Source: Pelagibius litoralis
GTDB lineage: Bacteria; Pseudomonadota; Alphaproteobacteria; Kiloniellales; Kiloniellaceae
Reading direction: 5' to 3'
Assembly: GCF_011683915.1 (NCBI RefSeq)
Contig: NZ_JAAQPH010000016.1
Location: 1 to 64,000, forward strand
DNA length: 64,000 bases
Below the pieces are notes generated by a model. That model saw nothing but the letters and a program-made list of their open reading frames with translations, was not told the DNA's origin and made no database searches. Both the position numbers and the translations under genes were made by a program. Of this stretch, positions 1 to 64,000 are shown piece by piece. How positions within the stretch are numbered: the stretch's first letter is position 1; each line of letters begins with the position of its first letter.

Positions 1-1
1 G

Positions 2-118
2 GCACCGGATTTGTTGGCGGCCTGTAAGGCGGCGCTTGTCGTGATGGAAGCAGAGGGCGCTGTGGTAACGAGCGAACTCCTTCAAGCCGCAATCTCTAGG
101 GCTGAGCCTAACCCATGA
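2..118 (+). CDS. Partial small element gene, C-terminal end only
   Basis: Only the last 38 codons are inside the window, read in the frame starting at base 2 and closing with TGA at 116-118. The tail is Ala- and Glu-rich and looks helical; no motif is recognised. The TGA overlaps the next ATG as ATGA, the same coupling seen throughout this run, which supports it being a real gene. The 5' end and full length are unknown. Confidence 0.5.
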   Translation, partial: APDLLAACKAALVVMEAEGAVVTSELLQAAISRAEPNP

Positions 119-450
119 CCAAAGCAATGACACTCCATGACGAAATGCTGGAAGCGCTGAAAACCATTTCCCGGTGGTCAGGGGTTATCCAGGTGAACGT
201 CAGGTTTGAAAGCGAACACAAACAAAACGGCGTTCTTGCCGCGCTTGATGAAGTCGACAAAGCCATATCCCGCGCCCAGGCAGAGAAGGCAGCAGAGCCT
301 ACCCTGCGTGAAGCGCTGGAAGGACTGCACAAGGCGGGGAAGGAAGTGAGCGACAGAGGCGCAACGCCAGGGCCGCATTTTACGCGCTTAACCATGGCGT
401 TGCTCAAAGCCAATTCCGCACTTAGTAAAGCCGCCCCGACAGAGGACTGA
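115..450 (+). CDS. Hypothetical element protein, 111 aa
   Basis: A hydrophilic, mostly helical protein without Cys, signal peptide or membrane segment. I do not recognise a family. The ATG at 115 overlaps the upstream stop (ATGA), and the next gene starts three bases after its TGA, so it sits in the continuous polycistronic run of the element. Small accessory genes in this position of phage early regions are usually non-essential; no function can be assigned. Confidence 0.65.
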   Translation: MTKAMTLHDEMLEALKTISRWSGVIQVNVRFESEHKQNGVLAALDEVDKAISRAQAEKAAEPTLREALEGLHKAGKEVSDRGATPGPHFTRLTMALLKANSALSKAAPTED

Positions 451-453
451 GCC

Positions 454-681
454 ATGCCCACTTGTAAAACAGATTTGGAAGTCAGGCTGTTTCAAGCCCT
501 CAAGCGTATCACGAAATACACGCCGCCAGACAACCTTCGCCGTCATGCCGAGGACGCATACGGATTGGAGGCAGACGAGGCCATTGAGATGGCATACGAG
601 AACGTTCTGTCCGAGGCCAAGAGTGCTGTCAAAGGCGTTCGCGCAAGGTCTGCTCTCTCTCCTGCGGGAGAGAAGCCGTGA
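454..681 (+). CDS. Hypothetical element protein, 75 aa
   Basis: Small charged helical protein of unknown function. Its last codons read SPAGEKP and are encoded by the same 18-base sequence that closes the next gene (APAGEKQ). That sequence doubles as the ribosome-binding site of the downstream gene and can fold into a hairpin. The stop overlaps the following GTG start (GTGA). Confidence 0.6.
   Translation: MPTCKTDLEVRLFQALKRITKYTPPDNLRRHAEDAYGLEADEAIEMAYENVLSEAKSAVKGVRARSALSPAGEKP
657..676 (+). promoter_or_regulatory. RBS cassette with UNCG-type hairpin, copy 1
   Basis: CTCTCC (657-662), TGCG (663-666) and GGAGAG (667-672) form a perfect 6-bp stem closed by a C(UGCG)G tetraloop. The 3' arm contains the Shine-Dalgarno sequence for the GTG start at 678. 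The 18-base core at 659-676 is identical to 868-885. Seen directly; that it controls translation is inference. Confidence 0.5.
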
Positions 682-890
682 CTAAGAAGTGCTTCGACTG
701 CGGAAAAGCCCTGACGTGGGTTGGCTCTGGCCCAGACTGGATGAACAGCGACCAGTGGGATGCGGTGAAGGCAGGCGACTGGTTTGCAGAGTGTGACAAA
801 GCCAGCCATCCGAATGGCCGGTGCTATTTCCGTGAAACGCGCGGTGTCCCGACACTAAAGCCAAAAGCTCCTGCGGGAGAGAAGCAATGA
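678..890 (+). CDS. Small Cys-containing element protein, 70 aa
   Basis: Starts with GTG overlapping the upstream TGA (GTGA), behind a strong GGAGAG ribosome-binding site. The N-terminus has a CFDCGK zinc-knuckle-like pair and two more Cys follow at about residues 38 and 48, so a single bound metal is plausible. It ends in the same PAGEK-type tail as the gene before it. No family recognised. Confidence 0.6.
   Translation: MTKKCFDCGKALTWVGSGPDWMNSDQWDAVKAGDWFAECDKASHPNGRCYFRETRGVPTLKPKAPAGEKQ
868..885 (+). repeat. RBS cassette, copy 2 of the 18-base direct repeat
   Basis: CTCCTGCGGGAGAGAAGC is identical to 659-676 and sits the same distance, one base, from the next start codon (ATG 887). It folds with a 4-bp stem around the same TGCG loop. 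It encodes the PAGEK tail of the upstream protein in the same reading frame. Confidence 0.6.
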
Positions 891-1201
891 AGGACGACAT
901 CAACACAGTTCGTCGCGCTCTGGCCGATGCAAAACAAACCGCAGTCGTTCGAGAGGACGGGCTTATAGCAGCCGACTCTACAGGTGCCGGTGTCTACGAC
1001 TTCGATAGGAAACGCGGCGTCATCCAAGGCGATATCATCAACGGCGGCGCAGCCATCAGGGCTTTTGAGCGGCTTGTTGAACGTCTAAACGCCCTCCCGC
1101 CAATGCCGGAAGAAGAGCCCCAACACGAATGCATGTGCCACCTGATGCGCGGCGAAACCTGCGCTTATTGCAATGAGCAGCTTGCACAGGAGGGAGAGTA
1201 G
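887..1201 (+). CDS. Hypothetical element protein with C-terminal Cys/His cluster, 104 aa
   Basis: The ATG overlaps the preceding stop (ATGA). The C-terminal quarter contains HECMCH and CAYC, which could bind one zinc ion; the rest is an unassigned alpha/beta sequence. It ends in QEGE, and its last codons plus stop form part of a 20-base sequence repeated at the end of the next gene. The following ATG is directly adjacent to its TAG. Confidence 0.6.
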   Translation: MKDDINTVRRALADAKQTAVVREDGLIAADSTGAGVYDFDRKRGVIQGDIINGGAAIRAFERLVERLNALPPMPEEEPQHECMCHLMRGETCAYCNEQLAQEGE

Positions 1202-1204
1202 ATG
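1185..1204 (+). repeat. Stop/RBS/start cassette, copy 1
   Basis: CACAGGAGGGAGAGTAGATG comprises the end of one gene, its ribosome-binding site for the next, the TAG stop and the adjacent ATG start. It is identical to 1410-1429, 225 bases downstream, so the intervening gene is bounded by direct repeats. Confidence 0.65.
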
Positions 1205-1426
1205 CGGACTGAGAAGCTTCGCGCCGTCACTGTCTCAATGGGCGAAACCTACAACGAGCACTTTGAGGTTGGCCTAGGTGACGTTACGTCCATCGAATGG
1301 GGCACGATTAACGGCCACATGGCACACCTCGACACTGTGCGGGTTTTTGTGAACGGCAAGCTGAGTTCAGAGCATCCGTTCTGTAACTGCCTGAGTGTGT
1401 TCTTCGTCCCACAGGAGGGAGAGTAG
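1202..1426 (+). CDS. Hypothetical element protein, 74 aa
   Basis: Predicted beta-rich small protein (about residues 5-50 alternate hydrophobic and polar) with a CNC near the C-terminus and the tail PQEGE. No family recognised. The gene lies exactly between two identical 20-base stop/RBS/start cassettes, so it looks like an exchangeable unit. Start and stop directly abut the neighbouring genes. Confidence 0.6.
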   Translation: MRTEKLRAVTVSMGETYNEHFEVGLGDVTSIEWGTINGHMAHLDTVRVFVNGKLSSEHPFCNCLSVFFVPQEGE

Positions 1427-1429
1427 ATG
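1410..1429 (+). repeat. Stop/RBS/start cassette, copy 2
   Basis: Exact copy of 1185-1204. It provides the AGGAGG-like ribosome-binding site, the TAG stop of the upstream gene and the ATG of the next. Confidence 0.65.
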
Positions 1430-1681
1430 AACCAGACCCCGCGCGAAATCGCCAAAGAACTATCACAGATGATGCAATGCAACTGCGACTTGGACAATTG
1501 GGAGCCAGAACAAGACACCGGGCATTCCTGGGTCTGCGGCATTCACAACGCAACCCTGCTACGCCTCGGAAAGAATGCTCCACGACCGGATTCAATCGAA
1601 GTGTCAAAACGGCGCTTTCGAGAGCGGCAGGAATGGGCAAAGAAGTTTGCGCCGCCAAACGCGCAAAAGTGTCCGTCATGA
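1427..1681 (+). CDS. Hypothetical Cys-containing element protein, 84 aa
   Basis: Contains a CNC at about residue 18 and single Cys/His residues around 37-41, then a basic helical C-terminus ending KCPS. A metal site is possible but no known finger fits. The ATG is directly behind the previous TAG; its own TGA overlaps the next ATG (ATGA). Confidence 0.6.
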   Translation: MNQTPREIAKELSQMMQCNCDLDNWEPEQDTGHSWVCGIHNATLLRLGKNAPRPDSIEVSKRRFRERQEWAKKFAPPNAQKCPS

Positions 1682-1965
1682 CCTTAGCCAGCATTCCTAA
1701 ATGGGGTGACGCCTGCACGCGCGAACGCTGTGCCGCCTGCCATCAGCCAAGCCCGGTTGGATTCCATGTCCCGAATGACGTGTGGGAAGCGGTTGTCCAT
1801 CCGTCTCTGCGAAACTCAATTCTCTGCCTGCCGTGCTTCGTATCCCGGGCCGACGAGAAGTTCATTGCCTGGGATGAAGTTATCGGGCTCTACCCAGTGA
1901 GCCTACGCACTGTGTTGGACAGGCGCGTTGCCCTCACTACCCAGCAGGCCGGGGAGAAAGGGTGA
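1678..1965 (+). CDS. Putative zinc-ribbon element protein, 95 aa
   Basis: I chose ATG 1678, which overlaps the previous stop as ATGA; the frame is open upstream but that part overlaps the preceding gene. CAAC at about residue 19 and CLPC at about residue 50 give a CxxC-x28-CxxC arrangement suited to one zinc ion. The tail reads QQAGEKG, a variant of the PAGEK endings of earlier genes. No function known. The next gene starts inside its stop (TGATG). Confidence 0.6.
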   Translation: MTLASIPKWGDACTRERCAACHQPSPVGFHVPNDVWEAVVHPSLRNSILCLPCFVSRADEKFIAWDEVIGLYPVSLRTVLDRRVALTTQQAGEKG

Positions 1966-2102
1966 TGGGTACTAGCCTTTTCTGGTTCAGCTTTCTCATC
2001 ACGACCGCTGTCTACGGAATCGGGGTTGCCATGGGCTGGTGGGCCCGTGGAAGAGCAGAAAAGAACATGCGCCAGCATCAACAGGAGCGCCCCAATGAGT
2101 GA
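1965..2102 (+). CDS. Small single-pass membrane protein, 45 aa
   Basis: Starts within the previous stop (TGATG, ATG 1965) and ends with TGA 2100-2102. Residues 5-26 are a hydrophobic segment rich in Phe, Trp, Ile and Gly, followed by a basic, Gln-rich tail (RGRAEK, RQHQQE), so it should sit in the inner membrane with the tail in the cytoplasm. A holin or Rz-like role cannot be argued, because no lysis genes are nearby. It was judged real from its coupling, hydrophobicity and codon use. Confidence 0.55.
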   Translation: MGTSLFWFSFLITTAVYGIGVAMGWWARGRAEKNMRQHQQERPNE

Positions 2103-2322
2103 GAAGCATACGCCAGAGCCTTGGGACGTAGTTCGTGCCTCCCTACGCTTCACTGCTGGCTATTCCACAAAAGCCCTTGAAGGCACGACGCTGGATGAGG
2201 TGGTGAGGGCATTCCGGCGGCTTCACGGCGAAGTCACCTTAAATGATTCAGCCTATGGCGGAACCGATGCCTATTACGCAAATGCCGCCCTCCTCGCAAA
2301 GCTCACCAAGGAGAGTGAGTGA
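2095..2322 (+). CDS. Hypothetical element protein, 75 aa
   Basis: Start ATG 2095 follows an AGGAGCG ribosome-binding site and overlaps the previous gene by eight bases. The sequence is a soluble helical protein beginning MSEKHTPEPW, an N-terminus common among small phage proteins of unknown role. No Cys, no membrane segment, no recognised domain. Confidence 0.55.
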   Translation: MSEKHTPEPWDVVRASLRFTAGYSTKALEGTTLDEVVRAFRRLHGEVTLNDSAYGGTDAYYANAALLAKLTKESE

Positions 2323-2323
2323 C

Positions 2324-2488
2324 ATGACCTATGAGGACAGCCATTGGCTCGAAGACGAGGATGAGGACATTAGCTGTCCGACCTGCAAGGGCAGCGGTTA
2401 CGTCAACCCGCTCACAGCGCCAAAGGGGTTCTTCTGCGTCAGTACGACGGAATGCCCGCACTGTGACGGAACGGGGGAAACCCAATGA
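2324..2488 (+). CDS. DnaJ-type zinc-finger mini-protein, 54 aa
   Basis: Two CxxCxGxG-type motifs, CPTCKGSGYV at about residue 18 and CPHCDGTGET near the C-terminus, make a complete four-Cys zinc site like that of the DnaJ cysteine-rich region, preceded by a very acidic N-terminus. Start ATG 2324 has GGAGAG upstream and lies one base after the previous stop. Such isolated fingers occur in phage accessory genes; partner and function are unknown. Confidence 0.7.
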   Translation: MTYEDSHWLEDEDEDISCPTCKGSGYVNPLTAPKGFFCVSTTECPHCDGTGETQ

Positions 2489-3270
2489 CCACCACTTCAC
2501 AGCTTGAGCCCTGCCCGTTTTGCAGGGCTGACTTGGGCCTGGAGGCCGTTCCTGAGAACCATTGGAAGCACCCCTATAACGGCTGCGTCTTAGAAGGCCA
2601 TAGCGTCACGTATGACGAGGAGACAGCCTGGAACACCCGCTCCAACTCCACCAGCGACGCTGCTGTCCCCCGCCAGCCCGCCACGCCAGGAATATCCGGT
2701 GCCTCACAACAAGCTGCTGTTGATTCAGGGAAGCTGCGAGGCTCCATGGACCTCCAGCCCGCAGACAGCAGCGGCTTTGCGGCAACGCCGGAACAAGCAG
2801 AAGCCATGGCCGATGCTATCTGGCAATTACTGGACGACATGCAATTTCAGGATATCGGCGGTTACGTCTGCGGCGGGGCAATCCAGCAGGCCAAGGAGGC
2901 AATAGAGCCCTTTGCAGACAATCTAGAGCTTGAACCTCACGAAAGAGCAAAACCCTACGGCGGCTATGCGGCTGGGGTGGCTAAGTGCGTGGAGGAAATC
3001 AAAGAGCAATTGGCCAAACAGAGGGCGTTTAGAACGTCAAAGCACGCGCAAGGTAATGCCGGTAAGGTCCACACAGCGACCGTCGCAATACTGACGCTAG
3101 AAGAACTACTCGAAAACCTCTTAATCCTCTCCCCCGCCCCACAGCCCGATACGGGACTGGTGGAAGCTGTCGAGAAGGCTCTCAAACATGCCGATGGCAA
3201 TGGAATGCAGGGGTGGCCGGTTTTCGTCGCCCTGCGCAAGGCCCTCCAAGCCCAGGAGAAGCAGCCATGA
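2485..3270 (+). CDS. Lar-like restriction-alleviation domain protein, 261 aa
   Basis: The first 45 residues resemble the Lar family: PCPFC at residues 9-13, a spaced His/Cys region and the terminal AWNTR signature. Lar of the Rac prophage modulates type I restriction-modification, so an anti-restriction role is possible. The remaining 200 residues are a low-complexity linker and a helical region without a known domain, so the protein is much longer than a typical Lar (about 60-90 aa). Start overlaps the previous stop (ATGA). Function beyond the N-terminal zinc ribbon is unknown. Confidence 0.6.
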   Translation: MTTTSQLEPCPFCRADLGLEAVPENHWKHPYNGCVLEGHSVTYDEETAWNTRSNSTSDAAVPRQPATPGISGASQQAAVDSGKLRGSMDLQPADSSGFAATPEQAEAMADAIWQLLDDMQFQDIGGYVCGGAIQQAKEAIEPFADNLELEPHERAKPYGGYAAGVAKCVEEIKEQLAKQRAFRTSKHAQGNAGKVHTATVAILTLEELLENLLILSPAPQPDTGLVEAVEKALKHADGNGMQGWPVFVALRKALQAQEKQP

Positions 3271-3905
3271 GAATCAAGCCCATTCTCTTCTCCGAGCCGA
3301 TGGTGCGGGCGATCCTTGACAGCAGGAAGTCGCAGACAAGGCGGGTGCTGAAAACGCAGCCGGAGTCTCACCTGCGGTTCTCGGTTCTGCACGACGACGT
3401 TGCCATCTTTCGCACGCACGGCGGGATGCGCCAGGACGTGAAGGTTCCCTACGCCCCCGGCGACCGGCTCTGGGTCCGGGAGACGCACAGCATTGTACCC
3501 AAGACGGCTTATTGGCACGACGGATCGATCCCCCATCAGGAGAACGGCGACAACTGGGCCGTCTACCGCGAGGGCTGGGAGAGATCGGCCCCGACCTGGA
3601 AACCCTCCATCCACATGACCCGCTGGGCGTCTCGGCTCACCCTGGAAGTGACCGCCGTCAAGGTCGAGCGCGTGCAGGATATCAACGAAGCGGATGGAAG
3701 GGCGGAGGGTGTCGAGCACTTCGGTATTGGCTGGCGGGCATTCAAAGGTGAGCCACCCGTTTTGCACGCCCGGTACGCATTCCAAGACTTGTGGAACTCC
3801 CTCAACGCCAAGCGCGGCTATGGCTGGGACGTAAACCCCTGGGTAGTTGCTATCACCTTCAAGGCCCATCACTGCAACATCGATGCAATGGAGCCCCAGC
3901 CATGA
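3267..3905 (+). CDS. Phage ASCH/PUA-like domain protein, 212 aa
   Basis: The pattern MRIKPILFSEPM, then SRKSQTRRVL, GDRLWVRET and a final WASRLTLEVTAV block is typical of a phage protein family with an ASCH (PUA-like) fold thought to bind RNA or modified bases. Family members are often labelled morphogenetic protein without experimental support. ATG 3267 overlaps the upstream stop as ATGA, which decides the start against a longer open frame. Its TGA overlaps the next ATG. Confidence 0.6.
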   Translation: MRIKPILFSEPMVRAILDSRKSQTRRVLKTQPESHLRFSVLHDDVAIFRTHGGMRQDVKVPYAPGDRLWVRETHSIVPKTAYWHDGSIPHQENGDNWAVYREGWERSAPTWKPSIHMTRWASRLTLEVTAVKVERVQDINEADGRAEGVEHFGIGWRAFKGEPPVLHARYAFQDLWNSLNAKRGYGWDVNPWVVAITFKAHHCNIDAMEPQP

Positions 3906-4075
3906 CCCACCCCCGCCTTATCGTGAACAACGATGAGCCCGCGGCCGAGCAGCAGAAAGACGCGCAGCGCCAGGCTGAGGCCAAGCCCGATCCTGTCTTC
4001 TCGTTCATAGGAAAGCTTGTGGTCGTGGCCTTCTTCTACATCGTCTGCATTGCAGCAATAGGATTGAGCGAGTGA
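3902..4075 (+). CDS. Small single-pass membrane protein, 57 aa
   Basis: A charged, Gln-rich N-terminal half (residues 1-32) is followed by one hydrophobic span at about residues 33-54. Start ATG 3902 and stop TGA 4073-4075 overlap the neighbouring genes (ATGA and GTGA). It could be a membrane tether or a small phage inner-membrane protein; no family is recognised. Confidence 0.55.
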   Translation: MTHPRLIVNNDEPAAEQQKDAQRQAEAKPDPVFSFIGKLVVVAFFYIVCIAAIGLSE

Positions 4076-5019
4076 CCATCATCGACCGCGCCGGCCTGTT
4101 CGATATCTCAGAAGCGACTTATCACGCCGATCCTGTGAAGGTGCCATCGCTCTCCAGTTCCATCGGCAAGAAGCTCATCAACCAGTCGCCGCGACATGCC
4201 TTCGACGCCCACCCCAGGCTAAACCCTGACCACCAGGTCGAGAACCGTACCATCTACGACCTGGGCAGCGCCGCTCATAAGATCATGCTGGGTAAGGGCG
4301 CTGAGTTGGTGGTGATCGACGCCGCCGACTACAAGACGAAGGCCGCCAAGGAAGCCCGAGACGACGCCTATGCCGCCGGCAACACGCCGTTGTTGCCTCA
4401 CCAGTACGAGAACGCATTAGCCATGGTGAAGGTCGGCCGACAGCAGCTAGACGCCCACGAAGACGCCTCCGTCGCATTCACCGATGGCAAACCGGAAGTT
4501 ATGATGGTTTGGCAGGAGGGTGATGTTTGGTGCCGCGCTTTGCTCGATTGGCTGCCCAACACGGGCCGCGTCTTCCACGATTACAAAACTACAGCCATGA
4601 GCGCGAACCCAGAAACGTATGGCCGCACGCTGTTCAATCTCGGCTTCGACTTCCAAAGCGCGTTCTATCGCCGCGGCATTCGCGCCGTGATGGGGATAGC
4701 CGATCCAATCTTCGAATTTGTCGTCCAGGAGAATACGGCGCCCCATGCGCTCTCTGTCGTCGGGTTGCCTCCCGCCGCCCTGGACGAAGCGGAAATCGAC
4801 GTGCAGCGCGCCATTGACCTCTGGAACACCTGTCTATCCAACGACTGTTGGCCCGGCTATTCCCGCCGAACCTATTACGTCGACCCGCCCGGCTATCTCA
4901 TGGCGCAACGCCTTGACCGCGAGGCCCGCGACAGCCTGCAGACCGTCGAGCCCGGCAAGGAAATGCTTGGGACCATGATGGACTGGCAGCGACCACTTGC
5001 AAAAGGAGACGCAGCTTGA
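4072..5019 (+). CDS. PD-(D/E)XK exonuclease, RecE/DUF3799-like
   Basis: 315 aa. Probable 5'-3' double-strand exonuclease that resects phage DNA ends for single-strand annealing. Visible active-site pattern: a His in GSAAHKIML (about residue 67), the acidic residue in CRALLDWLP (about 157) and FHDYKTT (about 167), matching the D-x(n)-D/E-x-K core of RecE-like and DUF3799 nucleases. GTG start overlaps the previous stop (GTGA). The next gene is a Sak4-like ATPase, the usual partner in phage recombination modules. Family assignment is by motif only. Confidence 0.75.
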   Translation: MTIIDRAGLFDISEATYHADPVKVPSLSSSIGKKLINQSPRHAFDAHPRLNPDHQVENRTIYDLGSAAHKIMLGKGAELVVIDAADYKTKAAKEARDDAYAAGNTPLLPHQYENALAMVKVGRQQLDAHEDASVAFTDGKPEVMMVWQEGDVWCRALLDWLPNTGRVFHDYKTTAMSANPETYGRTLFNLGFDFQSAFYRRGIRAVMGIADPIFEFVVQENTAPHALSVVGLPPAALDEAEIDVQRAIDLWNTCLSNDCWPGYSRRTYYVDPPGYLMAQRLDREARDSLQTVEPGKEMLGTMMDWQRPLAKGDAA

Positions 5020-6236
5020 GCTATACATTTCGCCCCGCTGTCCGAGAACAGTGTCACACGTTGACCGGCTTCGCTGGCCCATCCGGATCCGGCAAGACCT
5101 ACTCGGCGCTCCTCTTTTCGCAGGGTTTGGCTGAGGGCCGGCCCATTGCCATGATCGATACCGAGGGCGGGCGCGGCCTGCACTACGCCGATCAGTTCGA
5201 CTATCTCTACTCCGAACTGAACGCACCCTTTACGCCGCTGCGATACCTTGAGGCCATCAAGGCCGCCGCTGATGCCGGCGCAGGCGTGATCATTGTCGAC
5301 AGCACCAGTCACGAACATGAGGGCCCCGGTGGCGTGCTGGAAATGCACGAAACCGAGCTGGACCGAATGGCCGGTGACGACTGGCGCAAGCGCGAGGCGT
5401 GCAACTTCGGGGCTTGGAAGAAACCGAAGGCCGAACACAACCGCTTCGTCAACGAAGTGCTGCAGATCAAGGCGCATCTGGTGTTCTGCTTCCGGGCCCG
5501 CGAAAAGCTGAAGCTGGTGAAGAACGCGAGGGGAAAGATGGAGCCTGTACCTCAGGGCTGGCAGCCGATCTGCACAAGCTCATTCGAGTACGAAATGACA
5601 GCGCTCCTGATGCTCCCGCCCAACAGCATGGGCAAACCCGATTTCCAGGAGGGCGCCACCAAGCTCCAGGAGCAGCATCGACCGATCTTCAATACCGGCG
5701 GCGCGATCACAGCCGATATGGGCAAGCGCCTGGCCATGTGGGCTGCCGGCGCTCAGCAGACCAGCAAGGACCGGCAAGGCATTCCCAACGAGGACTCCGC
5801 CAAGCTCCTATCAGACGCCCGGGAAGTAGCCACGCTGGGCCGAGACGCCATGAACAAGCACTGGCAGTCACTCGACAAGGCTGAAAGGTCAGTCGTCGTG
5901 TCCATCCTGGATGAGCTGAAAGAAACCGCCAGAAAGGCGGATGAAACCGGCAGCGAGGATGCTGTTCAGAACGACGACCTCTTCGCAGATGACGAAGCGC
6001 CCGCCGACGCCCCGGCGACAGAGGAACCGCCCACCGCGGACGAACGCAGCGAAGCCGAATCCTTGGTCTCAAACATGACCGCAGCATTGAAGCGCTGCGA
6101 CTCGGTTATGGCCGTGGACAAGCTTTGGAAGAACTACGCCGACCAGATCAAAGCCCTTCCCGAGGATCAGCGTAAGGAGCTGCAGGATGTCCGCTCGAAG
6201 CGCGACGAAGAACTGATGCCCAGGAAGGCCGGATAA
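5016..6236 (+). CDS. RecA-like P-loop ATPase, Sak4 type
   Basis: 406 aa. The N-terminal half is a RecA-like ATPase: Walker A GPSGSGKT at about residues 21-28, MIDTEGG after strand 2 and Walker B AGVIIVDS at about residue 90. This layout matches the phage nucleotide-binding proteins (AAA_24) that include Sak4 annealing proteins. The C-terminal third is acidic and low-complexity, then a helical tail. Start is TTG overlapping the previous stop (TTGA), behind AAAGGAG. Next to the exonuclease it probably acts in homologous recombination or replication fork repair of the element. Confidence 0.75.
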   Translation: MSYTFRPAVREQCHTLTGFAGPSGSGKTYSALLFSQGLAEGRPIAMIDTEGGRGLHYADQFDYLYSELNAPFTPLRYLEAIKAAADAGAGVIIVDSTSHEHEGPGGVLEMHETELDRMAGDDWRKREACNFGAWKKPKAEHNRFVNEVLQIKAHLVFCFRAREKLKLVKNARGKMEPVPQGWQPICTSSFEYEMTALLMLPPNSMGKPDFQEGATKLQEQHRPIFNTGGAITADMGKRLAMWAAGAQQTSKDRQGIPNEDSAKLLSDAREVATLGRDAMNKHWQSLDKAERSVVVSILDELKETARKADETGSEDAVQNDDLFADDEAPADAPATEEPPTADERSEAESLVSNMTAALKRCDSVMAVDKLWKNYADQIKALPEDQRKELQDVRSKRDEELMPRKAG

Positions 6237-6238
6237 CA

Positions 6239-6766
6239 ATGCCTGACCTTCCCCGCACCCCCAAGGCGTTCGCGAAGCGCTGGCCAGCGTTCAAGGGCTG
6301 GCTTCAGGCACGGGGCTCTGAGGTTCGCACACCGACGAACCAGTACGAGCTGGCCCGCTTCACAACACCGGAGGGTGTCGGAGTGGTGTACCGCAACGGA
6401 AGAGAAGTCATATCCGCCTGGAAGGGTGGCGCTGATGACGCTTTCTCCGCGTTCCTGGACGCCAAGCCGTGGCGCGTTGGCGTGAAGACGAAGACGCCCG
6501 GCAAGTCAAAGAGAGATCGGCGGATCAACGATATCATGGACCGCGACGGCAACGCCTGTTGCTACTGCGGCGGGCTCTTTGCGCCTCGTGGTGAGTTTGC
6601 CAGCCCCGGCAAGAAGATGACGATTGAACACTTCGTTCCGCGCACCAACGGCGGGCCGGACAATCTGGCCAACTCCGCCCTCGCACATCAGGACTGCAAC
6701 AACCGGGCAGGCAATCTGTCGGTCGCCGAGAAAATGCGGCTTCGAGATGAAATGAGGGAGGGCTGA
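6239..6766 (+). CDS. HNH endonuclease
   Basis: 175 aa. The C-terminal half carries the HNH fold: CCYCGG (zinc pair), MTIEHFVPRTNGG with the catalytic His, then ALAHQDCNNRAG with the conserved Asn and second zinc-side Cys. The N-terminal 80 residues are a separate basic domain that may bind DNA. In phages such nucleases serve packaging, replication or homing; being in the early recombination block argues against a terminase partner here. Starts two bases after the previous stop. Confidence 0.8.
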   Translation: MPDLPRTPKAFAKRWPAFKGWLQARGSEVRTPTNQYELARFTTPEGVGVVYRNGREVISAWKGGADDAFSAFLDAKPWRVGVKTKTPGKSKRDRRINDIMDRDGNACCYCGGLFAPRGEFASPGKKMTIEHFVPRTNGGPDNLANSALAHQDCNNRAGNLSVAEKMRLRDEMREG

Positions 6767-6767
6767 A

Positions 6768-7658
6768 ATGGGCGAGACTACCAAGATCGGCTGGGTGCGG
6801 AACACAGACGGCTCAAAGGGCGCGACCATCAACTTTTGGATCGGCTGTACCGAAGTCAGCGACGAATGCGACAACTGCTATGCTCGCGAACTGTCCGAGC
6901 GCTATGGCTGGGCAGAGTGGGGGGCCGGCCAGCCGAGATACAAGACCAAGGGCGCGGTCAAGAACGTCCGGGCGCTGGCGCGCAAGGCCGCGGCCCGCGC
7001 CGCGAAGGAGCCTGGCTACCGGACCCGCGCCTTCACCAACAGCCTCAGCGACTTTTTTGATACCGAGATCGATCGGGCCTGGCGCGAGGAAGCACTGGAC
7101 GAAATCGATGCCGCGCCCTTCGTAGACCTCCTGATTCTCACCAAGCGCCCGAAAGTAGCGCAGCAGGTCATGCAGGAGCGCTACGGCAACCAAGCGCCCA
7201 AGAACATCTGGATCGGCACCACTGCGGGCACTCAGAAGATGTGGGACCTCCGAATTCCCATCCTCGGCAAAACGCCCGCCGCCGTGCGCTTTGTCAGCGT
7301 TGAGCCCATGCTCGAGGGGATCGACCCGGGTAATGCGTTCGATCCGCCCATCAGCGATGACGGCTTCCAGCCCGTTGGCTGGGTTATCTGCGGTGGGGAA
7401 AGTGGAACCATGGCGCGGACCTTCGATGTGGCCAATGCCCGCGCTCTCCGGGACCAGTGCAGATGGTCTGGAGTTCCCTTCTTCATGAAGCAGCTTGGCG
7501 CCCGCGCGGTGGATGAGATCAACGGTATTGCTGGCCGCAGCCTGAAAGTGGATCCGGATGTCGAAGCGATAATCAGGCGCCTCAAAAACCCTGCTGGCGC
7601 CGATCCCACCGAATGGCCCGCCGATCTGCGGGTACAGCAATTCCCGGAGGCAGCATGA
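6768..7658 (+). CDS. DUF5131 phage Gp37/Gp68-like protein
   Basis: 296 aa, the full family length. Near the N-terminus NFWIGCTEVSDECDNCYA gives a Cys-x6-Cys-x2-Cys cluster; later come LLILTKRP, NIWIGTT, RFVSVEPML and WVICGGESG, all hallmarks of the DUF5131 family found in phages and plasmids. The Cys cluster resembles an iron-sulfur or radical-SAM-type ligand set, but no activity is established. Placed between the HNH nuclease and the BCS1-like ATPase, overlapping the latter (ATGA). Confidence 0.85.
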   Translation: MGETTKIGWVRNTDGSKGATINFWIGCTEVSDECDNCYARELSERYGWAEWGAGQPRYKTKGAVKNVRALARKAAARAAKEPGYRTRAFTNSLSDFFDTEIDRAWREEALDEIDAAPFVDLLILTKRPKVAQQVMQERYGNQAPKNIWIGTTAGTQKMWDLRIPILGKTPAAVRFVSVEPMLEGIDPGNAFDPPISDDGFQPVGWVICGGESGTMARTFDVANARALRDQCRWSGVPFFMKQLGARAVDEINGIAGRSLKVDPDVEAIIRRLKNPAGADPTEWPADLRVQQFPEAA

Positions 7659-8884
7659 TCGATACAGTCTATCTCTGGCTGCAGCACCAGATCACCCAAA
7701 ACGATGTCTTCGCCGGGCTGCTTGGCGGGTCGGTGGTCGCTTCGGTTCTTTTCGGACTAAGGTCCGTTCCCGGCCGCCTTTGGCAAATCTACCTTTATCA
7801 GTTCACCGTCGAACTGGTTGTCCGAGACGTAGACGACTCATTTATGTGGATCAACGAGTGGCTTTCAAAGCAGTCCTACTCCAAGCGGAGCCGGCGCCTG
7901 TCTATCAGAACCATGCATGACCGTGACGGTGACCATTGGACTGTCTCAGCGGGTTTTGGGCGGCACTACTTTTGGCACCAGGGCCGTCTCCTTTGCGTCG
8001 AACGGTCGCTCACCGACGCGCCGGCCAGCACGGGCCAACAGAGGGAAAGCTTCAACCTACGCATGGCGACGCGGGATCAATCGAGAATGCGGGCACTCAT
8101 TCAAGAAGCCCGTAGCCAGCGCGACGAGATCGACCGAACCGACGTTTGGACCTTTGAAGACTACTGGTCGAGAACAGCGCGCCGGATTCCACGTCCCATT
8201 GATTCCGTGATCCTGCCAGATGACCAGATGTCCCGCATTACTGAGCGGGTTGACTGGTTCGAGAAAGCCCAACCCTGGCACGTCGACCGCGGCATTCCAT
8301 ACCGCTTTGGCATCCTGCTCAGCGGACCGCCCGGCTGCGGCAAGACATCAATCGCGGCCGCGCTGGCAGCCTATCTGCGCCGCCCCATCTATGCGCTCAA
8401 TCTCGGGTCGCTTGATGATGACAATGCCCTGGTGAAGGCAATGATTTCGGTTCCGTCTAACGCCGTATTGCTTCTTGAAGACATCGACGCGGCAAGGTCG
8501 TCCGGTAGCCGCACAGCAGAAACCGAAGGCAAGGACGAGCCCAAGGGGATCACGCTCAGCGCATTGTTGAATTCTCTGGACGGGGTGATAGCAACGGAGG
8601 GCCGTATCCTGGTCATGACGACGAATTTCCCCGACAAGCTGGACGCCGCCCTGATCAGGCCCGGCCGGGTTGATCTTTCTGAGCACATAGGGCCGCTTGG
8701 GGCCAATGAGGCGCGACGGCTCTTCCTGCGCTTCTTCCCCGAAGCCGAGACGATGGCCAGCATGCTGACCGAGGCGAGCTATGAGCCCCGCCCTGCTGCG
8801 GTCCTGCAAGGCCAACTGATGAGGCTGTCAGACCAACCTCTGCAAGCGTTGGAAGCGATCACCATCAGAGCGGAGGCAGCATGA
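7655..8884 (+). CDS. BCS1-like AAA ATPase with N-terminal membrane anchor
   Basis: 409 aa. One hydrophobic segment at about residues 17-35 precedes a BCS1-N-like region and an AAA module: Walker A GPPGCGKTS, Walker B AVLLLEDIDAA, and TTNFPDKLDAALIRPGRVD, the second-region/arginine-finger signature of BCS1 proteins. Mitochondrial BCS1 translocates the folded Rieske protein; bacterial relatives are poorly studied. Start ATG 7655 overlaps the DUF5131 stop and the next gene overlaps its TGA. Its job in a phage early operon is unknown: membrane remodelling, defence or DNA/protein extrusion are all possible. Confidence 0.82.
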   Translation: MIDTVYLWLQHQITQNDVFAGLLGGSVVASVLFGLRSVPGRLWQIYLYQFTVELVVRDVDDSFMWINEWLSKQSYSKRSRRLSIRTMHDRDGDHWTVSAGFGRHYFWHQGRLLCVERSLTDAPASTGQQRESFNLRMATRDQSRMRALIQEARSQRDEIDRTDVWTFEDYWSRTARRIPRPIDSVILPDDQMSRITERVDWFEKAQPWHVDRGIPYRFGILLSGPPGCGKTSIAAALAAYLRRPIYALNLGSLDDDNALVKAMISVPSNAVLLLEDIDAARSSGSRTAETEGKDEPKGITLSALLNSLDGVIATEGRILVMTTNFPDKLDAALIRPGRVDLSEHIGPLGANEARRLFLRFFPEAETMASMLTEASYEPRPAAVLQGQLMRLSDQPLQALEAITIRAEAA

Positions 8885-9054
8885 CCCCCAAAGCATCCGT
8901 CGCCGCCGCTGCCCTTGAACTGATCAAGGCCGTGATCCTGTCCGGCAAGGACGGGGCCGAAATGGAGATTGGCCCGGTCCACCAGGTCGGGGTTCAGATC
9001 CATGGGAAATGGCGGGTTACTGTCGAGAGGGTGGAGGAGATAGAAAATGGCTAA
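8881..9054 (+). CDS. Hypothetical element protein, 57 aa
   Basis: Short ORF running from ATG 8881 (overlapping the AAA ATPase stop as ATGA) to TAA 9052-9054. It reads as a helix of about 20 residues followed by a small beta-rich part ending VERVEEIENG. No motif. The GGAGG near its 3' end is the ribosome-binding site of the next gene, which overlaps it by eight bases. Confidence 0.55.
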   Translation: MTPKASVAAAALELIKAVILSGKDGAEMEIGPVHQVGVQIHGKWRVTVERVEEIENG

Positions 9055-9487
9055 CTCAGTGTTTGATGTGGTCCGCATAGGGGGCGTTGAGTGCATCGGC
9101 CTTGCCTGCGGCACTTGCGGCGTCCACTTTGCGATGCCACTAGTCCAATACGAAACGCACCGCAAAGAGGGCGGATATCACACCTGTCCCAACGGCCATA
9201 GTCGCGGCTGGAGCGACCGCAATTGCGAAACTGCCGTCGACAAGATTCGCCGCGAACGGGACCGCCTGCAGCAGCGACAAGCCCAGCTTCAAGACCAGAT
9301 AGAGGGTGAACGCCGCCGCACTGCCGCTGCCAAAGGTCAGGTAACAAAGCTCAAGAACCGCGCCGCCGCCGGTGTCTGCCCCTGCTGCAACCGGTCTTTC
9401 GTCAACCTGCAGCGCCACATGAAGACCAAACATCCGGATTTCGCGGAGGGCCAGAAGCCGGACTTGAAAGTCGTCGGGAAGGCCTGA
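9047..9487 (+). CDS. Zinc-finger and coiled-coil element protein, 146 aa
   Basis: The N-terminal third has a Cys/His cluster (CGTCG, later HTCPNGH). Residues about 65-105 form a charged coiled coil, and the C-terminus holds CPCCNRSFVNLQRHMKTKHP, a close match to a C2H2 finger. It may dimerise through the coil and bind DNA or RNA; control of excision or early genes is a guess from its place just before the excisionase and integrase. Start follows GGTGGAGGA. The next gene begins inside its stop (TGATG). Confidence 0.7.
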   Translation: MANSVFDVVRIGGVECIGLACGTCGVHFAMPLVQYETHRKEGGYHTCPNGHSRGWSDRNCETAVDKIRRERDRLQQRQAQLQDQIEGERRRTAAAKGQVTKLKNRAAAGVCPCCNRSFVNLQRHMKTKHPDFAEGQKPDLKVVGKA

Positions 9488-9912
9488 TGGGCGAAGCAAC
9501 AACCATGGCTGACGATATGCGCGTTGACAGGGTTTGTGAGCGTCTGGGCAAATCAAAGTCCTGGCTCGACGACTGGTTGTCTCGCCACCCCGATCATCAC
9601 TATCATGACTTCCTGGGGAGGGATCGAGTATGGACGGAAAGTCAGTTTCAGCAGCTTCGAGGGGCGATCAAAACCGAGTCAGCGGCCTCCAAGTCAAGAC
9701 CGAGGGAAAGAAACTCTGGCTCAAAGGGACGGTCCGCGCCGGCAAGAAATCGCGACGAATCCGCGAAAGTACTGGCCTTGATTGCCGAACGAGAGGCGCG
9801 CGCCAGCTCGCAGAATCGCTCAGGATCACCAGGGAAAAGGAAGTCCTCGACGAGCTCGTCCACGGGTCGGTCCCGGCGGTCACCTTCTCCACGGCTGCGG
9901 CCGGTTACCTGA
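9487..9912 (+). CDS. Excisionase-like protein overlapping the integrase gene
   Basis: 141 aa. The first 60 residues (MRVDRVCERLGKSKSWL, then HDFLGRDRVWTESQFQQL) look like a MerR/Xis winged helix as in phage excisionases. The remaining 80 residues are Ser/Arg/Pro-rich low complexity and lie in the other frame of the integrase gene for 283 bases. Either the real protein carries a disordered tail created by overprinting or the C-terminal part is a by-product of the open frame. Start ATG 9487 shares bases with the previous TGA; 9505 is an alternative. Confidence 0.55.
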   Translation: MGEATTMADDMRVDRVCERLGKSKSWLDDWLSRHPDHHYHDFLGRDRVWTESQFQQLRGAIKTESAASKSRPRERNSGSKGRSAPARNRDESAKVLALIAEREARASSQNRSGSPGKRKSSTSSSTGRSRRSPSPRLRPVT

Positions 9913-10805
9913 AGACGGTTCCAAACCTTGGAAAGACAGACCACGACAACGTCAAGGCGTTGATCAAGCGATTTGGAGGGGTGGTCGTTTCAGCCCTAAG
10001 TGCCGAGGATATCAACGCTTTCTATGATGACCGGTATCCCAAACACGCCGCGAGTACGATCCAGCGCCATCAGACCAGCCTCCGTTCAATTCTAAGCCAC
10101 GCCCAAGAGCAAGGCTGGCTGGCACTCCCGCCGCCTTATGCCCGGCCAAAGACAACGATTAAGAAGGGCAAGCACGCCAACAAGATGTTCCTGCCCGGCG
10201 AAGGTGAGCGGATCGTTGACGCAGCCGATATCCGCGGCCAGGCCATCCTGGCAACGCTCTTCGTGACCGGCGCCCGGGTGGCCCAAGCGCTCTATCTACC
10301 CAAGGAAAGTTTCATTCTGGCACCAGGCCGGAGTCGGATTTTCTTCCCAGACAGTAAAAACGACAACGCCTACGACCGGGCATTGCACGACTACGCCCGC
10401 CAGAAGATCGAGGCGTGGCTGGAGGAACGAGGCGACGACGACGAGCCTGCCCTCTTCCTGACCGACAAGGGCCTGCCCTACGCCCCCCGCAGAGCCTCCG
10501 GCGGCCAGATCCGCAAACTGTTCAACAGCGCCCGCGACAAGGCTGTCGCCTCGCTCAAGGCGGCTGGTGAGCGAGATAGGGCCCGTTTCCTATCGTCGGC
10601 GACCCCACACTGGATGCGCCACAACTTCGCCAACCAGGTTCGCGCGGCCGGCGGCGACGTCAAGGACGTGATGGACGCCGGTATGTGGGAAGACGAGCGG
10701 ATCGTTATCCGTCACTACTTCGGTGACGCGCCAAAGCGGGTGGAAGCAATGACGCGCGGCCTCGGCTTCGGCAGTTTTGTGACAGGATCGAAAAAGAAGG
10801 CGTGA
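9630..10805 (+). CDS. int: Tyrosine integrase of the element
   Basis: 391 aa, site-specific recombinase that inserts and excises the element at tRNA-Val. Seen: a basic arm-binding N-terminus, a core-binding region, then the catalytic set: Arg in VTGARVAQAL (about residue 213), HWMRHN (about 332), and the nucleophile Tyr in RHYFGD (about 366). ATG 9630 has an excellent GGGGAGGG site seven bases upstream, inside the excisionase-like gene. The att fragment starts 37 bases after its stop. All catalytic residues appear present, so the enzyme may be active. Confidence 0.93.
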   Translation: MDGKSVSAASRGDQNRVSGLQVKTEGKKLWLKGTVRAGKKSRRIRESTGLDCRTRGARQLAESLRITREKEVLDELVHGSVPAVTFSTAAAGYLKTVPNLGKTDHDNVKALIKRFGGVVVSALSAEDINAFYDDRYPKHAASTIQRHQTSLRSILSHAQEQGWLALPPPYARPKTTIKKGKHANKMFLPGEGERIVDAADIRGQAILATLFVTGARVAQALYLPKESFILAPGRSRIFFPDSKNDNAYDRALHDYARQKIEAWLEERGDDDEPALFLTDKGLPYAPRRASGGQIRKLFNSARDKAVASLKAAGERDRARFLSSATPHWMRHNFANQVRAAGGDVKDVMDAGMWEDERIVIRHYFGDAPKRVEAMTRGLGFGSFVTGSKKKA

Positions 10806-10842
10806 ACACCTGTGCAGAAACAACAGGATAAGAGCCGCGATT

Positions 10843-10893
10843 TCTCCCTTCACACGGGAGAGGTCACTGGTTCAATCCCAGTATCGCCCACCA
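10843..10893 (+). other. Element attachment site: 3' fragment of tRNA-Val(CAC)
   Basis: Anticodon stem CTCCC/GGGAG with loop TTCACAC (anticodon CAC at 10851-10853), T-arm ACTGG-TTCAATC-CCAGT, and acceptor 3' strand ATCGCCC-A-CCA are all present and pair correctly. The 5' half is missing: nothing upstream matches the expected GGGCGAT acceptor strand or a D-arm. It is therefore a displaced tRNA end, not a functional gene. The identity segment used for crossover most likely lies from the anticodon stem to the 3' end. Confidence 0.85.
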
Positions 10894-10990
10894 TTTCTTG
10901 GAATCTGGCGAAAGCGGAAAACACAGCTGCCCGCTGTCGGCTCCAATCGCCACCACCAATGCGCAGCCGACCGCCTTTAAGCGGAAGAAC

Positions 10991-12151
10991 CTAAGCCCGC
11001 ACCCACATACCTTGGTAGGCTTCGACGAGCTTCTCCCCTTCCCGTTGCCAATTGAACCGTTCGATCACTGCCTGCCGCCCCCGGCGCCCCATTTCAGCCG
11101 CCTCCTCCGGGTTCTCCAGGATTTGTTCGATCGCACCGGCGATTGCCGGCACGTCAAGCGGATCCACAAGAATACCGCAACGATAGTGCTCGACAATTTC
11201 GCGCCAATGCGGGAAGTCGGAAGCAATAACGGGGAGCCCTGCGGCCATGTACTCATAGAGTTTGTTGGGGCGGATTTTCAGGTAATTGTTCGTGGGATGG
11301 AGCAGAACGAGCCCAGCCCTTGCATTATCCAGTTCTTTGGCAAGCGCCGGTCCATCGAGCCAGCCGAGATAGCGCGATCTGCCGGAACCGTTCAGCCGCT
11401 GCACCCGCTCGGCATCATTTGACGTGAGGCTCCCGGCCAGATGCAAGGAGATACTGGTGGAATCATCCAGCATTGCCATTGCCTCAACCATTGAAAACAG
11501 GCCGCGCTGCTGGGTCAGGTCGCCATGGTAGAACACTCTTGCCGGGCGCTCCGACATCGCCGTCGCTTCGGCCAGGCTATAGTCCGGTACGATCGGGTAG
11601 TTCTTGACGACAACAGTTTGACCGGTTTCGAACTGGTCCTTCAGAACGTCATGAGCAACGACGGTCAGATTGGCGCGGCCCGCCGAGAAGGCCTCGCAGC
11701 GCCGCCATATTATCGACAGTAGCGGCCTTAGCAGCCGGGGAATCCAATCACGGTCGAGGATGACCATTGGATAGGACTCGTGGGCATCGTAGACCACGCG
11801 CCTGCCGAGAAGCTTCAAAATGAGCCCCAGCAGGATCAGTTCCGGGTCATGTAGATGATAAACGTCATAGCGTTGGCGAGCGCAAAACCAAGCCAGCCAG
11901 GGGAGACGGAAAAGGAACCGCCATGCCCGGGAACAAGGCTCACCATGCTCGATATATCCAAGGTCCGGATTTAGTTCGGCACCCGTCGCCCGGCAAAGGG
12001 CCAGAACCGTGACCCGATACCCGCGGCCAGCCAAGCTCGTCGCCTCTTTCTTTGAAATGCGTCCATCAGACACGCGATGGGCGGACGAAACATGAAGGAC
12101 GCTTTTTCCACCACTGTTGCCGCTTTTACTAATGCTGCAGCGAACGCTCAT
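10991..12151 (-). CDS. GT4-family glycosyltransferase
   Basis: 386 aa, GT-B fold enzyme that adds a sugar to a surface polysaccharide precursor at the cytoplasmic face. Seen: N-terminal SVLHVSSAHRVSDGRI, mid-region YHGDLTQQRGL, and EYMAAGLPVIASDFPHWREIV-like donor-binding block near residue 310, typical of GT4. Donor and acceptor cannot be read. Its start overlaps the stop of the O-antigen ligase-like gene by 23 bases, so the two form an operon. It is the first chromosomal gene beyond the att fragment. Confidence 0.85.
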   Translation of the reverse strand: MSVRCSISKSGNSGGKSVLHVSSAHRVSDGRISKKEATSLAGRGYRVTVLALCRATGAELNPDLGYIEHGEPCSRAWRFLFRLPWLAWFCARQRYDVYHLHDPELILLGLILKLLGRRVVYDAHESYPMVILDRDWIPRLLRPLLSIIWRRCEAFSAGRANLTVVAHDVLKDQFETGQTVVVKNYPIVPDYSLAEATAMSERPARVFYHGDLTQQRGLFSMVEAMAMLDDSTSISLHLAGSLTSNDAERVQRLNGSGRSRYLGWLDGPALAKELDNARAGLVLLHPTNNYLKIRPNKLYEYMAAGLPVIASDFPHWREIVEHYRCGILVDPLDVPAIAGAIEQILENPEEAAEMGRRGRQAVIERFNWQREGEKLVEAYQGMWVRA

Positions 12152-13364
12152 CAGGCCTGTTTAGCCCTCTCTGTTGCGCCGCGTGTTCCCCCAGTCGATG
12201 GCTGGTGACGGTCGAGAGGGCCAAAACAAGAAACGTCCAAAAGGGACGATTATCGTTAATGTCTCCGCTGACGAATGCACAAACCAGCCAATACACTAAA
12301 CCAGCAAGCACAATACAAAATGAAAGACCACCGCGGCGAGATGTTCTTTTATAGCTGGATAACAATACCCAACAAACGAGACAAGCGAAAAAGATGCCCC
12401 CCAACCAACCCGCCTCAACAGATATCTCCAATAGGATGTTGTGCGGATACAGGACCAAAGTCTCGCTGCCATGAAACACTTGAATAGTCTCGCTGAACCT
12501 TCCCCAACCGAGCCCGAAGGGGTGGTCGGCAATTGCCGCGACGGACTCTTTCCATACAGCCAGACGCGTTGCCTCGGAATCGCCCCACTCACCGGTCAGA
12601 AACCGGACCATACGTCGCCCGCCGCTGATGCCTATGTCGGAGAGCCAAGTCAGGCAGGCGGCAACACCACCCCCCGCCACCACAAGCGTCCACAGGGCAC
12701 GGCGTCCCGGCGTCGAACCGAACTTGGGGGCCAAAGCAACAAAGCACACCGTAAAGATTGCGGCGACCAACGGACCTCTGGAGCCTGACAACACCAAACC
12801 CAACAAGGCAATGACAATTGGAATGACCACCTGCCAAACAGACAGCCGACCATACCAATAGAGGATCAAGAAGCAGACCACGGCAAAACCGCTTGCACGG
12901 GCCACCAGGATCGGATTGACGTTCCAGACCGAAGCCCTGTAGATGACTCCGTAGACTGCCATATCGAGCAAGGCAAAGGCCGCCATAAGTGTGCCCAGGC
13001 AAGCGACGGCAACCATGAAGACCAGCTTCTCGCGGTCTGTCTTGATCAGCACAAGCGAGGCAAAGACTGCCAAGGCCGTGAGGCTGAAAAGCCTCAGAGT
13101 TTTCTGGGTCGGATAATCGGCGAAGGCGCCTGGCCAGCGCAGACCGACAAGAAAAACGACAAACAATCCGGCCATCAAAACGCTGCCTGCCGGAAGGCGG
13201 CGTTCTTTGAAGACGGTCCAAAGGCACAACAGCACCGTCAGCACCGCAAATAAAAGCGTGATGTCCACTGGTACCGGCTCGAACACATCCGATGCTTTGT
13301 AGTATCCCGCGAAAACAAAAAGGAACAGGGTCAGGGGCCGTAGATAGGACGCGTTCAAACTCAT
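12129..13364 (-). CDS. O-antigen ligase/polymerase-like membrane protein
   Basis: 411 aa from ATG at 13364; the frame is open further upstream but there only as antisense of the LysE gene. About ten to twelve hydrophobic spans are visible. The large periplasmic loop contains HPFGLGWGRF and LYPHNILLEIS, the conserved Wzy_C/WaaL pattern. Such proteins ligate undecaprenyl-linked glycans to lipid A or polymerise repeat units. It is co-transcribed with the glycosyltransferase downstream. WaaL and Wzy cannot be separated from sequence alone. Confidence 0.78.
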   Translation of the reverse strand: MSLNASYLRPLTLFLFVFAGYYKASDVFEPVPVDITLLFAVLTVLLCLWTVFKERRLPAGSVLMAGLFVVFLVGLRWPGAFADYPTQKTLRLFSLTALAVFASLVLIKTDREKLVFMVAVACLGTLMAAFALLDMAVYGVIYRASVWNVNPILVARASGFAVVCFLILYWYGRLSVWQVVIPIVIALLGLVLSGSRGPLVAAIFTVCFVALAPKFGSTPGRRALWTLVVAGGGVAACLTWLSDIGISGGRRMVRFLTGEWGDSEATRLAVWKESVAAIADHPFGLGWGRFSETIQVFHGSETLVLYPHNILLEISVEAGWLGGIFFACLVCWVLLSSYKRTSRRGGLSFCIVLAGLVYWLVCAFVSGDINDNRPFWTFLVLALSTVTSHRLGEHAAQQRGLNRPDERSLQH

Positions 13365-13477
13365 GGTCCAGTGCTGCTGTGTTGTTGTCCCGGAACGACG
13401 ATCAGAATGGGATATCCGATTGAAAAGCTGTAAACGGGCCAAACCAGCCAAAGGATTGACCACCAGGGCATCCCTGT

Positions 13478-14119
13478 CTACAGCCGCAGCAGGGCGAGTT
13501 TCGCGCCGAAGGCCAGGAAGACGGTACCGGTGAGGGCCTTGATAAGGCGCCGGAAGGCGCCGCTGCGCAGCCCCGACGACAGCCTGGCAAAGAGCAGAAC
13601 CATAATGCCGAACCACATGGCGTTGATCAGGGTGTGCAGGAAGACCAGGAAGAATGCCGCCGTAACCGCCCCCTCGCCCGCGGGAATAAACTGGGGGAAA
13701 GCGGCCAGATAGAACATCGAGACCTTGGGGTTCAGGGCGTTGGTGAAAAACCCCTCGCCGAAGGCCTTCAACCAGCCACGCCGCCGGCTGGCCAGCGTCG
13801 GCTGCTGCGGCAAGGGCGATGATCCTTTCCAGGCCTCCCACAGCGCCTTGCAGCCAAGCCAGACCAGATAGGCCGCACCCAGAAGCTTGACCAACAGGAA
13901 CAGCTCCGCCGACTGGACCAGGATCAGCGACAGCCCGAAGATCGACAGCGCGCCGTGAAGGTAGAAGGAGGTCACGAAGCCGGCGATGTTGGCGAAGCCG
14001 CCCTGGCGGCCGGAGGCGGGCACCGTTTTGGCAATCAACACGCCGTTCGGACCCGGCGACATCACCAGCAAGGCGGCCACCACGACAAAGGCAATTATTT
14101 CGGTCAGTCCCAGGGGCAC
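13478..14119 (-). CDS. LysE/RhtB-family exporter
   Basis: 213 aa inner-membrane protein of the LysE superfamily exporting amino acids or analogues. GTG at 14119 with AAGGAAA upstream gives the usual length; an ATG 49 codons earlier would add a non-conserved extension. Seen: VVAALLVMSPGPNGVLI at the N-terminus (the family SPGPN signature), about six membrane spans, and NPKVSMFYLAAFPQF in mid-protein. The substrate is unknown. It is followed by the polysaccharide genes after a gap of 113 bases. Confidence 0.88.
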   Translation of the reverse strand: MPLGLTEIIAFVVVAALLVMSPGPNGVLIAKTVPASGRQGGFANIAGFVTSFYLHGALSIFGLSLILVQSAELFLLVKLLGAAYLVWLGCKALWEAWKGSSPLPQQPTLASRRRGWLKAFGEGFFTNALNPKVSMFYLAAFPQFIPAGEGAVTAAFFLVFLHTLINAMWFGIMVLLFARLSSGLRSGAFRRLIKALTGTVFLAFGAKLALLRL

Positions 14120-14264
14120 CGCGTTTCCTTCCAAAAACTCTAAAGGCGGGTTCTTGCGAACGGGGTGCAGTCTACAGGTGCGGATGTGGGTTTGGCCACA
14201 GACCGGTGAGACCGACCGGCGCAGAGTGCGCCTGCCGCTATGAACCGCGCCGGGAGACGAGGCC

Positions 14265-14975
14265 ATGGCAAGTGACCGTACCGACGACTACGTGCTGGGA
14301 CGTTTAGTTCTGGATTACATCAGGGCCTTCATGTGGCCGCTGGTCGCCATGGTTGTGGTGCTGGTCTATCAGAGCGACGTCCGCACCCTCATCTTCGAGC
14401 GTGAGATCGACGTTTTCGGCGTCAGGATCGGCGCCAAGGTCGAACAGATCGAATCCCAGACCCTGGCGGAAATCGCCGATGTCCGGGTGCTGCTGGAGGC
14501 CCAGCAGGCCGGCGTCGACGGCGACGAGGCCAGCCCGCAGATCGCCGAGGACATCGACGCCAAGCTGAGCAGCCTGGAGCGCAACCTGACCCGTGAAATC
14601 GCCGAGGTCCAAAGCGCCCAGCAGGCGCGGCGCACGGCACCTCCCCAGAATGTCAACCCGGCCACAGCCCCACCGCCGGCCGCCGACAACCGCAGCACCC
14701 GCGCCGCGGCCGCTGAGCGGCGCGGTTTCGAAGCCCTGATCGACCACGATCTCACGGCTGCCTTAAAGGCCTTCGACGAAGCGCGCAGCATCTGGCCGGA
14801 TTATCACAATGTTGCGGAGATCGGACAGGCGCTGCGCAAATTCCAGAGCCGTCTCAGCGATCCCGAAAGCCCGATGTGGCCGCAGCTCTACCGCGAGATC
14901 CTCACCCGCTATTCCTGGGGCCTGCCGGAGGACCTGCGGGCGGCCATTCGAAAGGGTGCCAAGAAGGCCTATTGA
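14265..14975 (+). CDS. Single-pass membrane protein with coiled coil, 236 aa
   Basis: Residues about 22-38 form one membrane span; residues 55-130 are a charged coiled coil, then a Pro/Ala linker and a helical C-terminal domain of about 80 residues. No enzyme motif. Transcribed divergently from lysE. A role in envelope organisation is conceivable but not supported by any recognised domain. A strong inverted repeat follows the stop. Confidence 0.7.
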   Translation: MASDRTDDYVLGRLVLDYIRAFMWPLVAMVVVLVYQSDVRTLIFEREIDVFGVRIGAKVEQIESQTLAEIADVRVLLEAQQAGVDGDEASPQIAEDIDAKLSSLERNLTREIAEVQSAQQARRTAPPQNVNPATAPPPAADNRSTRAAAAERRGFEALIDHDLTAALKAFDEARSIWPDYHNVAEIGQALRKFQSRLSDPESPMWPQLYREILTRYSWGLPEDLRAAIRKGAKKAY

Positions 14976-14985
14976 CAAAAAGGCT

Positions 14986-15025
14986 GGCTAAACCGGGCCC
15001 GGCCTGAAATGGGCCCGGTTTAGCC
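14986..15025 (+). terminator. Perfect 15-bp inverted repeat, likely terminator
   Basis: GGCTAAACCGGGCCC and GGGCCCGGTTTAGCC flank a 10-base loop just after the 14265-14975 gene. There is no T-run after it, so termination would be structure-driven; an attenuator or DNA-binding role cannot be excluded. Confidence 0.6.
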
Positions 15026-15172
15026 GCCTGAAGCGATCCTGAACCGGCACCGTAGCGGGCCCTGCCGCCACCCAGGCCCCGCTCGCCATGTGACGAAGAC
15101 GCGCCAGCACTCTATGATCCTCTCCGAACTGCCCACGATGTCACCGGGTCATGATGACATCCAACAGATCGC

Positions 15173-16963
15173 GTGGAGAACTCCTTGGCCATTCTTCCCC
15201 AAGCAGCCATTTTTCTGGGCGCCGCCGTGGTGGCGGTGCCGTTGTCGAAACGCCTCGGCTTCGGGGCGATCCTCGGCTACCTCGCCGCCGGCCTGGCCAT
15301 CGGGCCCGGCGGCTTCGGCTTGATCTCCGAGGTCGATGCGATCCTGCATTTCGCCGAGTTCGGCGTCGTGCTGCTGCTCTTCGTCATCGGGCTGGAGCTG
15401 CAGCCGAGCCGGCTCTGGGCGATGCGTAAATCGGTCTTCGGCCTGGGCCTTGCACAAGTGCTTGTCACGGCGGTCCCTCTCGCCCTGGCCGCCCTGCTCT
15501 ATGGCCTGACGGTCGAAACAGCCGTGATCGTCGGCCTCAGCCTCGCGCTCTCTTCGACCGCCTTTGCGCTGCAAAGCCTTGCCGAGAAAAATGAACTGAC
15601 GACACGCCACGGCAGATCGGCGTTCTCGATCCTGCTGTTCCAGGACCTGGCGGTCATCCCGCTGCTGGCCCTGATCCCCCTGCTCGCGCCCGGCAGCGGC
15701 GACAGCGGCGCCTCCGGCGGTTGGATCGAGGCGGCAAAGGTGTTGGCGGTGCTGGCGGCGGTGATTGTCGGCGGGCGCTATCTGCTGCGCTATGTCCTGC
15801 GGATCGTTGCCATCACCAAGGTGCGGGAGATCTTCACCGCCATGGCCCTGCTGACGGTGACCGGTACGGCGTTGATCATGGAATCAATCGGCCTCTCCAT
15901 GGCGTTGGGCGCCTTTCTGGCCGGCGTGCTGCTGGCCGACTCCGAATACCGTCATGCGCTGGAAGCGGACATCGAACCCTTCAAAGGCCTGCTTCTCGGC
16001 CTGTTCTTCATCGCCGTCGGCATGTCGCTGAACATCTCTCTGATCTTCGAGAGCCCGCTGGAGATTCTCGGCTGGGTGGCCTTCCTGATGGCGACCAAAG
16101 GCTTGGTGCTGGTTGCCATCGCCCGCACCGCGGGGCTGACCTGGGCCTCATCGCGCAATCTGGCGGCAGCCATCTCACAGGGCGGCGAGTTCGCTTTCGT
16201 GATCTTCGGGATCGCCGTCGCATCGCAGCTGATGGACGGCGGCCTGGCGGAACTTCTGATCGTCGTGGTGACCCTCTCCATGGCAGCGACGCCCCTGGTC
16301 GCGGCCGCCAATACCTGGCTGCTCGCACGACGCAGCGGCCCCGCCGAGGAACCGGCAAAGCCTATCGTGCCGGAAGAAAACCAGGTCATCATCGCCGGCT
16401 TCGGACGCTTCGGGCAGATCGTCGCGCGCATCCTGAGGGCGCGGAAGATCGGCTTCACCGCGCTGGACGTCAGCGCCGAGCAGGTCGACTTCGTGAAGCG
16501 CTTCGGCAACAAGATCTATTATGGCGACGCCTCACGCCTGGATCTGCTGCGCGCCGCCCAGGCAGACAAGGCGGTGATCTTCGTTCTCGCCATCGACGAT
16601 GTGGAAGCGTCGTTGCAAACGGCGGCCACGGTGAGCGAGAACTTTCCCAACCTGACCATCTATGCCCGGGCGAGAAACCGCAAACACGCCCATCGGCTTA
16701 TGGATCTGGGGGTGACGATCATCCGCCGCGAGACGTTGAATGCCAGCCTTGATCTTTCACGCGCCGTCCTGACCGGGCTCGGCCTGCCCGCGTCGGAGGC
16801 AGAGCGGACGGTGAAGACTTTCCAAGACCATGACGAGCAGCGTCTTATGGCGCAGCACGCCGAGCACAACGACGAGGAAAAGATGATCTACATGGCCAAA
16901 GAAGCCGCCGAGGAGTTGGAAGAGCTGTTCGAACAGGATGCAAAAGCGGAGGCAGCCGAGTGA
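15173..16963 (+). CDS. Kef-type monovalent cation:proton antiporter with RCK domain
   Basis: 596 aa CPA2 antiporter, probably K+ efflux coupled to H+ uptake. Residues 1-390 hold about twelve spans, with GAILGYLAAGLAIGPGG in the first third and ALSSTAFALQ in the pore region. From about residue 403 a TrkA-N (RCK) domain begins with VIIAGFGRFGQIVARIL, a Rossmann NAD(H)-binding fingerprint. Start is GTG. Whether glutathione adducts gate it as in KefB/KefC cannot be told, and no KefF/KefG ancillary gene is adjacent. Confidence 0.88.
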   Translation: MENSLAILPQAAIFLGAAVVAVPLSKRLGFGAILGYLAAGLAIGPGGFGLISEVDAILHFAEFGVVLLLFVIGLELQPSRLWAMRKSVFGLGLAQVLVTAVPLALAALLYGLTVETAVIVGLSLALSSTAFALQSLAEKNELTTRHGRSAFSILLFQDLAVIPLLALIPLLAPGSGDSGASGGWIEAAKVLAVLAAVIVGGRYLLRYVLRIVAITKVREIFTAMALLTVTGTALIMESIGLSMALGAFLAGVLLADSEYRHALEADIEPFKGLLLGLFFIAVGMSLNISLIFESPLEILGWVAFLMATKGLVLVAIARTAGLTWASSRNLAAAISQGGEFAFVIFGIAVASQLMDGGLAELLIVVVTLSMAATPLVAAANTWLLARRSGPAEEPAKPIVPEENQVIIAGFGRFGQIVARILRARKIGFTALDVSAEQVDFVKRFGNKIYYGDASRLDLLRAAQADKAVIFVLAIDDVEASLQTAATVSENFPNLTIYARARNRKHAHRLMDLGVTIIRRETLNASLDLSRAVLTGLGLPASEAERTVKTFQDHDEQRLMAQHAEHNDEEKMIYMAKEAAEELEELFEQDAKAEAAE

Positions 16964-17000
16964 CGGGCAGGCAAGGCGACAGAGTTTCGGGAAACCGACC

Positions 17001-17486
17001 ATGAGCCCGGACAGCGGCGATAGGGTGACAAGCGGCCTGATCCCGGTCGAAACAGTCCGGGCGCTGAGCGGCCTGGCCCTTCTTCAGGGCATGGTCGAGG
17101 GGCGCTTCCCCCCGCCGCCGATGGCCGAACTGCTGGGCTTCATGCTTGACTCCGTGGCGGCGGGAGAAGCCATCTTTCGCGGCGTGCCGGACCGCCGGCA
17201 TTACAACCCCCTCGGCACCGTTCATGGCGGCTATGCCGCCACGCTGCTGGATTCAGCCATGGGCTGTGCCGTGCACAGCACTCTGCAGATAGGCGAAGGC
17301 TACACGACCATGGAGTTCAAGGTGCACCTGGTGCGCGCCATGACCGAGGGGGTCGGCGATGTTCTTGCCAAGGGAGCGGTTATTCATCGGGGACGGCGCT
17401 CGGCAACCGCCGAGGCAAAGCTGGTGGACGCGGACGGCAAGCTCTACGCCCACGGCACGACCACCTGTATGATCCTGGCCCTATAA
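17001..17486 (+). CDS. PaaI-type hotdog thioesterase
   Basis: 161 aa from ATG 17001; the open frame extends further upstream, overlapping the antiporter end, but lacks conservation. HYNPLGTVHGGYAATLLDSA is the PaaI/YbgC-like core (HGG plus active-site Asp), and YTTMEFKVHLVRA is the second strand. Members hydrolyse aryl- or acyl-CoA esters in the cytosol; substrate unknown. Lies 37 bases after the antiporter and may be co-transcribed. Confidence 0.85.
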   Translation: MSPDSGDRVTSGLIPVETVRALSGLALLQGMVEGRFPPPPMAELLGFMLDSVAAGEAIFRGVPDRRHYNPLGTVHGGYAATLLDSAMGCAVHSTLQIGEGYTTMEFKVHLVRAMTEGVGDVLAKGAVIHRGRRSATAEAKLVDADGKLYAHGTTTCMILAL

Positions 17487-17514
17487 AGGTAGTCTGGAGA
17501 AAACAGCGAAAGGG

Positions 17515-17703
17515 TCAGACCGAACGGATGCCCAGCCGCCGGGTCGCTGGCGCGTTGTTGTTGTCTGCCATCAGCTTGTCTTCGCCAATCCGGCCATAGC
17601 CGGATCTTTTGCCGGCCTCCACGACACGGCGCTCGCGCAGCACTTCGTCGAGGCTGCGCAACGGCTTTGTGAGATAGGGGCTGAGCTGTTGCTTTGTGTT
17701 CAT
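17515..17703 (-). CDS. Hypothetical protein, 62 aa
   Basis: Small basic protein with a central SLDEVLRERRVVEAGKR helix and an Asn-rich segment; no family recognised. A purine-rich AGGTAGGG lies just before the ATG. It follows the zinc-ribbon gene on the same strand by 42 bases. Codon use is like the neighbours, but with no homology evidence it remains tentative. Confidence 0.4.
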   Translation of the reverse strand: MNTKQQLSPYLTKPLRSLDEVLRERRVVEAGKRSGYGRIGEDKLMADNNNAPATRRLGIRSV

Positions 17704-17745
17704 ATCCCTACCTACGGCGGATTGAACGAAATCGCTTCACGCGAC

Positions 17746-17901
17746 TCAGCCCTCGCGCCAGGCGGCGGTGGACTTGCAGCGCTTGCAGATACGCTCGCCA
17801 GGCCAAGTGCTTTCGAAGTGATCGCGGCACTTCAGGCAGCTTCGGATGACCGCATCCTGCGGGTGGGTAACTTCTGGCTTTTTCAAAGATGTCTGGCTCA
17901 T
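17746..17901 (-). CDS. Small zinc-ribbon protein, 51 aa
   Basis: Two Cys pairs, CLKC at residues 22-25 and CKRC at 39-42, enclose the motif GERICKRCKSTAAWR, which I recognise as typical of small alphaproteobacterial zinc-ribbon proteins of unknown role. It is shorter than most automatic cut-offs. Longer overlapping frames on both strands lack any such pattern. The start ATG at 17901 has no clear ribosome-binding site. Confidence 0.7.
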   Translation of the reverse strand: MSQTSLKKPEVTHPQDAVIRSCLKCRDHFESTWPGERICKRCKSTAAWREG

Positions 17902-18042
17902 AAGGGGTATTTGGGGATGGTTTCAACCATTTCAAGGAGTTATGATGAAAATCCCAGTTAAAAAGCCCCATACCAGCTAGATAGTCGAGCAGTTTTAGGA
18001 TATTGTTCCTTATATCCCGGCTACAATCCTCATCGAAAGCGA

Positions 18043-18058
18043 TGGGGCAGCGGCCCCA
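18043..18058 (-). terminator. Hairpin downstream of the thiosulfate permease gene
   Basis: TGGGGC, CGCT, GCCCCA read on the minus strand give a 6-bp GC stem shortly after the tsuA-like stop. Between stop and hairpin the sequence TTACTAGGCCG is duplicated in tandem (18062-18072 and 18080-18090), so the gene ends with two in-frame TAG-TAA pairs. No strong U-run. Confidence 0.4.
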
Positions 18059-18082
18059 CCCTTACTAGGCCGTTTTGAGTTA

Positions 18083-19312
18083 CTAGGCCGCTTGAGGGAC
18101 CGCGCGCCTGGAGAACCCGCCCTGGAGGCCGAAATAGGGCCTGAGGACATTGCCCAGATAGCTGCCGCCCAAGGCCGCGGCGAACCAGAGCCAGCCGTGC
18201 AGGCTGCCGGAGGCGACGCCGCTGAAGTAGGCCCCGACATTGCAGCCGTAGGCCAGCCGCGCACCGTAGCCCATCAACAGACCGCCGATCGCGGCGGCCA
18301 GGACTTTGCGCCAAGGCAGGCGCCAGGCGGGGTTGAACCGGCCGGCAAGGCCCGCGGCCAGAAGCGCCCCGATGATGACCCCGAAGTTCATGACCGAGGT
18401 GCTGTTTTCGAACACCGAACCCGCCAGGGCCCGGCTGGGAAAGGGCCAGGTCCAGAAGGCCCAGGCCGAGAGATCGATCCCAGCGGCGCTCGCCAGCTTG
18501 CCGCCCCACAGCGTGTAGCCGAAGCTGATGGTCCAGGGATGACCGGCATAAACAAGGGTCACCGCATTGAGGACCGCCAAGGCGACGGCCCCCCAGAGCA
18601 GCGGCCAAGGCCCGGACACGAAACGGCGCCAGCCTGGGCTTTCCCCACGGCGTTCTGTCGCCTCTCCGGTCTCCGCCGGGCGCAGACGACGTTCGACCCA
18701 GAGAGTGAAAGCGGCAATGGCCGCCAGCAGCGCCAGTTGTGCCGCCAGGGCCTGAAACAGGCCCCATTCGCGCAGAATGGATATGCTGCCCCAGCTCGCG
18801 GTTTCGATCCACCAGGGCATATGTGCCGTCCCGATGACGGAACCGATCATGAAAAAGATGAGGGTGAAGACCATGTGGGTCGACCCGCCGCCCACCGTAT
18901 AGAGGGTACCCGACGCACAGCCGCCGGCCAGCTGCATACCGACCCCGAAGATGGCGGCGCCGACGGCAACGGAAACGCCAAGGGGCGCGACCGCACCGCC
19001 GCCGACCGGCTGACCGAAAAAGGAGCCCTGATCGATCAGCGGGAAGAACAGCAGGCTGGCCAGCCCCAGCATGACCATCTGCGCGCGCAGACCCTCGCCG
19101 CGTCCCTCGGCGATGAAGACCCGCCAGGCGGAGGCGAACCCGAAGGCGGCGTGATAGAGGACGAGGCCCAAAGCGGCCCCCAGGAGGTAGAGCCAGGCCA
19201 TCCGGCCGCTGGCGCCGTCGGCGATATAGAGGGCCCCTGCCGCCAGCAGCAGCAGCGCCGGTGCGGTGACGCGCCAGTCCGACCGGCGATCTATGCGGGC
19301 AGAGTTTGCCAT
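18083..19312 (-). CDS. tsuA: YeeE/YedE (DUF395) thiosulfate permease, TsuA-like
   Basis: 409 aa inner-membrane protein with two homologous halves and about nine to ten spans. The first half has QLAGGCASGTLYTVGGGS and the second RLAYGCNVGAYFSGVASGS, the Cys-containing signatures of the YeeE family that carry thiosulfate across the membrane. It lies downstream of a periplasmic rhodanese and a tiny ORF on the same strand, so the operon probably handles periplasmic thiosulfate or sulfane sulfur. TsuA is inferred from family; the substrate was not shown for this protein. Confidence 0.85.
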   Translation of the reverse strand: MANSARIDRRSDWRVTAPALLLLAAGALYIADGASGRMAWLYLLGAALGLVLYHAAFGFASAWRVFIAEGRGEGLRAQMVMLGLASLLFFPLIDQGSFFGQPVGGGAVAPLGVSVAVGAAIFGVGMQLAGGCASGTLYTVGGGSTHMVFTLIFFMIGSVIGTAHMPWWIETASWGSISILREWGLFQALAAQLALLAAIAAFTLWVERRLRPAETGEATERRGESPGWRRFVSGPWPLLWGAVALAVLNAVTLVYAGHPWTISFGYTLWGGKLASAAGIDLSAWAFWTWPFPSRALAGSVFENSTSVMNFGVIIGALLAAGLAGRFNPAWRLPWRKVLAAAIGGLLMGYGARLAYGCNVGAYFSGVASGSLHGWLWFAAALGGSYLGNVLRPYFGLQGGFSRRAVPQAA

Positions 19313-19322
19313 GGCATCCAGA

Positions 19323-19472
19323 TTACTTCTCCATAGCGGCCAGTACCGCCTTCAGATGATACGTTGCCTTAACGCCCGCGCCGCAGCCTGTCGAGACGGC
19401 CGCACGGCATTGTGAGCAGAGATGACTGTTGAACCGAAGCGAAGGAAACCGGCGAACGCCGTGCCGACTCAC
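19323..19472 (-). CDS. Possible coupled mini-protein, 49 aa
   Basis: GTG at 19472 overlaps the rhodanese stop as GTGA and the frame ends with TAA ten bases before the permease start. The product is basic at the N-terminus and carries CSQC and CG (Cys at about 19, 22 and 30). It fills the gap between two sulfur genes exactly, which favours translation, but there is no homology and no separate ribosome-binding site. It could also be the remnant of a longer gene. Confidence 0.3.
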   Translation of the reverse strand: MSRHGVRRFPSLRFNSHLCSQCRAAVSTGCGAGVKATYHLKAVLAAMEK

Positions 19473-20470
19473 TGGGTCTTGGCAACCTCCACTTCGATGG
19501 GCAGATCGGTCTGGGCAGTCCAGTCGACCATCGATCCGTCGTAGAGGCGGACGTTCTTGCGCCCCAGGATCTCGCTCTGGGCGAACCAGCCGAGTGACGC
19601 CCAATGGCCGGTATTGCAGAAGGTGATGGCCTCCTCGTCGCCGGCACCGACCCCGGCAGCCTCCAGCAGCGCCGCCACCCGCGTGCTGCTGACGAAGCGC
19701 CCCTTGGCATCGGTCAACTGGCTTTCCGGCACCGAAACCGCGCCGGGAATGGTGCCCGGACGCTGCGCTGCCGGATGGCTGCTCTGACCGAGATACTGGG
19801 CCGTCGGCCGGTTGTCGATCAGAGTGCCGCCGGACTGCATCGCCGCCGCGACATCATCACGGTCGGCGACCATCTCAGGCCGGAACTGAGCCGCGAAGAT
19901 CACCGCCTCCGGCAGGGACCGGCCGGTCGCGACCGGATTGGCCTGATCGGCGGTATAAGCCCGGTAACCGCCATCGAGGATCGAGACCGCATCGTGGCCG
20001 AGCACCTTGAAGGTCCAATAGACCCGGGTCGCGCTGCCCATCTCCAGCGCGCTGGCGCCGGCGGCCACAATAACCACGTGGTGATCGTTGCCGATGCCCA
20101 GACCGCCGATCAAGGCTTCCAGGCTGGCAACGGAGGGAAGCTGCCCGGGCACGCCCTCGCGCTTGGTCCGCCAACCATCCTGCAGGTAGTCGCTGTAGAC
20201 CGATCCGGGGATGTGGCCCTGGGCGAAAACCGCCGCCGACCCGCCGCCGATCTTGTTACGGATGTCGAGCAGCCGAACCGCGTCGTTTGCCGCATTGGCC
20301 TTCACCCAGGCGACGTCGACAAGCGGGCCAGGCGCCTCAACAGCCTCAGCGCCAGCGGCCCCTGCCCCGGCTTGCGGTTGCAGAACAAATCCGACAAGCA
20401 GCAGTACGGCCAGAGCCGCAACGCGGCCCGCCGGAAAGCCGGTCGCCTCTTGAGACGTTGATTGCAGCAT
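19469..20470 (-). CDS. Periplasmic two-domain rhodanese (sulfurtransferase)
   Basis: 333 aa. A signal peptide (VAALAVLLLVGFVLQPQ, ending near residue 40) precedes two rhodanese domains at about 50-170 and 195-325. The C-terminal domain holds the active loop ITFCNTGHWAS with catalytic Cys near residue 287; the N-terminal domain lacks a Cys at that place, as usual in tandem rhodaneses. It transfers sulfane sulfur from thiosulfate or 3-mercaptopyruvate. The operon with a thiosulfate permease suggests a supply function. An AT-rich palindrome lies 61-89 bases upstream. Confidence 0.88.
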   Translation of the reverse strand: MLQSTSQEATGFPAGRVAALAVLLLVGFVLQPQAGAGAAGAEAVEAPGPLVDVAWVKANAANDAVRLLDIRNKIGGGSAAVFAQGHIPGSVYSDYLQDGWRTKREGVPGQLPSVASLEALIGGLGIGNDHHVVIVAAGASALEMGSATRVYWTFKVLGHDAVSILDGGYRAYTADQANPVATGRSLPEAVIFAAQFRPEMVADRDDVAAAMQSGGTLIDNRPTAQYLGQSSHPAAQRPGTIPGAVSVPESQLTDAKGRFVSSTRVAALLEAAGVGAGDEEAITFCNTGHWASLGWFAQSEILGRKNVRLYDGSMVDWTAQTDLPIEVEVAKTQ

Positions 20471-20530
20471 GATCCACCTTTTTTCACTGTCACAGGAATG
20501 AATTTCATCGTGTCATGATGTAGATTAAGA

Positions 20531-20559
20531 ATAAATAACAAAAATTTATCGTTATTTAT
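20531..20559. promoter_or_regulatory. AT-rich palindromic operator upstream of the rhodanese operon
   Basis: ATAAATAAC (20531-20539) and GTTATTTAT (20551-20559) are a perfect 9-bp inverted repeat with 11 bases between, inside an AT-rich patch that contrasts with the GC-rich surroundings. It lies upstream of the rhodanese start. ArsR-type sulfide or persulfide sensors such as BigR/SqrR use AT-rich dyads; that link is inference. Confidence 0.45.
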
Positions 20560-20646
20560 GCCGCTATTTTGCCCCTTGCGGTTTCGCGCAGCAGTCGATT
20601 GAACAGAGAAATTAGGCATCACGAGCCACCATCAATTTGGTATCAA

Positions 20647-20868
20647 ATGGGGGTTATGTTTTCTGCCGCCCTGGCACCCGGCTTGGCGTTGGCTGATGTC
20701 GGTGTAACTTCGGTTGGGCAGAACCCAATCCAGGCACCGCTCGGTTGCGCGCCTCCGGCTGCCGCCGGACGCGCATCGGAACCGGTGCTGCAAGGATTCG
20801 AAAAGATTAAGGCCGCAGCACTGCGGCCCGGCTGGGAGAGCCGTTTATCTGAAGGGATATCTCAATGA
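20647..20868 (+). CDS. Possible small secreted protein, 73 aa
   Basis: From ATG 20647 the protein begins MGVMFSAALAPGLALADV, which looks like a short signal peptide with an ALA cleavage site, then an Ala/Pro-rich stretch. The mature start VGVTSVGQNP resembles the first strand of FecR-like domains, so it may be a decayed fragment of such a protein. Its TGA overlaps the next ATG (ATGA). No clear ribosome-binding site; tentative. Confidence 0.25.
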   Translation: MGVMFSAALAPGLALADVGVTSVGQNPIQAPLGCAPPAAAGRASEPVLQGFEKIKAAALRPGWESRLSEGISQ

Positions 20869-21899
20869 TCAGCAGTCATTACCCCAGGCGAGGCCTGAAA
20901 AGCATCGCCGTGCTTGCCTCGCTCAGCCTCACGATCGCTGCCTGTACCGAGGTCAAGGACACTCTGGACGGCGCCAACGAAGGGATGTCAGGCGCCCTCG
21001 GCGATGACGGAACGCCGGCGGCCAGCGGTGAGCAGAATGCCCTTGTCGACAGCGCCGTCCTGGACGCCCTTTACGACGAAGGCCTGAACCTGCGCCAGAC
21101 CGGTTCGGAGGAGGAAGCCTTTTTGCGGTTCCAGGAAGCCGCAGAGCGCGGCCATGGACCGGCCGCCTTCGAACTGGGCGAGGCCTACAACGAGGGCCGT
21201 GGCGTCGAACAGGATCTGAATGCCGGCGCCAAATGGATCAATGCCGCTGCCGGGCGCGGCGAGCCGCGCGCGCAATACCTCGTGGGCGCCGCCTACTATG
21301 CCGGTGACGATGTGGAGCAGGACTTTGTCCGCGCCGTAAGCTACCTGGACGATGCGGCAGGCCAGGGTCATGCGCCGGCCCAGTTTCTGCTGGCGGAGTG
21401 CTACGCCAATGGACGCGGCGTAACCAAGAACCTGTCCTGGGCGGCCCGTTGGTACGGCAAAGCCGCCGAACAGGGCCATGCCGACGGCGCCTTTTCCTAC
21501 GGCGTCGTTCAGGCCGCCGGCCTTGGTCTGCCGACCAATCTTCCTCGGGGCTACGCCTGGCTCTCGGTCGCCGACGGACTGGGTCATGCGACCGCCAAGG
21601 ACATCCGCGCCGCCATCGCCAATAACATGTCGCCGGCCGAGTTGGAACGCGGCAAGGCCCGGGCCGCCGCCTTCAAGCCGCAGAGTGAGACGACCTTCGC
21701 CGACAAGCCGACCATCATGTTCGTCCAGCACAGCCTGAACCAGTTGGGCTTCAATGCCGGAACCGTCGACGGCCTGTCGGGACCGCGCACCCGCGGCGCC
21801 ATCGGCGCCTACCTGAAGAGCGTCGGTGACGAGAGCGAGGCAGCCATCACGCCGGAGCTTCTGCAGCGCCTCCTCGAAGGCCAGCAGAACACAGCCTGA
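20865..21899 (+). CDS. Sel1-repeat lipoprotein with peptidoglycan-binding domain
   Basis: 344 aa. LTIAAC near residue 26 is a lipobox, so the mature protein is membrane-anchored in the periplasm. Residues about 65-240 contain four to five Sel1 repeats (AAFELGEAYNEGRGV, then AQYLVGAAYYAGDDV and similar). The C-terminal 65 residues form a peptidoglycan-binding-1 domain with VQHSLNQLGFNAGTVDGLSG. Comparable Alphaproteobacterial proteins organise the cell envelope or pole. Ribosome-binding site AAGGGAT precedes the ATG. Confidence 0.85.
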   Translation: MISSHYPRRGLKSIAVLASLSLTIAACTEVKDTLDGANEGMSGALGDDGTPAASGEQNALVDSAVLDALYDEGLNLRQTGSEEEAFLRFQEAAERGHGPAAFELGEAYNEGRGVEQDLNAGAKWINAAAGRGEPRAQYLVGAAYYAGDDVEQDFVRAVSYLDDAAGQGHAPAQFLLAECYANGRGVTKNLSWAARWYGKAAEQGHADGAFSYGVVQAAGLGLPTNLPRGYAWLSVADGLGHATAKDIRAAIANNMSPAELERGKARAAAFKPQSETTFADKPTIMFVQHSLNQLGFNAGTVDGLSGPRTRGAIGAYLKSVGDESEAAITPELLQRLLEGQQNTA

Positions 21900-22123
21900 T
21901 GCCCGGAACCTGAAACTCCTTTCACAGAGTTTCAGATTCGAAGAGCTACGCCGCACTTGTAAGATGGCAACCGATCTGGCCGGGCCCTTCGGGGTCTGGC
22001 CGGATTCGGAATCAGCTTGGCTTTACTGTCCGGTTTGCCTATCTGAAAATAGGCTGTACAATTGCACACAGACTAATTGGTAAACACCAAATAACCGGCA
22101 AAAGCAGCTCGAGGCGATCATCC

Positions 22124-22597
22124 GTGGACAAAACCTTGAGTGAACAGGCGGCTTTGCCGGTCTACAGGCTCATGTATCTGAGCGCCGCCAAGCATGAGAT
22201 GGGCGCTGAAGAACTGGAGACCATTCTCTCCACTGCCCGCAACGCGAATGCCGCCAAAGGCATCACCGGCATGCTGCTCTATGTCGAACGCCAGTTCCTG
22301 CAGTACCTGGAAGGGGAGCAGGAAGCGGTCGAGACGCTTTACCGAAACATCGAAAAGGACCCCAGGCATTCCGGCGTCATCCGGCTGTTCGCCGGCCCTT
22401 GTGCGCGGCGGGTCTTCGCCGATTGGTCGATGGGCTACCACCACTGCAATGCAAAAGAGCAGGAAGCCGCCATCGGGATCATCGATCTTTGCAGGCGTTC
22501 GGTGCGTGACGTCCTTCCCGCGGAAACGCCTGAGGAAATCGTCGCCTTCATGGAGAGCTTCTACCGCAACAGCCACAGCCGGCGCCGCTTCAGCTGA
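22124..22597 (+). CDS. BLUF-domain blue-light photoreceptor
   Basis: 157 aa, a short BLUF protein that senses blue light through FAD. All key residues are visible: the Tyr of YRLMYLS, Asn five residues before ITGMLLY, the Gln of FLQYLEGE and the Trp/Met pair of FADWSMGY. The C-terminal 50 residues are helical, as in PixD/BlrB-type proteins that act by protein-protein contact. No output domain and no obvious partner gene adjacent. Starts with GTG behind GAGG. Confidence 0.92.
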   Translation: MDKTLSEQAALPVYRLMYLSAAKHEMGAEELETILSTARNANAAKGITGMLLYVERQFLQYLEGEQEAVETLYRNIEKDPRHSGVIRLFAGPCARRVFADWSMGYHHCNAKEQEAAIGIIDLCRRSVRDVLPAETPEEIVAFMESFYRNSHSRRRFS

Positions 22598-22643
22598 CCC
22601 AAAGCGGCTGCTTGCATCCCCCCTGTTGACGTAGAAGCTGGTG

Positions 22644-23372
22644 TCAGAACAACTTCAGTTGAGAGGGCGCCTCGGGCAGCCGCTCTTCCTCCAGCAGCCC
22701 GGCATCGTCGTGCTTTACCGCATTGACCCGCTTTGAAACCGGGGTCAGCGACAGATCGGTACCGGGCAAGGGGCGCAGCAGGTGTTGCAGCTTGTCGGGG
22801 CGGCTTGCGGGGTCGAGCCAGGTCCCGACATCATCGGGCGACAGAATAACCGGCATGCGGTGATGGATCGCCGCCATCTCGCCCTCGGCGTCGGTAGTGA
22901 TCAGCGCGCAGCTGTCCTGCCCGGCCTCCGTGGCGCCGCTCCGCGCAGCGGCAGGTTCCCATAGTGCCGCGAAGGCAAAGGGGCCGTTGTCCGCCAGCCG
23001 GATGCAATAGGGCTGGCGATTGCCGTCCTGCCGCCATTCGTAAAACCCGTCTGCCAGAACAACGCAGCGCCGCGACCGGTATGCATTCCGGAAGGTCGGC
23101 TTCTCGGCAACGGTTTCCGCCCGGGCATGGATCTGCGGCGCCATGGGCCGCCCCCGGCCTTCCTTTGAATGCCGGCTTTCCATCGACCACGAAGGCACGA
23201 GGCCCCACTGCAGCCAGGCGAAATGGCGCTGCAGGCCGGCATCCAGGCGCATGGCGGCCACCGCCTGACCGGGCGCGACATTGAAACGCACGGTCAGATT
23301 CGGCAATTCCGCGAAACCGAAAAGCTGCCGAAGGGCGTCCACCGGCGTGGTCAGGAGGAAGCGGCCGCACAT
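22644..23372 (-). CDS. yedK: SRAP (YedK/HMCES) abasic-site protein
   Basis: 242 aa. The mature N-terminus exposes Cys2 (MCGRFLLTTP), which cross-links to abasic sites in single-stranded DNA and shields them. RFNVAPGQ, LQWGLVPSW, NARAETV-like (HARAETVAEKP), GFYEWR and IHHRMPVIL are the family blocks, including the catalytic His. Family length. It is convergent with the BLUF gene and divergent from nrdA; no LexA box was recognised upstream. Confidence 0.92.
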   Translation of the reverse strand: MCGRFLLTTPVDALRQLFGFAELPNLTVRFNVAPGQAVAAMRLDAGLQRHFAWLQWGLVPSWSMESRHSKEGRGRPMAPQIHARAETVAEKPTFRNAYRSRRCVVLADGFYEWRQDGNRQPYCIRLADNGPFAFAALWEPAAARSGATEAGQDSCALITTDAEGEMAAIHHRMPVILSPDDVGTWLDPASRPDKLQHLLRPLPGTDLSLTPVSKRVNAVKHDDAGLLEEERLPEAPSQLKLF

Positions 23373-23520
23373 CCCGTCTAGATCTTTCCTGTGAGTAATC
23401 GAGGCAATGGCCTTGCAGGAATACCCCTAAGCGCTACTATGATTAATGTTCTTATTTTGTTCACGATGACAGAATCAAGACATCTGGATAGATTTGGGCC
23501 ACATTTGGTGCATGGGGGTA

Positions 23521-23594
23521 GGAATCAACCCCAGATATTGTACACAGGTTCCACATTTAAGTCTTCCACATGCTGTGGACTGAGGGGAATAAAC
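23521..23594 (+). promoter_or_regulatory. nrdA leader with dyad
   Basis: Within the 222-base gap before nrdA there is a dyad CCACA-TGC-TGTGG at 23566-23578, and CAGATATTGTACAC at about 23532-23545, which resembles half of an NrdR box. A paired second NrdR box at the usual spacing is not evident, so NrdR control is only a possibility. Confidence 0.3.
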
Positions 23595-25643
23595 ATGGAT
23601 GGATCGGGGATTTTCGGGCGCAACCGGACGGTCGAAGCAGAGCCGGATTTTGTGGATAACGAAGCGCAAACTGAAAAGCAAGCCGATCAATCCGCGGCGC
23701 CGACGCGACAGGATGGACCAGCCGGCGAGACCGCCGCAAACGGGGCACCCGAGTCGTTCCCGTCCGATTCGCCGGATCAGGAAGATCTGCTGGGCAACGG
23801 TCAGATTCGCGACGAGTTCCAGAACGAGCGCGGCATCAAGGTGCACATGGACCGCTCCCGCGATGATCTGCTGACGATCTTCGGCAAGGCGACCCTGACC
23901 GACCGCTACCTGATGCCGGGCGAGAGCTTCCAAGACCTCTTCGCCCGGGTCTCAGCGCATTATGCCGACGACTCTGCCCATGCCCAGCGTCTCTACGACT
24001 ATATCTCGCGCCTCTGGCTGATGCCCTCCACGCCGGTGCTGTCCAACGGCGGCACGTCGCGCGGCCTGCCGATTTCCTGTTTCCTCAACGAGGCCGGCGA
24101 CAGCCTGGATGGCATCCTTGGCCTGTGGAACGAAAACGTCTGGCTGGCGGCGCGCGGCGGCGGCATCGGCAGCTACTGGGGCAACCTGCGTTCCATCGGC
24201 GAAAAGGTCGGCCAAAACGGCAAGACTTCCGGCATCATCCCCTTCATCCGGGTGATGGATTCGCTCACCCTGGCGATCAGCCAGGGCTCCCTGCGGCGCG
24301 GCTCCGCCGCCTGTTACCTTCCCGTCTCCCACCCGGAGATCGAGGAATTCATCGAGATGCGCCGGCCGACCGGTGGCGATCCGAACCGCAAGGCGCTGAA
24401 CCTGCACCACGGCGTGGTGATCAGCGACGCCTTCATGCGTGCCGTCGAAAAGGATGAAGACTGGGGGCTTTTGAGCCCCAAGGACAGCGCCGTGATCCGC
24501 AAGGTGAAGGCCCGCGATCTTTGGATCCGCATCCTCACCGCCCGCATCGAGACCGGCGAGCCCTACATCATCTACGGCGACCATGTGAACCGGAACATTC
24601 CCGAGCATCACAAGCTGGCCGGCCTGACGGTGAAGATGTCGAACCTCTGCAGCGAGATCACCCTGCCGACCGGCATCGACCAGCACGGCGTCGACCGCAC
24701 CGCGGTCTGCTGCCTGGCCTCGCTCAATCTGGAAAAATATTTTGAGTGGCAGGACAACGAGGTTCTGGTCGAAGACGTCATGCGGTTCCTCGACAATGTG
24801 CTGCAGGACTTCATCGACAATGCACCGGACTCCATGGCCCGGGCGAAATACTCGGCGGCCCGCGAGCGTTCCGTCGGCCTCGGCGTCATGGGCTTTCACT
24901 CTTTCCTTCAGGCCAACAGCATCCCCATGGAGGGGGTCATGGCCAAGGTCTGGAACAAGCGCATCTTCGCCAGCGTCCGCAAGGACGCCGACGCCGCCTC
25001 ACGCAAGCTGGCGGAAGAGCGCGGCGCCTGTCCGGATGCCGAGGAGTTCGGCATGATGGAGCGCTTCTCCAACAAGCTGGCCGTCGCGCCGACCGCCTCG
25101 ATCTCCATCATCTGCGGCGGCGCTTCCCCGGGCATCGAGCCGATCGCCGCCAACAGCTATACCCACAAGACGCTGTCCGGTTCCTTCAACGTGCGCAACA
25201 AGCACCTCGCGGCGCTGCTTGAGGAAAAGGGCGAGAATACCGAGGAAGTCTGGACCTCGATCACCCTCAACGAGGGTTCCGTCCAACACCTCGATTTCCT
25301 CAGCGATGATGAGAAGGATATCTTCAAGACCGCCTTCGAACTGGATCAGCGCTGGTTGATGGAGCATGCCGGCGACCGCTCGGAGTTCATCTGCCAGGGT
25401 CAGTCGCTCAACATCTTCGTGCCGGCTGATGTGCATAAGCGCGACCTTCACCAGATCCACTATCAGGCCTGGAAAAAGGGCGTGAAGAGCCTCTACTACT
25501 GCCGCTCGAAATCGATCCAGCGTGCCGAGTCTTCGGACTTTGCCGGCGCCGCGGCCACGGTGCCGCACCTGGGCAAGATTTCCTCGAAGGAAACGCCGGT
25601 GGCCAACGCCACGGACTATGAGGAGTGTCTCGCCTGTCAGTAA
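23595..25643 (+). CDS. nrdA: Ribonucleoside-diphosphate reductase alpha subunit, class Ia
   Basis: 682 aa from ATG 23595, with GAGGGG seven bases upstream; the open frame continues upstream without conservation. It reduces NDPs to dNDPs. Seen: ISCFLNE (redox Cys), SNLCSEITLPT with the N-x-C-x-E thiyl-radical site, VCCLASLNL (second redox Cys), TASISIICGG, and the C-terminal CLAC shuttle pair. The first 75 residues are acidic and disordered, and no ATP-cone (no KRDG-type motif) is visible, so allosteric activity control appears absent. nrdB follows 233 bases later. Confidence 0.93.
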   Translation: MDGSGIFGRNRTVEAEPDFVDNEAQTEKQADQSAAPTRQDGPAGETAANGAPESFPSDSPDQEDLLGNGQIRDEFQNERGIKVHMDRSRDDLLTIFGKATLTDRYLMPGESFQDLFARVSAHYADDSAHAQRLYDYISRLWLMPSTPVLSNGGTSRGLPISCFLNEAGDSLDGILGLWNENVWLAARGGGIGSYWGNLRSIGEKVGQNGKTSGIIPFIRVMDSLTLAISQGSLRRGSAACYLPVSHPEIEEFIEMRRPTGGDPNRKALNLHHGVVISDAFMRAVEKDEDWGLLSPKDSAVIRKVKARDLWIRILTARIETGEPYIIYGDHVNRNIPEHHKLAGLTVKMSNLCSEITLPTGIDQHGVDRTAVCCLASLNLEKYFEWQDNEVLVEDVMRFLDNVLQDFIDNAPDSMARAKYSAARERSVGLGVMGFHSFLQANSIPMEGVMAKVWNKRIFASVRKDADAASRKLAEERGACPDAEEFGMMERFSNKLAVAPTASISIICGGASPGIEPIAANSYTHKTLSGSFNVRNKHLAALLEEKGENTEEVWTSITLNEGSVQHLDFLSDDEKDIFKTAFELDQRWLMEHAGDRSEFICQGQSLNIFVPADVHKRDLHQIHYQAWKKGVKSLYYCRSKSIQRAESSDFAGAAATVPHLGKISSKETPVANATDYEECLACQ

Positions 25644-25735
25644 GAACGACTTGAACACTGCTATCGCGGCCCTCAAAGGCCGCAAGCGTTAGCCTTCGAA
25701 GAACCAGAGTTTATTGGGGATGCTTCGGGGGTTCA

Positions 25736-25767
25736 GAGGCCGGCGGTTCGGGGGGACCGCCGGCCTC
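25736..25767. terminator. 12-bp perfect hairpin between nrdA and nrdB
   Basis: GAGGCCGGCGGT and ACCGCCGGCCTC flank an 8-base loop. It has no T-run and lies within a possible nrdA-nrdB transcript, so it may be a partial terminator, RNA-stability element or attenuator that lowers nrdB relative to nrdA. Confidence 0.45.
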
Positions 25768-25785
25768 ACCTGCCAAAGGCCCAAG

Positions 25786-25802
25786 GCTAACGTTACGTTA
25801 GC
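25786..25802. promoter_or_regulatory. Palindrome upstream of nrdB
   Basis: GCTAACGT-T-ACGTTAGC is a perfect 8-bp inverted repeat with a one-base centre, 74 bases before the nrdB start. It could be a protein-binding site. Function is not known. Confidence 0.35.
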
Positions 25803-25876
25803 GGAATAAGCGGCCATAGACATTGAACGGCAGCCCGTCATCGAAGACCGGGCGCCACCTTTGGAGAAGAGACGCC

Positions 25877-26836
25877 ATGTCCCTGCTTGACGCCAGCCCG
25901 GTTTACAAACCCTTCCGCTACCCCTGGGCCTACGACGCCTGGCTGATGCAGCAGCGCATTCACTGGCTGCCGGAAGAGGTACCGCTGGCCGATGACGTGA
26001 AGGACTGGAACCGCAACCTGACCGCTGCGGAGAAGAACCTGCTCAGCCAGATCTTCCGCTTCTTCACCCAGTCCGACGTGGAAGTGAACAACTGCTACAT
26101 GAAGCACTACAGCCGGGTGTTTCAGCCGACCGAGGTGCAGATGATGCTGGCCGCCTTCTCCAACATGGAGACGGTGCACATCGCCGCCTACTCCCACCTG
26201 CTCGACACCATCGGCATGCCGGAGTCCGAGTACTCGGCCTTCCTTCATTACAAGGCGATGAAGGACAAGTATGACTACATGCACGAGTTCGGCTGCGACA
26301 CCAAGGAGGAGATCGCCAAGACCCTGGCCGTCTTCGGCGCCTTCACCGAGGGCCTGCAGCTCTTCGCCAGCTTCGCAATCCTGCTGAACTTCCCGCGCTT
26401 CAACAAGATGAAGGGCATGGGCCAGATCGTCACCTGGTCGGTGCGCGACGAGACGCTGCACACCCAGTCGGCGATCCGCCTGTTCAAGACCTTCATCGAG
26501 GAGAACCCGGAGGTCTGGACGGAGAAATTCGAGCGCGACCTCTATAAGGCCTGCGAGACCATCGTCACCCACGAGGACGCCTTCATCGACCTGGCCTTCG
26601 AGCAGGGCGGCATCGAAGGATTGAATGCCGAGGAGGTGAAGGCCTACATCCGCTACATCGCCGACCGCCGCCTCACCCAGCTCGGCCTGCAGCCGATCTA
26701 CCGCACCGACAAGAACCCCCTGCCCTGGCTGGACGCCATCCTGAACGGCGTCGAGCACGTGAACTTCTTCGAAAACCGCGCGACCGAATATTCCAAGGCC
26801 GCCACCCAGGGCAAGTGGGAAGAGGCTTTCGACTAG
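25877..26836 (+). CDS. nrdB: Ribonucleoside-diphosphate reductase beta subunit, class Ia
   Basis: 319 aa from ATG 25877 (GGAG 10 bases upstream). Supplies the tyrosyl radical from a diiron site. Ligands and radical site are visible: the carboxylate in FFTQSDVEV, METVHIAAYSHL with the E-x-x-H pair and the radical Tyr four residues on, FTEGLQLFASF, and RDETLHTQ. The C-terminal tail (GKWEEAFD) ends in acidic/aromatic residues for NrdA docking. No ATP-cone on this subunit either. The palindromic repeat copy A begins at its stop. Confidence 0.94.
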   Translation: MSLLDASPVYKPFRYPWAYDAWLMQQRIHWLPEEVPLADDVKDWNRNLTAAEKNLLSQIFRFFTQSDVEVNNCYMKHYSRVFQPTEVQMMLAAFSNMETVHIAAYSHLLDTIGMPESEYSAFLHYKAMKDKYDYMHEFGCDTKEEIAKTLAVFGAFTEGLQLFASFAILLNFPRFNKMKGMGQIVTWSVRDETLHTQSAIRLFKTFIEENPEVWTEKFERDLYKACETIVTHEDAFIDLAFEQGGIEGLNAEEVKAYIRYIADRRLTQLGLQPIYRTDKNPLPWLDAILNGVEHVNFFENRATEYSKAATQGKWEEAFD

Positions 26837-26915
26837 ATCGGATCATGTTTTGTCGGAACCACTTTGTGGTTTGGACAAAACATGTGAATCCGATCGACAT
26901 CAAATGGTTAGAGCA
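26833..26915 (+). repeat. Interspersed palindromic repeat, copy A
   Basis: Starts at the nrdB stop with CTAGATCGGATCATGTTTTG and folds back through CAAAACATGTGAATCCGATC. An inner arm AACCAC-TTT-GTGGTT tops the hairpin. An inverted second copy lies at 62945-63028, with about 85 percent identity by eye and compensatory changes in the stem. It can act as the nrdAB 3' hairpin. Similar elements are widespread in alphaproteobacterial genomes. Confidence 0.75.
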
Positions 26916-26950
26916 GATTCACCTTTCGAAACTGCTGTTTGCGGTAACCA

Positions 26951-27496
26951 TCAACGGGTGTCGGCAAGCGGGCCGTCGTGCGGTACGTAGGCGCCGAAGG
27001 CTCGGCGGAAGAAGGCCACACACTGGGTGAGCTGCAGTTCCGCCTCAGATGTTTTTTCCACGTAGGGATTGAGTTCCAGGACCACCTCGACCCGCTCACT
27101 CTCGCCACGTCGCAAGGCTTCGATCTGCTGAAAAAGCGCTCGTTTTTCCGCGATCCTTTCGGCCGCATCTGGCTTCGTGGGGTTGGTCCAGAACATGCGC
27201 GCCTTGATTGCCGTACAACCGGACGCCGTCACATTTTTTGGCAAGGCTGAGGGCGTCAGATAGATCTCGAACATGCCGCCTTCGCCAAAGCGGTAGCCCA
27301 GGTCAGGATCAATGACCCGGCCGGTTTCGACCAACGTGTTCTTTGTCAGTTCCAGCGCCAGGTGATAGTAGGCCCGCTCGCCGAAGATATTGGTCTTCAC
27401 CTCGCCGGCGAGAACCTTCGGCGTGGCAAAGAGCGACAGCAAGGCGGTAACGGCCAACACTGCCGAGCCGGCCGCGCGACATAGTCTCATCTCCAC
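26951..27496 (-). CDS. Secreted hypothetical protein, 181 aa
   Basis: A signal peptide (AAGSAVLAVTALLSLFATPKVLA) precedes a mature domain of about 150 residues with two Cys (about 93 and 158) that could form a disulfide. No recognised family. The C-terminal end YVPHDGPLADTR is hydrophilic. Upstream on the same strand are the GGCT-like and VOC genes, 36 bases away. Probably periplasmic. Confidence 0.6.
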   Translation of the reverse strand: MEMRLCRAAGSAVLAVTALLSLFATPKVLAGEVKTNIFGERAYYHLALELTKNTLVETGRVIDPDLGYRFGEGGMFEIYLTPSALPKNVTASGCTAIKARMFWTNPTKPDAAERIAEKRALFQQIEALRRGESERVEVVLELNPYVEKTSEAELQLTQCVAFFRRAFGAYVPHDGPLADTR

Positions 27497-27532
27497 AATC
27501 CTCTTGCGACGCGTTCTCGGTTGTTCGCAATT

Positions 27533-28018
27533 TCAGGTCAACGCGGCGATCATCGACCGGCGCAGGCTATAGATGTTGGCAAGACCTGCAAAGGCGCCAT
27601 CGCGCTCCAGGGGCACCAGCAAACGCTGCATCTCCTCGCCCTCGAAAGCATCGAGGCGGGCCCAGGCGGCGGCCAGCCTGACACTGACCAGCAGCTTCAC
27701 CGGCATCGGCGCTGCCGCCGGATCGAGGCACAGGCCCGGCAGGCCCTGGTGGATGCCCTGGGGAACCTGACCCAGGGTTCCGCGCAGGGCGGTGTCGGCC
27801 CAGTTTCCGCCAAGGTCGGCGATGTGGTGATGGTTGACCTTGCCCGGCGCCAGGGTGCCGTAGACGGCCAGCTTTTCCGACGGTCTGAAAAGCGCCTCAA
27901 GGGTCTCTTCGGCGGCGGCCAGGCCCGCCGTTTCCCAGGTATCGGGCAGGCTGAGACGGCCGCGGTTCAGCCTGGCCAGAACAGCTTGCAGGCCGTCGCC
28001 GCTTTCGAGCTGTAACAC
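27533..28018 (-). CDS. Gamma-glutamylcyclotransferase-like (AIG2/GGCT) protein
   Basis: 161 aa. LAVYGTLAPG is the substrate-binding YGTL loop of GGCT-fold proteins, and LDAFEGEEMQRLLVPL carries the conserved acidic residue and the final strand (ANIYSL). Family members cleave gamma-glutamyl amines to 5-oxoproline, or do unknown chemistry. The N-terminal 45 residues are extra compared with the minimal domain. Operon with the VOC gene 11 bases upstream. Confidence 0.75.
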   Translation of the reverse strand: MLQLESGDGLQAVLARLNRGRLSLPDTWETAGLAAAEETLEALFRPSEKLAVYGTLAPGKVNHHHIADLGGNWADTALRGTLGQVPQGIHQGLPGLCLDPAAAPMPVKLLVSVRLAAAWARLDAFEGEEMQRLLVPLERDGAFAGLANIYSLRRSMIAALT

Positions 28019-28029
28019 CTTTGCGATTC

Positions 28030-28479
28030 CTATCCGTCCTTCTTCCCCAGGGTGACGCTGCCATCGTCATTCAACGTCCAGAAGGGGTTGAAGGCAACCT
28101 CCCAGGGGTGGCCGTCGGGATCGGCGAAGTAGCCGGAGTAGCCGCCCCAGAACACCTTTTCCGCCGGCTTCAGGATGGTGGCGCCCGCCGCCTCGGCCTC
28201 CGCCAGGGCGGCATCCACCGCCGCCTCGTCGCGTACGTTATAGGCCAGGGTGATTCCGCCCAGGGTCTTGCCCGGCTCCAAGGGCGCGAGCCGCAGCTTC
28301 GCATCCTTGGCCAGCGCCTCCAGGTTATAGAGACCGAGCAGCATGCCGCCGAGCTGATAAAAAGCGACCTGCCCCTCGACACCCTCGCCCAAGGTCCAAC
28401 CCAGGCCCTGCTCGTAAAAGGCCTGCGCCCGCGCCAGATCCCGCACCCCCAGGGTCACCATCGTCAAACGCTGTTCCAT
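28030..28479 (-). CDS. VOC/glyoxalase-fold protein
   Basis: 149 aa with two beta-alpha-beta-beta-beta units: LGVRDLARAQAFYEQGLGW at the N-terminus and GYSGYFADPDGHPWEVAFNP at the C-terminus, the usual metal-site pattern of lactoylglutathione lyase-like proteins. Substrate unknown; could be detoxification or drug binding. First gene of a leftward group with the GGCT-like gene. Confidence 0.85.
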   Translation of the reverse strand: MEQRLTMVTLGVRDLARAQAFYEQGLGWTLGEGVEGQVAFYQLGGMLLGLYNLEALAKDAKLRLAPLEPGKTLGGITLAYNVRDEAAVDAALAEAEAAGATILKPAEKVFWGGYSGYFADPDGHPWEVAFNPFWTLNDDGSVTLGKKDG

Positions 28480-28685
28480 CCCTCACCGATCCTTTTGTTG
28501 ATTGAGGCGGGAGACTAGCCCAGGCATCAGCAGACAATCTCCTGCCAAATCAGACGCAGACCAACAATCCCGCCCTGCGCCGGTCTCATGGAACCGTCAC
28601 GACTTTCTCCTTGGTGGGCGGCGGGTCTGTCGACTATCATCAGAGCTTATCCACACATTCTTTCTTCACGAGGAACTCTGCATCC

Positions 28686-31022
28686 ATGGGGCGATTTGGC
28701 GTTGGCCAGGGCCTGCGCCGGGTGGAAGACGTGCGCTTCCTGACCGGGCAAGGCCGCTACAGTGACGATATCAAGTTGGACGGACAGGCTTACGGCGTGC
28801 TGCTGCGCAGTCCTTACGCGCATGCCGAGATCCGCGCCATCGACCTGGAGGAGGCCCGGGCTCTGCCGGGCGTCCTCGGCATCTTCACCGCCGAGGACCT
28901 GAGCGCCGACGGTGTCGGCGACATTCCCTGCCTGGCGCCCATGCCCGGGAAAGGCGGCGGCAAGACCGTGATGCCGCCGCATCCGGCGCTGGCCCGGGGG
29001 CGGGTCCGCCATGTCGGCGATCCGGTCGTCTTCGTGGTGGCCGAAACCCAGGCCCAGGCGCGCGACGCCGCCGATCTGGTGATGATCGACTACGACGACC
29101 TGCCGGCGGTCATCGATACGGGCAGCGCCAAGGAAGCCGGCCAACCGCAGATCTGGGCCGAGGCACCCGACAATACCTGTCTGGTCTGGGAGATGGGCAA
29201 CGAAGCCGGTACCAAAGCCGCCTTCGACAAAGCCCATCACGTCACCAGCCTGGAGTTCGTCAACAACCGGGTGGTGGTCAATGCCATGGAGCCGCGCGGC
29301 ACCATCGGCGACTACGACGCGGCGACCGAGACCTTTACCCTCTATACCGGCAACCAGGGCTCGCACCGCATGCTCGGGCCGCTCAGCCGCGTTTTCAACA
29401 CGCCGCAGGAAAAGCTGCGCGTGATTTCGCCGGATGTCGGCGGCGGCTTCGGCATGAAAATCTTCGTCTATCCGGAGACGGTGCTGGTGCTCTTCGCCGC
29501 CCGGCGCCTGGGCCGGCCGGTGCGCTGGATTTCCGAGCGCAGCGAGGGTTTCCTCAGCGACACCCAGGGCCGCGACCACGTGACCCTGGCGGAACTCGCG
29601 CTGGACGAAAACGCCAAGGCGCTGGGCCTGCGGGTCACCACGACAGCCAACATGGGGGCCTATCTCTCGGCCTTCGCGCCCTACATTCCGACCGGCTGTT
29701 ACGGGCCGATGCTGAGCGGGCTCTACAGCATCCCCGTCGGCTACACCGAGGTCATCTGTGTCTTCACCAACACGGTGCCGGTGGATGCCTACCGCGGCGC
29801 CGGGCGCCCGGAAGCCGCTTACATGATCGAACGGCTGATGGACGCGGCGGCCCGCGACCTCGGCCTCGCCCCAGAGGAACTGCGCCGCCGCAACTTCATC
29901 GCAGCCGATGCCCTGCCCTTCACCACCGCCTTCGGTGAGACCTACGACAGCGGCAACTTCGGGCTGATCATGGAAAAGGGATTGGAGGCGATCGATGCCG
30001 CCGGTTTCGCGGGCCGCCGGGCCGAAGCCGCGGCGAGAGGCAAGCTGCGCGGCCTTAGCTTTGCCAGCTACGGCGAGGTCTGCGGCTCCAACGGCGAGGA
30101 GACCGCGCAGCTGAAACTGCGCGAGGACGGCGGCGTCACCCTGTGGATCGGCACCCAGTCCAACGGCCAGGGCCACTATACCGCCTATACCCAGCTGCTG
30201 GCCGACAAGCTGGGCCTTGAGCCGGAGCAGATAGAGATTCACCAGGGCGATTCCTGGGACCTGCCCCAGGGCGGCGGTACCGGCGGATCGCGGTCGCTGC
30301 TGATGGGCGGCCGGGCCCTGGACGGCGCCGCCGACAAGGTGATCGAGCGCAGCCGCCGGGTCGCCGGCCATCTGCTGGAAGCTGCCGAGGCGGACATCGA
30401 ATTCGCCGAGGGGATCTTTACTGTCGCCGGCACCGACCGCCGCGTCACCCTGGCCGAGGTCGCCAAGGCAGCCGGCGGCGGCAACCTGCCGGAGGAAATC
30501 CAGGAACCGCTGGAGGATCAGCACCACGTCGTTGCCGAGGCCCAGACCTATCCCAACGGCTGCCATCTCTGTGAGCTGGAGGTCGACCCGGAAACCGGCG
30601 TTACCAGCATTCTGCGCTATGTCGTGATCGACGACTTCGGCACCCTGGTCAATCCCATGATGGTGGCGGGCCAGGTGCACGGCGGCACCGCCCAGGGCAT
30701 CGGCCAGGCGCTGCTGGAACACACGGTCTACGACGAGAACGGACAGCTCCTGAGCGGCTCCTTCATGGACTACTGCATGCCGCGGGCCGACGACATGCCG
30801 TCGATCGAGCTGACCATGATCGAGGACATGCCCTGCGCGACCAACCCGATGGGGGTGAAGGGCGCCGGGGAAGCCGGGGCCATCGGTGCCTGCCCGGCCG
30901 TCATAAATGCCCTGGTTGACGCACTTTCGCCCCTCGGCATCCGGCACATTGACATGCCGGCGACACCTGAGAAGGTGTGGCGGGCGATACAGGACGCACA
31001 CGAACAAAGAGCGGCGGAGTAA
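28686..31022 (+). CDS. Molybdopterin hydroxylase large subunit, CoxL form II-like
   Basis: 778 aa from ATG 28686 (AGGA upstream; the open frame extends 25 codons further without conservation). Xanthine dehydrogenase superfamily Mo-pterin subunit. Seen: RRVEDVRFLTGQGRY N-terminal fold, DVGGGFGMKIFVYPE, the AYRGAGR loop of form II enzymes (true CO dehydrogenase has AYxCSFR), and GVKGAGEAGAIG near the C-terminus with the catalytic Glu. No FAD (CoxM) or 2Fe-2S (CoxS) subunit gene is next to it, which is unusual. Substrate unknown. cysQ follows after two bases. Confidence 0.9.
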   Translation: MGRFGVGQGLRRVEDVRFLTGQGRYSDDIKLDGQAYGVLLRSPYAHAEIRAIDLEEARALPGVLGIFTAEDLSADGVGDIPCLAPMPGKGGGKTVMPPHPALARGRVRHVGDPVVFVVAETQAQARDAADLVMIDYDDLPAVIDTGSAKEAGQPQIWAEAPDNTCLVWEMGNEAGTKAAFDKAHHVTSLEFVNNRVVVNAMEPRGTIGDYDAATETFTLYTGNQGSHRMLGPLSRVFNTPQEKLRVISPDVGGGFGMKIFVYPETVLVLFAARRLGRPVRWISERSEGFLSDTQGRDHVTLAELALDENAKALGLRVTTTANMGAYLSAFAPYIPTGCYGPMLSGLYSIPVGYTEVICVFTNTVPVDAYRGAGRPEAAYMIERLMDAAARDLGLAPEELRRRNFIAADALPFTTAFGETYDSGNFGLIMEKGLEAIDAAGFAGRRAEAAARGKLRGLSFASYGEVCGSNGEETAQLKLREDGGVTLWIGTQSNGQGHYTAYTQLLADKLGLEPEQIEIHQGDSWDLPQGGGTGGSRSLLMGGRALDGAADKVIERSRRVAGHLLEAAEADIEFAEGIFTVAGTDRRVTLAEVAKAAGGGNLPEEIQEPLEDQHHVVAEAQTYPNGCHLCELEVDPETGVTSILRYVVIDDFGTLVNPMMVAGQVHGGTAQGIGQALLEHTVYDENGQLLSGSFMDYCMPRADDMPSIELTMIEDMPCATNPMGVKGAGEAGAIGACPAVINALVDALSPLGIRHIDMPATPEKVWRAIQDAHEQRAAE

Positions 31023-31024
31023 GC

Positions 31025-31876
31025 GTGAACACGAACGAAAGCATTGCCGAAGAAGCAGTCGAGGAACTGGGCGCCGAGGACATTATCGCGACCCTCAAGC
31101 TGATCGCCGAGCGGGCCGGTAAGATCATCCTCGCCTACTACGTCGAAGGCGAAGAGATCGCCGTGCGCGAGAAGGACGATACCTCCCCTGTGACCGAAGC
31201 GGACGAAGCAGCGGAGACTTTCATTCTCGGTGCGCTAAACACGCTTACCCCCGACATTCCGGTTGTGGCCGAAGAAGCCATGGCCGCCGGCGAAGCGCCG
31301 GTGATCGAAGGCAACCGTTTCTGGCTGGTCGATCCCCTGGACGGTACCAAGGAATTCATCAGCCGGAACGGCGAGTTCACGGTGAACATCGCCCTCATCG
31401 AGGACGGCCAACCGGTCGCCGGGGTGGTGCACGCGCCGGCCATGGCAATGACCTGGGCCGGCGTCTGCGGCGAGACCGAGGACGGCGACAAGGGCAGCGG
31501 CCAGGCGGTCTTTGCCGAAACCGATAAACCCGTCATGGACATCCGGGTGCGCAAGATTCCCTCGGAAGGCGCCGTGGTCGTGGCCAGCCGTCGTCATGGC
31601 GCGGGCAAGGAACTGGACGACTTCCTCAGCCGTTACACCGTCGCCGAAAAAGTGAGTGCCGGAAGTTCACTGAAATTCTGCCTCGTCGCCTCCGGCCGCG
31701 CCGATGTCTACCCGCGCTTCGGGCGCACCATGGAGTGGGATACCGCCGCCGGCCACGCCGTGCTGCTGGCCGCGGGCGGACAGGTCTATACCCTGGACGA
31801 CGAGCCCCTGGACTACGGCAAGCCGGACTTCGAAAACCCGCATTTCTATGCCTTGGGCGATGCCTCGCCGGATTGA
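31025..31876 (+). CDS. cysQ: 3'(2'),5'-bisphosphate nucleotidase
   Basis: 283 aa from GTG 31025, with GGAG five bases before it, two bases after the previous stop. Inositol monophosphatase fold with all metal ligands: SPVTEADEAAE, DPLDGTKEFI and WDTAAGHAVL. It removes phosphate from 3'-phosphoadenosine 5'-phosphate formed by sulfate assimilation. Start preference: the upstream open frame overlaps the hydroxylase gene and is not conserved. Its 3' end overlaps the convergent LysR gene by 31 bases. Confidence 0.9.
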   Translation: MNTNESIAEEAVEELGAEDIIATLKLIAERAGKIILAYYVEGEEIAVREKDDTSPVTEADEAAETFILGALNTLTPDIPVVAEEAMAAGEAPVIEGNRFWLVDPLDGTKEFISRNGEFTVNIALIEDGQPVAGVVHAPAMAMTWAGVCGETEDGDKGSGQAVFAETDKPVMDIRVRKIPSEGAVVVASRRHGAGKELDDFLSRYTVAEKVSAGSSLKFCLVASGRADVYPRFGRTMEWDTAAGHAVLLAAGGQVYTLDDEPLDYGKPDFENPHFYALGDASPD

Positions 31877-32796
31877 GCGGCGACAGCCGGACCCGCGTTG
31901 AGCGGTGCGACCTCGCGCAACAGCCAGTCCTTGAAGCGGAGGATTCGCGGGTCCTCCGCCGCGGCCTGCGGATAGACCAGGAAGAAGCTGGACCCCAGGG
32001 GCAGGACAAGATCGAAAGGCGCAACCAGACGCCCGGCCGCCAGATCATCACTGGCCAGCCTCAAACGCCCGAGAACGATTCCCAGCCCGTCTGCTGCCGC
32101 TTGCAGCGCCAGGTCTGGGTGGCTGAAGCGCGGACCGCGTTCCGCATCGACGGCCGCGAGGCCCGCCGCCGACAGCCAGGATGCCCAGGTCGGCGCCGCC
32201 GGGTCGTAGAGCATCGAATCGTCGTGCAGTAATCTCAGGCCGGCGAGCTCGCCCGGACCGACCTCGCCCCCGCAGAGGCGCGGGCTGCACAGCGGCGTCA
32301 CCTCTTCATCAAAGAGCTTCACGCCTTCCAGACCCTTGTAGTCCCCCTTGCCGAGGCGGATGGCGGCATCGAAAGTCGAGCTGCGGAAGTCGACCAGATC
32401 GAGCCCGGCGGAGAGCCGCAGGTCGAGGCCGGCGCAGGCCGTCTCCAGGCGCTCCAGACGCGGCACCAGCCACTTGCTGGCAAAGGCCGGCGCCACCGAG
32501 ATATTCAGCGGCGCCAGGTCGGCGCTGCTGCGTGCCCGCTCCACGGCACGGTCCAGGCCGTCAAAGGCGGTATCCAGATCACGGGCGAAGCGCTGCCCCG
32601 CATCGGTCAACAGCAGGCCGCGTGACTGCCGCCGGAACAGCGGCTTTCCCAGATAGCCCTCCAGCGCCTTCACCTGATGACTGATGGCCGCCGGCGTGAC
32701 GTGCAGTTCCCGGCCCGCACCGACATAGCTGAGGTGCCTGGCCGCGGCCTCGAAAGCGCGCAGGGCGTTCAGCGGATAGCGGTTCCGGTCTGCCAT
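31846..32796 (-). CDS. LysR-type regulator, GcvA-like
   Basis: 316 aa. N-terminal winged helix PLNALRAFEAAARHLSYVGAGRELHVTPAAISHQV-type HTH (residues 7-45), then a two-lobed effector domain from about 90. The NALRAFEAAARH start is characteristic of the GcvA subgroup. Divergent from the AhpD-like gene across 109 bases, so that gene is a likely target. The effector is unknown. Confidence 0.88.
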   Translation of the reverse strand: MADRNRYPLNALRAFEAAARHLSYVGAGRELHVTPAAISHQVKALEGYLGKPLFRRQSRGLLLTDAGQRFARDLDTAFDGLDRAVERARSSADLAPLNISVAPAFASKWLVPRLERLETACAGLDLRLSAGLDLVDFRSSTFDAAIRLGKGDYKGLEGVKLFDEEVTPLCSPRLCGGEVGPGELAGLRLLHDDSMLYDPAAPTWASWLSAAGLAAVDAERGPRFSHPDLALQAAADGLGIVLGRLRLASDDLAAGRLVAPFDLVLPLGSSFFLVYPQAAAEDPRILRFKDWLLREVAPLNAGPAVAAQSGEASPKA

Positions 32797-32905
32797 ATGA
32801 CTTAATAAATCTTGGCCTTAGGCTCAGTATTGATCGTTTGTCGCGCAACCAGCGTTAGCATACCTCAAAGATATCAAAGAAAGAAACGACGACCTGGAGA
32901 TAGAT

Positions 32906-33460
32906 ATGCCTTATCTCAGCTATGCCGAGACGTTCCAAGGCGTTGCCGACGTTTTTCTCCGCGACCCCGGGCGCTACCGCCCCCTGCTGATGTTCATCGA
33001 GACGGTGATGACCGGGGAATCCGAGATCGGTAAGGCCGAGCGCGAGGTTCTGGCGGGCTATGTCTCACGCTTGAACGGCTGCGATTTCTGCGTCGGCGCC
33101 CACCGCGCCACACTGTCGGCCATGGGCGCCGCGCCGGATGCGATCGCCGCCATCGATCAGGCGCCGCATCTGGCGGTGGTGGACGCCAAGCTGCGCGCCC
33201 TGCTGGAACTGGCAGACCGCCTCACCCTCAATCCCGCCGCCGTCACCGCCGAGGATATCGCCAAGGTCACCCAAGCCGGCTGGTCGGAACAGGCGGTCGA
33301 GGATTCCATCAACGTGATCTCACTCTTTGCCTATGTGAACCGGCTGGTCGACGGCCTGGGTATCGAAGGCAATGCCGCCTACTTCGCCTACGTCGGCAAG
33401 GCCCTGGCCGAGCAGGGCTACGGCCCGCTGCTGGCCGCGGCGGAGAGCAAGACAGGTTAA
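32906..33460 (+). CDS. AhpD-like peroxidase-related protein
   Basis: 184 aa, carboxymuconolactone decarboxylase/AhpD fold. The redox motif CDFCVGAH (CxxC plus His at +4) is intact, in a helical bundle preceded by VLAGYVSRLNG. Such proteins reduce peroxiredoxins or hydroperoxides directly. GGAG lies before ATG 32906. Transcribed divergently from the LysR regulator; the following small gene starts after 27 bases. Confidence 0.88.
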   Translation: MPYLSYAETFQGVADVFLRDPGRYRPLLMFIETVMTGESEIGKAEREVLAGYVSRLNGCDFCVGAHRATLSAMGAAPDAIAAIDQAPHLAVVDAKLRALLELADRLTLNPAAVTAEDIAKVTQAGWSEQAVEDSINVISLFAYVNRLVDGLGIEGNAAYFAYVGKALAEQGYGPLLAAAESKTG

Positions 33461-33487
33461 AGCCACGGATTGAGAACGGAGGAAACG

Positions 33488-33904
33488 ATGACGGAAACAC
33501 TGCAGTGGACCGAGCCCGGCAAGACCTTCAGCGACGGCAGCAAGCTGTCGGACTGGATCAAGACCGAAGACAGCGGCATCTGGCATTGGCAATACGACAC
33601 CCACGAGATGACCTTTTCCATCTACGAGCACGACGGCCAGTACTGGAAACTCTACCTGGCGCGCTGGGTTCCCGAAGGCGCCAGTGATTATGAATACGGT
33701 TACGGCGGGCAGGCCTGCCGGATGGTTCTGGTTTCCTACCGCGACAAGGGGCGTTCGCCTCACTCCAGCCGGCTGATGGCCGCCGGCGACGTGGAGTGGA
33801 TCCGGACCTATGAATTCGACGCCAAGCGCCACAGGCTGGTCAAAGCCGGCGAGGAGAACGCCAAGTACGGCCCCGCCTACGGGCCCAAGAAATCGGCGGC
33901 ATGA
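33488..33904 (+). CDS. Hypothetical protein, 138 aa
   Basis: Start ATG 33488 is set by GGAGG six bases upstream. The protein is rich in Trp and Tyr (WIKTEDSGIWHWQY, YEYGYGGQACRM) and predicted beta-rich and cytoplasmic. No family recognised. It shares ATGA with the following SDR gene, so both are translated together; a joint role is possible. Confidence 0.65.
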   Translation: MTETLQWTEPGKTFSDGSKLSDWIKTEDSGIWHWQYDTHEMTFSIYEHDGQYWKLYLARWVPEGASDYEYGYGGQACRMVLVSYRDKGRSPHSSRLMAAGDVEWIRTYEFDAKRHRLVKAGEENAKYGPAYGPKKSAA

Positions 33905-34668
33905 ACAAGATCGAGGGAAAGGCGGAGGGGCCGGAGCAGCCCCTCTGCCTCGTCGTCGGCGTAGGCGACGCCACAGGAGCGGCGCTGGTCCGTCGCTTCG
34001 CCGACGGCGGCTACCGCGTTGCGATGATCGCGCGCAACGCCCAACGGCTGGAGGCACTGGCGCGAAAGACCGTCAGCGCCCGGGCCTATCCCTGCGACGT
34101 CGCCGACTATCCTGCCCTGACGGAAACACTGGCGAAGATTCGCCGTGACCTGGGGGAGCCTGCGGTGCTGGTCTACAACGCGGTCTCGGCCACCTTCCGG
34201 CGTTTCGAAGAAACCACGGTCGACGAGTTGGAAGCGAACTTCCGGGTGAACACCGCCGCCCTTCTGGTTCTGGTGCAGCAGCTGGCCCCGGCCATGCGCC
34301 GCGCCGGCCGGGGCGCCATCCTGGTGACCGGCAACACCGCGGCCCTGCGCGGCGTACCGAACTATGCGGTCTTTGCGCCGACCAAGGCGGCACAGCGCAT
34401 TCTCGCGCAGTCCCTGGCCCGCGACCTCGGCCCCGACGGCATCCATGTCGCCTACATCACCGTCGATGCCGCCATCGACGTGACCTGGTACGGACCGGAA
34501 GATCAAAAACCCGCCTGGCTGAAACCGCCCGATGACTGGCCGCACCGGCGCGAAGACTTCTTCGCCAAGCCGGAAGCCATCGCCGAGGAAGTCTTTCACA
34601 TCGGCCGGCAGGACCGCTCCACCTGGTCCTTCGACCACGTCATCCGCCCCTTTGCCGAGCACTGGTGA
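33901..34668 (+). CDS. SDR-family protein lacking the catalytic Tyr
   Basis: 255 aa. Rossmann start LCLVVGVGDATGAALVRRFA resembles the TGxxxGxG cofactor motif with Val-Gly substitutions. Where classical SDRs have Y-x-x-x-K, this one reads FAPTK (about residue 160), and the usual catalytic Ser position is Asn/Thr (VTGNTAA). The substrate loop carries VDAAIDVTWYGP. It belongs to the same divergent group as 53221-53910. NAD(P) binding is likely; dehydrogenase activity is doubtful or unusual. Confidence 0.8.
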   Translation: MNKIEGKAEGPEQPLCLVVGVGDATGAALVRRFADGGYRVAMIARNAQRLEALARKTVSARAYPCDVADYPALTETLAKIRRDLGEPAVLVYNAVSATFRRFEETTVDELEANFRVNTAALLVLVQQLAPAMRRAGRGAILVTGNTAALRGVPNYAVFAPTKAAQRILAQSLARDLGPDGIHVAYITVDAAIDVTWYGPEDQKPAWLKPPDDWPHRREDFFAKPEAIAEEVFHIGRQDRSTWSFDHVIRPFAEHW

Positions 34669-34706
34669 TCGCCGCCAAACAGCGCGCCAGAGAAAAGCGA
34701 GTTCCC

Positions 34707-35444
34707 ATGCAGCTTTCCCTCACCCCAATCCTCCTGGCCGCCGAGCTGGGCTTTCTCTTCGCTTTGGCCTGGCGCTGCCTCCAGGCCGCACCCCAACCCG
34801 GTTCCACCGCCGCCGTACATGCTCACCTGATCTGGATCGCCGGCTACGCCATCCTCACCAGCCTTATGGGCGCCCGCGGTATGTTCATCGCCGACGATCT
34901 GATGCCCTGGCTGCCCGGTCTCTGGCTGCAGGTGATCACGGTCGCGGTCTGCGTCGGCCCGGTTGTTCTCTTCGCGCCGCTGCGCTACGGCCTGCGCTCG
35001 GTGTTCGATGCCACGCCCTGGCGCTGGCTGGCCTACTTCCACGGCCTGCGCATCCTGGCGCTGGGCACCCTCTACAAAACGCAGAGCGGTGAGTTTCCGG
35101 GTTACTTCGCCTACCTGGTCGGCGTCCCGGACCTGCTCTTCGGCCTCTCGGCATTCTGGATCGCGGTGCGGGCAAGACGCGGCGACCTGACCGCCCAGGG
35201 TTTTATGATCTGGAACCTCATCGGCGCGCTCATCATCGTCCCCTCGGCACCGATCCTGTTGCAGCTCGGCCTGCCCGGCCCGCTGCAGGTCTTCACCAGC
35301 CAGCCCGATGCCCGGGCCGTCTTCACCTATCCGATGTCGATTGCCCCGATAATCGGCGTGCCACTGTTTGTGCTGGTCAATCTCTGGGCGGCCTGGCGCC
35401 TCTGGGAACGCCGCAACGCGAAAGCCCGGAGCCTCAGCCGGTGA
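34707..35444 (+). CDS. Membrane protein, about seven spans, 245 aa
   Basis: Hydrophobic protein with about seven transmembrane helices; no known family. ATG 34707 gives a protein starting MQLSLTPILLAAELGF; a GTG at 34665 overlapping the SDR stop would add 14 basic residues and is possible because of the coupling. The 3' end overlaps the convergent parA gene by 11 bases. Confidence 0.65.
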   Translation: MQLSLTPILLAAELGFLFALAWRCLQAAPQPGSTAAVHAHLIWIAGYAILTSLMGARGMFIADDLMPWLPGLWLQVITVAVCVGPVVLFAPLRYGLRSVFDATPWRWLAYFHGLRILALGTLYKTQSGEFPGYFAYLVGVPDLLFGLSAFWIAVRARRGDLTAQGFMIWNLIGALIIVPSAPILLQLGLPGPLQVFTSQPDARAVFTYPMSIAPIIGVPLFVLVNLWAAWRLWERRNAKARSLSR

Positions 35445-36069
35445 GGCGCAGAACTTCCTTGGACAGGGCCCGGATTTCCTGGGCGGCGCGGCCCCGGTTC
35501 TGAAACTCGGTGACGCCGAGGCCTTTCAGCATGGCACCGGCGAAACCAACCCGGTTGCCGATCTGCGACCTGGCGATCTTCGCGCCGTAATCGCGAATCT
35601 CGAACATCATCTCCTCGGTCAGGTTGGCGCGGGGCGGTACCCGGTTCAGCACCAGCAGCGCCGGCACCTTTTCCTGCAGTGCCAGATCCAGGATCGCTTC
35701 GGTCGCCCAGACGTCCATCGGCGAGGGCTGCACGGGAACGATCACCAGTTCCGCCTGGCGCACGGCGATTTTCGAATCCGTCTCCGCATGGGGCGGTGAA
35801 TCGATAATCACCACGTCGTGGTCCCGCTTCAGGCGGTCGATCTCGACCGCCAGCTTCCAACCGGCGACGGTGCTGACCGTCGGCCCCGAATCCTCGCCCT
35901 GCAGTTCCTGGCGCAGTGCGTGCCACATGGTGAAGGACCGCTGCGGGTCGATATCCGCCACCGCGACACGCTTTTTTGCCTGCAGGTAGGCAACGGCCAG
36001 ATTGACGGCCAAAGTCGTCTTGCCGGCGCCGCCTTTTTGCTGCGCCACGGTAAGAATCTTTGCGGCCAT
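35434..36069 (-). CDS. Orphan ParA/Soj-like ATPase
   Basis: 211 aa from ATG 36069. Deviant Walker A KGGAGKTT at residues 11-18, Walker B VVIIDSPPH and the QPSPMDVWAT switch region show a ParA-type dimerising ATPase. It is short, without the N-terminal HTH of plasmid ParA, and no parB or parS gene is next to it. Relatives position chromosomal loci, polar proteins or polysaccharide machines. Role here is unknown. Confidence 0.88.
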   Translation of the reverse strand: MAAKILTVAQQKGGAGKTTLAVNLAVAYLQAKKRVAVADIDPQRSFTMWHALRQELQGEDSGPTVSTVAGWKLAVEIDRLKRDHDVVIIDSPPHAETDSKIAVRQAELVIVPVQPSPMDVWATEAILDLALQEKVPALLVLNRVPPRANLTEEMMFEIRDYGAKIARSQIGNRVGFAGAMLKGLGVTEFQNRGRAAQEIRALSKEVLRLTG

Positions 36070-36459
36070 GCTGTCCACCCGCGCTTTTGTTGAGGTGGGC
36101 GCAGTTTGCACATGCAAAAACACGAAGGCAAGCAGCAGAATTCTGCCATTTTTCTCACAATTGGAGTCTTGACCAGACCAGTTGAAGAGTCGCATTCTAA
36201 CGACACGTGGTCGGTAAACCGGCGACGATTTAGCCGCCGCAATGCCTGTGCGGTGACTCGGCAGGAGGTTCCCGTAAACCGCGGTAGGAGCCGATCCTGG
36301 ATCGACGAGAGCAAAAGGAACCGGGGCTCCAGGCCCCGGTTTCGTTATGTTTACCCGGCTGCTGTCGCGGCTGATCCCGCCCCGATGCGAACCCAGGTGC
36401 GAACCCGGGTCCCCAAGGGCGTCTTTTCTTTGCCGTGCGCATGACTAGACTGCGCCGCC
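36070..36459. other. Divergent 390-base intergenic region
   Basis: Between parA and tsaC. No convincing ORF. A TTGACC at 36169-36174 followed 18 bases later by CATTCT could be a rightward promoter. A terminator-like hairpin at 36319-36341 lies about 120 bases before tsaC, so a short RNA of about 140 bases could be made in between. Confidence 0.4.
36319..36341 (+). terminator. Terminator-like hairpin before tsaC
   Basis: AACCGGGGC-TCCAG-GCCCCGGTT followed by TCGTTATG: a 9-bp GC-rich stem with an A-rich entry and a weak T-tract. No annotated gene ends into it from the left on the plus strand. Confidence 0.5.
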
Positions 36460-37428
36460 ATGCAGACCCTTGGCACCACCATACGACCCGCGAACGACGA
36501 GAGTTTTCGAGAAGCCGCAGAGATCCTGCGCGACGGCGGCCTGGTCGCCTTTCCGACCGAGACCGTCTACGGCCTGGGTGCCGACGCCACCTCGGACAAC
36601 GCCACGGCCGGCATCTTCGCCGCCAAGGACCGGCCGCGCTTCAACCCGCTGATCGTTCATTTCACCGACTCCGCCGCCGCCGCGCGTGAAGTGGTTTTCG
36701 ATACCAGGGCCAGGGAAATCGCCGCGCGCTTCTGGCCCGGCCCCCTCACCCTGGTCCTGCCGCGCCGCGCCGACAGCCGCCTCTCCCTGCTCTGCAGCGC
36801 CGGGCTAGACACCCAGGCGGTCCGGGTTCCCGCCCACCCGGTGGCCCAACGGCTGCTGGCGGAGGCCGGCCTGCCCCTGGCAGCACCCAGCGCCAACGCC
36901 TCGGGCCGTATCAGCCCGACCCAGGCGGCGCACGTGGCCCGGTCGCTCGACGGCCGGATCCCCCTGATCCTGGACGGCGGCGCCTGCAGCGTCGGCCTGG
37001 AATCGACCGTGCTGGATCTCTCGACGCCAAAGCCCACGATACTGCGCCCCGGCGCGGTAACGGCGGAGGACTTGAGCGGCTTTCTCGATCTGACACCCCC
37101 GCCCGCAAACGACGGGACACTGAAAGCACCGGGTATGCTGAGCAGCCATTACGCGCCTGCCAAACCTTTGCGGCTTGAAGCGACCTCCGTCGCTGCGGAC
37201 GAGGCCCTGCTGGCTTTCGGCCCGCAGGCCCCAAGCGGCGCAGCCGTGACCCTGAACCTCAGCCCTGCGGGCGATCTCGCCGAAGCGGCGACCAGGCTCT
37301 TTGCCTGTCTGCGTGAACTGGATGAAAGCGACGCGGGCGCCATTGCGGCGATGCCGATCCCCGAGAGCGGCCTGGGCGCCGCCATCAACGACCGGCTGCG
37401 CCGCGCCGCCGCGCCGCGGGAAGGCTGA
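36460..37428 (+). CDS. tsaC: L-threonylcarbamoyladenylate synthase, Sua5 type
   Basis: 322 aa, makes TC-AMP for the t6A modification of tRNAs reading ANN codons. YrdC domain blocks: GGLVAFPTETVYGLGADAT, KDRPRFNPLIVH and LPLAAPSANASGRISPT; after a linker (PGMLSSHYAPAKPL, the Sua5 SYxxP-type hinge) comes a small C-terminal Sua5 domain. Length fits Sua5, not the shorter TsaC. ATG 36460 has no strong ribosome-binding site. Confidence 0.92.
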   Translation: MQTLGTTIRPANDESFREAAEILRDGGLVAFPTETVYGLGADATSDNATAGIFAAKDRPRFNPLIVHFTDSAAAAREVVFDTRAREIAARFWPGPLTLVLPRRADSRLSLLCSAGLDTQAVRVPAHPVAQRLLAEAGLPLAAPSANASGRISPTQAAHVARSLDGRIPLILDGGACSVGLESTVLDLSTPKPTILRPGAVTAEDLSGFLDLTPPPANDGTLKAPGMLSSHYAPAKPLRLEATSVAADEALLAFGPQAPSGAAVTLNLSPAGDLAEAATRLFACLRELDESDAGAIAAMPIPESGLGAAINDRLRRAAAPREG

Positions 37429-37505
37429 GCCGGCCAAGCTGGTCCCGGACAAGCGCGCCAGGGACAGACTCGCCAGGACCGGTCGCGCGCATTAAAGTCC
37501 TGATC

Positions 37506-38948
37506 ATGGATACCTTGAGCCCGAAAACCGCCGACTACGATGCCCTGCGCAGGAAACTCACCGCCTTGCTGGGTGAAAAGGGCGTGGTCGGCGATGCGCA
37601 GACCCTGGCACCCTTCCTGAAGGAACAGCGGGGCCGCTACGAGGGCCATACACCCTTCATGATCCGCCCGGCAGACACGCAGGAAGTCTCGCGTGCTGTC
37701 GCGCTCTGCGCCGAAGCCGGGGTGCCTCTGGTGCCCCAGGGCGGCAACACCGGTCTGGTGGCTGGCGCGGTGCCCTTCGAACAGGACGGCGCGCTGCTCA
37801 TCAACCTCGGGCGCATGAACCGGGTGAGGAACGTCGATCCAACCGACTACAGCATCACCGTCGAAGCGGGCTGCATCCTGCAGAGCGTGCAGCAGGCGGC
37901 AGAAGCAGCAGACCGGCTGTTTCCGTTGAGCCTGGGCGCCGAAGGCTCCTGCCAGATCGGCGGCAACCTCTCAACCAACGCCGGCGGCATCCACGTGCTG
38001 CGCTACGGCAACACCCGCGACCTGGTACTGGGCCTGGAAGTGGTGCTGGCGGACGGGCGCATCTGGGAGGGGCTGAGCGCGCTGCGCAAGGACAACACGG
38101 GCTACGACCTGAAGCACCTTTTCGTCGGCGCGGAAGGTACCCTGGGGATCATCACCGCAGCGACCCTGAAGCTCTTTCCCCGGCCGCGGGAAACCGCCGT
38201 CGCCTTCATTGCGGTGACCAGCCCTGAGGCCGCCGTGGAACTGCTGGCCCGCAGCCGGGCTGCTTCCGGCGACCGAGTCGCGGCCTTCGAACTGATCCCC
38301 CGCATCGGTCTCGACTTTGCCCTGCGCCACGTCAGCGGCATCGAAGACCCGCTCGGCGAAGCCCACGACTGGTACGTGCTGACCGAACTGGCCTCCGGAC
38401 AAGCCGACGGCAGCCTGCGCGACGTCCTGGAAAACCTGCTCGCCACCGCCTGCGAAGACGGCCTGGTGATCGACGCAGCCCTGGCCGCCAACGAACGCCA
38501 AGCCGCCGCCTTCTGGCGCATCCGCGAAGGCCTGGTGGAGGGGCAGAAGTTCGAGGGCGGCTCCATCAAGCACGATGTCTCGGTGCCGGTTTCCAAGGTA
38601 CCGCTTTTCCTGGAGCGCGCCCTGGCCCTGGTGAAAGAAATGGTCCCCGGTATTCGCCCGGTGTCTTTTGGCCATCTCGGCGACGGCAACATCCATTTCA
38701 ATCTTTCCCAGCCGGAAGGCGCCGACAAGGCCGACTATCTCGCCCGCTGGGACGAGGTCAACCATGCAGTCCACAGCCTGGTGGTGGAACTGGACGGATC
38801 GATCTCCGCCGAGCACGGCATCGGCCACATGAAGGTGACGGAAAACGCCCACTTCAAATCGCCCCTGGAAATCGAGATGATGCAGCGGGTGAAAGCCGCC
38901 CTCGACCCGCAGAACCTCATGAACCCGGGGAAAGTGGTCCCGCGCTGA
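37506..38948 (+). CDS. FAD-linked D-2-hydroxyacid dehydrogenase
   Basis: 480 aa. N-terminal PCMH FAD domain with VPLVPQGGNTGLVAGAVP and GGNLSTNAGG; C-terminal FAD-oxidase lobe with FGHLGDGNIHFN and the final AEHGIGHMK motif that supplies the active-site His/Glu. This is the GlcD/D-lactate/D-2-hydroxyglutarate dehydrogenase family; GlcE/GlcF partners are absent, which favours a single-chain D-2-hydroxyglutarate or D-lactate enzyme. Follows tsaC after 77 bases. Confidence 0.88.
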   Translation: MDTLSPKTADYDALRRKLTALLGEKGVVGDAQTLAPFLKEQRGRYEGHTPFMIRPADTQEVSRAVALCAEAGVPLVPQGGNTGLVAGAVPFEQDGALLINLGRMNRVRNVDPTDYSITVEAGCILQSVQQAAEAADRLFPLSLGAEGSCQIGGNLSTNAGGIHVLRYGNTRDLVLGLEVVLADGRIWEGLSALRKDNTGYDLKHLFVGAEGTLGIITAATLKLFPRPRETAVAFIAVTSPEAAVELLARSRAASGDRVAAFELIPRIGLDFALRHVSGIEDPLGEAHDWYVLTELASGQADGSLRDVLENLLATACEDGLVIDAALAANERQAAAFWRIREGLVEGQKFEGGSIKHDVSVPVSKVPLFLERALALVKEMVPGIRPVSFGHLGDGNIHFNLSQPEGADKADYLARWDEVNHAVHSLVVELDGSISAEHGIGHMKVTENAHFKSPLEIEMMQRVKAALDPQNLMNPGKVVPR

Positions 38949-39248
38949 GGCGGTAGGACTTCGCCAAAGCACCGTCAAGGTATCGCTCTTCGGCGAACAC
39001 AAGACCGAGCTTCTCGGCGACCCGTATGGAAGCGGCGTTCAAGGGATCGATGTCGGCGACCACGGCATCCAGGCCAAGGCCCTGCAGGGCGTGCGCCAGA
39101 ACCGGCGCCGCAGCCTCGGTCGCATAGCCCCTTCCCCAGCAATGAACTGCGTCACAAGGGGGTCGCGGTCCATGGCGAGGCAGTCTTCCAGGTCCGCAAT
39201 CGAACGCGGGCGAAGCAGAAGTCTCTCGGTCTCGAACGTCGGCAGCAT
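38949..39248 (-). pseudogene. GNAT acetyltransferase pseudogene with internal deletion
   Basis: From ATG 39248 the N-terminus MLPTFETERLLLRPRSI, as in RimJ-type GNATs, runs to IAG. The conserved acetyl-CoA block WGRGYATEAAAPVLAHAL then continues in another frame (to LNAASIRVAEKLGL and the RYLDGALAKSYRL end). About 70 central residues are missing and the frames differ, so a deletion with loss of frame has destroyed it. The 3' stop is also gone; the frame runs into the antisense of the FAD dehydrogenase gene. Confidence 0.8.
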
Positions 39249-39359
39249 TGGCGGTCCCTTTTACCGCCGCTGTCTTGGCATGAGGTTCTCACGGACGGCC
39301 ATGGCGGGCGCAGCAGGGAACCAGGCAGCCTGTGCCCTCCCGCAGCGCCCGCCCGGTTC

Positions 39360-40307
39360 TCAGAGCGAAAGAACGAGATCGAAGTAAACGCGGTAATCGA
39401 AGATGCTGTCGTCCTTGTCGGTGATCGGGGTTTCGCCGCCAAGGCCGATCTGCACATTGTCGTTGAATTGATAGCGAAAGCCGCCGCCGACGGTGATCGT
39501 GGTGTCGCGGTCATCGCTGCCGAAGTTCAGTACGTCCACGCCGTCCAGATCCCCCAGCGCGCCGGTCAGGCGATTGCCGTGATCGATGGGCGTAAATCCA
39601 TTGACCTCGATCAGGGGAAAGAACCCGGGAAGAACCTCGTAGTCCGCATGCGCCGAATAGTGGACGATCGAGGTATCGGCATCGCCGTCGAGAGCGATGT
39701 TGGCGCCGAAACTGGCCTGGAGACCAAGATCGCCAAAGGTCGTCGCGCCGGTCACGAAGGGGTTGAGGAAGCCGTCCCCGTCGCCCTGCAGTTCGATACC
39801 GCCGGTTTCTAGGTCGTTGATCGGTATCTCGTAGCGCAGGCCCACCGTCAGAAGTGTTTCATCTTCCGGAATGGAAATGACCGCGTACTTGAAGCCGAAG
39901 GCGATGTTGGCGAAGCCGCTTTCATCTTCCAGGACGTCATCGAACTGGAAATCCGCGTAGCCGTCCTTGGTGGCGATGAAGCCCAGGCGTTCGGTCAGCG
40001 CCAGGCGAAGCTGCAGGGCCACGAGATTGACGTGGCCGCCGCCGGTCACGAAATCATTGGGAAGCTCATGATAGAAGTAGATCGCCCGGGCTTCTGTCGT
40101 GATGTAAGGCGTTTCGTTGAAGATAGGATTGGTCAGCGGCGGGACATAGCGGCTGTGTCCACCTTCGCCCAGAGAGCCTTCCAGGTTCAGGCCAAAGGGC
40201 CTGAAGGGTTCTTCGGCCGCCGCGGCCTGGTCAGATATCACGGCGGTAAGAAACAGGGCCGACAATGCGGTCGTGCAGATCGCGTTGCCAAGAATCCCTT
40301 TCATCAT
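39360..40307 (-). CDS. Outer-membrane beta-barrel protein, 315 aa
   Basis: Signal peptide (ALSALFLTAVISDQAAAAEE), then alternating beta strands throughout and a C-terminal strand ending FDLVLSL, as needed for outer-membrane insertion. Asp/Gly-rich turns are frequent. It resembles transporter-like barrels of the phenol/MetA-like group, but I cannot name the family with confidence. Substrate unknown. Monocistronic. Confidence 0.65.
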   Translation of the reverse strand: MMKGILGNAICTTALSALFLTAVISDQAAAAEEPFRPFGLNLEGSLGEGGHSRYVPPLTNPIFNETPYITTEARAIYFYHELPNDFVTGGGHVNLVALQLRLALTERLGFIATKDGYADFQFDDVLEDESGFANIAFGFKYAVISIPEDETLLTVGLRYEIPINDLETGGIELQGDGDGFLNPFVTGATTFGDLGLQASFGANIALDGDADTSIVHYSAHADYEVLPGFFPLIEVNGFTPIDHGNRLTGALGDLDGVDVLNFGSDDRDTTITVGGGFRYQFNDNVQIGLGGETPITDKDDSIFDYRVYFDLVLSL

Positions 40308-40569
40308 GTCGTCTCCTTATCATCCACTTTCGAGGTTCAGGACGCGCCGCGCCCTCCCCCCGGCTCTGTGGTCTACAGAAGCGTTCCAGCGCTGCGCACA
40401 GCGCGGAACGTGATCACAAGTTCGAAAAGGAAAGACGCCAACGATGTGGGTGAAGGAGATCAGCTCCGGCGATCCGCCGCATTGATCTACGGCAAATGAA
40501 AAACGGTTACAGGCCTGTTTCGCTTATCTGAACAGCGGCTGTGCGACGATAGGCCGCGCACCCCGGCGT

Positions 40570-40743
40570 TCAGTCCAGCTTCTTGCCGTCAAGGTCGCGC
40601 AGCGCTTTGTCGCGCTCGTCATCGGTCTTCTTGCGCTCGCTCTTGCTGCGGCCGAAGCGCGCGCGATTGTCCGCCGCCTTCGCCAACTTCTCGTCGCGCG
40701 CCTTGCGCTTCTTCGCCTGCCGCAGATTGATGATCTCAGCCAT
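40570..40743 (-). CDS. DUF4169 family protein, 57 aa
   Basis: Starts MAEIINLRQAKKRKARDEK and continues with a very charged helix containing NRARFGRSKSER, the signature of DUF4169, small proteins specific to Alphaproteobacteria. Nearly all helical, Lys/Arg-rich, cytoplasmic; function unknown. Shorter than common ORF cut-offs but unmistakable by pattern. Confidence 0.85.
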   Translation of the reverse strand: MAEIINLRQAKKRKARDEKLAKAADNRARFGRSKSERKKTDDERDKALRDLDGKKLD

Positions 40744-40802
40744 GAAGTAAGTCTAGGCGCTCAGGATCGTCACGTCAGCGACCAATTTTTCGACAGCATC
40801 GG

Positions 40803-41246
40803 CTAAGCAGAACGATCATCTTCCGGCGGTGCCGGCCTTGTCCGGAATCCAAAGCCGACGAGCCAGCCGATCAATCCGGCTGCCGCGGCGGAGCCGGCTG
40901 CTGCAATGAGCTTCCAATCCGGCACAAGCTGTCCGGCGCCGTCGCGCTTCAGGAAAGCCAGCGTCAGCGCAAGGTCATCAGGGGGGAAAAGAATACTGCT
41001 GCCCGCCAGCAGCAGGACCGGCGCCAGAAGGACGACCCACCAGATCCGCAGTTGCCCGATCCAGATCAACAGCAGGACCACCGGCAGAAAGACGAAAACA
41101 CCGCAGACGGCGGCAATGGCCGCCCCCACGACAAAGGCAAAAGCACCGGCCATGGGGCCGACCATGACGGCGATCACCAGAACGGCAAGGCCGGCCCCGG
41201 CCGCATAGCCGAGCATCGCGCGCTGCAGTTGGAAAATAGCCGTCAT
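40803..41246 (-). CDS. Hypothetical membrane protein, 147 aa
   Basis: Four predicted transmembrane helices (about 10-30, 33-60, 65-85 and 112-130) and a hydrophilic tail PAPPEDDRSA. No family recognised. Divergent from the acyl-CoA dehydrogenase gene across 187 bases. DUF4169 gene lies 59 bases downstream on the same strand. Confidence 0.6.
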   Translation of the reverse strand: MTAIFQLQRAMLGYAAGAGLAVLVIAVMVGPMAGAFAFVVGAAIAAVCGVFVFLPVVLLLIWIGQLRIWWVVLLAPVLLLAGSSILFPPDDLALTLAFLKRDGAGQLVPDWKLIAAAGSAAAAGLIGWLVGFGFRTRPAPPEDDRSA

Positions 41247-41433
41247 GGCGTCTTCTTTGCCTTACCTGCCGTGTGAGACCCAGATTGGACCTCTTCGTCG
41301 GGTCCAAGGCGGCGAAAGGTTCAACGCCGCCCCCTCCATTGCCAAGACGGCTGTGCTGCTCCATCTTTCTCTGTGGGAAAACAACGCGACGCTGGCCCGC
41401 GTCCGACAAATCTCTGCCTGGGAGATGCCTGCC

Positions 41434-43215
41434 ATGACCTATACCGCGCCGATCACCGAGATGCGCTTTGCGTTGGACGCCATCGCCGATATGCCGGGTA
41501 TCGCCGGCCTGCCGGGCTATGAGGAAGCGACGCCGGATCTGGTGGACGCCATCCTGGAGGAGGCCGGCAAGCTGGGCGCCGCGGTGCTGGCCCCCCTGAA
41601 CCACCCGGGCGACCGTGAAGGCTCGGTCTACGAAAACGGCGTGGTGCGCACCCCCAAGGGTTTCCAGGAGGCTTATAACCAGTTCGTTGAAGGCGGCTGG
41701 AACTCCCTGCCCTTCGATCCGGACTACGGCGGTCAGGGCATGCCCTGGACCCTGGCCACGGCGGTGCAGGAGATCTGGCAGGCGGCGAACCTGAGTTTCG
41801 GGCTCTGCCCGCTGCTGACCGCCGGCGCGGTGGAACTGCTTCAGGAACACGGCAGCGAAGACCAGAAGCAGACCTACCTGCCCAGGATGATTTCCGGCGA
41901 GTGGACCGGCACCATGAACCTGACCGAGCCGCAGGCGGGCTCCGACGTCGGGGCGGTGAAGACAAAGGCGGAGCCTAACGGCGATCACTATCTGATCACC
42001 GGCCAGAAGATCTACATCACCTTCGGCGAACACGACCTGACCGAAAACATCGTCCATATGGTTCTGGCGCGCCTGCCCGATGCGCCCGCGGGCACCAAGG
42101 GGATCAGCCTGTTCCTGGTGCCCAAGTTCCTGGTGAATGAGGACGGCACGCTGGGCCCGCGCAACGACCTGCGCTGCGTTTCCATCGAACACAAGCTGGG
42201 CATCAAGGCGTCGCCCACCGCGGTCATGGCCTATGGCGATTCCGGCGGCGCGATCGGTTATCTGGTCGGCGGGGAAAACCGCGGCATGGCCTGCATGTTT
42301 ACGATGATGAACAACGCCCGCCTTGCCGTTGGCATCCAGGGCGTGGCGATTGCCGAGCGCGCCTATCAACAAGCCCGCGCCTATGCCTTCGACCGCACCC
42401 AGAGCCGCGCGCTTGACGGCAATGCCGCCACCGTCGCCATTATCCGGCACCCCGACGTGCGCCGCATGCTGGCGACCATGAAGGCCAAGACCGAGGCGGC
42501 CAGGGCCATGACCTATTGGGCGGCTGCCGCGCTGGACCGTTCCAAGCGGGAGCCGGATGAAGAGGCACGCAGGGGACAGCAGGCCCTGCTGGACCTGTTG
42601 ATCCCGGTGACCAAGTCCTGGTGCACCGACATCGGCTGCGAGGTTGCCTCGCTGGGAATCCAGATCCACGGCGGCATGGGCTTCGTCGAAGAAACCGGCG
42701 CCGCGCAGCACTACCGCGACGCCCGCATCCTGCCGATCTACGAAGGCACCAACGGCATCCAGGCGCTCGACCTCTTTACGCGCAAGCTGCTGCGCGACGA
42801 GGGGGCAGCCATGACCCGCCTGTTGATGGAGATGCGCGCCGGGCTGCCCAAAGCGGAGGCCGACAGCGCGCTTGCCGCCCTTCGCGAACCGCTGGCCGAA
42901 AGCCTGGAGGCCCTCGACCGGGCAACGGCCTGGATGCTGGAACAGGGTGGTGAAGATCTGCTACGCGGCGCCGCTTCGGCGACCCCCTACCAGAACCTCT
43001 TCGGCGTGGTCCTCGGCGGCTGGCTGCTGGCGCAGGCGGCCATCGAAGCAGCCCGCAGGGCAGAAGACGGCAGTGGCGACCAAAGTTATCTCGACGGCAA
43101 GCTGAAGACCGCGCGCTTCTATGCCGACAACCTGCTGGGCGAGGCTGCGGGGCTTGCCGCCGCAGTGACAAAGGGCGCCGAATCGACCCTGGCCCTCGCC
43201 GACGAACAGTTCTAG
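41434..43215 (+). CDS. Acyl-CoA dehydrogenase, long DmdC/FadE-like type
   Basis: 593 aa from ATG 41434 (GGAG upstream); the longer open frame upstream is not conserved. Oxidises an acyl-CoA with FAD. Seen: TMNLTEPQAGSDVGAVKT, the flavin/substrate signature; GMGFVEETGAAQHYRDARI; and YEGTNGIQALDL with the catalytic Glu. The extra C-terminal domain (about 125 residues) is that of the subgroup including 3-methylmercaptopropionyl-CoA dehydrogenase DmdC. Substrate cannot be deduced; no dmdB/dmdD neighbours. Confidence 0.88.
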   Translation: MTYTAPITEMRFALDAIADMPGIAGLPGYEEATPDLVDAILEEAGKLGAAVLAPLNHPGDREGSVYENGVVRTPKGFQEAYNQFVEGGWNSLPFDPDYGGQGMPWTLATAVQEIWQAANLSFGLCPLLTAGAVELLQEHGSEDQKQTYLPRMISGEWTGTMNLTEPQAGSDVGAVKTKAEPNGDHYLITGQKIYITFGEHDLTENIVHMVLARLPDAPAGTKGISLFLVPKFLVNEDGTLGPRNDLRCVSIEHKLGIKASPTAVMAYGDSGGAIGYLVGGENRGMACMFTMMNNARLAVGIQGVAIAERAYQQARAYAFDRTQSRALDGNAATVAIIRHPDVRRMLATMKAKTEAARAMTYWAAAALDRSKREPDEEARRGQQALLDLLIPVTKSWCTDIGCEVASLGIQIHGGMGFVEETGAAQHYRDARILPIYEGTNGIQALDLFTRKLLRDEGAAMTRLLMEMRAGLPKAEADSALAALREPLAESLEALDRATAWMLEQGGEDLLRGAASATPYQNLFGVVLGGWLLAQAAIEAARRAEDGSGDQSYLDGKLKTARFYADNLLGEAAGLAAAVTKGAESTLALADEQF

Positions 43216-43240
43216 CGCCGTTTCAGACAGATCGGAGAAA

Positions 43241-43410
43241 CAAAAAAATGCCCGGTGCCGGGAGTGTTCGGCACCGGGCAGACGTTTGGGACATAGCCTC
43301 GAAATTACTTCCGAGATGCCCGCAACCGGTCCAACTGGGCTAAGACCGGGTCCGCAGACTGGAAGGCCAAGAGTTATGGTGGGGACCACCTTCCAGCACA
43401 CAGCGGATGC
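43241..43410 (-). ncRNA. Candidate structured small RNA with intrinsic terminator
   Basis: Read leftward, the region contains a long stem (TCCGC/GCGGA outside CTGGAAGG/CCTTCCAG, 43351-43407), a hairpin CCGGTC/GACCGG (43326-43349) and a GC-rich terminator ending in seven T. No minus-strand protein gene enters it from the right for 3.6 kb, so the transcript must begin locally; TTTATAGC at 43416-43409 is a possible -10. No known RNA family is recognised. Boundaries are approximate. Confidence 0.45.
43250..43279 (-). terminator. Strong intrinsic terminator (leftward)
   Basis: GCCCGGTGCCG and CGGCACCGGGC pair perfectly (11 bp, 8-base loop) and are followed on the minus strand by ATTTTTTT. On the plus strand, 35 bases after the acyl-CoA dehydrogenase stop, it lacks a T-run and could still act weakly. 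Confidence 0.75.
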
Positions 43411-43613
43411 TATAAATCTAGAGGTCTGGGATCGCGGTCGCCTTGACGCAGATCAATCGGCCAGAATTCCCGCCGGGCAAGTAAAGCCACCTTATCCACG
43501 GGACATGGGAAGACTTGATCTTCCCGGGCCGGAGCGACACCATGCGCCCTCCGGTTCGCCAGGCCGGAGGCGGCAAAACCAAAAACAAACTGATCAACGG
43601 GGGAAGCGGTGCG

Positions 43614-45107
43614 ATGGCCGAAGGCAGCAGCATTCTTGCAATCGACCAGGGAACAACCAGCACGCGGGCGATTCTGTTCTCTGCAGAGGGCCAAAGGCTG
43701 GGCCTGGCCCAGAAAGAGCTTCCGCAGCACTTTCCCCAGTCCGGCTGGGTCGAGCACGATGTCGAGGATATCTGGCGCGATACGCTGGCGGTCTGCAAGG
43801 ACGCGGTGGCCGATGCCGGCAAGACCATGGGCGACGTTGCCGTCATCGGCATCACCAACCAGCGCGAAACCACCGTCATCTGGGACCGGGCGACCGGCGA
43901 AGCGATCCACAAGGCCATCGTCTGGCAGGACCGCAGGACATCGGAATTCTGCCAGGATCTGCGCGCAACCGGCGCCGAGGCACTGGTGCGGGAGCGGACC
44001 GGCCTGCTGCTGGACCCCTACTTCTCCGGCACCAAGATTTCCTGGCTGCTGGACAAGGTACCTGGCGCGCGCGAACGGGCCGAGCGCGGCGAGCTTGCCT
44101 TCGGCACCATCGACTGCTTCCTGCTGTGGCGGCTGACCGGGGGGCGGGTCCACGCCACCGACGCGACCAACGCGGCGCGCACCCTGATTTTCGATATCAA
44201 GCGCCAGGTCTGGGACAAGGAACTGCTGGAGCTGCTGCGCATTCCCGAAAGCCTGCTGCCGGAGGTCCGCGACAGCGATGCGGAGTTCGGCACCACCGAA
44301 ACCGCGCTGCTGGGCGCCGCCCTGCCCGTCGGCGGCATCGCCGGCGACCAGCAGGCCGCGACGGTGGGCCAGGCCTGCTTCGAGGCGGGCATGATGAAGT
44401 CCACTTACGGCACCGGTTGCTTTGCGCTGTTCAACACCGGCAGCGATCTTGTGTACTCACAGAACCGGCTGCTCTCCACCGTGGCCTATCGCCTGGGCGG
44501 CAAGACCACCTACGCGCTGGAGGGCAGCATCTTCGTGGCCGGCGCCGCCGTGCAATGGCTGCGCGACGGCCTGGGTGTCATCGGTTCGGCTGAAGAAACC
44601 GAAGCCCTGGCAAAGCAGGCCGATACCGGCCAGCGCATCTATCTGGTGCCGGCCTTTACCGGCCTCGGCGCGCCCTACTGGGACGCCGATGCCCGCGGCG
44701 CGATCTTCGGGCTGACCCGGGCCAGCGGACCGGCGGAACTGGCCCGCGCGACCCTGGAGGCGGTCTGCTACCAGACCCGCGACCTGCTGGAAGCCATGCG
44801 CGCCGACGGCGCCAGCGGGCTGGAGACGCTGAGGGTCGACGGCGGCATGGTGGCCAACGACTGGATGCTGCAGATGCTGGCCGACATCCTGGGTGTTGCG
44901 GTGGAGCGCCCGCAGGTGGCCGAGACCACGGCCCTGGGTGCGGCCTATCTGGCAGGCCTCAATCGTGGTCTCTTCCAGAATCTGGAGGCTGTCGCCGCGC
45001 AATGGCAGTGCAACGCCCGTTTCGAACCGCAGATGGCCGAGGCGGACCGCGAGGAGCGTTACAGCGGCTGGCGCGACGCCGTCGGCCGGGTCAGCTCTTC
45101 CGCATAG
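43614..45107 (+). CDS. glpK: Glycerol kinase
   Basis: 497 aa, exactly family length from ATG 43614, with GGGGGAAG upstream. Phosphorylates glycerol to glycerol 3-phosphate. FGGY-kinase blocks: [15 protein letters not shown] at residues 7-21, [25 protein letters not shown] and [15 protein letters not shown]. No glpF, glpD or glpR is adjacent. Upstream lie a TATAAA at 43411-43416 and the leftward candidate ncRNA. Confidence 0.95.
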
Positions 45108-45200
45108 CGCCCAGGCTGGATTCTCTTAACGCCCTCTGCGTAGAATTCAGGATCCGGAGGCGGCGCAGCCCGCGCGGCACCGGGTTAACAGGAGAAGCAT

Positions 45201-45461
45201 TTGGTAGAGCGGACGATGGAAAGCGTAGAGATCCCGATCGCCGAGATCTATGTACCGGCGAAGCGCAAGCGTACCCTGAAGCCGGCGCAGGTTGACGAGC
45301 TGGCCGAGAGCATCATGGAAGAAGGCTTGAAGCTGCCGATTTCGGTGCGCCAGGGCAACGGACGCTTCGTGCTGATCGAAGGTCTGCACCGCCTGGAGGC
45401 CTGCCGCGCCCTGGGCGAAGAAACCATCAAGAGCATCATCGTCCGCGCCCGCCAGCACTAA
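45201..45461 (+). CDS. Stand-alone ParB/Srx-like nuclease-domain protein, 86 aa
   Basis: TTG at 45201 has a perfectly placed GGAG six bases upstream; ATG 45216 is the alternative. MESVEIPIAEIYVPAKRKR, then LAESIMEEGLKLPISVR and LIEGLHRLEACRALG match the ParB N-terminal CTP-binding fold (GxHR box). No HTH or dimerisation domain follows. It may be a CTPase-like switch or DNA-binding adaptor; role unknown. Confidence 0.75.
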   Translation: MVERTMESVEIPIAEIYVPAKRKRTLKPAQVDELAESIMEEGLKLPISVRQGNGRFVLIEGLHRLEACRALGEETIKSIIVRARQH

Positions 45462-45498
45462 GGCTTTCGTTCCCCGCACAGCCCCCACCGGGCCATGG

Positions 45499-45518
45499 GA
45501 AGGACGTTTTTGTCCTTC
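45499..45518 (+). terminator. Small hairpin after the ParB-like gene
   Basis: GAAGGAC-GTTTTT-GTCCTTC, a 7-bp stem 38 bases after the stop. No T-run follows; a weak terminator is possible. Confidence 0.35.
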
Positions 45519-45692
45519 TGCGCGTCTTGAAAAAGAGGCGAAAATCCTAGCCTTTTTGCCTAGTTCTCGCCCCATTAAGCCATAATCAAGCTGTTTGGCC
45601 CTAGGCTCCGCGCTGCCGCAATCCCGACCAATAGCCCGGCTGCGACGATTGCACGGCCCGGCGCAGCAGCCCGGCGAGGGAGACGTCAGTCC

Positions 45693-47000
45693 ATGCTCTA
45701 CTATCTGCACGAGATGTCGCGCCTTTCCATGGCGCCGGCGCGGGCCATGAGCGACGGCCTGAGGATGATGCTCAACCACCCGATGAATCCGATGACCAAC
45801 ACGCCGATGGTGCGCTCGATCGAGTCGGCGGCGGACATCTTCGAGCATCTGACGCGGAGTTACGGCAAACCGAACTGGGGGCTCGACAGCACCACCATCG
45901 GCGACGTCGAAGTCGCGGTCGAACAAGAGGTGGTGATCAAGCGGACCTACTGTGACCTTCTGCATTTCAAGCGGGCGCGCGAGCGCCCGGACGATCCCAA
46001 GCTGCTGATCGTCGCGCCGCTGTCGGGCCACTATGCGACCCTGGTGCGCGGCACCGTCGAGACTATGCTGCCGGACCACGATGTCTTCGTCACTGACTGG
46101 CGGGACTGCCGGATGATTCCGGTAACCGACGACAGGTTCAATCTGAACGACTACATCGACTACCTGATCGACTTCCTGCACGTGCTCGGCCCCAACACCC
46201 ACATCATCGCGGTGTGCCAGCCGTCGGTTCCGGCGCTCGCCGCCGTCTCGGTGATGTCGGCCTGGGGCGACAACTGCCTGCCGGCCACGCTGACCATGAT
46301 CGGCGGGCCGATCGATACCCGCGAGTCGCCCACCCAGGTCAACAAACTGGCCAAGGAAAACTCGATCGAGTGGTTCGAGAACAACGTCGTCGTCCAGGTA
46401 CCGCCGCCCTATCCCGGCGTCTTCCGCAAGGTCTATCCGGGCTTCATCCAGCTCACCAACTTCATCGCCATGAACTACGACCGCCATCTCGCCTCCTACG
46501 GCGAACTGTTCGACCATCTGGTGCGCGGCGACGACGAGGCGGCAGACAAGAAGCGCGTCTTTTACGAGGAATACCGCGCGGTGATGGATCTGCCGGCGGA
46601 GTTTTACCTGCAGACGGTCAAGACCGTCTTCCAGGAACACGAGTTGCCCCAGGGCAAGATGATCGCCCGCTGGCATCCGGTATTACCCGAACACATCACC
46701 CGCACCGCCTTGCTGTGCATCGAAGGCGAGCTCGACGACATCTCCGGCATCGGCCAGACCAAGGCGGCGCTCGAGATCACGCCCAACCTGCCCGACGAGA
46801 TGAAAGCCTACCACCTGGCGCGGGACGTCGGGCACTATGGGCTGTTCAATGGCGGCAAGTGGCGCGAGCGGATCGCGCCCTGCGTCAAGCAGTTCATCCG
46901 CACCCACGACCACAGGATCGGCAGCAATCCCGGACGCAAGTCTGCCGCCGTCGGCACCTGGCAGGGCGCCGAGCGGCGCGGCCCTCGTGGCGACCGGTAA
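45693..47000 (+). CDS. phaZ: Intracellular polyhydroxyalkanoate depolymerase
   Basis: 435 aa, degrades stored PHB granules. N-terminal MLYYLHEMSRLSMAPARA is characteristic. The alpha/beta-hydrolase nucleophile elbow is AVCQPSVPA with Cys in place of Ser, as in this depolymerase family; the Asp lies in IEGELDDISG and the His in DVGHYGLFNG. Ribosome-binding site GAGGGAGA. No phaC or phasin gene is in the window. Convergent with the NicO-type transporter. Confidence 0.93.
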   Translation: MLYYLHEMSRLSMAPARAMSDGLRMMLNHPMNPMTNTPMVRSIESAADIFEHLTRSYGKPNWGLDSTTIGDVEVAVEQEVVIKRTYCDLLHFKRARERPDDPKLLIVAPLSGHYATLVRGTVETMLPDHDVFVTDWRDCRMIPVTDDRFNLNDYIDYLIDFLHVLGPNTHIIAVCQPSVPALAAVSVMSAWGDNCLPATLTMIGGPIDTRESPTQVNKLAKENSIEWFENNVVVQVPPPYPGVFRKVYPGFIQLTNFIAMNYDRHLASYGELFDHLVRGDDEAADKKRVFYEEYRAVMDLPAEFYLQTVKTVFQEHELPQGKMIARWHPVLPEHITRTALLCIEGELDDISGIGQTKAALEITPNLPDEMKAYHLARDVGHYGLFNGGKWRERIAPCVKQFIRTHDHRIGSNPGRKSAAVGTWQGAERRGPRGDR

Positions 47001-47024
47001 CAGCTCAGGCCCTGTCTGTCCCGT

Positions 47025-47741
47025 CTAGATGAGCCCCCAGTCGGTGACGGTGATGCCGTAGACGATCGTGCCGCCGACCCCCACGGTGACGACACCGACC
47101 GCACCCTGCAGGGCCCGGTTGGCCCAGGTGAAGAGCCCGGCGGTGTAGCCCAGGGGCACGGCAATGACGGCGGAAAGCAGCGCCATGCCGACGATCGAGC
47201 CGATGCCGAAAACCACGATGTAGCCGAGCGCCAGCGGCGTCGAGGTGACCGAGGCCAGCGCCAGCAGAATGAGCGCGGCCGAACCCGCCATCCCATGCAT
47301 CATACCGACCGCGAGGCTGCGCAGCGGCAAGCCGGCGGGATGTTCGTGTTCGTGACGGCTGGCATCGTGGCGGCCCTCTTCGGCCTCATGCTTGTGGGCG
47401 TGCATATGGGTGACGCCGTCGGCGTGGCGATGGATATGAAAGTGAACCTTCTCGCGCCACAGGCGGCGCAGAACGGCCAGACCGAGAACCACAAGCATCA
47501 CACCCACCAGCAGTTCAAGGCCCTGGGCCCAGATCTCGGGGATCGCTTCCCCCGCCAGCACCACCATCCCGCCCAGCAGCAAAAGGGTGAGCGTGTGGCC
47601 GAGACCCCAGACCGCGCCATGACGCAGCGCCCTGCCAAGCTTGCGCTCTCCGGAGACGATGCTGGCAACGGCGGCCACGTGATCCGCCTCCAGCGCATGC
47701 TGCAAACCGATCAGGAAGCCCAGGAAAAGTGCGGAGATCAT
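47025..47741 (-). CDS. NicO/RcnA-like metal transporter
   Basis: 238 aa from ATG 47741. The first helix holds HALEADH, the H-x4-D-H metal motif of nickel/cobalt permeases. Six spans are visible, and the cytoplasmic loop at about residues 100-140 is His-rich (HFHIHRHADG, HMHAHKHEAE), suited to Ni2+ or Co2+ binding. UreH/HupE-type proteins look similar, so uptake or efflux is open. Lies downstream of two half-size permeases on the same strand (gap 157 bases). Confidence 0.8.
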   Translation of the reverse strand: MISALFLGFLIGLQHALEADHVAAVASIVSGERKLGRALRHGAVWGLGHTLTLLLLGGMVVLAGEAIPEIWAQGLELLVGVMLVVLGLAVLRRLWREKVHFHIHRHADGVTHMHAHKHEAEEGRHDASRHEHEHPAGLPLRSLAVGMMHGMAGSAALILLALASVTSTPLALGYIVVFGIGSIVGMALLSAVIAVPLGYTAGLFTWANRALQGAVGVVTVGVGGTIVYGITVTDWGLI

Positions 47742-47898
47742 TAAAACAACCCACCCAGTGAAAAACGGAAAATCACAAACAAACAAAGCGGTTAGCGGCT
47801 CATCGGAGTCGCTTTGCCAGTATAGGCCGCTGCGGCCGCCGGCCAAGCGCGCAATTGACTCTCTCTGCCTTAATCGCGACGGCCCGCCGATCCAGTCG

Positions 47899-48396
47899 TC
47901 AGAGAAGACCGAGCTGTCCGACCGCCAGCCCGATGAGAACCGGCAGCGGCAACGCGATGGCGAAGCGCTGAAGGGTCGAGCGGTGTCCCATGATGGGAAA
48001 CTCCCAGACCAGCATGCGGTTAAAATTAAAGAGCGACCAGGCGGAGACAAAGGCCATCATCTGCGGCGCCCCGGCACCGACTTCCATGGCGGCGCCACCG
48101 ACCGCAAAGGCCAGCATCGGTCCGCCGGGCGTCAGCGCGCCGATCAGGCTGGCCAGAAGCAGGCCGGCGAAACCGGTGTCCCGGCCGACGAAGGCCGCGA
48201 CCCATTCCGGCGGCACCAGGGCGGCGATGAAGCCGGCGCCGATGACCGCGAGGATAATGCGCGGCGTCACCGATAAGGCCTGGTCCCAGGAAATTCTCAG
48301 GGCTTCCGGCACCGCATCGCCGCCGCGGCGCAGCACCAGGCCGCCAAGCACCAGCACGGCCCCATAAAGCAGCACAGAGGCGATCACGATGCTCAT
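47899..48396 (-). CDS. Half-size permease, ArsP/DUF318-like, second gene
   Basis: 165 aa, four to five spans. ALTPGGPMLAFAVGGAAM and FNFNRMLVWEFPIMG match the core of one half of the ArsP/YraQ permease family, whose members normally have both halves in one chain. ATG at 48396 overlaps the stop of the upstream homologous gene (ATGA), so the two are made together and probably assemble as a pair. Substrate unknown; ArsP exports organoarsenicals. Confidence 0.7.
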   Translation of the reverse strand: MSIVIASVLLYGAVLVLGGLVLRRGGDAVPEALRISWDQALSVTPRIILAVIGAGFIAALVPPEWVAAFVGRDTGFAGLLLASLIGALTPGGPMLAFAVGGAAMEVGAGAPQMMAFVSAWSLFNFNRMLVWEFPIMGHRSTLQRFAIALPLPVLIGLAVGQLGLL

Positions 48397-48962
48397 TCGG
48401 CGCCCCCTTCCTGCCGTTCGGCCAGCGCCTTCACGCGCCCGAAGCACTGCCGGGCGAGCCAGCCGAGCAGAATCGGCAGCAGCAGGCTGAGGCCATAGCG
48501 CAGCAGCACGAAATCGTTGTCGAAGAACGACATCTCCCAGACCAGGGTGCGGCTGACGTTAAGCAACGCCCAGCCGGCGATGAAAGCCGTTGCCGTGCCG
48601 ATGTCGGCACCGGCGGCGCCCAGCGCCACCGCCAGGGGAAAGGTCATCATCGGTCCGCCGGGCAAAAGGGCGCCGGCCAGCGCGGCCAGGGTCAGGCCCT
48701 TGAGGCCGGAGCGCGAACCCATCCAGCGTGCCACCTGTTCGCGCGGCAGCAGCACCGTCAAGAGCCCGGCCAGCAGCACGCCGGCCAGCACCTTGGGGGC
48801 AATGGCCAGCAACAGCCAGAGGTCGTCGCCGAGGACGCTCCAGAAAACCGCCGGCCCCTTCAGGGCATAACAGAGGCCCCCGGCAAGCAGGGCAACAGCG
48901 AGGACGATCAGCAGTCCGGCGTCGACTTTACGGCGCGGCCGGGCCGGCGCGGGATTCGGCAA
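48393..48962 (-). CDS. Half-size permease, ArsP/DUF318-like, first gene
   Basis: 189 aa. ALLPGGPMMTFPLAVALG and LLNVSRTLVWEMSFFD align block for block with the gene just downstream, which shows a tandem duplication of a half permease. A basic N-terminus (ARPRRKVD) precedes the first span. Together they resemble the two halves of a full-length ArsP-type transporter encoded separately. Confidence 0.7.
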   Translation of the reverse strand: MPNPAPARPRRKVDAGLLIVLAVALLAGGLCYALKGPAVFWSVLGDDLWLLLAIAPKVLAGVLLAGLLTVLLPREQVARWMGSRSGLKGLTLAALAGALLPGGPMMTFPLAVALGAAGADIGTATAFIAGWALLNVSRTLVWEMSFFDNDFVLLRYGLSLLLPILLGWLARQCFGRVKALAERQEGGAE

Positions 48963-49053
48963 GTTCCTGGATCCGAACGGTCAGTTTGGCAGGTGAAACA
49001 GCAGGATAGCATCGCCGCCCCCGTTCCCGCCAGCCGCTTACAGGGAACAAACG

Positions 49054-50136
49054 TTAATCGGCGGCGTAACGGCTGACGGCGGCCTCGTCCCAGGCGACGC
49101 CGCTGCCGGGCTCGTCGCGGATGACCACCTTGCCGCCCTGCACCTGTGCCGGTTGCTGAAGGACCGGCGCCGCGAGATCCAGGTACTCCAACAGATGCGC
49201 ACCGGGCGTCACGGCCAGCAGGTGGGCGCTCACCTCCGGCCAGAGATGGCTGGAGACCGGCAGGCCGGCGCCCTCCGCCAAAGCGGCGGCCTTCATCCAT
49301 CCAGTCACGCCGCCGATCTTCATGACATCGATCATCGCCAGGTCCGAGGCGCCGGCGGCAATGGCCTTTTGCATATCCGGCAGGCCCCACCAGTTCTCGC
49401 CGAGCTGGACCGCCGTCCTGGCCGCATCGGCGATCTTTGCGTGACCGGCAAAGTCTTCGGCGATGGTCGGCTCCTCGATCCAGGCCAACCCCTCGTCATC
49501 GAGAATGCGGGCGCGCGCCATTGCCTCCGGCACCGAAAGGGATTGGTTGTAGTCGACCATGATTGCCATATCCGGGCCGGCGGCATCCCGGGTCGCGCGG
49601 ATCACCGCCAGATCCTCGGCGATGCCGGGGTGGCCGATTTTCACTTTGATGGCGCCGAAACCCTTGGCGTGCGACTCAGCCGCCGCCGCGGCGGCCTGAT
49701 CGGCCGCCAGCATGGAATGGCTGTCATAAACCGGCACGGCGCAGACCGTGCCGCCGAGCAGGCTTACCAGCGGCAGACCCGCCGCCTTGGCCAGAGCATC
49801 CCAGGCCGCCATGTCGAAGCCCGCCATGGCCATCCCGACGAGACCCTGAACCCCCAGCAGCCGGAAGCGGGCGCGCAGCAGGCGGTCGAGATCCTGGGGC
49901 GCCACGGCGGCACCCTTCACCAGATCCCCGATGTTGCGCAGGGTCTCGGCGATCGGGCCCATGACCACCGGGCTGTAGCAAAAGACATAGGCGCAACCGG
50001 TCACGCCTTCTTCTGTCTTCAGGTCGATCAGCACCAGCGGGGCGGCGGCCACCACGCCGCTGGCCGTCGTCAGCGGCGGGTCCAGCGGAACCAACACGGC
50101 CCGGGCCACGAGAGAATGAATGGTCAGTTTTTCCAT
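49054..50136 (-). CDS. Mandelate racemase/muconate lactonizing-type enolase-superfamily enzyme
   Basis: 360 aa. Abstracts an alpha proton from a carboxylate, Mg2+-dependent. The KVKIG pair (about residue 164), metal ligands in MVDYNQS, WIEEP and QLGENWWG, and the SSHLWPE His are all in place, the mandelate racemase subgroup pattern. The substrate, an acid sugar or aromatic hydroxyacid, is not predictable. Monocistronic, 91 bases from the first half-permease. Confidence 0.88.
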   Translation of the reverse strand: MEKLTIHSLVARAVLVPLDPPLTTASGVVAAAPLVLIDLKTEEGVTGCAYVFCYSPVVMGPIAETLRNIGDLVKGAAVAPQDLDRLLRARFRLLGVQGLVGMAMAGFDMAAWDALAKAAGLPLVSLLGGTVCAVPVYDSHSMLAADQAAAAAAESHAKGFGAIKVKIGHPGIAEDLAVIRATRDAAGPDMAIMVDYNQSLSVPEAMARARILDDEGLAWIEEPTIAEDFAGHAKIADAARTAVQLGENWWGLPDMQKAIAAGASDLAMIDVMKIGGVTGWMKAAALAEGAGLPVSSHLWPEVSAHLLAVTPGAHLLEYLDLAAPVLQQPAQVQGGKVVIRDEPGSGVAWDEAAVSRYAAD

Positions 50137-50242
50137 CGGCGCGCTCTCCTCTTTAAGGGCGCCAAACCGGCCTTTTTTTCATTCCATTTCAGTAGCTTGA
50201 CGCCAAAGACGCTATCACACGACGACAGCCAGGGGAAGCCGG

Positions 50243-50824
50243 CTAACCTTCGTCGGGCGTCTCGCCTTGCGCCAGGGCTTCGCGTTGGCGCACATCGGCG
50301 GAGCTGGTTTCGCGGTGCCAGTCCTCGACCGCCGTCCAGGCCTTGATACCCGAGGGCATCGACGGCGAGCGGCGGTGGACGCCGATGGCTTCCAGGACGT
50401 CGGCGGAGTGCAGCTTTCGGCCCTCTTCAACAAAAGCCGCCCGCACCAAGGCCAGGGCGGCGATGCGTCCCTCCGCCATGAAGGTCTGCTCCATGTAGAC
50501 GAAATCCTCATCCCAGCAGACCACACGGGTATGCAGTTCAAATTCCTGCAGCGGCCTAAGGGAGCGGCGGAAAGTGATGGTCTGGGCGGCAACCACAGGC
50601 ATCCAGCGGCGTTGGCGAAAGGTCTTCAGCGATCCGTTGCGCGCCATCAGGTCGATCCGGCCAAGGTCCATGATCGTCAGGTAGCGCCCGTTGTTCATGT
50701 GAAGGTTGAAGTCGAGATCGTTCGGCCAGACCCGCAGGCGGATGACCGAGACATCCAAAACCCCGAGTGCCGTGCCAAACCGCGCCGACAGCAGAACCTT
50801 GATAAGACGCAAGATCAGATTCAT
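50243..50824 (-). CDS. 4HBT acyl-CoA thioesterase, THEM6-like
   Basis: 193 aa from ATG 50824; the open frame continues far upstream without conservation. The hotdog block RVWPNDLDFNLHMNNGRYLTIMD-type sequence (residues about 30-52) with Asp and Asn-rich loop defines the YbgC/THEM6-like group. A hydrophobic N-terminus (NLILRLIKVLLSARFG) may associate with the membrane. Substrate unknown. Divergent from the GNAT gene. Confidence 0.85.
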   Translation of the reverse strand: MNLILRLIKVLLSARFGTALGVLDVSVIRLRVWPNDLDFNLHMNNGRYLTIMDLGRIDLMARNGSLKTFRQRRWMPVVAAQTITFRRSLRPLQEFELHTRVVCWDEDFVYMEQTFMAEGRIAALALVRAAFVEEGRKLHSADVLEAIGVHRRSPSMPSGIKAWTAVEDWHRETSSADVRQREALAQGETPDEG

Positions 50825-51025
50825 CGCCAAGAGGGCCCGCGGCCCCACCCTTTCCCGCCAACGATATTCGCCGATCACGACTGCCCGGCTGGCAGCCGGA
50901 GCCTGCGCTGACCGGTCAACTTGCCAAGAGAGGCGCAAAAGCGTCAAACTTTCAATCGAAACAAATGCGGCCGCTGAAAAGTCGGCTACTGCAGAACAGC
51001 CGATTGGCAGAGAAACCGATTGAAC

Positions 51026-51664
51026 GTGGGGAAAGCCTTGTCCGCAAGCATCGCCGTAACAGCCGACAACCGCACCAACTATCTCGTGCGGCCGCTGCGC
51101 CGTGAAGACCGGCAGTTGATCGAGCGGGCCCTGAAACTGCTTTCGGCGGAAACGCTCTACGCCCGCTTCCACAGCCGTGGCATTCGCCTCAGCGCCCGGG
51201 ACCTCGACTACCTGACCAATACCGATGCAAGGGACCATGTCTCCTGGCTGGTCATCGATCCTTCGGAAAAATCACAGGACGGTGCTATCGCGCTGGGCCG
51301 CTATGTGCGGGAAGCAGAGGCGTCCTCCCGGGCCGAGGTTGCCCTGACGATCTGCGACCGCCATCAGGGCCAGGGCGTATCAAAGGTGCTTTTGGGGGCA
51401 CTCGGCGCCTCGGCCATGGCGGCAGGCATCGAGCGTTTCCACGGCAGCCTGCTGTCGGAGAACCAGGCCATGCGCCGTCTGGTGCAAAGCCTGGGGGCCG
51501 AGATCAGCATTCAGGACGGCGCGGTCGTCGCCGAGGCGGCCGCCAACCCGTGGTCTTTGCCCGATACAGCGGCGGCCCAAAGGGTGCGCCGCGTGGCAAC
51601 ACAGGTCGGCGCAGCGCTTGCCGCTCAGCGAAGCTCAGCCAGCAGCGTCAGAATGCGCTCATAA
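51026..51664 (+). CDS. GNAT-family acetyltransferase
   Basis: 212 aa from GTG 51026; TTG 51020 is an alternative and neither has a strong ribosome-binding site. YLVRPLRREDRQLIERAL and VALTICDRHQGQGVSKVLL are the N-terminal strand and the acetyl-CoA P-loop (Q-G-x-G). The set LSAETLYARFHS resembles the acetyltransferase domain fused to ADP-forming acyl-CoA synthetases (PatZ type), but here it stands alone. Overlaps the convergent DUF4168 gene by 40 bases. Confidence 0.78.
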   Translation: MGKALSASIAVTADNRTNYLVRPLRREDRQLIERALKLLSAETLYARFHSRGIRLSARDLDYLTNTDARDHVSWLVIDPSEKSQDGAIALGRYVREAEASSRAEVALTICDRHQGQGVSKVLLGALGASAMAAGIERFHGSLLSENQAMRRLVQSLGAEISIQDGAVVAEAAANPWSLPDTAAAQRVRRVATQVGAALAAQRSSASSVRMRS

Positions 51665-52014
51665 AGTCCGTCGTCACTCTCCGCGGCCTGGGTGATGGAG
51701 TTGTATTCCTCGACGCTGAGACCCTGAGCCTGAACCTCGGCGATCATCTCTTCCGTTGCCTCACGGGTCATTTCAGCCGCTTCGCCCGAAGTCTGGGCAC
51801 CTTCAATGCGCGGCTGCCAGGACTTGTCGATCTCCTGAATTTTCACAACAGCGGCGACATAGGCCTCCAGCTGGCCTTCACTGAAATCTGCACCAGCCGC
51901 CTGCACCTGGTGCAAAAGCCCCTGTGACGCAGCACCCGCGTCGCGGGCCGGCAGCAGGCCGGCCAGCAGGGAAAATGAAATGGCGACGACCGCAAGCGGC
52001 AGGATTCTCAACAT
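51625..52014 (-). CDS. DUF4168 secreted protein
   Basis: 129 aa from ATG 52014. A signal peptide (LPLAVVAISFSLLAGLLPA) is followed by a helical DUF4168 domain with ADFSEGQLEAYVAAVVKIQEI and LSVEEYNSITQAAESD. Small periplasmic proteins of this family are common in Proteobacteria and cyanobacteria; function unknown. Confidence 0.82.
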   Translation of the reverse strand: MLRILPLAVVAISFSLLAGLLPARDAGAASQGLLHQVQAAGADFSEGQLEAYVAAVVKIQEIDKSWQPRIEGAQTSGEAAEMTREATEEMIAEVQAQGLSVEEYNSITQAAESDDGLYERILTLLAELR

Positions 52015-52329
52015 CGAAAGACCCTCTCTGTTTCGAGACCCGGGCCCGCTCACGCCCCGTTCACGCAGAGTGACGGGAACCCGATCTCATTCCTCATTGC
52101 TAAACAAGACGGCTGGGAACGCGCACTATTCCCAAGGATGAGGATCGAGGTTCGGGTTCGGGGCACCAGACCTTGCCGTACCTGCGGGCCGCAGGGAGCG
52201 TAAGCTTCAGCCTGAAGCCAACGGCCATGGCCAGAATTTGTCACGCGGCCAGAGTTGTCACAGCATCCGGCCTGTGGTCCCCTTCCGGCTGAGCGGGCCA
52301 AACAAGACACAACGCTGGGGAGCATGGCG
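52015..52329. other. Intergenic region, 315 bases
   Basis: No supported gene. Visible structures: a palindrome GCTTCAG-C-CTGAAGC at 52204-52218 and a direct repeat TTGTCAC at 52238-52244 and 52255-52261 (17-base period). It serves as divergent upstream region for the DUF4168 gene and the binding-protein gene. Confidence 0.4.
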
Positions 52330-53208
52330 ATGGGTGGAGCGGAATCAGGGTATCTGAGGCGCGCTGCCTCTCGAGGCGTGGCGTTTTTTTTGGCGGTCGG
52401 CCTTTCCTTTGCCACTGCAAGCCAGGCGGCAACCCTTGACAAGGTTCGCGAAACCAGCGGCCTCAAGCTCGGCTTTCGCGACGACGCCGCGCCATTTTCC
52501 TTTGCAGACGAAAACGGGCGGGCCGCCGGTTACAGCGTCGCGCTTTGTGCGGCCATCGGCGGTGCCGTGCAGGCAAGCCTGGAACTGGATCAGCTTGCGG
52601 TCGAATTCGTTCCGGTGACGGCTGAGAACCGTTTTGCCGCGCTGGCAGACGGCCGCATCGATCTGCTCTGCGGCGCGACCACCGTTACCCTGCAACGACG
52701 GGCCGAGGTCGACTTCAGCCTGCAGACCTTCGTCACCGGTGCCAGCGTTCTCTATCGAAGCGGCGGGCCGGCCAGCTTCACCGAGTTGAACGGCCGGAAA
52801 GTCGGCGTGCGCGCCGGCACCACCACCGACGACGGCCTGCGGCGCGCACTCTCGGAGGCCGGGATCACCGCCGAGGTGGTAGCCATTTCCAGCCATGAAG
52901 CAGGACGCGACGCCCTGGAGGCCGAAGAGATCGCCGCCTACTTCGCCGACCGCGCCATATTGATCATGCTTGCGCGCCAGGCCAAAAATCCGGAGCGGCT
53001 GGTCCTTTCACAGAGGTTCTTTTCCTTCGAGCCCTATGCGCTGGCCCTGCGCCGGGGCGACAGCGACTTCCGGCTGCTGGTCGACCGCGCGCTGGTCCGC
53101 CTCTACCGCAGCAAGGCCATCGGCAAGATTTATGAAGCCAGTTTCGGTAAGGCGCGGATGAGCGATCTGTTGCGCGCCATGTACACGCTGCAGAGTTTTC
53201 CGGATTGA
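52330..53208 (+). CDS. Periplasmic amino-acid-type binding protein
   Basis: 292 aa. ATG 52330 is preferred over 52324 because GGGGAG then sits seven bases upstream. Signal peptide GVAFFLAVGLSFATASQA, then SBP_bac_3 fold: LKLGFRDDAAPFSFADENG, GRIDLLCGATTVTLQRR and LNGRKVGVRAGTTTDDGL. Probably binds a polar amino acid. No ABC permease or ATPase is adjacent, so it either works with a distant transporter or as a signalling receptor. Confidence 0.85.
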   Translation: MGGAESGYLRRAASRGVAFFLAVGLSFATASQAATLDKVRETSGLKLGFRDDAAPFSFADENGRAAGYSVALCAAIGGAVQASLELDQLAVEFVPVTAENRFAALADGRIDLLCGATTVTLQRRAEVDFSLQTFVTGASVLYRSGGPASFTELNGRKVGVRAGTTTDDGLRRALSEAGITAEVVAISSHEAGRDALEAEEIAAYFADRAILIMLARQAKNPERLVLSQRFFSFEPYALALRRGDSDFRLLVDRALVRLYRSKAIGKIYEASFGKARMSDLLRAMYTLQSFPD

Positions 53209-53220
53209 GCGTCTGCCGGA

Positions 53221-53910
53221 CTAGAAATTCTCGGTCCAGGGTCTCAGTTCGACGGAACTCGACCAGGCACTCGGGTGCTGGGCGTGGGTCTGATAGTAGG
53301 TCTCGGCGATCGCGGTGGGGTCCAGCCTGGCATTCGTCTCATCACTGCCAATGGCACCGTCGATGACGAAGTGCGCGACATGAATCCCTTCCGGCTGCAA
53401 CGCCCGGGCCATGGATTCCGCCAGCGCGCGCAGGCCGTACTTGGCAACGGCAAAGCCGGCCGAAAGCGGGAAAGCTTTTACACTGGCAGTGGCGCCGGTG
53501 AAGAGGATCGTTCCGGCGTTGCGCGGCTGCATGCGCCGCGCCGCTTCCCGGCCGACCAGGAAGCCGCCGAAACAGCCGCGCATCCAGGCATCGATGAATT
53601 CCTGCGCCTCGATCTCCGCGATCGGCTTGCGGACACGCCCGGAAGCATTGAAAACCGCGACCCCGATAGGACCCAGGTCTTTCTCCGCCGCGTCGAAAAG
53701 AGCGGTTACCTCGGTCTCGTCCGTCGCGTCGGCACGATAGGCCCTGGCACTGCCGCCCGCCGCCGCGATCTCCGCCACCAGCGGAGCCAGCCGATCCGGA
53801 TTGCGCGAGGCCAGGGCCACGGCGTAGCCGGCCGCCGCGAAACGGCGCGCAACAGCGGCGCCCAGGCCCGGTCCGACACCGACGATCACACAGCATTGCT
53901 GGTCTGCCAT
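53221..53910 (-). CDS. SDR-family protein lacking the catalytic Tyr (second copy)
   Basis: 229 aa. CVIVGVGPGLGAAVARRFA is a Gly-rich cofactor loop; the classical Y-x-x-x-K is replaced by FAVAK (GFAVAKYGLRALAES) near residue 158. The tail VIDGAIGSDETNARLDP fits a subgroup of SDRs in which Phe occupies the Tyr position. It shares that feature and the loop GVG with 33901-34668, so both belong to one divergent group. Substrate unknown. Confidence 0.8.
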   Translation of the reverse strand: MADQQCCVIVGVGPGLGAAVARRFAAAGYAVALASRNPDRLAPLVAEIAAAGGSARAYRADATDETEVTALFDAAEKDLGPIGVAVFNASGRVRKPIAEIEAQEFIDAWMRGCFGGFLVGREAARRMQPRNAGTILFTGATASVKAFPLSAGFAVAKYGLRALAESMARALQPEGIHVAHFVIDGAIGSDETNARLDPTAIAETYYQTHAQHPSAWSSSVELRPWTENF

Positions 53911-54047
53911 TGCTTCCGCTCCTTCTCGCTACGTTCAAGCGGCGCCGATACCGCCGCGCCCCGATCTTAAAGCAGTAAGCGGGCGCCTGTATGCTGCATT
54001 GTCCCCTGCTGCGTTGTCTCGTGCTGCGTTGTCCGCGATCCTCTGCG

Positions 54048-55667
54048 TCAGCAGGAGGCGGCCGGCAGGCGCAGCAGGATAATCGTGCCCTCTCCGGGTT
54101 TGCTCATCACCGTGAGCGTCCCGCCGTGCAGCTTGACCAGCGCCTGGATTACGGCAAGGCCGAGGTCGGCGTCCCGGGCGCCATCCGGCGACAGGCCGGC
54201 GAAGGGATGAAGCATCACCGAAATCCGATCCTTTGCCATCCCGTCCCCCTGGTCGGCTACGGCGATCTCGATCCAGTCCCCACCAACTCTCGCGGTTCGG
54301 ACGGTCACCTGGCCATCTTCAGGCGTTTCCTTTATGGCGTCGGTGATCAGCTCGAGAATAATATGTTTCAAGGTCATGGGATCGGCGAGGACGGCCAGGT
54401 CCGCTGCGCATTCCTCGATCTTCAGGGCGACTTCCCGGCGGCGAAATCGAAAAGCCATCATCGACTCGACATCTTTCAGCAGTCCCGCGACAGGTACCAC
54501 CGTGATAATGGGCTTGTAGTCGCGCTTTCCCAGACTGGAGAGATCGAGAACCGTCGAGACGGTATCGACGAGCTGACGCGCCGCCAGCACTACGTCGGTC
54601 AGGTAGGCACGGTAGCGCTCTTTATCGAGTGACGCGAAGACCTCCGTCTTGACCAGGGCGCTGAGCCCGGTCATTGCCGAAAGGGGGCGGCGCAGGTCCT
54701 GACTGACATGGGCAATAAAATTGGTGCTGGATTGGGCCGCGATCTGCCGGCGCCTTTCTGCTTCCTGCCGGGCACGGCAGTAGCGCTCCCAGGACTTTAC
54801 GGTCTGGTATCCCAACCCGGCGACACCCAAGGCCAGGGCCGCGGCCAGCACGACGAAAAGCACGTGCGGCTGCGCACCGGGATGCGATGGCGTCCAGGTA
54901 AGGCTGGCCACCTGCGTACCGGCCTTGGTCTCCAGCGCCAAAGTTGCGTCGCGCGGCAGGCGCTTGGAAACAAAGGCCAGGTCCGCCAGCCCGAAGTCAT
55001 GCGCGATCTCGGACAGATAGGCCGGTGTCAGGGGGCGGAGCAGTACCAGCAGATGAACGGTTTTGCCGTCCACTTCCGCCCGGGGTGTTTCCTGAAAAGG
55101 CAAAATCGGGCTCACCGCCACCAGGGCCACCGCGTCGCCAAGATTGACGAAGGCGGAGGCGGCATAGGGTCGGCTGACTTCACGGCTCCTGACATGATCG
55201 ATCAGCTCGGCGAGCCCGCCGGCGAGCAGCCGCGGCATCTCCATCCGCTCCTCCGGTCCACGCCGGCCTTGGGAACCCTGCACTTGCGCCAGGACGGGCA
55301 CATCGTTCTCGTCGAGGACCAGGAAAGCGTCGATCCCCAGCATGTCGTGAAGGTCATCGAGAATGATGTTCTCCTCAACCCAACCGCTGTCCGGCGCTTC
55401 CACCAGATTCCGGTAGGCCTCGTTCCAATAGCCGTAGTCACGCGCCAGAACCTCGGTCTGGCGCGCAAAGTTCTTCACCGCAGTCTGTGCGAGGTGATGG
55501 CTGTGATTGCGCAGCGATCTGTCCTGCGCCTCGACGTGCCAGAACACGGACCCCAGCAAAGCCGAGAGGGCGAAGAGCAACAAACCGCAGAGGACACGTA
55601 CCGGCGGCATGCGCATCCGCGCTGCATCGCCAACATGGCTTCCAAACCCAACAGGACTTCCCAACAT
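54048..55667 (-). CDS. CHASE4 sensor histidine kinase with degenerate catalytic core
   Basis: 539 aa from ATG 55667 (AAAGG upstream). One N-terminal span, a periplasmic CHASE4 domain (ARDYGYWNEAYRNLVE), a second span near residue 275, then HisKA and HATPase regions. The H-box reads FIAHVSQDLRRPLSAM: the phosphoacceptor His is Gln. In the N-box (ITDAIKETP) the Asn is Asp, while VADQGDGM is kept. Autophosphorylation at the usual site is therefore not possible; it may sense and bind partners instead. No response regulator nearby. Confidence 0.85.
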   Translation of the reverse strand: MLGSPVGFGSHVGDAARMRMPPVRVLCGLLLFALSALLGSVFWHVEAQDRSLRNHSHHLAQTAVKNFARQTEVLARDYGYWNEAYRNLVEAPDSGWVEENIILDDLHDMLGIDAFLVLDENDVPVLAQVQGSQGRRGPEERMEMPRLLAGGLAELIDHVRSREVSRPYAASAFVNLGDAVALVAVSPILPFQETPRAEVDGKTVHLLVLLRPLTPAYLSEIAHDFGLADLAFVSKRLPRDATLALETKAGTQVASLTWTPSHPGAQPHVLFVVLAAALALGVAGLGYQTVKSWERYCRARQEAERRRQIAAQSSTNFIAHVSQDLRRPLSAMTGLSALVKTEVFASLDKERYRAYLTDVVLAARQLVDTVSTVLDLSSLGKRDYKPIITVVPVAGLLKDVESMMAFRFRRREVALKIEECAADLAVLADPMTLKHIILELITDAIKETPEDGQVTVRTARVGGDWIEIAVADQGDGMAKDRISVMLHPFAGLSPDGARDADLGLAVIQALVKLHGGTLTVMSKPGEGTIILLRLPAASC

Positions 55668-55976
55668 CGTCCGACCTTTCAAACATGGCCCCCCACAGTC
55701 GTATCGGCAGGCGAGATCGCGGAGCCGGGATCGCGGCGGCGGCCAAAAGCCGCTTCCGATCCCCTTTCGACGGCGTCTCTCCTTAAGAGCAGCTTGGCGG
55801 GCCGCTACGGCGCTGGCCGCGGCGGCCCGCCCGCTCTTGTTCTGATGAAGACCTGCAATCCTGCGCCCTGGGGTCGTTCAAGCGCTGCATTGGGGCCTTA
55901 CCTGGCCAGCCTCCGGAAACCCGGTCGACCGAGCCTTCATCGTGACCTCCGACATATAGCAATTCACTAAATACAT

Positions 55977-55996
55977 TCAATGAACATTATCATTGA
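55977..55996. promoter_or_regulatory. TetR-type operator upstream of 56020
   Basis: TCAATGA (55977-55983) and TCATTGA (55990-55996) form a perfect 7-bp inverted repeat with six bases between, inside an AT-rich stretch of about 60 bases just before the TetR gene start. A second, overlapping TCATT/AATGA dyad ends at 56009. Likely autoregulation; inference. Confidence 0.5.
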
Positions 55997-56019
55997 TTAT
56001 TTTTAATGAATGAGTCATT

Positions 56020-56667
56020 ATGGCCCGGATGAGCATTCTCCCGGCCCAGAAAACCCCCGTCAGCGGCGGCAAGCGCGCCGCGCAAAAGGCGGAAACGCGC
56101 CGCCGCATCATGCAGGTCGGCCGCAAAATGCTGTCGGAAAAGGGATACCTCGGAACGACGGTGACCATGCTCGCCGCCGAAGCCGGGGTCTCCGCCGGCC
56201 TGATCAATGCTCATTTCGGCTCCAAGGCCGGCCTGATGTTCGCCATCCTCACCGAACAGAACACGGCCCAGCTCGGCGAAATGGCGTCGGACCTGCCGCA
56301 GGAGGGGCCGGTCCGCGCGCGCCTGCTGCGCAAACTGCAGACCGAGTACGCCCATGACCTCGCCGATCCGAAGCTGACGGCGATCCTGGTGGCCTACTCC
56401 TGCGTCTGGCCGGCGGAGACGGAGCAGGAGAACATCAAGCAACGCCGGGCCGGCGATGCGGTGACCCGCGAGATTCTGCAGGCCGGGGTCGCCCGCGGCG
56501 AGATCGCGCCGCAGGCCGATCTCGAAGCGGCCATCGCGGCGATTTATGCGATCACCCTCTGGGGCATGCGCCCGGCGTTTTTTGAGAATGCCAGCGCCGA
56601 TGAATGCCTGGCCCGCATCACGCCGCAGATCGACCTGATCCTGCGTGGCCTTGCGCCTGCAAGCTAG
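56020..56667 (+). CDS. TetR/AcrR-family repressor, BetI-like
   Basis: 215 aa. N-terminal HTH: TRRRIMQVGRKMLSEKGYLG and VTMLAAEAGVSAGLINAHFGSK (residues about 25-70). The C-terminal ligand domain resembles the BetI/TetR_C_6 group in length and in LWGMRPAFF. No bet genes are present. Its stop overlaps the convergent bluB stop by four bases. A perfect dyad lies immediately upstream. Confidence 0.88.
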   Translation: MARMSILPAQKTPVSGGKRAAQKAETRRRIMQVGRKMLSEKGYLGTTVTMLAAEAGVSAGLINAHFGSKAGLMFAILTEQNTAQLGEMASDLPQEGPVRARLLRKLQTEYAHDLADPKLTAILVAYSCVWPAETEQENIKQRRAGDAVTREILQAGVARGEIAPQADLEAAIAAIYAITLWGMRPAFFENASADECLARITPQIDLILRGLAPAS

Positions 56668-57326
56668 CGGGTGAGAAGCACCGGCCCCGCCGCTTCCCGG
56701 GCCTGCCAGCCGTGGCGTTGCAGTTCCGGGTCGTCGTGCGCCTCCTCGGGATACCCAAGGCAGAGATAGGCGACCAGACTCCAGGTCTCCGGAACCGCCA
56801 GATCCCGGCCGATCCGCAGGGGATCGAGAATCGACACCCAGCCGAGCCCGACCCCGGCCGCCCGCGCCGCCAGCCAGAGCGTATGGATGGCGCAGACCGT
56901 CGAATACTGCAGGGTCTCCGGCATGGTTCGCCGGCCAAGCCCCTGCCCCGCCTCGGGCGCGAGGTCGGCAAAGACCGCAAGCTGTTCCGGCGCCTCGCGC
57001 AGGCCGGAGAGTTTCAGCCGCGCATAGAGCGCCGCCCGGTCGCCGGCGTAGTCGGCCAGGGCCTCGGCATTGGCGGCCTCGAAATTCTCGACAACACACC
57101 CGCGCGCTTCAGGGCCGATGACCCGCACGAAACGCCAGGGCTGGCTGAGACCCACGCTGGGCGCCAGTTCGGCGAGCCCCAGCAGGCGTTCCAGCAAACC
57201 CTCCGGCAGGGCATCGCCGCGAAAGCGCCGGACGTCCCGGCGCCAGACCAGCAGTTCTTCAAGCCGCGCCTGGAATTCGGGACTGAAATCGGGGCCGGAC
57301 GGCGGACTGGGGGACTCGGCTTTCAT
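56664..57326 (-). CDS. bluB: 5,6-Dimethylbenzimidazole synthase
   Basis: 220 aa from ATG 57326. Cannibalises bound FMNH2 with O2 to make the lower ligand of cobalamin. Nitroreductase fold with the BluB blocks WRRDVRRFRGDALPEG, ELAPSVGLSQPWRFV and VGLGWVSILDP; the closing YLCLGYPEEAHDDPELQ is also typical. The catalytic Asp region (FADLAPEAGQGLG) is present. No other cobalamin genes are in the window. Confidence 0.9.
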   Translation of the reverse strand: MKAESPSPPSGPDFSPEFQARLEELLVWRRDVRRFRGDALPEGLLERLLGLAELAPSVGLSQPWRFVRVIGPEARGCVVENFEAANAEALADYAGDRAALYARLKLSGLREAPEQLAVFADLAPEAGQGLGRRTMPETLQYSTVCAIHTLWLAARAAGVGLGWVSILDPLRIGRDLAVPETWSLVAYLCLGYPEEAHDDPELQRHGWQAREAAGPVLLTR

Positions 57327-57562
57327 GAACGTCACTATCCATCCGCCGGACCACGCCCCGCAAGGCCCGAACTCAGCGGAACTGAGGGTGCGCGAACTCA
57401 GTGGTCTGACAAAACAACCAGTTGTGAAGAGACAAGGCCCGCTATCTGGCGTAAGCTGCGGGAAATAAAAGAAATCCGGCTCCCTTGCGGCCGGCTGCCG
57501 GCGAGAGGCGTCCGGCCGGGAACCGGCTGTGGCATCCAAACCAAGCTTTGCGAGGGACCATC

Positions 57563-58426
57563 ATGCACACCATCCGAAACCCCATCGAGTGGGGAATGGA
57601 CGCGCTGAAGGACGCCGCCCAGGCGGTCGAAGCCGCCGGCAGTTCCCTGCCCGCCGACGAAACCGCCGAACAGGCCGGACATCCAAGCGTTCGCAAGATC
57701 GGAGTCGCCGACCTGCGCGAGGCCCTGGCGAAAGGCTTCAGCGACTTCGGCGCCTACCGCTCAGACGTCATCTTCCTCTGCATCATCTACCCGGCGATCA
57801 GCCTGGTGCTCATCCACGCCGCCCTGAACTACGACATGCTGGCGCTGCTGTTCCCCCTGGCATCCGGCTTTGCCCTTGTCGGCCCGGTGGCGGCCATCGG
57901 CCTCTATGAGTTGAGCCGGCGGCGCGAACGCGGCCTGCCCGCAAGCTGGCTCCATGCTTTCGGGATGGTGCGCGCGCCCTCCTTCGGGGCCATCGCCATT
58001 CTGGGTCTCGCCTTGCTGGCGCTGTTCGTGCTGTGGCTGGGCGCGGCGCAGTTGATCTACCTGCTGACCCTGGGCCCGCAACCGCCGGCCTCGCCCGCCG
58101 CCTTCCTCTCCGATGTGCTGACCACCAGCGCCGGCTGGACCATGACCCTCGTCGGCCTGGGCGTCGGCTTCCTCTTCGCCGTGGTCGTGCTGGCGATCAG
58201 CGTAGTGTCCTTCCCGCTGCTGCTCGACCGCCCGGTCGGCCTCGGCATCGCCATCGGCACTTCGGTGCGCGCGGTCGCCGCCAACCCCGGCATCATGGCG
58301 CTCTGGGGCATGATCGTCGCCGGCGCCCTGGTGCTCGGCTCGATCCCCCTCTTCCTCGGCCTCGTCATCGTCATGCCGGTGCTGGGCCATGCCACCTGGC
58401 ATCTGTATCGGCGGGTTGTGAGGTAG
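57563..58426 (+). CDS. DUF2189 membrane protein
   Basis: 287 aa from ATG 57563 (GAGGGA upstream). After a hydrophilic N-terminus of about 65 residues, six to seven spans follow, including DVIFLCIIYPAISLVLI and LASGFALVGPVAAIGLYELSRR-type blocks that define DUF2189 (often misnamed cytochrome c oxidase subunit I-like). Function unknown; inner membrane. Confidence 0.82.
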   Translation: MHTIRNPIEWGMDALKDAAQAVEAAGSSLPADETAEQAGHPSVRKIGVADLREALAKGFSDFGAYRSDVIFLCIIYPAISLVLIHAALNYDMLALLFPLASGFALVGPVAAIGLYELSRRRERGLPASWLHAFGMVRAPSFGAIAILGLALLALFVLWLGAAQLIYLLTLGPQPPASPAAFLSDVLTTSAGWTMTLVGLGVGFLFAVVVLAISVVSFPLLLDRPVGLGIAIGTSVRAVAANPGIMALWGMIVAGALVLGSIPLFLGLVIVMPVLGHATWHLYRRVVR

Positions 58427-58789
58427 GGCGTTAGGGGTTAGGCGGGAGCCCGCACCATCGACCAGGTTGGCTCTCCCTGAGCCAGCAAGAGTGAGATATC
58501 GGGACTGAAGCCCACGGCAGGAACTCAAGGTTTCCGCCCTTCCCACCCCTTTTGTGTGCAATGCAACATAACTCTCCTTGACTTTGGGGCTGAAAAGGGG
58601 CATCTAGCGGTCATTGATGTCTCGTGATCGCGCGAAAGGTCTCTCCTGGCGGAGGCGCCTCTCATCCCGAGAACCATCTTTTCCCAAAATTTTCCGTTTG
58701 CTCCAGGTGCGCGTGGATGACGGCAACGCGCTAACCGGCGGTTTCGCTTGTCTGAAAGGCAGCACGCTCGGCGCAAAAGGACTCTGTTC
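58427..58789 (+). promoter_or_regulatory. Long upstream region of the RhlE-type helicase gene
   Basis: 363 bases without a supported gene. TTGACT at 58578-58583 with CATCTA 17 bases on is a possible promoter, giving a leader of about 180 bases, as is common for cold-induced DEAD-box helicases. GTTTCGCTTGTCTGAA at 58741-58756 recurs with one change at 40517-40532. Confidence 0.35.
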
Positions 58790-60337
58790 GTGAATACCAG
58801 TACCCCTAATACCAATACCGATACCACCACCGCCCCGGCCGCCCCTGAGGCGCCGGTCGATGGTGTGAAGTTTACCGACCTCGGCCTGGCCGAGCCCCTG
58901 CTCCGCGCCCTGGCGGCAGCGGACTACACCACCCCCACACCGATCCAGGCGCAGGCGATCCCCGAACTGTTGAAGGGCCGCGACATGCTGGGCATTGCCC
59001 AGACCGGCACCGGCAAGACCGCCGCCTTCGCCCTGCCGATTCTGCAGCGCCTTTCAGAGAACAAAGAACATGTCGGGCCGAAGGCGACCCGCGCCCTGAT
59101 CCTGGCGCCGACCCGCGAGCTGGCGGTGCAGATCGGCGATGCGCTGAAGGTCTACGGCCGCCAGTACAAGCTGCGCCACACGGTCATCCTGGGCGGCGTT
59201 TCCCAGCACGGGCAGGTGCGCGCCCTGGCGCGCGGCCTGGATATCGTGGTGGCCACGCCCGGCCGCCTGATGGACCTGCTGAACCAGCGCCACATCCGCC
59301 TCGACAAGGTCTCGCATCTTGTCCTGGACGAGGCCGACCGCATGCTCGACATGGGCTTCATCCGCGACGTGCGCAAGATCGTGGCGGCCCTGCCGCAGCG
59401 GCGCCAGTCGCTGCTGTTCTCCGCCACCATGCCGACCGAAGTCGCCAAGCTGGCCGGCGACATGCTGCACAATCCGCTGCGCGTCGAGGTGACGCCCAAG
59501 GTGGTGACCGTGGAGCGTATCGCCCAGTCGGTGCATCATGTCTCGACCGCCGACAAGCGGACCCTGCTGGAGAACCTGCTGGCCGACCCCGCCATGAAGC
59601 GCGTGATCGTCTTCACCCGCACCAAGCACCGCGCCAACCGGGTGGCCGAGCAGTTGGACAAGGCCGGCATCTCCGCCGACGCCATCCATGGCAACAAGTC
59701 GCAGAACGCCCGTCAAAAGGCGCTCGACGCATTCCGCAAGGGCCGCGCCCGCGTCCTGGTGGCCACCGACATCGCCGCCCGCGGCATCGATGTCTCCGGC
59801 ATCACCCATGTGATCAACTACGAGCTGCCGAACGAGCCGGAAAGCTACGTCCACCGCATCGGCCGCACGGCCCGGGCCGGCGCCGAGGGTGCCGCGATTT
59901 CCTTCTGCGATGCGACGGAGCGTGCCTACCTGCGCGACATCGAACGCCTGATCAAGCTGCGTCTCGAGGTCATCGGCGACGCCCCGGCCAACGACAACCC
60001 GGCGCGGCGGCCGGCGCGCAAGAACGGGCCGCGCCCGCAGCAGCGTTCCGGACAGCGCCAGGGCAACGGCGAGCGTTGGGCCAAGTCCGGCAACGGCAAG
60101 GGTAAGCCCCAAGGCAAGCCGTATGCCAAGACGGGCCAGCAAAACGGCAACGGCGCAAAGCCTGGGTCGCAGGGCTCTTCCGAGCAAAAGGACGAGGCTC
60201 AGAAAAACGGTGGCAAAAAGCGCTTCGGCGGCAAGAAGCCCAACCAGAAGTTCGGCAGCAAGCAGAACGGCGGCGGGGCGTCGCCGCGGCGGCCGGCTTC
60301 GGGCGGGGCACCCAAGGGCCGCCCCCGGGCTGCCTAA
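58790..60337 (+). CDS. rhlE: DEAD-box RNA helicase, RhlE type
   Basis: 515 aa from GTG 58790 (AAGGA eight bases upstream). All motifs are visible: Q-motif [22 protein letters not shown], Ia PTRELAVQ, Ib [38 protein letters not shown] and [12 protein letters not shown]. The C-terminal 130 residues are a Gly/Asn/Lys/Arg-rich disordered tail for RNA binding. Remodels rRNA precursors or mRNAs in the cold. A terminator follows. Confidence 0.93.
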
Positions 60338-60369
60338 CGGCCATTAGCCACAGACCCCGTAATGCCTTC

Positions 60370-60400
60370 GAAGGCCGCCGCGCAAACCGCGGCGGCCTTC
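60370..60400 (+). terminator. Terminator after rhlE
   Basis: GAAGGCCGCCGCG-CAAAC-CGCGGCGGCCTTC: a perfect 13-bp stem with a 5-base loop 32 bases after the stop, followed by ACTCTTT. Strong intrinsic-type structure with a short T-tract. Confidence 0.8.
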
Positions 60401-60538
60401 ACTCTTTGGACCGTCCCGTTTCGCCCGCGATACACGCTTCACCATTGGCGGCGGCTGCAATCAACGCTAGAATATATTCGCGCTGAAGTTGGAGAGCCTC
60501 GGCGTTACCGGGTGTTTGGTTAACAGAGAGCACGAGCC

Positions 60539-62686
60539 ATGATGGTGCTTCGCCGAACAACGGCGATGCTGCTTTTTCTTGCGTTGTCAGGGGAGTCCTC
60601 GGTCGGTCACGCCCTGGCCGAAGAGGCAGCCGACGAAAAGCCCGAAGTCTGCAGGGAGGGCGAAGGTGCCCTGACCTTCGGCCTCGATGACGTTGCGATA
60701 TCGACGCTGACGCACTGCCTGAGCCTTCAGGCTTTGCGCCCGGGCGACAAGGTGGCGGCGCTGGTCGGCCGCGGCCACGCCTATTTCGCCCGGGACGACT
60801 ACGACGAGGCGATTGCCGACTACAGCCGGGCGTTGGAGCTGGGCGAGGTCGACGTCGACCTGTTGGTCCACCGCGGCCGCGCCCACTACTACGAGGACCG
60901 CAACGACGAGGCTCTGGCGGACTTCGACCGCGCCCTCGCCCTGGACGGGGAGAATGACGAAGCATTCTACTTCCGCGGCCGCGTGTTCCACGAAGCAGAG
61001 CAGCACGACAAGGCTGCTGCCGATTTCGCTTCGGTCATACGGCTAAGCCCGGAGTCCAACAGCGCCTACTACTATCAGGGCCGCAGCCTGGCCGCCCTGG
61101 AACGCTACACGGAAGCCATTGCCAGCTACGACAAGGCGATCGAACTCGATCCCTTCGACAGTTGGGCTTTCAACAGCCGGGGAAATGTCTACCTGGATCT
61201 GGACGACTATGAGCGGGCGCTGCTGGACTATGACGAGGTGATCGAACTCGATCCCGAAGACGCCGTCGGCTATGCCAATCGCGGTATTGCGTTGAGCGCC
61301 CTGGACCGGCCGGCGGAAGCCATCGCCGACCTCGATATCGCACTGCGCCTGAACCCCAAGGACTCCGACAGCTTCGTGGAGCGCGGCGTCGCCTACTATG
61401 AGTTGGAAAACCTCGACCGCGCCATAGAAGACTATCGCGAGGCCCTGCGGCTGGAGCCGGACAATGCCTGGGCTCACAGCACGCTCGGCAACAGCCTGTC
61501 GGACCAGGGTCACTACGACGAGGCGATCGCCTCGTTCACAACGGCCCTGCGGATCGATCCCGACTACACCATCGTGTTCTACAATCGCGGCCTCGCCAAA
61601 TATCGCGCCCGGAACTACAGCGCCGCTGCCGACGACTTCAGCGAGGCAGTAGCGCGGGATCCCAACGACCCCGACGCGTTCTACATGCGCGGGCGCAGTC
61701 ACTATTTCCTGGACCAGCACGAAGCGGCGCTGAGCGATTTTACCAGCGTGCTCGAACTGGATGGAACCTATGCACAGGCACTGGTCGGGCGCGGCCTGGT
61801 TCACTACGATCTCAACGATCTTGACGACGCCCTTGAAGACTACGACGCAGCCCTGAAGCTCGATCCCGAATACACCTGGGCAATGAACAACCGCGGGCGC
61901 GTGCTGAACGACCTGAACCGCCATGCAGAGGCGGCCATCACCCTGGCGGAGGCCGTTGCTTTGGCGCCCGAATACGCCGCCGCCCATGCCAATCTCGGCA
62001 CCGCACAGTATTTCCTGAACGACTTGAACGCCGCAGTCCGGAGCTATAGCGCGTCACTCAAGCACAATCCGGACAATCTCAACACACTGATCTACCGCGG
62101 TCAGATCTACAACGAACAACAGCGCTTCGATCTGGCGATCGCCGACTTCGACAGCGCGGTCGAACTGCGGCCGAACAGTGCCTGGGCCTGGAACAACCGG
62201 GGCATCGCCTTTGCCGACAGGGGCGATCCGAAAGCAGCCATCGCCGACTACACCACGGCGATTGAAAAGGACGCAACCTACTATCCGGCGCCTTACAACC
62301 GCGGCCTCGCCTACCTCAGGCTCGAGGACTACGACGCCGCCCTGGCCGATTTCACCCAGGCCCTGACGTTGCAACCCGATGACCCCGACATCTTCTACTC
62401 GCGCGGCGACGTGCACTACGAAATGAGCGAGTTCGCGCTGGCTGCGGCCGACTACAGCGAAGCCTTGAGGCTCAACCCGGAAAGCGCCTGGTCGTTTTAC
62501 TCACGCGGACTTTCCTATGCCCACCTGGATGACCGCCAGTCAGCCCGCGCCGACTTCGACCAAGCGATCGAAGTCAGCGAGGACGCCGACAAGGCCGACA
62601 TGGCATCGGATATCTGCTCACAGCTCATGGCCCAGAGGCACATCGCCCTCTCCCTGAGCTACTGCCGCCGCGCCGTTACGGAGTAA
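60539..62686 (+). CDS. Secreted 18-repeat TPR protein
   Basis: 715 aa. A signal peptide (TAMLLFLALSGESSVGHALA) is followed by a short Cys-containing segment and 18 consecutive 34-residue TPR units (first about residue 75, last ending about 680), each of the RG-x-A-Y-x(11)-DY-A-L-P type. The last 35 residues contain two Cys. The continuous superhelix should act as a periplasmic scaffold for an unknown partner; acidic surface residues dominate. It has no associated catalytic domain. Confidence 0.85.
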   Translation: MMVLRRTTAMLLFLALSGESSVGHALAEEAADEKPEVCREGEGALTFGLDDVAISTLTHCLSLQALRPGDKVAALVGRGHAYFARDDYDEAIADYSRALELGEVDVDLLVHRGRAHYYEDRNDEALADFDRALALDGENDEAFYFRGRVFHEAEQHDKAAADFASVIRLSPESNSAYYYQGRSLAALERYTEAIASYDKAIELDPFDSWAFNSRGNVYLDLDDYERALLDYDEVIELDPEDAVGYANRGIALSALDRPAEAIADLDIALRLNPKDSDSFVERGVAYYELENLDRAIEDYREALRLEPDNAWAHSTLGNSLSDQGHYDEAIASFTTALRIDPDYTIVFYNRGLAKYRARNYSAAADDFSEAVARDPNDPDAFYMRGRSHYFLDQHEAALSDFTSVLELDGTYAQALVGRGLVHYDLNDLDDALEDYDAALKLDPEYTWAMNNRGRVLNDLNRHAEAAITLAEAVALAPEYAAAHANLGTAQYFLNDLNAAVRSYSASLKHNPDNLNTLIYRGQIYNEQQRFDLAIADFDSAVELRPNSAWAWNNRGIAFADRGDPKAAIADYTTAIEKDATYYPAPYNRGLAYLRLEDYDAALADFTQALTLQPDDPDIFYSRGDVHYEMSEFALAAADYSEALRLNPESAWSFYSRGLSYAHLDDRQSARADFDQAIEVSEDADKADMASDICSQLMAQRHIALSLSYCRRAVTE

Positions 62687-63251
62687 TACAGATGGCGCGC
62701 CGAAAGGCCGCCCCAGCCACGACCAAGCAAGTCGTCCGATTATTCCTAATCGATTCGATGAAGCAACGCACTTACTTGGCGCAGGACCGCAAAGTCTTGC
62801 CTAAACCGTCTCGCAAAACCCCTCGGCACCCTTGAAAGCAGGCGCCTGCTGAATAGCTATGTATGACATAAAGACAAAGAGATGCACGAGAGGCTTCGAG
62901 CAGCGTTTCAGCCGGAAGTCTTGCGAGCAGGGGTAATACCCGCATGCTCGAACTGTTTGATGGCGATCGGATTCACATGTTTTGACGCAACCACCAAATT
63001 GGTTCCGTCAAAACATGATCCGATCTAGTGCTGCAAGGTCCCAAGCAGGCGCCAATGATCTGCTGCAAAAAAACCGAATACCAAGGGAGGAAACATGGCA
63101 CCAAGGTAATCCCTGGAGCCGACACCGGTAGCGGCATCGGCAGCAGGTCAACTGCATATCCAAATTTAAAAACCAGGTATAAAGAAACGGCCGGGCTGAT
63201 CCGGCGGTCTCAACAAGCTTGCGGCCAGCGCCGCGAAACAGAGAGAGCGAA
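62687..63251. other. Intergenic region, 565 bases, holding palindromic repeat copy B
   Basis: No gene with support is visible. The repeat at 62945-63028 occupies the middle. The part before the TRAP gene is purine-rich and probably carries its promoter and leader; no recognisable -35/-10 pair of good quality was found. Confidence 0.5.
62945..63028 (-). repeat. Interspersed palindromic repeat, copy B (inverted)
   Basis: Read on the minus strand it starts CTAGATCGGATCATGTTTTG like copy A, has the arm AACCA/TGGTT, returns through CAAAACATGTGAATCCGATC and ends with GTTCGAGCA. Differences to copy A in the stem (TTTTGTC/GACAAAA against TTTTGACG/CGTCAAAA) keep pairing. Confidence 0.75.
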
Positions 63252-64000
63252 ATGAGCTTCAAGACAATCAAAACAAACATATCGGGCGGGATCGTCGCGG
63301 CGGTTGCATTGCTTGCCGCCCCTGCAGCCTTTGCGGCGGATTACGATTGGACGTTCCAGACATCTGCACAGGCCGGCGATAACTTCTTCACCATCCAACA
63401 GGCCTGGGCGGAACGTGTCGGCGCCATGTCCGGTGATCGCATCAAGATCACCGTTGTGCCGGTTGGAACAGTGGTGGCCCACACCGAGACGCTTGACGCG
63501 GTCGGCGCCGGCATCCTGCAGGGCCACATTACCGACCCTTCGTATTTCTCGGGCAAAGATCCGGCCTTTGCGATGCTTGGCAACCTGGTGGGCGCATGGT
63601 CGGCCCCGCAGCAGATGTTCAACTACATGAACTATGGCGGCGGGATCGAACTGTTCAACGAACTGGTCAACCCCTATGGCCTGCAGTTCCTGGGCGCATC
63701 CGCAACTGGTGTCGAGTCCTTCTTGTCGTCCAAGCCGATTTACGGAGTCGATGATCTGGCCGGTATCAAGATGCGGGCGCCCGAGGGCATGGTGCAGGAA
63801 GTCTTCGCCGCAGCGGGCGCCGCGCCGGTGAACCTTCCCGGCTCCGAGGTATATACGTCGCTGGAAAAAGGCGTGATCGATGCCGCCGACTACACGGTGT
63901 TTTCGACCAACCACGCACAAGGCATGCACAAGTTCGCAAACTACCCGCTTTATCCCGGGTTCCATTCGATGCCGGTAATCGACGTATCGATGAACAAGGC
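63252..64000 (+). CDS. TRAP transporter solute-binding protein (DctP family), partial
   Basis: The first 249 codons are in the window. Signal peptide GGIVAAVALLAAPAAFAA, then YDWTFQTSAQAGDNFF, GVDDLAGIKMRAPEGMVQEV (the DctP substrate-Arg region) and EVYTSLEKGVIDAADY. The protein binds an organic or 2-oxo acid for uptake by DctQM, which should lie to the right beyond the window. ATG 63252 has GAGAGAG upstream. The reading frame is open to the end. Confidence 0.9.
   Translation, partial: MSFKTIKTNISGGIVAAVALLAAPAAFAADYDWTFQTSAQAGDNFFTIQQAWAERVGAMSGDRIKITVVPVGTVVAHTETLDAVGAGILQGHITDPSYFSGKDPAFAMLGNLVGAWSAPQQMFNYMNYGGGIELFNELVNPYGLQFLGASATGVESFLSSKPIYGVDDLAGIKMRAPEGMVQEVFAAAGAAPVNLPGSEVYTSLEKGVIDAADYTVFSTNHAQGMHKFANYPLYPGFHSMPVIDVSMNK

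Follow-up and report, generated by a model that had tools for sequence, protein, structure and literature searches.

A BCS1-type AAA ATPase gene bounded by direct repeats in an integrated prophage of Pelagibius litoralis

Mitochondrial BCS1 (BCS1L) combines a BCS1-specific domain with an AAA module, has the Rieske protein as its cargo and assembles as a heptamer whose two cavities accommodate folded substrate, whereas the bacterial Rieske protein is placed by Tat, as stated in the available part of the source (PMC11143374). Orthologues of BCS1 were described in 2021 in several members of all three jumbo-phage groups (Iyer et al., PMC7824862, available part); of the literature that pairs BCS1 with phage, this is the only paper that is, by its title, about phage genomes. 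Here we describe a BCS1-type gene in a 64,000-nucleotide stretch of the Pelagibius litoralis genome (contig NZ_JAAQPH010000016.1, positions 1–64,000; hereafter the window). The jumbo-phage orthologues resemble the window protein in having BCS1_N followed by AAA and in being alignable over most of their length, but the 2021 study covered jumbo phages and the window copy lies in an integrated prophage with an integrase. What is new is an integrated prophage as the carrier of an already described phage BCS1 family. The suggestion in the original prediction that this copy may do something new stands in part: its carrier is unlike most of those listed, but the presence of BCS1 in jumbo phages was already on record.

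The window ORF at 7655–8884 of the plus strand encodes a full-length BCS1-type AAA ATPase of 409 amino acids, in which a predicted N-terminal anchor is followed by BCS1_N and AAA domains; its ATG at 7655 and its end at 8884 are those originally given. Pfam assigned residues 30–185 (7742–8209) to BCS1_N, the BCS1-specific middle domain (6e-24; 85.4 bits, cut-off 28.1), and residues 220–345 to AAA (3.4e-21); the BCS1 lid model reached 20.8 bits with a cut-off of 27, and PHROG 7485 matched residues 5–406 (4e-90). Three stretches of the AAA part contain residues that are invariant in both a 15-row and an 18-row alignment: the Walker A motif GPPGCGKT (residues 224–231; 8324–8347), with G224, P226, G227, G229 and K230; the Walker B motif LLLEDID (residues 272–278; 8468–8488), with E275, D276 and D278; and the region TTNFPDKLDAALIRPGRVD (residues 322–340; 8618–8674), with N324, R335 and R338. 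The last of these, the sensor 1 and arginine-finger region, is the motif that had been singled out as the BCS1 hallmark. The membrane anchor holds as a prediction: residues 17–35 (7703–7759) form a predicted single membrane segment with a mean Kyte–Doolittle hydropathy of 1.82, and the net charge after the hydrophobic segment exceeded that before it in 31 of the 35 family rows, a bias that fits a topology with the N terminus outside and the AAA part inside. Hydropathy was at least 1.6 in only 19 of these 35 rows.

A sequence search of the PDB yielded five distinct sequences below 1e-30, each named mitochondrial chaperone BCS1. With an AlphaFold2 model of the monomer (18 input sequences, mean pLDDT 83.0, pTM 0.69) as the query, rows 1–17 of a Foldseek search were Bcs1, with a TM-score of 0.78 on the query for 8tp1, and the two best Bcs1 chains aligned with the model at Z 30.5 over 367 residues (9gsn) and Z 29.9 over 393 residues (8tp1). 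Mitochondrial BCS1 is the best match in both sequence and structure, and the Pfam domains, the Bcs1-only PDB matches and the Bcs1 fold of the model bear out the BCS1 class assigned at the outset. The AAA protein YjoB of Bacillus subtilis has a comparable fold (Z 20.7), but its identity to the window protein is 18% and it ranks below all listed full-length Bcs1 chains. If the window protein follows Bcs1, its ring would be a heptamer and not the hexamer first supposed (PMC11143374, available part); because Tat handles the Rieske protein in bacteria, according to the same source, that cargo is not expected for a phage protein and the phage cargo would have to be a different one.

Like the window protein, FtsH is a membrane-anchored AAA protein, but it has a protease domain and a pore-loop segment that are both missing here. 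The M41 metalloprotease domain was not among the 19 Pfam families listed for the window protein, and the FtsH model scored 58.8 bits against a cut-off of 600. The missing segment, which we take to be the substrate-gripping pore loop of FtsH, would lie between Walker A and Walker B (8402–8428). It was absent from all 35 aligned BCS1-type rows, absence being defined as a gap in at least five of the segment's seven columns (L048 retains one tyrosine), and present in all six aligned FtsH rows, which were drawn from 26 FtsH-like ORFs found; mouse and yeast Bcs1, compared with the window protein, likewise lack an FtsH-type insertion at this place. The absence of the segment disfavours an FtsH-like threading unfoldase, one of the activities originally proposed, and favours a Bcs1-like handling of folded proteins. 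The BCS1-type genes of phages OMKO1 (L038, 8001–9524) and CcrPW (L035, 7968–9194) carry the annotation FtsH or cell division protein, which is at odds with the missing segment.

The expectation that the gene would be conserved among phages was borne out: the window protein matched 214 phage records, all below 60% identity, and in 86 of these a single place in the record accounted for 80% or more of the query. Among the best 60 listed of these 214, identity ranged from 26.8 to 32.7% and 54 records were larger than 200 kb; 350 plasmid records also matched, none over 80% of the query. A scan of viral contigs gave at least 79 loci, of which the best 17 (L046–L062) were used. At a threshold of 1e-3, BCS1_N was found in 14 of 14 other phage rows and in 15 of the 17 viral-contig rows, that is, in 29 of 31 viral relatives, which owing to near-twins (L060/L061, L053/L058) are not 31 independent cases. 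L060 is without BCS1_N, and the second viral-contig row that lacks it is presumably L061, a near-twin of L060. In a tree of 35 rows, built without mitochondrial rows, the window protein paired with L046 (95/94), and the next to join this pair were four Caulobacter/Brevundimonas phages (96/94). L046 (IMG/VR 3300038856_000075, 63.5 kb; the same contig as L125) is the closest relative found, with 38% identity over 376 columns; unlike the window, it has the gene in a replication-gene context with a DnaB helicase, and DUF5131 is missing from the record. Another carrier, Citromicrobium phage RXM, has an annotated HflK-family protein, a tyrosine recombinase and an annotated AcrVA2 (L032, 1539–2303).

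In bacterial genomes the domain was rare. BCS1_N occurred in 1 of 385 genomes of the class, that of the host itself, and in 5 of 398 genomes of the phylum including the host, four of them over the cut-off, so that 'phage only' would be too strong a description. In a sample of 61 genomes of the order, a match to the whole profile was found only in the window's genome, the others listed covering the AAA part. The class count and the order sample rule out a recent capture from a host, which the original prediction had named as a possible refutation and of which we saw no sign. Taken together, the long matches in phages, the rarity in bacterial genomes and the position in the tree make the window gene look like a member of an old phage lineage rather than a fresh host gene. 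BCS1-like AAA genes in two host-class genomes (L127, 1231–2442; L128, 949–2397) have surroundings that look non-phage by eye.

By our searches the family includes PHIKZ286 of phage phiKZ, which is only distantly related to the window protein and whose AAA domain is longer; it scored 43.7 bits for BCS1_N (cut-off 28.1) and matched the window protein in two stretches, one of them at 29% identity over 253 columns (4e-32). Joining the published phiKZ data to BCS1 is a link made here on the strength of these matches. Of two papers on phiKZ (PMC12571901, PMC10914614; available parts), one names PHIKZ286 as an ATPase and the other as uncharacterized. By Grad-seq it sediments in heavy fractions, outside the ribosomal clusters, in large complexes whose partners are given as unknown (PMC10914614, available part). 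Elsewhere it is predicted with 70S ribosomes and has cross-links to rplL, rplK and rplJ, the 'L1 stalk' in the authors' wording (PMC10449902, available part), a signal that may reflect membrane-bound ribosomes or co-fractionation. PHIKZ286 is listed as non-core in the available part of a knock-down screen, where its knock-down lowered ChmA (++) and no plaque effect is marked; since 56 of the 75 screened genes gave some effect, the ChmA effect is weak when taken by itself (PMC12571901). The heavy complexes, the ribosome cross-links and the drop in ChmA without plaque loss suggest a role as an accessory factor. PHIKZ286 and PHIKZ285 (L130, 6904–9212) overlap by 4 bp and are both reported at the ribosome (PMC10449902, available part); we rejected them as a conserved pair, as no ORF in any of the other 36 loci, among them that of OMKO1, matched PHIKZ285.

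The window gene lies near the right end of its prophage, which is marked by a tyrosine integrase (9630–10805, plus strand; Pfam, PHROG) and a 52-bp attachment core that forms the 3′ end of tRNA-Val(CAC) (10844–10895, plus strand). The core has one further copy in the genome, within an intact tRNA-Val(CAC) on contig C36 (1353–1404); a 24-base search pattern from the core gave two matches in the genome. Contig C36 (18,487 bases) encodes proteins that match tail, internal virion (phrog_418, 1.1e-19), endolysin and virion structural families. The shared core, these virion genes and the integrase point to an integrated prophage split over two contigs, with C36 as its presumed other end, the two being joined through the 52-bp core only. 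The nearest matches of a 926-aa structural protein of C36 were in Pseudomonas phages such as vB_PaeP_Tr60_Ab31 (46%), followed by two records with siphovirus-style names and by Pelagibacter phages (where it is annotated as internal virion protein), and from the nearest matches we infer that the phage may be podovirus-like. In L161, the interval from the tail genes to the attachment site encodes a leucine carboxyl methyltransferase-family protein (5915–6880; 5.5e-43). A host protein encoded in the window shows 85–86% identity to records of Pelagibius and of Rhodospirillales MAGs, as would suit an alphaproteobacterial host.

Upstream of the BCS1 gene, and identified by Pfam and PHROG, are genes on the same strand for an exonuclease VIII-type PDDEXK protein (DUF3799; 4072–5019), an AAA_24 protein of unknown function (phrog_1366; 5016–6236), an HNH endonuclease (6239–6766) and a DUF5131 (Gp37/Gp68) protein (6768–7658), in keeping with the phage operon originally recognized. 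The DUF5131 protein weakly matched radical SAM mobile pair protein A (40.8 bits, cut-off 355), and one of its phage homologues bears a radical SAM annotation. The BCS1 start codon (ATG at 7655) shares bases with the stop codon of the DUF5131 gene (TGA, 7656–7658) and has GGAGG just upstream. On the plus strand of the window, the 14-bp direct repeat CGGAGGCAGCATGA occurs just twice, at 7645–7658, where it spans the ribosome-binding site, the ATG and the upstream stop, and at 8871–8884, where it spans the end of the BCS1 gene and the ribosome-binding site and ATG of the next, small ORF (8881–9054, plus strand), so that at either edge of the BCS1 ORF a ribosome-binding site and a start/stop overlap fall within the repeat. 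The repeat reads as the boundary of a BCS1 cassette, and the ATGA junction may accordingly be viewed as a module boundary and not as evidence of joint function.

ORFs 678–890 and 1202–1426 are bounded in the same register by repeats of their own, 18 and 20 nt long, which gives three single ORFs with repeats of 14–20 nt in the window (659–890, 1185–1429 and 7645–8884). Among 17 window gene starts, at least 11 nt were shared by 3 of 16 adjacent gene pairs and by 0 of 120 non-adjacent pairs, and shuffling of the gene order reached three adjacent repeat pairs in a fraction of 0.002, in a test that was devised after the repeats had been seen and that used gene starts chosen by the analyst (uncertain starts at 1682–2484 were excluded, and the row 3891–4075, of which only the end is a real ORF end, was dropped, although its junctions are among the 17 examined for 4-bp overlaps). 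In 14 other BCS1 phage loci used as a control, 0 of 293 adjacent and 7 of 3,390 non-adjacent pairs shared at least 11 nt, and the repeat boundary was rejected on this count as a general trait of phage BCS1 genes. In lambda, POI1126 and Atu_ph08 the counts were 1 of 88 adjacent and 0 of 1,070 non-adjacent pairs, the sole adjacent case being in Atu_ph08 (L165, 1 of 27).

The original prediction had read the overlap as a sign that BCS1, DUF5131 and the HNH/exonuclease genes share a function, and their sharing of one operon, with the 4-bp DUF5131/BCS1 overlap, speaks for such a pathway. Against it, 6 of the 17 listed window junctions are 4-bp overlaps, the BCS1 ORF is repeat-bounded, and the proposed gene-neighbour search revealed no second pairing: with the host's own genome as positive control, DUF5131 was found in none of the 31 other viral records with a BCS1-type gene, of which several are fragments. 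Conversely, DUF5131 occurred in 27 of 385 genomes, apparently the same class sample as that used for BCS1_N, and 26 of these 27 were without BCS1_N; 40 listed of 143 DUF5131 phage records and 60 listed of 214 BCS1-type records had no overlap. We consider the shared pathway highly improbable and, on the lack of co-occurrence and the boundary repeat, reject it. The remaining neighbours gave a similar picture. When 14 window operon genes were compared with the ORFs of 32 BCS1-type loci, L075 included, there was one weak HNH match (3.4e-5). Among the 25 largest groups of related ORFs in 37 loci, the widest, besides BCS1 itself and opposite-strand shadow ORFs, spanned five loci, L046 and L125 being one contig; four of its members were checked and all matched HNH, two of them below the cut-off. 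The other groups spanned three or four loci each, mostly within sub-lineages. ORF groups this narrow indicate that no partner gene is common to most BCS1 carriers, and the phages in which the family sits are unrelated.

Our tentative reading, held at a little less than even confidence, is that the protein is a membrane-tethered BCS1-type chaperone or translocase for folded protein that serves as an accessory helper of infection. Anchored at its N terminus and followed by the BCS1 middle domain, a cytoplasmic, presumably heptameric AAA ring would act as a motor that handles folded protein cargo. The gene would be transcribed along with the early genes and would form a self-contained cassette rather than a part of a DUF5131 machine, and the motor would improve infection while being dispensable, a benefit that is carried over from the published PHIKZ286 data.

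Three other roles have to be weighed against that of an accessory chaperone. Iyer et al. proposed for jumbo phages (PMC7824862, available part) that the protein is a virion assembly factor, which would bind and move folded proteins during membrane-proximal head assembly, and the C36 protein that matches internal virion proteins, a head-packed kind, would suit such a role. We regard it as unlikely: the window gene sits in a recombination operon near the integrase, the phiTE copy is two genes from a DNA primase/helicase and the L046 copy is near the DnaB helicase, none of the three being among virion genes, and knock-down of PHIKZ286 had no marked plaque effect in the available part of the screen (PMC12571901). 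In 13 BCS1-type records nothing matched the C36 structural protein, but this search was run without a positive control and shows little, also as to whether the prophage is of the same phage type as other BCS1 carriers. A counter-defence function, in which a membrane-bound remodelling ATPase dismantles host membrane or defence complexes, seems rather unlikely to us. It would account for the sporadic, cassette-like occurrence, and the authors of the knock-down screen suggest that genes affecting nothing but ChmA may be of importance under competition or where the host has other defences (PMC12571901, available part), but no defence-related partner is common to the BCS1 loci, and the anti-phage ATPase models matched weakly and in the AAA part only, IteA at 31.6 bits against a cut-off of 510 and PADLOC IetA at no more than 37.8 bits. 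A role in superinfection exclusion or lysogenic conversion, with expression from the prophage, is one that we rate as quite improbable; the predicted anchor, the prophage location and a cassette boundary as expected of an accessory gene would agree with it, but within its operon the BCS1 ORF overlaps the preceding gene, and 54 of the 60 listed phage carriers (of 214) exceed 200 kb and are not prophages of such a kind.

If the chaperone reading is extended to the family, phages of many kinds may share a membrane-tethered BCS1-type motor that acts during infection at the interface of ribosome and membrane and inserts or translocates folded proteins of phage or host, a phage-run route beside Tat that is borne, at least here, on a repeat-bounded cassette; this wider proposal is doubtful at present. 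BCS1 is known for one mitochondrial job, yet phages have kept diverse BCS1 genes. The scattered PHIKZ286 data are now tied to a protein family whose structures have been solved, which opens the question to direct tests, and the prophage copy could be a simpler genetic system than the jumbo phages in which to find the cargo.
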